From a bacterium BMS3Abin04 (lineage in GTDB: Bacteria; Bacteroidota; Ignavibacteria; Ignavibacteriales; Melioribacteraceae), in assembly GCA_002898175.1 (NCBI GenBank), contig BDSW01000047.1, positions 1-34,891 of the forward strand: a stretch of DNA of 34,891 nucleotides. The letters are read 5' to 3'. Under the pieces are notes generated by a model. It was not told the DNA's origin. It was given only the letters and a program-made list of their open reading frames with translations, and ran no database searches. Numbering within the stretch: position 1 is the first letter of the stretch; each line of letters begins with the position of its first letter. The position numbers and the translations under genes were made by a program. This document shows positions 1 through 34,891 of this stretch, piece after piece.

Positions 1-652
1 ACCGGTAAGAATATTTAAGATTTTTGTTTTTTAACTAATTTGCTAACTAGGTTGTAACCGAAATTCCCGATAGATTATCATTACACATTGAAGGATGACA
101 AATATGTGTTGATATTAAGACTTCATCCTTTAGTTTACCGGGTAAATAAAATTCGCCATAAGTCAAATTTCCGCTTTCTAAAGTTGAATCAATTACTACT
201 TGGTAGTTTTCGTTCTTTAAAGCCAGGAACTGATTTTGGGACATACAGAAACCCCAATTTTCTTTATAATAAGTTGTGCGGTAAGGAATCCAACTAGGGT
301 GATCAGGAAGTGTAAAGATATGTTGTTCTAATTCTACAAAAGTGATTTCTTTATCGATTGGAATACTATAATTAACTACATGCAGATTCGATTTCTTAAA
401 ATCTATAATTTTTTCACCGTTATTATTTAGAATATATGCATCATTTATATTCCATTCTTTTGGAACCGTCCAATCAAAAACTTTTGTACCTGTCGGAACC
501 TCCGTTATTTCAAGTGGAATTATCTCTTTAATAAAATTTAACGTCTGTCTTACACCGTTACCGGTTATGCTTCTACAGATAGGATAAAGCCTTTCAATAA
601 AATTGTACAATTTATTTTCATTACTTTCAATTCTTTCTTCGTTACTAATCAT
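1..652 (-). pseudogene. DUF4910-family aminopeptidase-like protein, interrupted by two in-frame TAG codons and running off the left edge of the window
   Basis: The 201-aa ORF (47..652) carries the family hallmarks LYPICRSITGNGVRQTL, FDWTVPKEWNI, SNLHVVNYS, YYKENWGF, HICHPSMCNDNLSGISV. Reading on in the same frame past the TAG at 47-49 gives LAN, a second TAG at 35-37, then LKNKNLKYSYR, which resembles the family continuation (…LAKxLxxxxxRYSYRF…). Confidence 0.7.
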
Positions 653-673
653 ATCTAAGTAATAGTCTAATTA

Positions 674-1777
674 TTAGCTGCATTTTTTTGCAATATTGTA
701 GGAGCTTGGTAATATAGAGTTTACATATCCGTAGTTTATCCAGCTTAAGTTCTGGTTTAGTTTATGTTTTTCAATTAATTCTTTAAGTATGTTTAATCTT
801 ATATATTTCGTATTATAAATATTCTTAGTCTGAAACTGCATATGCTCAATGCCGATTTTCAATTCGTTTATAGTATCAATTAATCTAATTTGAGGCTTAT
901 GAAATGGAGCAAGTCTTTCGAATAAATCAAAATTTACTTTATATGATCTATTATCATTGGAAGCATTCGGGTTAATACTAATTTTACTATTTGGAATAAC
1001 TTGAGCAACTAACCCGGCTAAATCCTTTACCTTGTAATTTGAATCATTCGAACCAACATTTACCGCAAGAAAGTCTCCACCTAAGTTAGGAGTTCGTTTT
1101 ATTCCCCATTCTATCGCTCTTGCCATATCTTTTACATCAATAATCGGGCGCCATGGTTCACCGTTACTAAGAATCGTCATTTCATTATTTAAAACTGCTG
1201 ATGAAACAAAATCATTAAGTACTAAGTCCAAACGTAATCTGCAACTCCAACCGGCTGCTGTTGAAAAACGCAAAGCTGTAACCGTAAAATCCGGGTCGGC
1301 TAAACTTTCCAATTTTTGCTCAGATAAAACTTTTGATTTAGCATAAACGGAAAGCGGATTTAACTCATCGACTTCGGTTTTGGCATTTAGGGTTGCATTA
1401 CCATACATGCTGCAGCTGGAAGCAAAAACAAAGGATTTCACTTTAGCTTCTTTTGCCAACCGAGCTAATTTTACTGTTCCGTTATAATTTATGTCCATAG
1501 TACTATCTTGGAACTGATTACCCATCGGATCATTTGATATTGCTGCCAAGTGAATTATTGCATCTACATTTTTAAGGAAATTCAAACTTACATTTCTAAC
1601 ATCCCCATGATACTGATAATGCGGGAAATACTCTTCTGCACAAGCGCTTACCGATAAACAATCCTCAAAAAAGCCTATGTCCAACCCGATTAATACAGAA
1701 TCGGGTAAAACCTGTTTTATCCTTTTTACCACAACAGGTCCAATGTAACCCAAATTACCTGTAATTAAAATTTTCAT
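674..1777 (-). CDS. NAD-dependent epimerase/dehydratase (extended SDR), nucleotide-sugar modifying
   Basis: N-terminal ITGNLGYIG Rossmann motif, YAKSK (YxxxK) catalytic motif, IIHLAAISNDPMG; located in a sugar-nucleotide cluster. Confidence 0.9.
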   Translation of the reverse strand: MKILITGNLGYIGPVVVKRIKQVLPDSVLIGLDIGFFEDCLSVSACAEEYFPHYQYHGDVRNVSLNFLKNVDAIIHLAAISNDPMGNQFQDSTMDINYNGTVKLARLAKEAKVKSFVFASSCSMYGNATLNAKTEVDELNPLSVYAKSKVLSEQKLESLADPDFTVTALRFSTAAGWSCRLRLDLVLNDFVSSAVLNNEMTILSNGEPWRPIIDVKDMARAIEWGIKRTPNLGGDFLAVNVGSNDSNYKVKDLAGLVAQVIPNSKISINPNASNDNRSYKVNFDLFERLAPFHKPQIRLIDTINELKIGIEHMQFQTKNIYNTKYIRLNILKELIEKHKLNQNLSWINYGYVNSILPSSYNIAKKCS

Positions 1778-1975
1778 GTTAATTATTCCTTAAATTCCAA
1801 AATAACTAAAGTATTTAGCAAGTAAATGCATTTTTCCCTCGAACTCTAATAAATTCTAAAAAACGCCACATTTACTTAGATTTAAATACTATAAAAATAT
1901 AATCGAGTTTTTAGAAAGCAGGTTTAGTACAACAATTTTAGTACCAACCTCTAAAAGATGTAAATAGAATAAATC

Positions 1976-3202
1976 TTATATTATCTCGATTTTAGGAATA
2001 GGAATTATGAACTTTGCTCCCCATTTTCCGGTAAAACTTAATTGATTGATAATTTCATCTTTTAAGTTCCAAGGTAAAATAAATATATAATCAGGTTTTC
2101 TTTCTGCTATTTTTTCAGGAGAATAAATTGGGATGTGAGTACCGGGAAGAAATTTGCCCTGTTTATATGGATTTCGATCAACGGTAAATTCAAGAAAATC
2201 AGTACGAATACCGCAAAAATTTAATAGTGTATTTCCCTTACCAGGCGCACCATAACCGCATATTATTTTATTTTTTTCCTTAGCTTTAATAAAAAAATCT
2301 AAAATTTCACGTTTTAACGCAAAAATTTCTTCTTGAAAGTTTGTATAATATTCAACCTTTGAAATTCCCTCTACAATTTCATTATTTCTTAATCTATCAA
2401 CATTTTTTGAAATTAATTTTGTAGAATCCTCAATATGACAGCCGTAAATCCGGAGTGAACCACCGTGGGTTTTCAGTTCCTCAACATCGAAAATTTTTAA
2501 GCCGTGATATGAAAAGATTTTTTCAATTGTATAAAATGAGAAATAAGAAAAATGTTCATGGTAAATTGTATCAAATTGACGCTGTTTCACTAAATGCATC
2601 AAATGTGGAAATTCAAATGTAATTATTCCGTTAGGCGCCAATAGAGTTTTAACCCCTTTGATAAAATCATTCAAATCCGGTACTTGAGCCAACACGTTAT
2701 TTCCAATAATCAAATCGGCTTTTTCATTATTTTTAATAATCTCTTCGGCAAGTTTCTCACTAAAAAATTCAACCATCGTGTTTATATTTTTTTCCATTGC
2801 TACTTTTGCAACATTTGCAGCCGGTTCAATTCCCAAAACCGGTATTTTATTCTCAATAAAATTCTGAAGAAGATAACCGTCGTTACTTGCTATTTCAACC
2901 ACAAATGAATTCTGATTGATTTTAAATCTCTTAACCATATTTTCACTATATCTTTTAGCATGCTCTAACCAACTTTGCGAATAGGATGAAAAATAAGCGT
3001 ACTCTGTAAAAATTTCTTCGGGATCAACATATTCTTGAAGCTGGACCAAGAAGCAATTTTCACAGACATACAAATGCAAAGGATAGAACGGTTCCACCCG
3101 GTTCAGTTCATTTTCATTCAAATAACTTTCACATAAAGGAGACATTCCCAAATCAACAAAAGTCAGTTCCAAAACAGAACCGCAAAATCGACATTTATTC
3201 AT
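1976..3202 (-). CDS. Class I SAM-dependent C-methyltransferase (TylC3/NovU type: zinc-binding N-terminal domain, SAM domain, C-terminal domain)
   Basis: CxxC…CENC zinc-binding pairs, [18 protein letters not shown] motif, intact DTIYHEHFSYFSF motif, HGGSLRIYG, and C-terminal ICGYGAPGKGNTLLNFCG. Confidence 0.92.
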   Translation of the reverse strand: MNKCRFCGSVLELTFVDLGMSPLCESYLNENELNRVEPFYPLHLYVCENCFLVQLQEYVDPEEIFTEYAYFSSYSQSWLEHAKRYSENMVKRFKINQNSFVVEIASNDGYLLQNFIENKIPVLGIEPAANVAKVAMEKNINTMVEFFSEKLAEEIIKNNEKADLIIGNNVLAQVPDLNDFIKGVKTLLAPNGIITFEFPHLMHLVKQRQFDTIYHEHFSYFSFYTIEKIFSYHGLKIFDVEELKTHGGSLRIYGCHIEDSTKLISKNVDRLRNNEIVEGISKVEYYTNFQEEIFALKREILDFFIKAKEKNKIICGYGAPGKGNTLLNFCGIRTDFLEFTVDRNPYKQGKFLPGTHIPIYSPEKIAERKPDYIFILPWNLKDEIINQLSFTGKWGAKFIIPIPKIEII

Positions 3203-3230
3203 AAATCTCTCGTTAAAATTTTATTAATTT

Positions 3231-4457
3231 TTATACAATCTTTAATTCAGGAAGCGGGATAATAAATTTCCCGCCCTTTTTTCTATATTCAGCCTCTTGC
3301 CGAAGAATTTCATCTGCATAATTCCAAGCTAAGAGTAAAACATAATCGGGTATATTTTCTAAAAGTTTGCTTGGAGGAAATATCTTTAACAAATTCCCCG
3401 GTAAATAAAATCCTTGTTTAAAAGGATTCGAATCAACTGCATAATCAATCAGCTCTTTTCCAACTCCGACAAAGTTCAGCATTGTTGTAGCCATTCCCCC
3501 GGAAGCACCGTATACAACAACTCTTTTATTTTTAGATTTAATTTCTTCAAGTAAATTCAATAGTCTGTACTTAATTTCGTTTACATGTTGAGGAAAATTT
3601 TTATAATATTCTATCTTATTAATACTCTTTGAACACTCTGAATTTATAATTTTATCTGTCGATTCATCATGATTTTTTTCGTGCTCAATAAATAATCTTA
3701 ACGAACCGCCAAATGTAGGGATTTCTTCAATTTTATTAATATAAAGAGAATGTTTATTAAACAGGTTATTCAATGCAATAACTGAAAAGTAAGATAGATT
3801 CTGATGAAAAATCATATCAAATTCATTTCTCTCAATTAAATTTATTGAATATGGAACTTCGAAAATAACAACACCATTTGGTTTTAATAACTTTTTCAAA
3901 TTTCCGGCGAATTCGTTTAAGTCGGATATTAAGTTTAACACATTATTCCCTAAAATTACATCCGCCGATTTTCCTTGATCTAGCAAATCGTTTGTAACTT
4001 TTATATTAAAAAAATCACATAAAGTAGGAATTCCATTTCCAATAGCCACCTTAGCCGGACCTTTAGCCGGATCAATGCCCAATACTTGAATATTCTTTTC
4101 TGCAAAGTACTTAAGCATGTAACCGTCGTTGCTTGCAATCTCAATCACTAAACTATCTTGATTCAGATCTCTACTTTTAATTATTTGATTAGCGCTTTTT
4201 AAGAAATGATTAAGTAATGTTTTTGACACGGAAGAATAATAGGGATAATCATCCACATAAAGGATTTGCGGATCAACCTCATCTTTAAGCTGCAACAAAC
4301 TACAATTGTTACAAAAAATTAAATCCAGAGGATATTTTTTTTGAGGAATGTTAAGCTGCGATTCTTTCAGTAATACGTCCGCTAAAGGAATTTCACCGAA
4401 TGAGAAAATTTCTTCAAGATTATCACTTCCACACGAACGACAAAGTGAATGCCTCAC
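3231..4457 (-). CDS. C-methyltransferase paralog with altered catalytic motif (FHQN in place of YHEH)
   Basis: Same architecture and same length (408 aa) as the neighbouring gene: CxxC…[47 protein letters not shown]. The active-site segment reads [13 protein letters not shown]. Confidence 0.88.
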
Positions 4458-4474
4458 GGCTTACCTTTTATTAA

Positions 4475-5125
4475 TTAAATAATCAACTTTCGCACATAAA
4501 ATGCTTCGGCAAATTTTTCCGGAGCATTAGATTCGACTCCTCTTATTATTAACAATGACTTAAATGTATCTTCATCGAACCAAGTTTTATTCTTTTGAGA
4601 AACGAAATTTTCTGTAACAAGTTTAATTTTATTTCCTACATATTTTTTAGATAAGTGAACAAAAAAATTAGGTTGACCTAAATCTCCGTCATACTTTAAT
4701 ACTTCGTATTCCAATATTAAATGATCGCGGAATGTATTCCATGTTAATTCTGAAATTAATCTATGGTCTTGGTGATAATCATATTTATAATGTGTGAATA
4801 TTAAATCAGGTGAATAATTTAGTTTTAATTGATCAAAATAATTTTTTATTTCTTCTCCGATGTAAGGGAAAAATCCGTCTTTGAAAGATAAAATGTCGAC
4901 ATCGGATTTTTCAACTTTATCCAAAAATTGATTTGCACACTGTAGAGCCTCTATCTTTCTAACTTCACCGGAACTAAAAACTATCCATTTAATTTCTATA
5001 TTAGAATAAGTTTCAATTAACTTTAAAATCGTCCCTCCACACCCGATTTCTATATCATCTGCATGTGCACCAAGGCAGAGTATTTTTAAAGCTGCGCCCT
5101 TGTTATCAAAATTTATATGCAACAT
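4475..5125 (-). CDS. PIG-L family deacetylase
   Basis: LGAHADDIEIGCGGTILKL N-terminal zinc motif and THYKYDYHQDHRL. Confidence 0.9.
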   Translation of the reverse strand: MLHINFDNKGAALKILCLGAHADDIEIGCGGTILKLIETYSNIEIKWIVFSSGEVRKIEALQCANQFLDKVEKSDVDILSFKDGFFPYIGEEIKNYFDQLKLNYSPDLIFTHYKYDYHQDHRLISELTWNTFRDHLILEYEVLKYDGDLGQPNFFVHLSKKYVGNKIKLVTENFVSQKNKTWFDEDTFKSLLIIRGVESNAPEKFAEAFYVRKLII

Positions 5126-5140
5126 AAATCACACAATTTA

Positions 5141-5920
5141 TTATTTATGATTCCAAACTTCCCAAGGTTGTTCACCTTTTGAATACATATCATCCAAAAG
5201 TTGTTTATCCTTAAATGTGTCCATACTCGCCCAAAATCCATCGTATTTATAACAGCCTAATTTATCTTCAGCTATCAATCTCTGAAACGGTTCATCAATC
5301 AATTCTTCGCCGTCTTTTAGATATTTAAATACTTCATTTCGGAATATGAAAAATCCGCCGTTCATTTTTATACCGGATTGTCCGATATGCTTAATTTCTT
5401 TTACTAAATTATTCTCCGAAATTTTAACGATATGGAAACTCTGAGTAGGATTTACACACAGGAAATTTGCTATGTTTTTGCTTTGTTCAAATTGCTCCAG
5501 CATTTGATTTAACGGTAAATCCGAAAGACCATCACTATAGTTAGCGAGAAATATCTCTTCTCCATTCAGGTGCTCCTCAACTGCTTTTAGTCTCTGACCA
5601 ATATTTGAATGCAAACCGGTATCAACAAAAGTAATTTTCCAATTACTAATATCGGTATTTAATAATTTTAAATTCTTTCCGCCGCTAGAATAAACAAAAT
5701 CGTTAGTAATGTACTCTTGATAATTTAGAAAATAATTTTTTATTACATCGGCTTTGTAACCTAAGCATAAAATAAAATCCTTATGCCCAAAATGTGCATA
5801 GTATTTCATTATATACCATAATATCGGTTTGTTACCGACCGGGATCATAGGTTTTGGAAGACTTTCGGAATACTCCTTTAATCTCATTCCCAACCCACCG
5901 CAAAATAGAACTACTTTCAT
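5141..5920 (-). CDS. rfbF: Sugar-phosphate nucleotidyltransferase, glucose-1-phosphate cytidylyltransferase-like
   Basis: VVLFCGGLGMRLKEYSESLPKPMIPVGNKPILWYIMKYY and C-terminal FWASMDTFKDKQLLDDMY, as in RfbF-like enzymes. Confidence 0.8.
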   Translation of the reverse strand: MKVVLFCGGLGMRLKEYSESLPKPMIPVGNKPILWYIMKYYAHFGHKDFILCLGYKADVIKNYFLNYQEYITNDFVYSSGGKNLKLLNTDISNWKITFVDTGLHSNIGQRLKAVEEHLNGEEIFLANYSDGLSDLPLNQMLEQFEQSKNIANFLCVNPTQSFHIVKISENNLVKEIKHIGQSGIKMNGGFFIFRNEVFKYLKDGEELIDEPFQRLIAEDKLGCYKYDGFWASMDTFKDKQLLDDMYSKGEQPWEVWNHK

Positions 5921-6152
5921 AATTCAATACTAACGAATCTTTTAAAAAAATGGAAGAATTTTTAAAATTTAAGTTTACTATATAATAAAATAATCAATAT
6001 TTTCTCTGATAAAGATTTTCTTCCTTTAAGTTGCAACATATAAAATATTTTCTAAACTTACATCACTTTATATTAGATTTTTTGATATACTTTCTTTTAG
6101 AAAAACCGGAATTAAATAATAAAATCATTTTTACCATTTACTTATTTTTTTT

Positions 6153-7079
6153 ATGCCGAATGCACTTGCACATTTAGGAATTAATGGTCTTGCAACAAAA
6201 CCAATTATTAGAACAGCAGACCTGAAATGGATTTACCTTGGAGCTATTATTCCCGATATAGCATGGATAATACAAAGAGTTGTAAAATTTATTTATCCAT
6301 CTGTAAATGGATATGATTTAAGACTCTATGTAATTATTCAGGCATCTTTGTTATTTAGTCTTATTTTAAGCTTCTGGTTTTCCAGTTTTTCCAAAAATCA
6401 GCTTAGAACTTTTATTATCTTATCGCTTGGGTCTTTATTGCATTTACTTCTTGATGCCTGCCAGGTTAAGTGGGGAAACGGTGTTTTGTTGTTCGCTCCT
6501 TTTAGCTGGAAGTTATTGGACTTCGGATTTTTCTGGCCGGAAAGCTGGGCTACATATTTAATTACATTATTTAGTCTGGGTTATGTTATTTTTTATTGGA
6601 AGAGCGTTGTTAATGAAGCTCCGGATTTGAAATTTCGTTCAGTCAAATACCATTCAATCTATTTACTGGTTTTACTTTCATATTTTATTCTACCTCCAAC
6701 TATGCTGCAGAGCCCTCAAAACGCCGATAATCATTTTGTGAAAACTTTAAGAGAATATCATAACAGAAGCGGAAAACACATAGAATTTGACAGACGAACG
6801 GTTTTTTCAAAAAACGGGAATCTGTATGTGAAAACCTTCGCCAATGAAAATATTAAAATAATTGGTAAAAATTTACCTTCTTCCGGTACGGTTTCAATAA
6901 AAGGAATGTTTATAGATAATACTACAATTCAAGTTACTCAATTTCATGTTCATTCCGTTCTATTTAGGGATGGAGCTTCTTATTTAGGACTTTTTATAAT
7001 TCTAATAATTTGGGTTATGTCCTTTATCAAAACTATCAAAAGGGCTAATAAAAAAATAATGACTTTAACTGAAAATTGA
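6153..7079 (+). CDS. Membrane metal-dependent hydrolase-like protein (YdjM/DUF457 type)
   Basis: MPNALAHLGINGLA…YLGAIIPDIAW…HLLLDACQVKWGNGVLLFAPFSW plus several hydrophobic segments. Confidence 0.72.
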   Translation: MPNALAHLGINGLATKPIIRTADLKWIYLGAIIPDIAWIIQRVVKFIYPSVNGYDLRLYVIIQASLLFSLILSFWFSSFSKNQLRTFIILSLGSLLHLLLDACQVKWGNGVLLFAPFSWKLLDFGFFWPESWATYLITLFSLGYVIFYWKSVVNEAPDLKFRSVKYHSIYLLVLLSYFILPPTMLQSPQNADNHFVKTLREYHNRSGKHIEFDRRTVFSKNGNLYVKTFANENIKIIGKNLPSSGTVSIKGMFIDNTTIQVTQFHVHSVLFRDGASYLGLFIILIIWVMSFIKTIKRANKKIMTLTEN

Positions 7080-7322
7080 CTAGTTATAAAGTAACTTACT
7101 CTTTTGTGAATTGTGTTCTTCTAACAATAGCATTTCAAGCATATAATCTTGCAGCATGCTCATCTGAGACAAATTTAAGATTCTTGTTTCAATAACATTG
7201 ATAAATGTCCGTGAAAACTTAGCTTCGTTCGGCTTAACCTTTTTACTACTAAAAGTAAGTTCTTTTTCTACTTTGTTTAGCAGAAGAAAAGCAGAAGCAT
7301 CGGGTTCAAAATAAAATTTCAT
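7080..7322 (-). CDS. Hypothetical 80-aa protein, convergent with 6153..7079
   Basis: ATG start with AAGGAA-like sequence upstream; occupies sequence not covered by another gene. Product family not recognised. Confidence 0.5.
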   Translation of the reverse strand: MKFYFEPDASAFLLLNKVEKELTFSSKKVKPNEAKFSRTFINVIETRILNLSQMSMLQDYMLEMLLLEEHNSQKSKLLYN

Positions 7323-7501
7323 AATTCCTTCAAATAAATTTAAAATTCTTAGCTATTATCGGTAAAAAATAATATTCTTTAATTGCAATTCTATCGATTG
7401 TGATATAGATTACATATGCAAATTTTTTTGTGTTTTATATTAGGGTGAAGGGTATTATAATTAATTATTTTTTCCTTTAGATTTGTTGCCCTTTATTTTG
7501 G

Positions 7502-7540
7502 AAGCCTTAAGATATCCTTTCTTGAGGCTTTTTTATTTTT
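7502..7540 (+). terminator. Rho-independent terminator (plus-strand orientation)
   Basis: Stem AAGCCTTAAG (7502-7511) / CTTGAGGCTT (7521-7530), 10 bp with one T-G wobble, 9-nt loop, followed by TTTTATTTTT. Confidence 0.75.
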
Positions 7541-7698
7541 GTTGAAAAAAGTATTCGAATTTATGGAAACCATTTGAATCTATTTCAAATAAGAATAGTA
7601 AAAATCTTTACGCGTAATAAAAGAACTTAAAAATGATTGTTTTTCCACTATTATTTTATACTACTATGCCATTAGAGTTTTACAAAATTAAAGATTAG

Positions 7699-9429
7699 CT
7701 AAATTTTCTTTTCATATTCCGTATCATTCATTACTAAATATCTTTTAATTTTTTTTGTTGTAGTTTTTTCAAATTCATGCTCCCGAATATAAAAGCGCAT
7801 AATTCTTTTAAAAGAAGTTAGATTTTTATTTATTCTTTTAATTTCGTCCCCTATTATTTTATCAATAAGTTTATCATTAATTTGAACATTATTTTTTTGC
7901 GAATACAGAATAAATTCCTCCGAATCAACAACAATTTGCGCAGCAATTACTTCGCTTTGTTTATCATCTTTTTCGCCGTAAACAACAGACTCCAAAATGA
8001 ATGGACTTTTATTTAACATATCTTCTATTTCCTCAGGGAAAACATTTTTACCGTTTTTTGAAATTATTACATTTTTTTTCCTGCCGCTAACATGAAGAAA
8101 TCCATCGTTATCAATATAACCTAAATCGCCGGTCTTAAACCATCCGTCTTCAAACGCCTCTTCCGTTTTTTCTTTATTTTTATAGTATCCCAACATTACA
8201 TTATCTCCCTTTGCATATATTTCTCCTATACCGTTTTCATCCGGGTTAACAATTTTTAATTTTACTCCCGGCAACGGTAACCCGGCGGCATCATTCTTAA
8301 AATTATCTAATTGATTTAATGCTAAAATGGGTGAAGTTTCCGTCAATCCGTATCCTTGTAAAAACCCGAAACCAAATCCTTGCAATCCTTTAGCAACCTC
8401 CGGATCCGGTGGAGCGCCACCCACTATAAAAAGTCTTATAGCGCCACCAAATTTATCATGAATTTCTTTGAATATTTTTTTCTTGATATTTTTAATTTTT
8501 AATTTCTCCAAAGCATTCATTAAAGCAACTATTTTGGGAACAATTACTGCTTTTTTTGAATCGCTCTGAACAGCCTTTTGGATTTTTTTATACATCTTAT
8601 CAAATAATAACGGAACACCAAGAACAATGGTTGGTTTGACCTTTAACATATCATCCGCTATTGTTTTAAGCGAACGAGAATAATGTACCGAGGAACCGGC
8701 ATACAACGGACAAAGCATTCCGCAAGTACATTCATAAGTATGATGCATTGGAAGAACAGATAAAAATTTATCTTCCGGATACATCATTAACATACTTAAC
8801 ATATCTTGCAAATTTGCAGCTAGATTTTTTTGTGAAAGCATCACGCCTTTTGCTCTTCCCAAAGAACCCGAGGTAAATATAATTTCCGCCATATCATTTG
8901 AATTAATTTTAGGTAAAGTCGATTCACTAGCTTCTATTTCCCGGTCTATTAAATCTTTCATAAAAATAAAATCGTCTTTTTGTGATTCTTTATCCATATT
9001 AATGAAGACGGTTAAATTTTTTAGTGTATTTTTCTTTTCAATCAGTAGATTAGAAAAATTATCGGAAAAAATTATTGCTTCGGAATCGGATTCATAAAGA
9101 ATATTTAGTATTTCACTGAATGTGAGATTCTTATCGATAGGAACAACGACATAATTAAATGACATTAGCGTAAGATAACTTATAGCCCATTGAACCCTGT
9201 TATCACTTATTAAAGCTATATGGGTTCTTCCCGGAAGTCCAAGTTTTCTTAAAGCATTACCAAACCTTAATATGCTATTTTTGAGTTGTTGATAATTTAC
9301 TTTTGAAATCGGGTAGTTAATAAGATCTTCAAGAGCGAGTTTTTCGCTATATTTTTTACATGATTTAAAAATCATGTCTTGTATGTGTTCAATTTTAGGA
9401 GCGGTATAAAGTTTCAATTTTCTTTTCAT
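7699..9429 (-). CDS. Long-chain acyl-CoA synthetase (AMP-forming)
   Basis: EIIFTSGSLGRAKGVMLSQKN, GYGLTETSPI, WFKTGDLGYIDNDGFLHVSGRKKNVIISKNGKNVFPEEIE motifs. Confidence 0.92.
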   Translation of the reverse strand: MKRKLKLYTAPKIEHIQDMIFKSCKKYSEKLALEDLINYPISKVNYQQLKNSILRFGNALRKLGLPGRTHIALISDNRVQWAISYLTLMSFNYVVVPIDKNLTFSEILNILYESDSEAIIFSDNFSNLLIEKKNTLKNLTVFINMDKESQKDDFIFMKDLIDREIEASESTLPKINSNDMAEIIFTSGSLGRAKGVMLSQKNLAANLQDMLSMLMMYPEDKFLSVLPMHHTYECTCGMLCPLYAGSSVHYSRSLKTIADDMLKVKPTIVLGVPLLFDKMYKKIQKAVQSDSKKAVIVPKIVALMNALEKLKIKNIKKKIFKEIHDKFGGAIRLFIVGGAPPDPEVAKGLQGFGFGFLQGYGLTETSPILALNQLDNFKNDAAGLPLPGVKLKIVNPDENGIGEIYAKGDNVMLGYYKNKEKTEEAFEDGWFKTGDLGYIDNDGFLHVSGRKKNVIISKNGKNVFPEEIEDMLNKSPFILESVVYGEKDDKQSEVIAAQIVVDSEEFILYSQKNNVQINDKLIDKIIGDEIKRINKNLTSFKRIMRFYIREHEFEKTTTKKIKRYLVMNDTEYEKKI

Positions 9430-9446
9430 AACTCACCAAAATTATT

Positions 9447-9482
9447 TTTACAACCGGACTTGTAAGCCAGCCCGGTTGTAAA
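9447..9482. other. Perfect 11-bp inverted repeat (RNA hairpin) between pepD and the acyl-CoA synthetase gene
   Basis: TTTACAACCGG (9447-9457) / CCGGTTGTAAA (9472-9482) with 14-nt loop; no U-tract on the minus strand. Confidence 0.8.
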
Positions 9483-9492
9483 TAATTCGATA

Positions 9493-10959
9493 TTAAGCTA
9501 ATTTTTTTAATATTCCTTTTAAGACCTTATAGAACTTTTCTACATCTTTTATATTAACTTTTTCGTCGGGTGAGTGAGCACCCATAATTGTTGGACCAAA
9601 TGAGATCATATCTAATCCGGGATATTTTGAGCCGAGTAATCCGGTTTCTAAACCTGCATGTATTGCTTTTATTTTAGCTTCTTTTTTGAATAAGCTTTTA
9701 TAAACGGCACGGGATAATTTTAGGAGCTCAGAATCCATATTTGGCTTCCAGCCGGGATAACCGTCACCGATTTCAGCTTTTGCTCCGGCAAGTTTAGCAA
9801 TGGCAACAACCATATTTGTTATGTTGTCTTTAGCGCTTTCAATTGAACTTCGTTGACTTGTCCCAATTACGATTTTACTTTTTTCCATCTTCAGTGTAGC
9901 TAAATTAGTTGAAGTTTCAACAAGTCCGGGAATGTCTGCACTCATTGCCATAACACCATGAGGCAGAGCCAGTAAAGTATTTACTAAAATGCTTGTTAAT
10001 TCTTTAGAAAAAACATTGCCGAATTTTTCATTTAATTTTTTTACTTTAACAGTTAATCCGTTATCGGAGGTTTTATACTCGAGTAACGAATCGGCAGTAA
10101 ATTTTCTAACTGCCGTCTTTACTTTATTGAGATCAACAGGTTTAATCATTATTACAGCTTCGGCTTCACGAGGAATTGCATTTCTTAAAGATCCGCCGGA
10201 AATATTTGCAATCTGAAAAGGGACTTCAATTCTGTTTAACAATTGCGCTAATAACTTAATTGCATTTGCTCTTCCTTGATGAATATCCAGACCCGAATGA
10301 CCACCCTTCAATCCTGTAACTAATAGTTCAACCGGTTGAGTACCTCTTTTGGGTTTTACAAAATCAGCTTTGAAAGAACATACCGTATCTTGACCGCCGG
10401 AGCATCCGACATAGAACACACCATCTTCTTCCGAATCCAAATTCAATAAATACTTACCGGATATAAAATTTTTCTTTAACGCTCCAACACCCGTCATACC
10501 GGTTTCTTCATCAATAGTCATCAATAATTCCAGTGGACCATGTACTGCTTTCCCGTCCAAAGCGATAGCCATTGCGGCAGCTACGCCAATTCCGTTATCT
10601 GCCCCTAAAGTTGTGCCGTTTGCCGTGATCCAGCCGCCTTCTCTTAACAATTCTATTGGATCATTTTCGAAATCATGCTTTGTTCCCTTATTTTTTTCAC
10701 AAACCATATCAATATGACCTTGCAAAACAACTTTCGGGCTTTTTTCGTGCCCTTTGCTTGCAGGAACAGAAATAACAATGTTGCCTACTTTATCTTCAAT
10801 AAATTTTAAGTTATATTTTTTTGTAAACTCTTTAATGTAAGCTCTAATTTTCCCCTCTTTTTTTGAAGGTCTTGGTACTTGACTTATTTCATAGAAATGT
10901 TCCCAAAGTAATTTAGGTTCAAGACCTTTAATAACTTGTTTTGACATTTTCGACTCCAA
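9493..10959 (-). CDS. pepD: Aminoacyl-histidine dipeptidase (PepD family)
   Basis: LWEHFYEISQVPRPSKKEGKI, VVLQGHIDMVCEKN, ADNGIGVAAAMAI, MTIDEETGMTG, HSGLDIHQGRANA. Confidence 0.95.
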   Translation of the reverse strand: MESKMSKQVIKGLEPKLLWEHFYEISQVPRPSKKEGKIRAYIKEFTKKYNLKFIEDKVGNIVISVPASKGHEKSPKVVLQGHIDMVCEKNKGTKHDFENDPIELLREGGWITANGTTLGADNGIGVAAAMAIALDGKAVHGPLELLMTIDEETGMTGVGALKKNFISGKYLLNLDSEEDGVFYVGCSGGQDTVCSFKADFVKPKRGTQPVELLVTGLKGGHSGLDIHQGRANAIKLLAQLLNRIEVPFQIANISGGSLRNAIPREAEAVIMIKPVDLNKVKTAVRKFTADSLLEYKTSDNGLTVKVKKLNEKFGNVFSKELTSILVNTLLALPHGVMAMSADIPGLVETSTNLATLKMEKSKIVIGTSQRSSIESAKDNITNMVVAIAKLAGAKAEIGDGYPGWKPNMDSELLKLSRAVYKSLFKKEAKIKAIHAGLETGLLGSKYPGLDMISFGPTIMGAHSPDEKVNIKDVEKFYKVLKGILKKLA

Positions 10960-10989
10960 AATATGATTGTATTTATTAATTATACTCTT

Positions 10990-12069
10990 TTAACTATGTC
11001 TAATATTTAGAATATCACCATCTGCAACGATGTATTCCTTTCCTTCTAATCTCCAAACGCCTGCTTCTTTGCATTTACTGAACGATTTATACTTCATAAA
11101 ATCATCGTAGTGAACAACTTCGGCTCTAATAAATTTATTGTAAAAGTCTGTGTGAATTACACCTGCCGCCTGCTGTGCCGTATAGTTTTTTTTAATTGTC
11201 CACGCTCTCGTTTCATCCTCTCCTACCGTAAAGAATGATTGCAAGCCTAATACTTTGAAAGCAGTACGAAGAATTTTATCTAATGCAGATTCTTTAATTC
11301 CATATTCTTCCATAAACATTTGTTGATCTTCAGGTTCAAGTTTAGAAAGTTCATATTCAATTTCGGCAGAAAACGGAATTATCTCTAAATTTTGCTGTCC
11401 TAATTTTTCTTTAATTTCCCCAATAATCGAGGAAGCATCTTGCATCGAATTTTCATCAAAATTAATAGCAATTGCCAATGGCTTAAGTGTTAATAGCTGA
11501 AATCCCGAGAGAAGGCTAATATCTTTTTCATTTAAGTCTAAAGTTCTTAAAGGCAATTCATTGTTCGTATGTTCATAACATTTTTCTATTACTTCCAATT
11601 CTTTTGTAAGCCTGTCTTCTTTTCTTTTAAGAATATCTTTCTTCAATTTTTCAATTCTATTTTCTAAGAAAGATAAATCGGAGAATAAAAATTCAGTCTC
11701 CAGAAATTCAATATCCGCTAACGAATTTATTCTGTTCATCGGGTGAGGAACGCTTGCATTTTCAAAATGCCGTATTACATAAAATAACGCATCATTGTTT
11801 TTTACATTATTAAGAAACGATGTTGTAATTCTTACTTTCCCATCATCAGAAACTCTGAGTCCGGGAATATCAAAAATTTCAATTGTTGCGTTTACCTGTT
11901 TCTTAGGATTAAAAATATAAGTTAAATTATTTAATCTTTCATCCGGAACTTTTATTACTTCCAGCTTCGCTTCTTCACTTTTATGATACTCAGTTTTTTC
12001 AATTCCCGCCAAAGTATTAAGCAGAAGCGTCTTCCCGGAATTATGTAATCCTACTAATCCGATTTGCAT
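10990..12069 (-). CDS. Divergent YchF/Obg-family GTPase-like protein with C-terminal TGS (DUF933) domain
   Basis: P-loop GLHNSGKT, NxxE-type motif INFDEN, and YchF-like C-terminus RAWTIKKNYTAQQAAGVIHTDFYNKFIRAEVVHYDDF…EGKEYIVADGDILNIRHS. Confidence 0.88.
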   Translation of the reverse strand: MQIGLVGLHNSGKTLLLNTLAGIEKTEYHKSEEAKLEVIKVPDERLNNLTYIFNPKKQVNATIEIFDIPGLRVSDDGKVRITTSFLNNVKNNDALFYVIRHFENASVPHPMNRINSLADIEFLETEFLFSDLSFLENRIEKLKKDILKRKEDRLTKELEVIEKCYEHTNNELPLRTLDLNEKDISLLSGFQLLTLKPLAIAINFDENSMQDASSIIGEIKEKLGQQNLEIIPFSAEIEYELSKLEPEDQQMFMEEYGIKESALDKILRTAFKVLGLQSFFTVGEDETRAWTIKKNYTAQQAAGVIHTDFYNKFIRAEVVHYDDFMKYKSFSKCKEAGVWRLEGKEYIVADGDILNIRHS

Positions 12070-12168
12070 ATTAATTTTCGTTATTATTAATTTTATTATT
12101 AAGAAATATAGCTAAATTTTAAAGAAGATTTAAGTAAAGAGAACTGAAGATATAGACAGCAAACTGAT

Positions 12169-12459
12169 TTAATCTGAAGCTACTTCCGTATGAAGTTCTA
12201 TTTCTTCAAGTATAGATGATACTTTGAGACAATTTGATAAATCACCGCTAAATACAATAGCTTTCCCTTTAACGTGTACTTCAAAAGCAAATGACCTAGC
12301 CTTCTCAAAAGAACAATGCGTAGCTTTTATAAGTTGATTAATAACTTCATCAAACGTATGCCAATCATCATTATAAAGAATAACTCTAAAAGCTAACCCG
12401 GTTGTCGTATCTTCCGAGATTTCAGGTTCAACTATTCCTGTGTATTGTTGGTCAGGCAT
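12169..12459 (-). CDS. clpS: ATP-dependent Clp protease adaptor ClpS
   Basis: FRVILYNDDWHTFDEVINQL and VHVKGKAIVFSGD match the ClpS core. Confidence 0.92.
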   Translation of the reverse strand: MPDQQYTGIVEPEISEDTTTGLAFRVILYNDDWHTFDEVINQLIKATHCSFEKARSFAFEVHVKGKAIVFSGDLSNCLKVSSILEEIELHTEVASD

Positions 12460-12499
12460 TTTTCTAATTACTTGAAATTATTGTTTATTAAATTATAAA

Positions 12500-12533
12500 A
12501 TTGTATTTAAAAATAAAATTTTGATTATATTTG
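12500..12533 (+). promoter_or_regulatory. Candidate Bacteroidetes-type promoter for the bifunctional-nuclease gene
   Basis: TATATTTG at 12526-12533 matches TAnnTTTG; an ATTG lies 22 bp upstream (12500-12503). Confidence 0.45.
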
Positions 12534-12590
12534 CTTTTGATTTACAAAAAAAAATATAATCATATTATTTTTAATAAATGCAATAACACA

Positions 12591-13199
12591 GTGAATAAAG
12601 TTCAAGTAGAAATTTTAGGATTATCGTCAAGCCCTTCCACTGGCGGGGCTTATGCATTATTATTAAAGGAAGCTTATGGAATAAGGCGTTTGCCTATTAT
12701 TATTGGTTCCTTCGAAGCACAATCAATAGCACTTGAAATTGAGGGTATAAAACCGCCGAGACCTTTAACTCATGATTTGATGAAAAGTTTAGTGGATAAT
12801 TTAGGCGCCTCAGTTAACGAAATAATAATTGATGAGCTGAAAGAAAATACTTTTTACGCAAAAATTATTATCGAGACATCCGGTATTACCACGGAAATCG
12901 ATGCTCGTCCAAGTGATGCTATTGCGCTTGCAGTTAGAACAGGAGCATCAATCTATGTATCTGAAGATGTAATGAAAACAGCTGCATTTATTCCAACCGG
13001 TGAAGAAGCCGAAAGCGATTTAGCTAATTCTACCAATCCCGATATTATACCAAACGAATCAACCGGAAAGCCAAAATCAAAAGAGACGCTAATTGCTTCA
13101 TTGATGGATAAACTGAGAGAGTCTGTTGATAAAGAAGATTATGAACGTGCAGCTAAATTGAGGGATGAAATAAACAGATTAAAAGGAAGTACTAATTAA
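12591..13199 (+). CDS. Bifunctional nuclease (BFN/DUF151) domain protein with C-terminal UVR motif
   Basis: VQVEILGLSSSPSTGGAYALLLKE…LPIIIGSFEAQSIALEIEG and C-terminal LRESVDKEDYERAAKLRDEINRL. The ORF track starts at TTG 12531; the in-frame GTG at 12591 fits the family start better. Confidence 0.88.
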   Translation: MNKVQVEILGLSSSPSTGGAYALLLKEAYGIRRLPIIIGSFEAQSIALEIEGIKPPRPLTHDLMKSLVDNLGASVNEIIIDELKENTFYAKIIIETSGITTEIDARPSDAIALAVRTGASIYVSEDVMKTAAFIPTGEEAESDLANSTNPDIIPNESTGKPKSKETLIASLMDKLRESVDKEDYERAAKLRDEINRLKGSTN

Positions 13200-14667
13200 A
13201 TACAATCTTCCCGATTTCGCATTCAAGACATTTATTTTTCGAACAATAGTTTCTAAAAAGTTCAATCATACCTTGTGAAAAGATAGTACGCTTTTTATAT
13301 CCTTCTAAACCGATACTCTCGGCAACTTGCCGAACAATTTTATTATCCGATTTTTGAGTATACATTTGATAAATTTTCAGAACCCTTTTAGATAATACTT
13401 GTTTGCCAAAAATATCGAAGTAAACAGATATAAACGGTAACACAACGTTTATCACTATTTCATCAGCCCTAGAGGCACCAATAAAGTACTTAATTTTTAT
13501 TTTAGACGGTTTAGAAAATACATAATGGTCAGACCAGTAATTATCCGTTTTAATAATAAATATAGAACGTAATGAATTGATTAATACTTTGTCATTTCTA
13601 ATCTCTTCGAATTTCTTAATGATTTTAGTTATTAAATTATTTTCCAGCAAATCTCTTAACAGTCTTGCGCCGCCGGCAATTCTAATAGTAGGAAAATTCT
13701 GAGGGCGGTGATTTAAGAAGTTCCACTGTGTTTCATTTAAATATTTACTATCATATATCTCCTTAATTTTCTGCCAATTACCAAACAAACCCCTTTCGTA
13801 TTCAGTTAATTCCCCATCAGATGTATTTTCAACATCAGGCAAAAGTCCGCTAATTTTAAATAATGAAGATTCTATTCTAGTTAATAAATCATCATCTTCA
13901 CCAAGACTTTGCATAAAATTAATATCCGCATAACGGGCAAGTTTCAGCATGGGAGATTTATTCTTTGAATATCCAAGAGCTTCAAATATTAATTCATAAA
14001 ACAATTGCTTCCATATATTCCTATTGTTAAAGTCCTCATGAGAAAAAGTTCTATTATTAAACTGTTCGGTCAATTCATATTTTATTACAGGCTCTTTTAA
14101 CTTTAGTTCGTTAATAAATACAAGTTCTTTCGCACGACTATAAATTTTCGTACTCTTTTTCTTAAATCTTTCAATTCCAAGATTAATTATGAAGTTCTTT
14201 TTTATTTTATAACTTGTGTCATCGTTTAAATCAAAACATTTTAATTTATTATTGTTATTGTTCGGATGTGTTTTTTTTGAAATTCTTTCTATCTCGGTAT
14301 CTTCAATTAGCTCACTAATACTAATAGTTGGAACTTTACGTCCGGCTTTTGTAAAGACATAATGCTGCTTGAATCGATTTGTAAGAGTGATATGCAGAAT
14401 TACTTTGTTATATTTGCTATCAATATTATGACCGTGCTTTTTCCAATCCGTATAGTCAAGATCAATTTCAATATCTCCGACATAAGTAAGAGACCCAATT
14501 TGAACCCTGGAATGTTTAAAATCCGGACCGGCATCGGAAAGATTATGTGTTCCAATATCAATAGTTCTTATGGGTTCATTTTTGTATGTATTCAGTTGAC
14601 CGGTAAACGATTGGCGCTTCCAGATTTCATGTAAGTATTTCTCATACAGCTTTGGCTCGGGTTCCAT
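13192..14667 (-). CDS. DUF2851 family protein
   Basis: LYEKYLHEIWKRQSF…IRTIDIGTHNLSDAGPDFKHSRVQIG…GDIEIDLDYTDWKKHGH…YNKVILHI; C-terminal cysteine cluster CSKNKCLECEIG. Confidence 0.85.
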   Translation of the reverse strand: MEPEPKLYEKYLHEIWKRQSFTGQLNTYKNEPIRTIDIGTHNLSDAGPDFKHSRVQIGSLTYVGDIEIDLDYTDWKKHGHNIDSKYNKVILHITLTNRFKQHYVFTKAGRKVPTISISELIEDTEIERISKKTHPNNNNNKLKCFDLNDDTSYKIKKNFIINLGIERFKKKSTKIYSRAKELVFINELKLKEPVIKYELTEQFNNRTFSHEDFNNRNIWKQLFYELIFEALGYSKNKSPMLKLARYADINFMQSLGEDDDLLTRIESSLFKISGLLPDVENTSDGELTEYERGLFGNWQKIKEIYDSKYLNETQWNFLNHRPQNFPTIRIAGGARLLRDLLENNLITKIIKKFEEIRNDKVLINSLRSIFIIKTDNYWSDHYVFSKPSKIKIKYFIGASRADEIVINVVLPFISVYFDIFGKQVLSKRVLKIYQMYTQKSDNKIVRQVAESIGLEGYKKRTIFSQGMIELFRNYCSKNKCLECEIGKIVFN

Positions 14668-14792
14668 CTTTCGCCTCTGATATTCGTTCTGACCTAATAA
14701 TTAAATAGATTTTCAGAAGATTTCATTTTTGACAAAGTAAATAAAGAACTTTTTTATAAAATAATTTAATTGAATTAAAATTCCTAATATTA

Positions 14793-15605
14793 TTAAGAGT
14801 TTAATATACTTTTTATCAGATTGTTATATTCAATTAATTTTGATTTGATTTGCATTCCGAAGTTATATGAGTCATCGACATAAAGAAGTCCGCGGCTGAT
14901 ATTTATTAAATAATCATGATAATCAACATTATCAAATAAGTCTACAATGCTTTTAAGACTTCCGCCTTGAGCGCCGACACCTGGTAAAAGCAAAGGTAGA
15001 TTTTTTAGATTATTCATATTCAATTTAAGCTCATCTGAATTAGTAGCGCCGAAAACAATTCCGCAATTATTAAACTTATTCCATTCATTTATTTTGGCAA
15101 TTACTTCTTGATATAAGAATCTACCGCCTGAAAGATTTAATTTTTCGAAATCATTAGAACTTGGATTGGAAGTTAAACTTAAGATAAAATTAAGTTTATC
15201 TTTATATTCCAAAAAAGGTGAAACCGAATCATAACCCATATACGGCTGAAGGGTAACAGAGTCATATTTATAATAATCATAAACGGATTGTGCATACTTT
15301 TTTGATGTATTTCCAATATCTCCTCGCTTGGCATCGGCAATAACAAGAATTGAATCAGGAATTAATTTCAATGTCCCGATCATCGTTTCTATACCTTTAA
15401 TACCTTCACTCTCATAAAATGCAAAATTAATTTTATACGCAGCAGCATCTTCAAAAGTATTTTGAATAACAACTTTATTGAACTCCAGCATAGGGTTGTC
15501 TGTAGATAATAGATGGGCGGGTATTTTGTCCTTATCCGTGTCTAATCCGACACAAATATGAAGACCTTTTTCAGTAGCTCTTTTAAGTTTTTCGTATGCC
15601 GACAT
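14793..15605 (-). CDS. pyrF: Orotidine 5'-phosphate decarboxylase
   Basis: ICVGLDTDKDKIP, VIADAKRGDIGNTSKKYA, LLPGVGAQGG. Confidence 0.95.
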   Translation of the reverse strand: MSAYEKLKRATEKGLHICVGLDTDKDKIPAHLLSTDNPMLEFNKVVIQNTFEDAAAYKINFAFYESEGIKGIETMIGTLKLIPDSILVIADAKRGDIGNTSKKYAQSVYDYYKYDSVTLQPYMGYDSVSPFLEYKDKLNFILSLTSNPSSNDFEKLNLSGGRFLYQEVIAKINEWNKFNNCGIVFGATNSDELKLNMNNLKNLPLLLPGVGAQGGSLKSIVDLFDNVDYHDYLINISRGLLYVDDSYNFGMQIKSKLIEYNNLIKSILNS

Positions 15606-15631
15606 TTTTTTATATTAATAATTAATTGTTA

Positions 15632-16855
15632 TTAAGTATACAATCTTCGGTTTTTATAAATATTCATTGCTATTCCAATTAACGACATATTTACAAGCAG
15701 CGAACTGCCTCCATAACTAAGAAACGGAAGTGGAAGACCAATGACAGGTGTAATGCCAATATTCATTCCTATATTTATACTAAAATGTGTAAACAGCAAA
15801 GTTAAAATTCCCACTAAAACTAAACTGCTAAATTTATCTTTAACTGAAGAAATAATATTTAAAAATCTCAAAAACACTATAAAGAAAAGTGAGATGGTTA
15901 TCACGCTTCCCCAAAAACCAAATTCTTCTCCAATCACACAGTAAATAAAATCGGTCCATTGTTCAGGTATAAACCTTAATTGAGTTTGACTTCCATGAAG
16001 GAATCCTTTGCCGAATAAACCACCGGAACCAATGGCTACTTTTGCTTGAAGAGCGTTATAACCGGAGCCTAGCGGATCCGCAGCAGGATTTACAAATGAT
16101 TCAATCCTTTTCTGTTGATGCGGTTTTAAGTACCGTATAATGTAATCAAAGAAAAATGAACTTGCTAAATTAAAAACAAAAATAATTAGGCTTGTAAAAA
16201 TATCTCTCTTAAAAAAGTAAAGCGCCAGCAGTACAAAACCCAAACTAATAATAATAGCTCCAAGACCAAACATTGAAGCAAATACTATCACTACCGGAGA
16301 AGCAACAACAAAAAACGCGAATAAATTGAGTCCGCTCCAAAAGATCATTGTAAAAGTTATTATTATAAATACAATAGCTGTACCTAAATCAGGTTCTAAC
16401 ATAATAAGCGCGACAGGTATCATTCCAATCGCTAAAGCTACACTAATATCTTTTAAATTGTTTATATTTCTATTTTTATAACTTAACCAGTATGCCAAGA
16501 AAAATATTAAACCGACTTTTGCAAACTCCGAAGGCTGGAAACCTATGGAACCAAAGCTAATCCAACTTTTAGCGCCATAAACAGTTTTTCCCAAAGCAAT
16601 AACAGCTAGTAATAAAAGGATAGAAAAAGCGTATAACCCACCGGCAATAAGTTTAAGACTTTTATGAGGTAAAAAGTAAAAGAAAAAAAATGCTCCAAGC
16701 GAAATAAATGAAAAATAAACTTGTTTTATAAAATTTCCGCTTGCCGTAGGATGATTATAAGTGGAACTATAAATAGCAAGCAGCCCTATTCCGGTTAAAA
16801 TAATAATTGGAACAAAAAGTGAAAAATCAAATTTATCTTCTAATTTACTAAACAT
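15632..16855 (-). CDS. rodA: Rod-shape-determining SEDS protein RodA
   Basis: [87 protein letters not shown]. Confidence 0.97.
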
Positions 16856-16863
16856 CTACAACT

Positions 16864-18657
16864 CTAGTTCCATTCGCTTAATAATTTTTGGTTATTTATT
16901 TTTTTCTCCGAATCCAAATATGCCTTAATTACATCCCTGGCAATTGGTGCAGCAAAACTACTGCCAAAACCGGCATTTTCCACCATTACGGCAATAGCAA
17001 TCTTAGGATTGTCGTAAGGAGCAAACGCTATGAACAGTGCATGGTCTTTACCGTGCGGATTTTGCGATGTACCTGTTTTACCGGCAATTTTATATTCTTT
17101 TAGTTTAATACCTGTCGCTGTCCCCTTTCCATTAACAACTTTGAACATTCCTTCTCGTACTATATCAAAATATTTCCGTTTAAAATCAATGTTAACATCT
17201 TTGAATTTAAGAGGAATAAATTCCTGGTTATCCTGAGTTAAATAGCCCTTAACTACGTGCGGCGATTTAGTTTTACCAAAATTAGCCAACAATGCGGCAT
17301 ACTGTGCAAGCTGTACTGTTGTTACGCTTAATTCACCTTGCCCAATTCCTAAGCTTATTAGATTTCCTCTACTCCACTTACCTTTTCCATATACTTTGTC
17401 GTAGTATTTGCTGTCAGGTACAATACCTTTTGATTCTTCGCTTAAATCAATACCTGTTTTTTTTCCAAAACCAAATTTTTTAACATAGTTTGCCCATCTA
17501 TCTAAACCTATATCTAATATCAATTTATAAAAATAAGTGTTACAAGACTGCTCTATAGCTTTTATAACGTTTGTTATCCCATGAGCACCATGACATTTGA
17601 AGAATCTATTTCCGTATTGTAAACCGCCTTTACAATCTATAGTTGAATATTTTGTTATTAGTCCTTCTTGCAAACCAATAAGTGCAGCTAACATTTTGAT
17701 TGTTGAACCGGGTGGATATATTGATGTGGTACCTCTATTAAAAAGAGGTTTATTTTTATCATGAATTATTTTTCTAATCATACTCTCATCCATAATAGAA
17801 GCAAATTCAGCCAAATTATATTGTGGGGAACTAACAAAAGCCAAAACCTCTCCCGTACTCGGTTCAATAGCAACTAACGAACCTGTTTTATGTTTGAAGC
17901 TTTTCTCTGCAACTTTTTGTGCATCTGAATTCAGGGTTAATATTAAATCATATCCTTTAACGGGTGCTCTATCTCCTTTTCCGTTTTCGTACTTTCCAAT
18001 AATTCTTTGAGAAGAGTTAACTATTACAAGTTTATACCCTTTTTCTCCCCTTAAATAATTCTCATATGTTTTTTCAATTCCTTTTATTCCAACATAATCA
18101 CCCAAACTATAAAAGTTTTTTTGCCTTTTTAACTGTGAATAATTTATTTCCCTCGTATAACCGAATATATGGGCGCCATTAATTCCAAACGAATAATCTC
18201 TTTGCATTTCAATTACGTAAGAAGCACCGGGAAGTTTATTACTATTTTCTTCTAACCAAGCTACAAAAGGAAAGTCAACATTTCTTTTAATAAGTCTTGG
18301 TATATATTTTGAATAAGCTGTACTTTTAGACAATCTTTTGGATATGTAATTGCTATCGACACCTAAAACATGCTCGATTAATGGATTTAGTTGCCTGTTA
18401 TAATTAGCAGGAGTTATCTCAAATGAGTAAGAAGGTTTATTGCTAACTAATACCTGAAAATTTCTATCGAAAAAAATTCCTCGAGGAGCTTTAAGCATTA
18501 TCTTTTTAATACTGTTCTCTGTTGATTTTTCCTTATATGCAACCTGCTCCAGTATTTGCATTCGAAATAATTGAAAAATCGATATTGCAAAAAATAAGAT
18601 TATAATAAAATATAAGATTCTCCTTCTGTCCGCCGACCCAAAACTATTATCCATCAT
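16864..18657 (-). CDS. mrdA: Penicillin-binding protein 2
   Basis: APRGIFFDRNFQVLVSN, YPPGSTIKM (SxxK), SCN (SxN), KTGTSQN. Confidence 0.97.
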   Translation of the reverse strand: MMDNSFGSADRRRILYFIIILFFAISIFQLFRMQILEQVAYKEKSTENSIKKIMLKAPRGIFFDRNFQVLVSNKPSYSFEITPANYNRQLNPLIEHVLGVDSNYISKRLSKSTAYSKYIPRLIKRNVDFPFVAWLEENSNKLPGASYVIEMQRDYSFGINGAHIFGYTREINYSQLKRQKNFYSLGDYVGIKGIEKTYENYLRGEKGYKLVIVNSSQRIIGKYENGKGDRAPVKGYDLILTLNSDAQKVAEKSFKHKTGSLVAIEPSTGEVLAFVSSPQYNLAEFASIMDESMIRKIIHDKNKPLFNRGTTSIYPPGSTIKMLAALIGLQEGLITKYSTIDCKGGLQYGNRFFKCHGAHGITNVIKAIEQSCNTYFYKLILDIGLDRWANYVKKFGFGKKTGIDLSEESKGIVPDSKYYDKVYGKGKWSRGNLISLGIGQGELSVTTVQLAQYAALLANFGKTKSPHVVKGYLTQDNQEFIPLKFKDVNIDFKRKYFDIVREGMFKVVNGKGTATGIKLKEYKIAGKTGTSQNPHGKDHALFIAFAPYDNPKIAIAVMVENAGFGSSFAAPIARDVIKAYLDSEKKINNQKLLSEWN

Positions 18658-19124
18658 TCACTCTTGGTTTTAGGTTTAAATATAAGCCAAATTAAACTTA
18701 ATAATGCAGTATAAAATGCGGGGAGAAAGCTATGTTTAACGAATAAAGTTATAAAAGTAAAATCCGTTGTTTTGGAAATAAGTATTTGATAAAAAAGGGC
18801 ATCAATTGCCGAACAAACAAAAATAATTAATACAAAAATAGTTGTATTTAAATTAGTATCCGTTTTATTTTCGCTGTAAAAATACCCTGCGGTAAATCCA
18901 GCTAATGTTTTACTAAACATTGCCGCCCCAATTATTCCTCCGGAAAATATATCAAATAAAAATCCTAAAATGAACCCTGTAATTGTTCCGAATATTTGTC
19001 CTTTCTTTAAGGTATAAATAACGAGTACTATTAAAACTAAATCCGGGACAACAAATTGAAAGGATAACAATGGAATCAAAACTATTTGTATGGCTATAGC
19101 AATTATTCCTACAGTAATTGGCAA
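18654..19124 (-). CDS. mreD: Rod-shape-determining protein MreD
   Basis: Small multi-spanning membrane protein at the mreD position; overlaps mrdA by 4 nt. Confidence 0.85.
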   Translation of the reverse strand: MPITVGIIAIAIQIVLIPLLSFQFVVPDLVLIVLVIYTLKKGQIFGTITGFILGFLFDIFSGGIIGAAMFSKTLAGFTAGYFYSENKTDTNLNTTIFVLIIFVCSAIDALFYQILISKTTDFTFITLFVKHSFLPAFYTALLSLIWLIFKPKTKSE

Positions 19125-19135
19125 TATAAAATCTT

Positions 19136-19978
19136 TTATTTTAATTTAGTTTCCTTTAATAAGTTTAATTCTATATTATTTACTTCTTTACTGCTTATGA
19201 TTTTCAGTACAACAACATTTTTTACTGATTGAAAATTGACAAATGGACTAACTTCAATATTAGTTAGTAAACCGGCAACAGAAGTGCTTTTTCTAATAAC
19301 AATTCCTACCGGAATAGAAGGAGGAACAATTGTACTGAAAGTTGAAGTAACTATTCTATCTCCTATACTAACATCATTGGTAGTAGATATATTCTTTATT
19401 ACAAAACTTTTACCGTCCCAGTCTAAAATGCCGTTTACTTTACTTCTTTGATCCATGACTGCAATATGTGATTGGGTACTTTTTAAAGACCTGACTAGAG
19501 AAAAATGGTCGGATGTTTTTACGATTAATCCTACATATCCTTTATCATTAATTATAGGCATTCCATTTTTCAGGCTATCATTAAGACCTGCATTGATTAA
19601 ATAATACCCCGGCAAACTAGGTATTAGCTTACTAATGATTGTAACGGGTTTTATTGGATATTCAGTAGTATCTTTTAAAAATAAAATTCTTTTGAGCTCA
19701 CTATTCTCTAATCCATATTCTCTTAGCTGGTTAACTTTTAACATTAATTCGGCATTCAGCTTTTCTAACTTCACAACTTCATCTCTATCCCTAAGCATAT
19801 CTTGAGCATCTAACACAAGAGAATTTAAAAAGGCTAGGTTACCGAAAGCAAGTGTACGTATTTTTTTTAACTCTGCACTTTTGTTAAGAGGTAATAACGA
19901 AAGACTAATTAGAAGAAGAAAGATTAATACAATATATTCTTTGAAATTATTAAAAAACTTTTTCAATCCATTAAACAT
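19136..19978 (-). CDS. mreC: Rod-shape-determining protein MreC
   Basis: N-terminal TM and coiled coil followed by VISKLIPSLPGYYLINAGLNDSLKNGMPIINDKGYVGLI. Confidence 0.92.
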   Translation of the reverse strand: MFNGLKKFFNNFKEYIVLIFLLLISLSLLPLNKSAELKKIRTLAFGNLAFLNSLVLDAQDMLRDRDEVVKLEKLNAELMLKVNQLREYGLENSELKRILFLKDTTEYPIKPVTIISKLIPSLPGYYLINAGLNDSLKNGMPIINDKGYVGLIVKTSDHFSLVRSLKSTQSHIAVMDQRSKVNGILDWDGKSFVIKNISTTNDVSIGDRIVTSTFSTIVPPSIPVGIVIRKSTSVAGLLTNIEVSPFVNFQSVKNVVVLKIISSKEVNNIELNLLKETKLK

Positions 19979-21003
19979 TAGAAACTTCTTTTACGAATAA
20001 AAACTTTTGAATATTTATTCATATTTTCCATAGCTTTACCTGCACCGCGTACAACTGCCGTAAGCGGATCTTCGGCAATATGAACGGGCAAATTAGTTTC
20101 CATACGAATACGCTGGTCTAAACCTTTGAGTAGAGCGCCGCCGCCGGTAAGAATAACGCCTCTATCCAAAATATCAGCCGAAAGTTCCGGCGGTGTCCTT
20201 TCCAGTGTTTGCTTAACACCTTCAACAATCATCGTAATATTTTCATTAAGCGCTTCACGAATTTCAACGGAACTAACTTCTGCAGTTTTCGGAATGCCTC
20301 CAACAAGGTCCCGTCCTTTAACTTGAATTGTAATTTCTTCTTTCAACGGAACTGCAGAACCGATTTCACACTTAATTGCTTCACCCGTTCTTTCTCCAAT
20401 CAAAAGATTATAGTTCTTTTTAAAGAACTGAATTATTGCACTGTTCATTTCGTCACCGGCAATTCTTAGAGATTCCTCGTTAACTATTCCTGAAAGTGCA
20501 ATAACAGCAATTTCCGTTGTTCCGCCTCCAATATCAAGAATCATATTACCAACGGGAGCTTCAACTTCAATCCCTACACCAATTGCAGCAGCCATCGGTT
20601 CGGCAATTAAGTGAACTTCTCTGGCTCCTGCGTGTTCGGCACTATCTCTAACCGCTCTTTTCTCAACTTCCGTAACACCGCTGGGCACGGCAACAATAAC
20701 TCTTCTACTGGAAAACATCCCGGTATTAACCTTTTTAATGAATGCTCTCAGCATCCCTTCGGCAATTTCAAAATCCGCTATTACACCATCTCGCATCGGT
20801 CTAGAAACCCTAATTGCTCTATGTTCTCTACCCTGCATCTCTTTTGCTTTGTTTCCCAATGCAATTATTTTTTTAGTATTTCTATCAAAAGCTACAATAG
20901 AAGGTTCATTCAAGACAATTCCTTTACCCTTAACATGAATAAGAGTATTAGCTGTGCCTAAATCAATAGCTATATCTGTTGAGAAAAAATCTAAAATTCC
21001 CAT
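19978..21003 (-). CDS. mreB: Rod-shape-determining actin homolog MreB
   Basis: DIAIDLGTANTLIHVKGKGIVLNEPSIVA, MILDIGGGTTEIAVI, GVILTGGGALLKGLD; AGGAGT Shine-Dalgarno-like sequence before the ATG. Confidence 0.99.
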   Translation of the reverse strand: MGILDFFSTDIAIDLGTANTLIHVKGKGIVLNEPSIVAFDRNTKKIIALGNKAKEMQGREHRAIRVSRPMRDGVIADFEIAEGMLRAFIKKVNTGMFSSRRVIVAVPSGVTEVEKRAVRDSAEHAGAREVHLIAEPMAAAIGVGIEVEAPVGNMILDIGGGTTEIAVIALSGIVNEESLRIAGDEMNSAIIQFFKKNYNLLIGERTGEAIKCEIGSAVPLKEEITIQVKGRDLVGGIPKTAEVSSVEIREALNENITMIVEGVKQTLERTPPELSADILDRGVILTGGGALLKGLDQRIRMETNLPVHIAEDPLTAVVRGAGKAMENMNKYSKVFIRKRSF

Positions 21004-21011
21004 ATTACTCC

Positions 21012-22529
21012 TTAATGCTTAAAATTTCTAATTCCCGAAAACACCATGGAAATATTGTGTTTGTTTGCTTCAGCAATTACTTCTTCGTCTCTAATAGAAC
21101 CGCCGGGTTGAATAATACTGGTAATTCCTTCCGATGCAATTATTTCCACTCCGTCTGCAAAAGGAAAGAATGCATCCGATGCCGCTACAGCTCCTTTAAG
21201 ACTATGCCCATACTCTTTAGCTCTTTGCGCAGCAAGTTTGGCAGCTTCAACTCTTGACATTTGTCCGGCACCAACTCCAATTGCCTTCTGTTTCTTTACA
21301 AAAACTATGGCATTCGACTTTGTATATTTGCATATCGTCCATGCGAATTTCAAATCTTTGAACTCTTCTTCGGTATACGTTTTTTCTGTAACAATTCTAA
21401 GATTATCATCGGAAAGGAAAGAATTATCTTTATCTTGAACAAGGAATCCACCATTAATACTTTTAACAACAGGTTCTTCTTTATTTGCACTTTTAAGAAT
21501 CTTTACTAACCTTCTATTTTTTTTCTTCCTAAGAATAGTTAAAGCGTCCTCAGAAAAATTAGGAGCACAAATAATTTCTAAAAATATTTCGTTTAATTTC
21601 TTTGCTGTTTTCTCGTCTATTGTTGTATTAAATGAAGCAATACCTCCGAATGCCGAAACCGGATCGCAAGACAAAGCTTCTACATAAGATGAGTAGGTAT
21701 CTTGAGAAGTTGCCGCTCCGCAAGGATTAGTATGCTTAACAATTGCACAAGAATTTTTAGGAAGATCGGCAATCAAATCGACAGCGGAAGTTAAATCAAC
21801 AATATTATTATAAGATAATTCTTTACCATGTAAAATTTCAAAATACTTATCAAAGTCTCCGAACAAGAACGCTTTTTGATGCGGGTTTTCTCCATACCTT
21901 AGCGATTTGCTCAGTTTTGAATTTACTCGTAATTCTTTTCGAGGTAAATTAAATTCATGTTCAAAAAAATCTGCAATCATAGCATCATATTGTGCAGTAT
22001 GAGCGAAAGCCGCAGAGGCTAATTCTATTCTTACCGCTTCCGATAAATTATCACTTTTTAATTTTGATAAAAATTTGTCGTATTGGGAAGGACTGGTTAA
22101 AACGGAAACCGACTTGTAATTTTTCGCAGCAGCTCTTATTAAACTCGGTCCACCGATATCAATATTTTCCAATTTTTCCAGCAAGTTTACTCCTTTATCA
22201 TTCACAACTTTATGAAACGGGTAAAGATTAACACAAACCACATCTATAGGCATAATATTGTTACTCGAAGCTTCTTTCAAATCATCGTTGTTTTCTCGTC
22301 TTAAAAGAATTCCGCCAAATATTTTGGGATGAAGTGATTTCACTCTACCGGAAAATATTTCCGGGAAACCGGTATAATCGGAAATTTGCGTGCATTCGAT
22401 ATTGTTATTCTTCAGTAATGCAGCCGTGTTGCCCGTTGCCAATAACCCATAACCAAAACTTTTAAGTTCTTTAGCAAACTCAACTATATTCAACTTATCT
22501 GAAACACTAAGCAGTGCAAACTTTTTCAA
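21012..22529 (-). CDS. purH: Bifunctional AICAR formyltransferase / IMP cyclohydrolase
   Basis: ALLSVSDKLNIVEFAKEL, ISDYTGFPEIFSGRVKSLHPKIFGGIL, RYGENPHQKAFL, VKHTNPCGAA, DAFFPFADGVE. Start codon is TTG. Confidence 0.97.
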   Translation of the reverse strand: MKKFALLSVSDKLNIVEFAKELKSFGYGLLATGNTAALLKNNNIECTQISDYTGFPEIFSGRVKSLHPKIFGGILLRRENNDDLKEASSNNIMPIDVVCVNLYPFHKVVNDKGVNLLEKLENIDIGGPSLIRAAAKNYKSVSVLTSPSQYDKFLSKLKSDNLSEAVRIELASAAFAHTAQYDAMIADFFEHEFNLPRKELRVNSKLSKSLRYGENPHQKAFLFGDFDKYFEILHGKELSYNNIVDLTSAVDLIADLPKNSCAIVKHTNPCGAATSQDTYSSYVEALSCDPVSAFGGIASFNTTIDEKTAKKLNEIFLEIICAPNFSEDALTILRKKKNRRLVKILKSANKEEPVVKSINGGFLVQDKDNSFLSDDNLRIVTEKTYTEEEFKDLKFAWTICKYTKSNAIVFVKKQKAIGVGAGQMSRVEAAKLAAQRAKEYGHSLKGAVAASDAFFPFADGVEIIASEGITSIIQPGGSIRDEEVIAEANKHNISMVFSGIRNFKH

Positions 22530-22546
22530 TACTAAATCCTCAAATA

Positions 22547-23164
22547 TTACTCTAATAAAAACACTCTATTACTTTCTACCTTAACTTTCCTCTCTACAAA
22601 TTTCTTGACTACAACCGGTAAAATTTTATGTTCAATTTTTAACACTTTCTCGGCAATTGCTTCCGGGGTTTTTGCATTTGAAATATCAGTGCATTGTTGC
22701 GCAATTATTAATCCATGATCAAAGATAGTATCAACAAAATGGACTGTTGCCCCGCTAACTTTCGTGCCGGAATTAAAAACAGCTCTATGAACATTTTTTC
22801 CATACATCCCCTTCCCTCCGAAAAAAGGAAGAAGTGCAGGATGAATATTTATTATTTTAAATTCAAACCGTTGTACAAAATAATCTGGAATTTTTTTAAG
22901 AAAACCGGCTAATACAATTAAATTGACCCGGTTAGATTCAAAAATATTTACAAGTTCAGAGTAAGAAACGGAACCAACCTTATTAAGGCTGCTTACAAAG
23001 TAAGTATTTATATTTTTTCTCTTTGCAAAATCAATTGCTCCGCAGTCCTTTTTATTACTTACAACTGCAAAGATATGAGCCTTAATTTTTCCGTTGACAA
23101 TCGAATTATAAACCGACTTTAAATTCGAACCTCTGCCCGATACAAATACAACAATTCTAAACAT
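22547..23164 (-). CDS. purN: Phosphoribosylglycinamide formyltransferase
   Basis: VFVSGRGSNLKSV, LVLAGFLKKIP, INIHPALLPFFGGKGMYG, SGATVHFVD. Confidence 0.96.
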   Translation of the reverse strand: MFRIVVFVSGRGSNLKSVYNSIVNGKIKAHIFAVVSNKKDCGAIDFAKRKNINTYFVSSLNKVGSVSYSELVNIFESNRVNLIVLAGFLKKIPDYFVQRFEFKIINIHPALLPFFGGKGMYGKNVHRAVFNSGTKVSGATVHFVDTIFDHGLIIAQQCTDISNAKTPEAIAEKVLKIEHKILPVVVKKFVERKVKVESNRVFLLE

Positions 23165-23278
23165 AAAATTATTCTATTATTTTATAAAATTATTGAATAA
23201 AGAATAAGAAATCAATTTTATAAGGCCTTTTAAAATTAGAAACTGAAATTATAATACAAAAAAAGAAGAACAATCCGG

Positions 23279-24778
23279 TTATTCCGGTAAATTTAGTTTT
23301 TGTTTTAAATTGTTTATTAGAGATTGTAAGTATTCCTTTTTGTAATAATCATTTTCATTCTCCGCTTTCAGCAGATATTTTACGGCTTCTTTATCATTTC
23401 CTGTTAGCCAATATGCTTTTGCTTTTAAATATAAAGCATAGGGAAGTATCCATTTATCAAAATTATAATTTACGGATATTGCTCTGGAAGCAAAATTAAA
23501 TGCACTATTATAGTTCCCAAGTTCGATATTTGATTCAGCTAAATAAATTAAAACTTTACCTTTCCAATCCGGTTGTTTAATTCTGTGCAAAACCGGATTT
23601 AATATTTTTGCAACATCTTTATATTCTCCTGCTAACAAATAATTTCCGGCTTGAATAACCGTTAACTGATTTTTATTCAGATCATACTCAAATAATATTT
23701 CGCTATACTCTTTCGCATAGCTATCTTCAGGAATATCTTTGTTCCCATTCCTTGCTAAAAGCAAATATTTTTCATACAGTTTTTCATTATTTAAGAATTT
23801 ATAACATAGCGCAACTCTTAAACCGGCAATCCCGGTATAATCCACAGCCTTAGTTGTAGTCAGGAATTTTATATAGTTCTCAATTGCTTCATTAAAATTA
23901 TTTTTTCTTAATTGAACATCACCTAATAAAAAATACGAGAATGAGTTTGTTTGACTAAAATTTTTATTATTTAAGTTTATAACTTTATAAAGTTCCTTTT
24001 CAGCCAAATCCAATTTCCGTTGGTAAATTAAAGTAATTGCGTACTGGTAAATAAATAAACTATTTCGAGGGAATTTTTTAATTAACGAATTTAATAAAAT
24101 TGCAGAGCTATCATATTCCGCTAAATAATCCGTATACATTCTTGCAAGATGAAAAGTAGCTTCTGTCTTAAATAAACTTCCCTTTTGCTTTGCCAGTCTT
24201 ACATTATTAAAACCTTGCAGTTTGTCTGCATCCAAGCCTGTTAGAGTTAACGCAAACTTAAAAATACCTGGAACATAAGTTAGAGCATAATCAAAAATAC
24301 CAATTCCTAAATATGCATCATAAAAATCCGGCTTTTCATCTATAACGTCTTCTAGATATCCAATTGCTTTTTTAGCTGCCCAGAAAGCATCCAGCATTTT
24401 ATCCTTTGATGAATACGCTAAAGCTCTCTGTGTATAGATGTTTCCCTTCCAAAAATCAGCTAAGTAATCTTTACCATCAATTTTTTCAATACTTTCAATT
24501 TTGTTTTTTGCAATGTCTGAAAACTTAAAAAACTGCTTATATTCATGCTCTTCTTTAGAACCCAAAAAAGACCATAGATGAATTTGCGCAATGTAATAAT
24601 AACTTCGGGGATCGTCGGGTGAAATTTTTGCAGCTTCATTAAAAATATCCGAAGCTTTTTTCAGTTCCAAATTGTAAAGGTAAGGTATCCCCTGAGCAAT
24701 CTTTTGATGAAATAACGGATTTGAGCACACTTGCCCGGAAATAACGAAAATAATTAAAATTATTTTCTTAAGACTCAT
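23279..24778 (-). CDS. Secreted TPR-repeat protein
   Basis: N-terminal signal-like hydrophobic segment and repeated TPR-like helices ([39 protein letters not shown]). Confidence 0.75.
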
Positions 24779-26406
24779 TCTTCGGAAACTTTAGACTTTG
24801 AATAGTTTACTGCAGCCTTTACAAATTCCCTAAACAACGGATGAGCTTTCGTTGCCCGGGATTTTAATTCAGGATGAAACTGACAAGCAACGAACCAAGG
24901 ATGTTCCTTTACTTCAACCATTTCTACTAATCTTTCGTCTGGAGAAGTACCGCTGATTAACATTCCGTTTTTCTCCAATTCATCTCTAAACTTATTATTA
25001 ACTTCATACCTGTGCCTGTGTCTTTCGGATATTTTTTCTTTTTTATACGCAAAACGAGCTTTTGTTCCTTTCTTTAAGACGCAAGGATAAGCCCCTAATC
25101 TCATGGAAGCACCTTTAACTTTAACATTTTTTTGGTCGGGCATAATGTGAATAACACAGTACTGATTTTTGACAAACTCCGAGCTGTTTGCTTTTCGAAT
25201 TCCTAAGACATTCCTGGAAAACTCAATAACGGCACATTGCAATCCTAAACAAATTCCGAAAAACGGTATTTTATTTTCCCGCGCAAATTGAACAGCTTTT
25301 ATTTTACCTTCAATTCCTCTCTCACCAAATCCTCCGGGTACCAATAGTCCGTCAACGTCTTTCAGCAGAAGTTCAGGGTTCTTGCTTTCAAACTCCTCTG
25401 CACTTATAAATTTAACATTTACTTTAACATCATTTTCTGCACCGGCATGAATAAAGGCTTCCGTAATACTTTTATATGCATCCAAGTAATCAGTATATTT
25501 ACCGCATAATGCAATGGTTACGCTTCCCGTCGGGTGGTTTACTTTATCGACAAACTCTCTCCATTTTTCAAGATTAATATTAATGTCCGGTAACTTTAAT
25601 TTCCTTAACACAATTCTATCAAATTTTTGATCATATAAATTTAACGGTACTTCATATATTGTATTAGCATCATAAGCCGAGACAACATCTTCTAAACCGA
25701 CATTACAGAAAAGAGCGATCTTTTTTCTTATGTCCTTGGAAACTTTTCTTTCCGATCTACAAACCAAAATACTAGGCTGAATTCCTAATGCTTGTAAATT
25801 TTTAACACTATGCTGAGTTGGTTTGGTTTTCATTTCGGCAGCAGATTTAATATAAGGAATTAAAGTTACATGAATGCTAAGAGCATTTTTCCTTCCAAGT
25901 TCTAAAAGAGTCTGCCTAATTGATTCCATAAACGGTAAACTTTCAATATCTCCTACTGTCCCGCCTATTTCCGTAATTATTATATCATATTTATTTTTTT
26001 CCTCAAGCAATCTCATTCTTCTTTTAATCTCGTCTGTTATGTGAGGAATCACTTGGATAGTTGCACCTAAAAAATCTCCCCTTCGCTCTTTATTTATTAC
26101 TTCATAATAAACTTGACCAGTTGTAGTGTTGTTTGCTTTTGTCATATTGACATCTAAAAATCGCTCATAGTGCCCAAGGTCTAAATCCGTTTCCGCTCCA
26201 TCGTCGGTAACGTAAACTTCACCATGCTGAAACGGGCTCATAGTGCCGGGATCAACATTTATATACGGATCGAATTTCTGAATAGTGACGCTGTAACCTC
26301 TTAGTTTTAACAGCAATCCGAGCGAAGCAGCTGTAATGCCCTTACCTAAAGAAGAAACAACACCCCCGGTAATGAAAATGTATTTCGTTTTCTTTTTAAA
26401 TTTCAT
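24775..26406 (-). CDS. pyrG: CTP synthase
   Basis: [79 protein letters not shown]. Confidence 0.99.
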
Positions 26407-26630
26407 GTTTTTTATGTGGATTTGTGGAAACTTTTTGGGTATTAAAGATATAAAAATTACTTGAAAGGTTTTTAAATAATCTAAAAAAAAGTAAAAATAT
26501 TTAACTTTACTTTATATACAATAAAGACTATAAGAATTACCTTTTGGAAAATAATTTTGAACTTAATTAATTTTTTAAACTAAATAAATTATAAAATAAA
26601 TATGTAATACTAAGCTAAAATTGATAATCA

Positions 26631-29600
26631 TCAGCCTTCCAGCTTTTTAACTAACCCCGAATATTTCCTTTCAATTTTAAAACCGAATTTGTAAAAATAT
26701 TCCGGTCTAAAGAACCCGGTTGTTACAAATTTAATCTTTTCATCTCTTAACCTATTGAAAAACTCGTTCATCAATCCATCGCTTATTCCTTTTCTTCTAT
26801 AAGGATCTGCAACAACAATTTTTTCCATGTGAACGGTTTTTTTATCCGTTTGAATGTAAAACAAGCCTCCAATAATATATTCACGTTCAGAAAGTGCAAC
26901 AAGAAATTGATGTTCAGGTCTGAAATGAACCTGCAAATTAGCCGCTAAAAACAAATTATGCAGACGTGCAATTTCTTTAGGCGAAATGGGATTACGGAAA
27001 AGGAATATATTACCCTCATGGTCTTCAAATTGTACCGCGAGGTTTGCTGCATACGCACCTGCTCCCCTTATTTTAAGCAGTTCGGCAGAATCAGTTGGTT
27101 TTAAGTGGGGGTAACTTAATCTGGTCAGGAAATAACTTTCTTTTTTATTTAAACTAAATTCAGTCTGAATTTTTGAAATATAAGAGAGCAATTTTTCCTG
27201 TGAAATTTTTTCCGAGTGTTGTTTTTTAACTAAATCAAGCAATACTATCTTTAAGGATTCTACCGAATCAGCGAAACAAGTCTCTAAGAAAAATCTTGTG
27301 CGTGTTTCAGGATAATATTCATTTAAGTCACTTAAATTATAAGTATCATAAAGTTCGGAAAGCATTTCAGCTTGAGCTTCAATTGCTGCATTATCATTTA
27401 GTTTAAACCAACGATGAAATCTTTTAATAGCAAAATACAACTGCTTGGGAATGTACCCTTTTTCTTTAATAGTCAATAAAAATAAATCTAATTTTTCTTG
27501 CACGTTATCCATTTCTTCCGGTACGCCGACAGATTCTAATTCAAGCTTAAATTGTTTTAATATTATTAATCCGTTTTTTTGCCCTTGAGCATTGATAACA
27601 CCGGAAAACACATAATTCCATATTGAATCCCTATGTAAAAACGGGTATTCATTTTCTGTATTGTGAATAAATTTAACGTGAAAGTTTCTGAAAAATTCTT
27701 TAAAATCAGTAAAATCAGATTTCTCCGTTAATGAAACAATTCTATTTCCCGACTGATAATCATGAAATGGAATAATGAAATTATCAATAGTAGAATTTTC
27801 AAGCTGCAATTTGCTCTCGGTAAGTTTCCAAAAGTTTACATAAGCTGCGGCTGCATTCCAAACAAAATACGGCCATAAATGATATAGCTTTCGTTTATTT
27901 GTTTCATCTTCCCTTCTTAATTCACGTTTAATTAACTTAGCAACCGTATCTCCCGGTAAATATTTTTGAGTCCACAAATCATATTCCTGCCAATACCCTC
28001 CGAAATCTTCAACCAACTCATTTACATAAAATTTAGTACCTGCAATTATTAACCATTTAATTTCTTGCTTAATTTCACTTTTAGGTAATTTTTTATTTAA
28101 TGTTAAAAGCAATTCAAACGCACCGTGCAAACGAGTTTGAATAGTTACTTTGAATGCAGCTTTTGTCTTAGTATTGGAAACTTGGCTCACCCAAATTCCC
28201 GAAGGTAAAATACTATCTAAATGAATTAAAACGCCTTTTGTAAACAAGAATATAGTTTCTCTTAAAATTGCAGTTTCTGAAATACCTTTAATAATTCTAT
28301 CCTTTAAGATTTCGTCAACGCCTTCTTCAACAATAATTACATCTTTCCATTGATATTCTTCACCCGTTTCAACATCTACGGCAACCGATTCATTTTTACC
28401 AAGCCAAGTTCTAAAACCTTTTCTTAATTTTTTTCTTGCTGTCTCGGCTAAGACCGCTAATTCATAATTCTCTTTCCAAACTTGTAGGCGAGCCAGCATT
28501 TGCCTTACTTCACTGTATCTTGTAGGATGACGTATACCATACTTAGCTAACAAGTTTAACATCACCGGTATTGAAGTTTTCTTGATATCTTCTTCTTTAT
28601 GAGATTTAATTTCACTCATTAAAATATCTTCAATCTCATGTAATTCTTCTTTCCCGGAGCTTCCTTCAATTATATAGTAACTCAAATCTTCGTTTAAAAA
28701 ATCAGGATTACTATTAAGGTATGTTCTAAATAAACCGTAAAAAGCATTTAATGTTATTCTTGGTATTGCAGCTCTAAATAATTTTCGTCTTATATTCAAT
28801 GATTTTGTTAGAGATAAAAACGAGATGAAGTGTAATGCGGTTTTATAAATAGGAATTGTTTTATCGGATAATAAAAATCTAATATAATTCACTGCTTCTG
28901 AAGCCAGACCTTCATCATCTGATCTTAACAGCAAAAGTGCATAGTGTAATCCAATTAACGATGTTTCCTTACCGATTTCAATTTTTTGAAAGTGTTCCAA
29001 GATTTGGTTTGATATTGTTTCTTGGGATATAACATTTACAATTTCAATGTCCTTTTCAACACGACTCTGCCTGTGCCATTGAACAATTGTTTCGCCGGTA
29101 AACTCAAATAAGTTTTGATTTCCGCACCAATAAAGCGGGTTTGTAAGGAAGTCTTGTAAATCAATATGTTTATTATTGATTTTATATTCATAGTCACCGA
29201 TTCTATAAATATTTTCTTTCGGGTCAATTCTTTTAATAACTAATGAGCTATTGAGCTTAGGAATCTCTAACTTACCATTTACGGTATAAATATCACCGCT
29301 TAAACATCCTTTTTCCCGGAGGAACCAATTAGGTATCTTAATCTCTACGTTATCAATATAAACGGATGTATGATCTTTGATATACATTTCTTCCAACTGT
29401 TCGTGGAAGTTTTTTTCTATTACTCGGCGTTTATATGTCCCTTTGGGAGTCAATTCTCCTTTTTCTACCGAAAACGGTCTATTGATTATCCTGAAATTAA
29501 CTATCCTCTCAAAAGGAGCTAAAAATTTATTAACCGAAACAATTACCGAAGCAAAATAATCTTTAATTTCTTGATTGGACATGTTTTCTAGGATAGAGTT

Positions 29601-31439
29601 TTCCACTTCAAAGTTTGGGAAAATTAGAACAGTGTTAAACGGTCTATGATCTCCGGCTAGAAAGACTTGCTTCACATTCTCAAAATCCCGGAAGTAATTT
29701 TCTATTTTCTGCGGTGCAATAGTTTCTCCTTTTACGTTTTTATAAATTTCCTTTTTCCTGTCAATAATCTCAATAAAACCATTTTCATCCATTTTCATTA
29801 TGTCGCCGGTGGGTAACCATTCCCCATTAAGAAAAATATTATCTTTTCCGTAATAACCAATCATAACATAGTGCCCTTTAATGAGCAGTTCGCCGTCATC
29901 AGCTATTTTAATTTCCATTCCCGGAAGCGGTTTCCCAAGAGAATTAGGAATATACTTTCCCGGCGGCGTCATAGTTATTCCACCGGTAGCTTCGGTCATT
30001 CCGAAACCGCTCATTAATTCAATATTGTTTTTCTGAAAGAAAGCAAATACTTCAGCCGGAAGATACCCGGCAGCCGAAAGCCCCCATTTTAAATTTCCGC
30101 CGGTATTATTTTTAACGGTTTTTTTTATTAAATCTACATCATCCAATTCAAGGCTTACATGAGCGCCGATAAAATCATATAATTGTATCCACTTTTTAGG
30201 AATACTTATAAAAATTGTTGGTTTCACCAATTGCATATCAGCTATCATGGTTTCCAGCGCCGGGTTTTCCATAAAAGAATAACTCGCGCCCCAAAATACG
30301 CTGCCGGTCATTTCGAACCAGCGGCCAAAAGTATGGTACAATGGTAAGTATGCTAAAAAGCCATCATTGTCCCCGATCTTTGGAAGAGCCATAGCTCTAC
30401 AAAATCTTTTGTAAACTATATTCATGTTGGAAAACATTATACCTTTCGGTTCGCCTGTTGTACCGGAAGTATACATAACCGATGCTAATGAGTTTATGTC
30501 AATATCTCTATTTATTTTGTCAGTATTCAATTTTTGCTTGCTTAAAAATTCATCGAATGTTATCACCCACTCTTCGGCGCTGGAACCTTCCAGCAATATA
30601 ACTTGCTTAAGATGAATCAATTCTTGTTTAATAGATTTTATTTTTGACAACTGCTTCTCGTTAGAAACAAAAAGAAAAGGAGCTTCCGTTTGGTTTAGTA
30701 TAAAAGTAACGTGCTGAGAAACAGAGTTAGCGGGAATCATAATATTTACGATTCCGGAAGTTAAACAAGATAAATCAAGCATTGCCATATTAATACTATT
30801 TTCCATAAGGAAAGCTACTTTGAAATCCGCAATATTAAACTCCGACGCTAAACCGAACATGGATTGACTATATACATCAATTGTCTCATCTACTTCTTGC
30901 CAGCTATAACCTGAAACAGTTTTACCGGTTATTACATTAAAGAGTGTTTTGTTTCCATAAATTTTAACTCTTTGCTTAAATAGTTCTCTAAAGTTAAAGT
31001 TACTTCCATTTATCAAATTATAAATTAAGTCTTCCCATCTATTATCATCATAAATCTTTTTAAGGAATTGAGATAATCTGAACAAATTAAGATATTGATG
31101 AATAACTTTAGTGATGATATTCTTATTAATAACATCACTCCCCTTTAGCAGATTATAAAGAAAGTTACCTAAGTTAAAATATATGTCTGGATTTATTTTC
31201 TCCATCATACCGTAAGCAAGCTGTGCCGGGATTGATGAAGCAAGAATTTCTTTAAATTCAGTTAACGCTTCGTCTTTTTTAAGCATATCAATTTCCACTG
31301 CCTCTTTAACAAAAGACTCAAACATCTCATTAACAACTTGGAGCTGTTTTCCATCCAGCGCAGATTTTCCTGAAAGGATTGTATTCTTCAAAGTACTTAA
31401 TTTGGTCTTTAACTCCGCTGCATTCTGGTTTACCGACAT
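26631..31439 (-). CDS. 1602-aa fusion: AMP-forming acyl ligase, long uncharacterised middle region, C-terminal GNAT acetyltransferase
   Basis: Ligase motifs SVMYTSGTTGEPKGIMFSN, GFGMTEATGGITM, WLPTGDIMKMDENGFIEIIDRKKEIYKNVKGETIAPQKIE, TPKGTYKRRV; C-terminal IVVADPYRRKGISDGLMNEFF (GNAT) and GFFRPEYFYKFGFK. Confidence 0.88.
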   Translation of the reverse strand: MSVNQNAAELKTKLSTLKNTILSGKSALDGKQLQVVNEMFESFVKEAVEIDMLKKDEALTEFKEILASSIPAQLAYGMMEKINPDIYFNLGNFLYNLLKGSDVINKNIITKVIHQYLNLFRLSQFLKKIYDDNRWEDLIYNLINGSNFNFRELFKQRVKIYGNKTLFNVITGKTVSGYSWQEVDETIDVYSQSMFGLASEFNIADFKVAFLMENSINMAMLDLSCLTSGIVNIMIPANSVSQHVTFILNQTEAPFLFVSNEKQLSKIKSIKQELIHLKQVILLEGSSAEEWVITFDEFLSKQKLNTDKINRDIDINSLASVMYTSGTTGEPKGIMFSNMNIVYKRFCRAMALPKIGDNDGFLAYLPLYHTFGRWFEMTGSVFWGASYSFMENPALETMIADMQLVKPTIFISIPKKWIQLYDFIGAHVSLELDDVDLIKKTVKNNTGGNLKWGLSAAGYLPAEVFAFFQKNNIELMSGFGMTEATGGITMTPPGKYIPNSLGKPLPGMEIKIADDGELLIKGHYVMIGYYGKDNIFLNGEWLPTGDIMKMDENGFIEIIDRKKEIYKNVKGETIAPQKIENYFRDFENVKQVFLAGDHRPFNTVLIFPNFEVENSILENMSNQEIKDYFASVIVSVNKFLAPFERIVNFRIINRPFSVEKGELTPKGTYKRRVIEKNFHEQLEEMYIKDHTSVYIDNVEIKIPNWFLREKGCLSGDIYTVNGKLEIPKLNSSLVIKRIDPKENIYRIGDYEYKINNKHIDLQDFLTNPLYWCGNQNLFEFTGETIVQWHRQSRVEKDIEIVNVISQETISNQILEHFQKIEIGKETSLIGLHYALLLLRSDDEGLASEAVNYIRFLLSDKTIPIYKTALHFISFLSLTKSLNIRRKLFRAAIPRITLNAFYGLFRTYLNSNPDFLNEDLSYYIIEGSSGKEELHEIEDILMSEIKSHKEEDIKKTSIPVMLNLLAKYGIRHPTRYSEVRQMLARLQVWKENYELAVLAETARKKLRKGFRTWLGKNESVAVDVETGEEYQWKDVIIVEEGVDEILKDRIIKGISETAILRETIFLFTKGVLIHLDSILPSGIWVSQVSNTKTKAAFKVTIQTRLHGAFELLLTLNKKLPKSEIKQEIKWLIIAGTKFYVNELVEDFGGYWQEYDLWTQKYLPGDTVAKLIKRELRREDETNKRKLYHLWPYFVWNAAAAYVNFWKLTESKLQLENSTIDNFIIPFHDYQSGNRIVSLTEKSDFTDFKEFFRNFHVKFIHNTENEYPFLHRDSIWNYVFSGVINAQGQKNGLIILKQFKLELESVGVPEEMDNVQEKLDLFLLTIKEKGYIPKQLYFAIKRFHRWFKLNDNAAIEAQAEMLSELYDTYNLSDLNEYYPETRTRFFLETCFADSVESLKIVLLDLVKKQHSEKISQEKLLSYISKIQTEFSLNKKESYFLTRLSYPHLKPTDSAELLKIRGAGAYAANLAVQFEDHEGNIFLFRNPISPKEIARLHNLFLAANLQVHFRPEHQFLVALSEREYIIGGLFYIQTDKKTVHMEKIVVADPYRRKGISDGLMNEFFNRLRDEKIKFVTTGFFRPEYFYKFGFKIERKYSGLVKKLEG

Positions 31440-31526
31440 ATTTTAACCCATACTTTTTGTAAAAAATTTAATAGATAAGAATAGAAAAGACAAATAAATA
31501 AAACAATAAAAAATTAAGTAAAATAA

Positions 31527-31549
31527 AAAAGGGGCATAAAGCCCCTTTT
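31527..31549 (-). terminator. Rho-independent terminator for the citrate synthase gene
   Basis: Stem AAAAGGGGC / GCCCCTTTT (perfect 9 bp, loop ATAAA); on the minus strand it is followed by TTATTTTAC. Confidence 0.9.
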
Positions 31550-31570
31550 AGTAAAAACAATATAGAACAA

Positions 31571-32896
31571 TTATTCGTGACTAGGAATAGGTTCTGTTAT
31601 TCCGGCAATCTCTTCCAACATTGCTGTTGTTAATGATTTTGGTCTTTCAATTGAATAACCAAGACCTCTATCCCAAATAATATTTGCACAAACACCTAAG
31701 GCTCTGCCGACACCGAACAGAACGGTATAGAAATCATACTCGGTTAATCCGTAATGCCATTGAATTACACCTGATTGTGCATCAACATTAGGCCATGGGT
31801 TTTTAGCTTTTCCATGCTGTTGAAGAATTGGCGGAACAACCTTGTAAAGAATATTAACATATTCAAAAATCGGATCGTTTGGTAAATGTTTCAAGCAGAA
31901 TTCTCTTTGTGCTTGGTATCTCGGATCGGTTTTTCGAAGAACTGCATGCCCATAACCAGGAATAACTTGACCGGAGTTTAGTGTATCCCAAACAAACTTC
32001 TTCATTTCTTCTTCAGTCGGAACTTTGCCGCCCATTTTATCCATTACACCCTGGATCCATCTTAATACTTCTTGATTTGCCAAACCGTGCAGCGGACCGG
32101 CTAAACCATCTAACATAGCAGAAATTGCGTAATAAGTATCGGATAATGCACTTGCAACCAAGTGACCGGTATGAGCGCTAACATTTCCGCTTTCGTGATC
32201 GCTATGGAGAATAAAATATAACCTTGCAACATCATCATAAGGTTTATCGATTCCCATCATATGAGCGAAATTACCGCCTAAATCAAGATCAGGATCCGGA
32301 GCAATAATATCTCCGTCTTTATATTTTAGTCTATAAATAAATGCAGCAATTTGAGGAAGTTTTGCTAATAAGTTCATAGCATCTTCATAAGTAGGATCCC
32401 AATAATCGTATTTACTCATACCTTCATTATATCTTTTAACAAACTCAGATTCCTTTTCCATTGTAACAACAGCAGTTGAAAACATTGCCATTGGATGGGA
32501 ATCTTTAGGCATAGCCCTTAAAACATCAAACACGTATTCAGGTACAATTTTACGTTTGTTAAACTCTTCTGCAACCTCTTTTACTTCTTCATCGGTTGGA
32601 ATATCGCCGGTTAACAGCAGATAAAAGAAGCCTTCAACATAAGGCATTTCATGACCAGGTACTTTGGGTAATTTTTCAAGGACTTCCGGTATAGTATAAC
32701 CTCTAAACCTAATACCCTCATAGGGATCTAAATAAGAAATATCCGTTGTTAAAGCTTTAACACCGCGCATACCGCCAATTACTTGTGCTATTGTAACATC
32801 ACCAACTTTTGTGCTACCGTATTCTTTTGCTAATCTGACTGTTCTTGGTCGCCAGCCCTCAATTTTTTTATACAGCTTTTCTTTTAAAGTTGACAC
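31571..32896 (-). CDS. gltA: Citrate synthase, mitochondrial-like type
   Basis: IRGYTIPEVLEKLP-like region, HSDHESGNVSAHTGHLVASALSDTYYAISAMLDGLAGPLHGLANQE, GYGHAVLRKTDPRYQAQREF; GTG start with GGAGG upstream. Confidence 0.96.
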   Translation of the reverse strand: MSTLKEKLYKKIEGWRPRTVRLAKEYGSTKVGDVTIAQVIGGMRGVKALTTDISYLDPYEGIRFRGYTIPEVLEKLPKVPGHEMPYVEGFFYLLLTGDIPTDEEVKEVAEEFNKRKIVPEYVFDVLRAMPKDSHPMAMFSTAVVTMEKESEFVKRYNEGMSKYDYWDPTYEDAMNLLAKLPQIAAFIYRLKYKDGDIIAPDPDLDLGGNFAHMMGIDKPYDDVARLYFILHSDHESGNVSAHTGHLVASALSDTYYAISAMLDGLAGPLHGLANQEVLRWIQGVMDKMGGKVPTEEEMKKFVWDTLNSGQVIPGYGHAVLRKTDPRYQAQREFCLKHLPNDPIFEYVNILYKVVPPILQQHGKAKNPWPNVDAQSGVIQWHYGLTEYDFYTVLFGVGRALGVCANIIWDRGLGYSIERPKSLTTAMLEEIAGITEPIPSHE

Positions 32897-33131
32897 AACA
32901 ACCTCCTATAAATTAGTGAATTTTGATTGAATATATTTAATGGAAAAAACTCTGTGGAATTAAAATGAATATAACTAAAAATTTTAAGTGGAATCGGCTC
33001 TTCCATCTTTAATTTTTATTTGAGTGTATAAAATATTGTGCTCTAAAACTTATAATAAGAGCTTTATAACCGAAATATAATGCTAATATTTTAATTATCA
33101 TAGAACTTGGTTAAAAAAAGTTATATTTATC

Positions 33132-34424
33132 TTATTTTTTTTCTGAAATTATATATTCCGCAGCTTTCGTACCGCTTTTTACTGCCGATTCAATTGTGGA
33201 GGGTAAACCGGTATTGGTCCAGTCACCGGCTAAAATTAAATTTTTATAATTGGAAATAATTGCAGACTGATTTTTATCAAAGTAAATTGAAGGAATAAAA
33301 GTTGCTCTCTTTTCCTTTATTATCCTATACCCGGTCACCAAATCTTTGTTGAAAAATTGAAAATAATCCTCTAATTCTTCCAATAATAATTTCGACAAAT
33401 AACCGGAGCTATACTTCACAAATCTATCGGCATTGCTTATGACTAAAGTAATGAAAGTGTTATGATTAAAAACCCAATGCACTTTTGATTTAACTAGCCC
33501 GTAAAATTTTTCTTTAAATGGATTGTCTTTTAGCCAAATATGCATTGATAAAATTGAGGAGTATTGAAACATATTTTCATTTACATTATTTATTCCATTG
33601 TTAATAATTTTTTTTAGAGAAAAATGAGGAATTGCAGTAATTATGAATTTAAAATCTTCGAATAAGTTTTTATTTGTTTTTAAAGCAACAATTTTCCCTG
33701 CTTTTGTAATAAATTCTACCGCTTTTTCTTTTGTTGAAACAGAGCCTCCTTTTTCACAAATAAATTTCTCTGCTTGTGCACAATAAACGTTACTTAAATC
33801 GGTTTTGGGAATTATAAGAGTAGTGGATTTATTACCGCGGTAAAAAATAGTTTTCAGGATATCATAAAATATTGAAGCAGACGCATTTTTTATCGAATTA
33901 TTTAACGCTCCAACTGCTAAAATTTCCCATAAATAATCATTTATCTTCTCCGTTTGGCGGTTTTGTTTTAACCATTCATCTACCGTAAAATTTTTAATAT
34001 TTTCCCTGGAAATAAACAACAGCTTTATCATGAAAGTTATAAGACTAATTTTATCTTTCATGGTGAAAGGTTTGAATTGAAGGATTGCTATTAATAAATT
34101 AAGAGGATAAAAAATATTCGGCGCTTTTAAGACATGCTTTTTACCTCCTTTATTTACTAAAATAAGCTCAAGATTTTCCTGATAAAATAATTTATCCTCA
34201 GTCTTTATCAATTTTAAGAAATCTAAAGAATATTTATAACAGCCCATTAAAATATGCTGACCGTTATCTATAAGTTCATTATGGGTTTTATCTAGGAAAG
34301 AATAAGCCCTACCGCCTAATTTCGGGGAAGCTTCCATAAGGTGAACAGTGACACCTGAGTTAGCAAGATAAGCTGCAGCAGAGAGACCCGCAAAGCCGCC
34401 GCCGATAACAATACATTTAGACAT
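33132..34424 (-). CDS. hpnE: Squalene-associated FAD-dependent desaturase / phytoene-desaturase-like amine oxidase
   Basis: CIVIGGGFAGLSAAAYLANSGVTVHLMEASPKLGGRAYSF FAD motif, LAGDWTNTGLPSTIESAVKSG C-terminal motif; abuts a squalene/phytoene synthase gene. Confidence 0.85.
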   Translation of the reverse strand: MSKCIVIGGGFAGLSAAAYLANSGVTVHLMEASPKLGGRAYSFLDKTHNELIDNGQHILMGCYKYSLDFLKLIKTEDKLFYQENLELILVNKGGKKHVLKAPNIFYPLNLLIAILQFKPFTMKDKISLITFMIKLLFISRENIKNFTVDEWLKQNRQTEKINDYLWEILAVGALNNSIKNASASIFYDILKTIFYRGNKSTTLIIPKTDLSNVYCAQAEKFICEKGGSVSTKEKAVEFITKAGKIVALKTNKNLFEDFKFIITAIPHFSLKKIINNGINNVNENMFQYSSILSMHIWLKDNPFKEKFYGLVKSKVHWVFNHNTFITLVISNADRFVKYSSGYLSKLLLEELEDYFQFFNKDLVTGYRIIKEKRATFIPSIYFDKNQSAIISNYKNLILAGDWTNTGLPSTIESAVKSGTKAAEYIISEKK

Positions 34425-34891
34425 TTAATAAACTAATCTATATTTAAGCCAAACACCAACAGCTATAGCAACTTTATCAAATTTTGAGACGCTAATATTT
34501 TTTTCAAATACATTAAAATTCTTCGCTTGCATTTTTTTCAAAAGTCTATAATAAATATGCTGCATTGCTCTGGCAGCAAATAAAGCCGGTTTTTCTTTGT
34601 TGTCTAAACATGCATCGGCAGCTTTATAAAAATCTTCCGCTCGTTTTGCTTCAAACCGCATAAGCGACACAAAATTTTCATTATAAACATTATTAAATAA
34701 ATCCTGTTCGCTATAATTAAATCTTTCTAAATCTTCTTTAGGTAAATAAATCCTACCATGACTAGCATCAATTTTTACATCTCTTAAAATATTAGTAAGC
34801 TGCAATGCCATCCTAAGATGTATTGCATAATCTTTTGTAGACTCTTTTTTATACCCGAATATAGGAATACTCATGAGTCCGACCGTGGAAG
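34425..34891 (-). CDS. hpnD: Squalene/phytoene synthase (HpnD-like), C-terminal part; N-terminus beyond the right edge
   Basis: LRMALQLTNILRDVKIDASHGRIYLPKEDLERF; reading frame stays open upstream of the listed Met as STVGLMSIPIFGY. Confidence 0.85.
   Translation of the reverse strand, partial: STVGLMSIPIFGYKKESTKDYAIHLRMALQLTNILRDVKIDASHGRIYLPKEDLERFNYSEQDLFNNVYNENFVSLMRFEAKRAEDFYKAADACLDNKEKPALFAARAMQHIYYRLLKKMQAKNFNVFEKNISVSKFDKVAIAVGVWLKYRLVY

Follow-up and report, generated by a model that had tools for sequence, protein, structure and literature searches.

A conserved bacterial protein that joins an acyl-CoA ligase–like domain, a predicted pseudokinase, and a GCN5-like GNAT domain in one chain

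The window considered here is the whole 34,891-nucleotide stretch of DNA that was analyzed, from BMS3Abin04 (Bacteroidota; Ignavibacteria; Melioribacteraceae; assembly GCA_002898175.1, contig BDSW01000047.1, positions 1–34,891, forward strand). On its minus strand, a gene with an ATG start at 26631..31439 encodes a 1602-residue protein with a ligase, a helical solenoid, a predicted pseudokinase, and a GNAT domain. The longest open frame among 50 shuffles of the window, which has 32% GC, was 166 codons. A frameshift or an assembly fusion is ruled out because 41 full-length relatives (1513–1649 residues, from 64% down to 22% identical to the window protein) are colinear over the entire length; with the window protein, these make up the family set of 42 sequences used below. 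No segment of the 1602-residue protein is hydrophobic enough for a transmembrane helix (the highest Kyte-Doolittle mean over 19 residues is 1.46), and thus the protein is probably cytoplasmic.

In the main clade of the family, the gene is preceded by a run of hpnC/D, hpnE, and citrate synthase genes and followed by pyrG, a gene for a 499-residue protein, purN, purH, and mreB. Citrate synthase lies directly upstream in 15 loci and nearby in 20, with gaps of mostly ∼80–160 bp, whereas distant family members have other gene neighbors. A terminator-like hairpin with a T tail (31527..31549, minus strand) separates the citrate synthase gene from the fusion gene, which suggests that the latter is its own transcription unit. 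With this hairpin, the gaps, and the changed neighbors of distant members, an operon-based function was rejected, and conservation of the neighborhood looks like synteny that gives no functional link. The upstream genes in the window (31571–34889, minus strand) encode a eukaryote-type citrate synthase, an hpnE-like hydroxysqualene dehydroxylase, and a squalene synthase–like protein cut at the window end, and this trio is kept upstream of the fusion gene in many relatives. The 499-residue protein (23279–24778, minus strand) has no NCBIfam match, sits between pyrG and purN in 11 examined loci, and looks like a secreted repeat protein.

Within the sampled phylum, the family was found in a single class. 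When the middle region alone was used as query, it was found in 21 of 396 genomes sampled across the phylum, all of them in the class of the window, and no match outside that class was seen in this sample. A profile run against a sample of 391 genomes of the class matched 55 of them, and a peptide-pattern scan of genomes returned one close relative, from a Melioribacteraceae metagenome-assembled genome, at 51% identity. The taxonomic spread of the architecture had been proposed as a check at the outset; in the sampled phylum, it lies within this class, with 42 colinear full-length members read. A GNAT domain matching this gene is present in 32 of 57 genomes of the window's own family; as it is missing from several genomes that are 98–100% complete, the gene is, judging from genome content, dispensable. 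In the phylum and class searches, the middle region was found in open reading frames of similar length or in fragments, with no split or stand-alone version seen, and plasmid records matched the ligase part but not the middle region. Weak matches to GNATs of ∼490 residues in genomes that lack the gene were considered as a split version and rejected: they span only ∼65 residues at E ∼1e-5, and one genome carries both such a GNAT and the full gene, so these proteins were treated as generic GNATs.

The N terminus of the protein is an extension of 147 residues (30999..31439, minus strand). The ∼150-residue segment that the original prediction placed ahead of the ligase does exist, but conservation is low over its first ∼100 residues, parts of which distant members lack, and only residues ∼105–147 are moderately conserved in the family alignment.

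The ligase (residues ∼150–690) resembles long-chain acyl-CoA synthetases. It comprises an AMP-binding domain of this type (residues 173–530; 29850..30923, minus strand; Pfam PF00501, E 1.2e-54) and an AMP-binding C-terminal domain, AMP-binding_C_3 (residues 569–688; 29376..29735, minus strand; PF23562, E 2.3e-13), the two-subdomain ANL fold and core motifs that it has in common with long-chain acyl-CoA synthetases and the adenylation domains of carboxylic acid reductases. One of the latter is its best solved relative by sequence (E 3e-25). A long-chain ligase model of NCBIfam also matches the window protein (E 9e-57), but none of the best 25 NCBIfam models reaches its cut-off (best 192 bits against a required 476). 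The ANL core motifs A3 (the P-loop), A5, A7, and A8 are kept in all 42 sequences, as are Thr324, Gly326, Lys332, Glu483, Asp546, and Arg561, and the ligase is the slowest-evolving and best-conserved domain of the protein. The combination of invariant core residues with the highest conservation argues that the ligase domain is catalytic.

The A10 motif departs from this pattern. In the window protein, it takes the displaced form TPKGT (residues 664–668; 29436..29450, minus strand), and in the family alignment, the position of the canonical lysine, Thr668, is threonine in 32 and serine in 10 of the 42 sequences and never lysine. A lysine two residues upstream, Lys666, is invariant (42/42). In an ungapped alignment, a long-chain ligase encoded elsewhere in the source genome reads GELTPTLKLKRRVLLKKY where the window protein reads GELTPKGTYKRRVIEKNF. 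Eight of nine stand-alone relatives checked keep the canonical lysine, as in GELTPSLKIKR, EELTPTMKLKR, GELTPSLKLRR, EELTPTAKLKR, DELTPTMKIKR, GERTANGKVRR, and GVMTATRKKRR, all from other bacteria; GELTPTLKLKR is a further example of the stand-alone motif. In a plasmid-borne ligase of Pseudoalteromonas sp. NC201 (L107, 738245–738886), the motif is TANGRPKR, with arginine in place of the canonical lysine. Some fungal adenylate-forming reductases have a similar PKGT motif; a literature search for it in those enzymes found no paper. In published work, the canonical A10 lysine is regarded as invariant, as required for adenylation, and as the site of acetylation by GNATs (PMC4053389, PMC8556138). 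Because this lysine is displaced here, the adenylation domain departs in part from the canonical form, and the complete FadD-like domain that had been predicted stands in its fold and core motifs but not in its completeness. Compared with long-chain acyl-CoA synthetases, the protein differs in this threonine or serine, in the lysine two residues upstream, and in a C-terminal extension of ∼900 residues.

The displaced lysine raises the question of whether the ligase-like domain makes anything. It could instead have lost its synthetase function and detect fatty acid, acyl-AMP, or acyl-CoA, switching the GNAT on or off in response, as would fit a canonical lysine lost from all 42 fusion proteins and kept by most stand-alone relatives. 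Precedent exists in the type I and II Pat acetyltransferases, which are regulated by inactive NDP-forming acyl-CoA synthetase domains (PMC8556138). We nevertheless consider a sensor unlikely. The remaining ANL motifs do not vary and no domain of the protein evolves more slowly than the ligase, a constraint beyond what a relic that only binds a ligand would require, and the family also holds an invariant lysine two residues upstream of the A10 position.

Between ligase and GNAT, the original prediction had found no nameable motif, and sequence searches bear this out: for residues 700–1450, Pfam returned no family even at a threshold of E ≤ 10, and a sequence search of the PDB gave no significant match. 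An AlphaFold2 model of residues 690–1602, built with 22 family sequences (pLDDT 88.4, pTM 0.76), places a β domain (691–760), a helical solenoid (811–1013), a two-lobed kinase-like fold, and the GNAT domain (from 1451) in that order. The small β domain (29160..29369, minus strand) has conserved Pro703, Trp705, Gly748, and Tyr752 in the alignments. The solenoid (28401..29009, minus strand; pLDDT ∼90) is the least conserved region; mean pairwise identity over the 42 sequences is 22% for the solenoid, 31% for the kinase-like domain, 42% for the GNAT, and 49% for the ligase. The possibility that the middle is a known domain set with an assigned function is thus only half borne out, since the folds are known but an assigned function is not attached to them.

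When the C-terminal 913 residues were compared with the PDB using Foldseek, Vps34 and other PI3Ks came first, aligned over ∼600 columns (E 1.2e-5). As in the helical-plus-kinase module of these enzymes, a solenoid precedes a kinase, but the TM-score is 0.29 with 10% identity and a large rmsd, and the catalytic residues are missing here. At such a TM-score and rmsd, the likeness is one of the order of parts only. A PI3K relationship was not upheld in a search with the kinase domain alone, which gave no PI3K among its best 50 Foldseek matches, and nothing found here supports shared descent of the two.

The fold of residues ∼1043–1370 (27330..28313, minus strand) is predicted to be protein kinase–like. 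A separate AlphaFold2 model of residues 1030–1448, built with 42 sequences (pLDDT 90.3, pTM 0.85), matches almost exclusively protein kinases among its best 50 Foldseek hits in the PDB, including JAK1, PsiK, FGFR2, RET, KIT, and LIMK1 (best E 4.5e-5; 158 matches at E ≤ 0.001), with TM-scores that are low, mostly 0.27–0.46 on the target. It is because this region alone matches such kinases that we assign it to the protein kinase-like fold and not to the PI3Ks. In the model, strands β1 (1077–1089), β2 (1093–1102), and β3 (1107–1115) are followed by helix αC (1120–1134), strands β4 (1146–1150) and β5 (1155–1159), helices αD and αE (up to 1206), and a catalytic loop (1214–1220). An earlier, speculative resemblance to a kinase N-lobe is therefore upheld at the level of fold, but the limit to one lobe is not, as the likeness covers both.

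Read in a residue frame that follows the order of secondary structure in the predicted model, the domain lacks conserved catalytic residues of kinases. No sequence has a lysine at β3 positions 1107–1114 (0/42), and the glycine-rich loop is absent. The catalytic loop is degenerate (27780..27800, minus strand): the position of the catalytic aspartate, 1215, is Asn, Asp, Ala, Ser, or Glu, with aspartate in 12 of 42. The inferred DFG aspartate, after β8, is Ser1236 (27732..27734, minus strand; serine in 40 sequences and threonine in two). With the β3 lysine and DFG aspartate gone and the catalytic aspartate position variable, the domain is predicted to be a pseudokinase. If it were active but atypical, as SelO-like and other divergent kinases are, the protein would be a machine of three enzymes. 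The full kinase fold would allow this, as would the asparagine kept at the catalytic-loop position 1220 (38/42) and the acidic Asp1227 of the β7–β8 hairpin (34/42), but the β3 lysine is not conserved, the inferred DFG position is never acidic, the catalytic aspartate position varies, and the glycine-rich loop is missing, and we find activity very improbable.

The C-terminal GNAT domain (residues 1451–1600; 26640..27089, minus strand) was identified by Pfam, by a profile against the PDB, and by Foldseek. Acetyltransf_1 matches residues 1505–1587 above its curated cut-off (E 4.3e-6). A profile of 26 family GNATs has the GCN5 histone acetyltransferase as its best solved relative (E 1e-10; the next that is not GCN5 is at 2.4e-5), and Foldseek matches include GCN5, the cAMP-binding acyltransferase of Mycobacterium smegmatis (4oll), and Escherichia coli PatZ. 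Motif A reads RRKGIS (residues 1548–1553; 26781..26798, minus strand), with Gly1551 in 42, Arg1548 in 40, and serine, glycine, or alanine at 1553 in 27, 11, and 4 of the 42 sequences, respectively. The R/Q-x-x-G-x-G/A form of the motif is thus present with a serine variant, R-x-x-G-x-S, here and across most of the main clade. As the pyrophosphate loop R-x-x-G-x-S/G/A is kept, the domain probably binds CoA, and a GNAT without an acyl-CoA site, which the original prediction had counted as a threat to itself, is not what the motif indicates. The position of the catalytic glutamate of GCN5 is variable (His, Tyr, Phe, or Glu, among others); two positions on, residue 1539 is glutamate, as in the window protein, or aspartate in 39 of 42. 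In two members (L049 and L050, group f11), motif A reads SLTNRGLG and ALSNRGLG, respectively, the loop arginine being lost while the remaining protein is kept.

What the GNAT may acylate can be weighed with the same comparisons. N-Acyl amide synthases occur within the GNAT superfamily, and the ligase could make an acyl-CoA that the GNAT passes to a small-molecule amine, yielding an N-acyl amide lipid or metabolite from one polypeptide. The two domains are conserved jointly on one chain, the ligase is of the long-chain acyl-CoA synthetase type, and such ligases are the best paralogous segments in the genome, all of which would suit an acyl-amide. Yet the GNAT profile is nearest to GCN5-type lysine acetyltransferases, no sequence feature indicates a small-molecule amine acceptor, the main-clade neighborhood contains neither a gene for amine biosynthesis nor one for an acyl carrier, and the scaffold of 750 residues would be left without a role. 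We therefore regard the acyl-amide product that was originally envisaged as rather unlikely; with GCN5 as best solved relative, acetylation of lysine is the activity suggested, in preference to synthesis of an acyl amide. The accompanying idea that no separate carrier is needed is unfounded, as a GNAT with this pyrophosphate loop still employs CoA as its carrier.

The ligase-to-GNAT fusion itself is secure, with Pfam matches at both ends and colinearity in all 42 members, and it is because of this colinearity that ligase, scaffold, and GNAT are taken to work together. Distances between domains correlate at 0.96 for ligase and GNAT and for ligase and kinase across the whole family and at 0.49–0.53 within the main clade; co-inheritance of the three domains is clear from these sequences, though shared phylogeny contributes. 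The combination of ligase, pseudokinase, and GNAT is thus real and conserved, and it is built from known folds. It is apparently undescribed, as had been supposed: no annotated precedent was found, and literature searches for the ligase-solenoid-pseudokinase-GNAT architecture found nothing relevant.

Two known systems offer comparisons. The bacterial GNAT protein lysine acetyltransferases of types I–V have an NDP-forming synthetase domain, a small regulatory domain, no additional domain, or tandem GNAT domains, in the available portion of PMC8556138. This group, with SePat/PatZ, MtPat, and RpKatA as examples, shares with the present protein a GCN5-type GNAT joined to a large regulatory partner, but an AMP-forming ligase with a solenoid and a pseudokinase is in none of the five types described in that portion. 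In SAGA, Tra1/TRRAP, a HEAT solenoid with a catalytically inactive kinase, serves Gcn5 (PMC5691046). Solenoid, dead kinase, and GCN5-type enzyme are alike in the two, but this is an analogy only, as SAGA is eukaryotic, consists of separate subunits, and has no ligase. The likeness is most simply read as convergence.

We tentatively propose, with somewhat less than even confidence, that in this probably soluble protein a noncatalytic scaffold couples an acyl-CoA ligase in cis to a lysine acyltransferase. The ligase would make acyl-AMP and acyl-CoA, with Lys666 taking over from the canonical A10 lysine. Neither solenoid nor pseudokinase would phosphorylate anything; they could hold the two enzymes together with a protein partner, or act as sensors of a nucleotide or an acyl ligand. 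The acceptor of the GNAT would then be a lysine of a protein, which may be the ligase in the same chain or a partner that the solenoid binds. Some bacterial GNAT lysine acetyltransferases act on AMP-forming CoA ligases (PMC4053389, PMC8556138), and self-acylation would be an in-cis version of this control. Counting against cis-regulation, the lysine usually acetylated in such ligases is threonine or serine here, so that Lys666 or another lysine would have to take its place. The serine-ended GNAT loop of the main clade, the variable catalytic glutamate position, and the two members without the loop arginine likewise count against a lysine acyltransferase. A broader reading, which we hold to be somewhat doubtful, is of an undescribed bacterial machine for acyl activation and transfer, in which the scaffold couples the displaced-lysine ligase to a GCN5-like lysine acyltransferase and fatty-acid supply is written onto lysines. 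If true, the cell's fatty-acid supply would be recorded directly on its proteins. A bacterial protein with all of these parts on one chain, conserved between families that are down to 22% identical, would also offer a simple in vitro system in which acyl supply is coupled to acylation, and the universally displaced A10 lysine is a sharp and cheap mutational handle on ANL chemistry.

The source genome carries two genes for SIR2-family deacetylases (sirtuins; G000:C291:5767-6285 and G000:C138:15461-15979). Their co-occurrence with the fusion gene was considered as support for reversible acetylation and set aside; since relatives without the fusion gene also carry sirtuins, their presence does not discriminate. 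Two SIR2-family genes are also found across the source genus, and a single copy is present in most relatives of the family.
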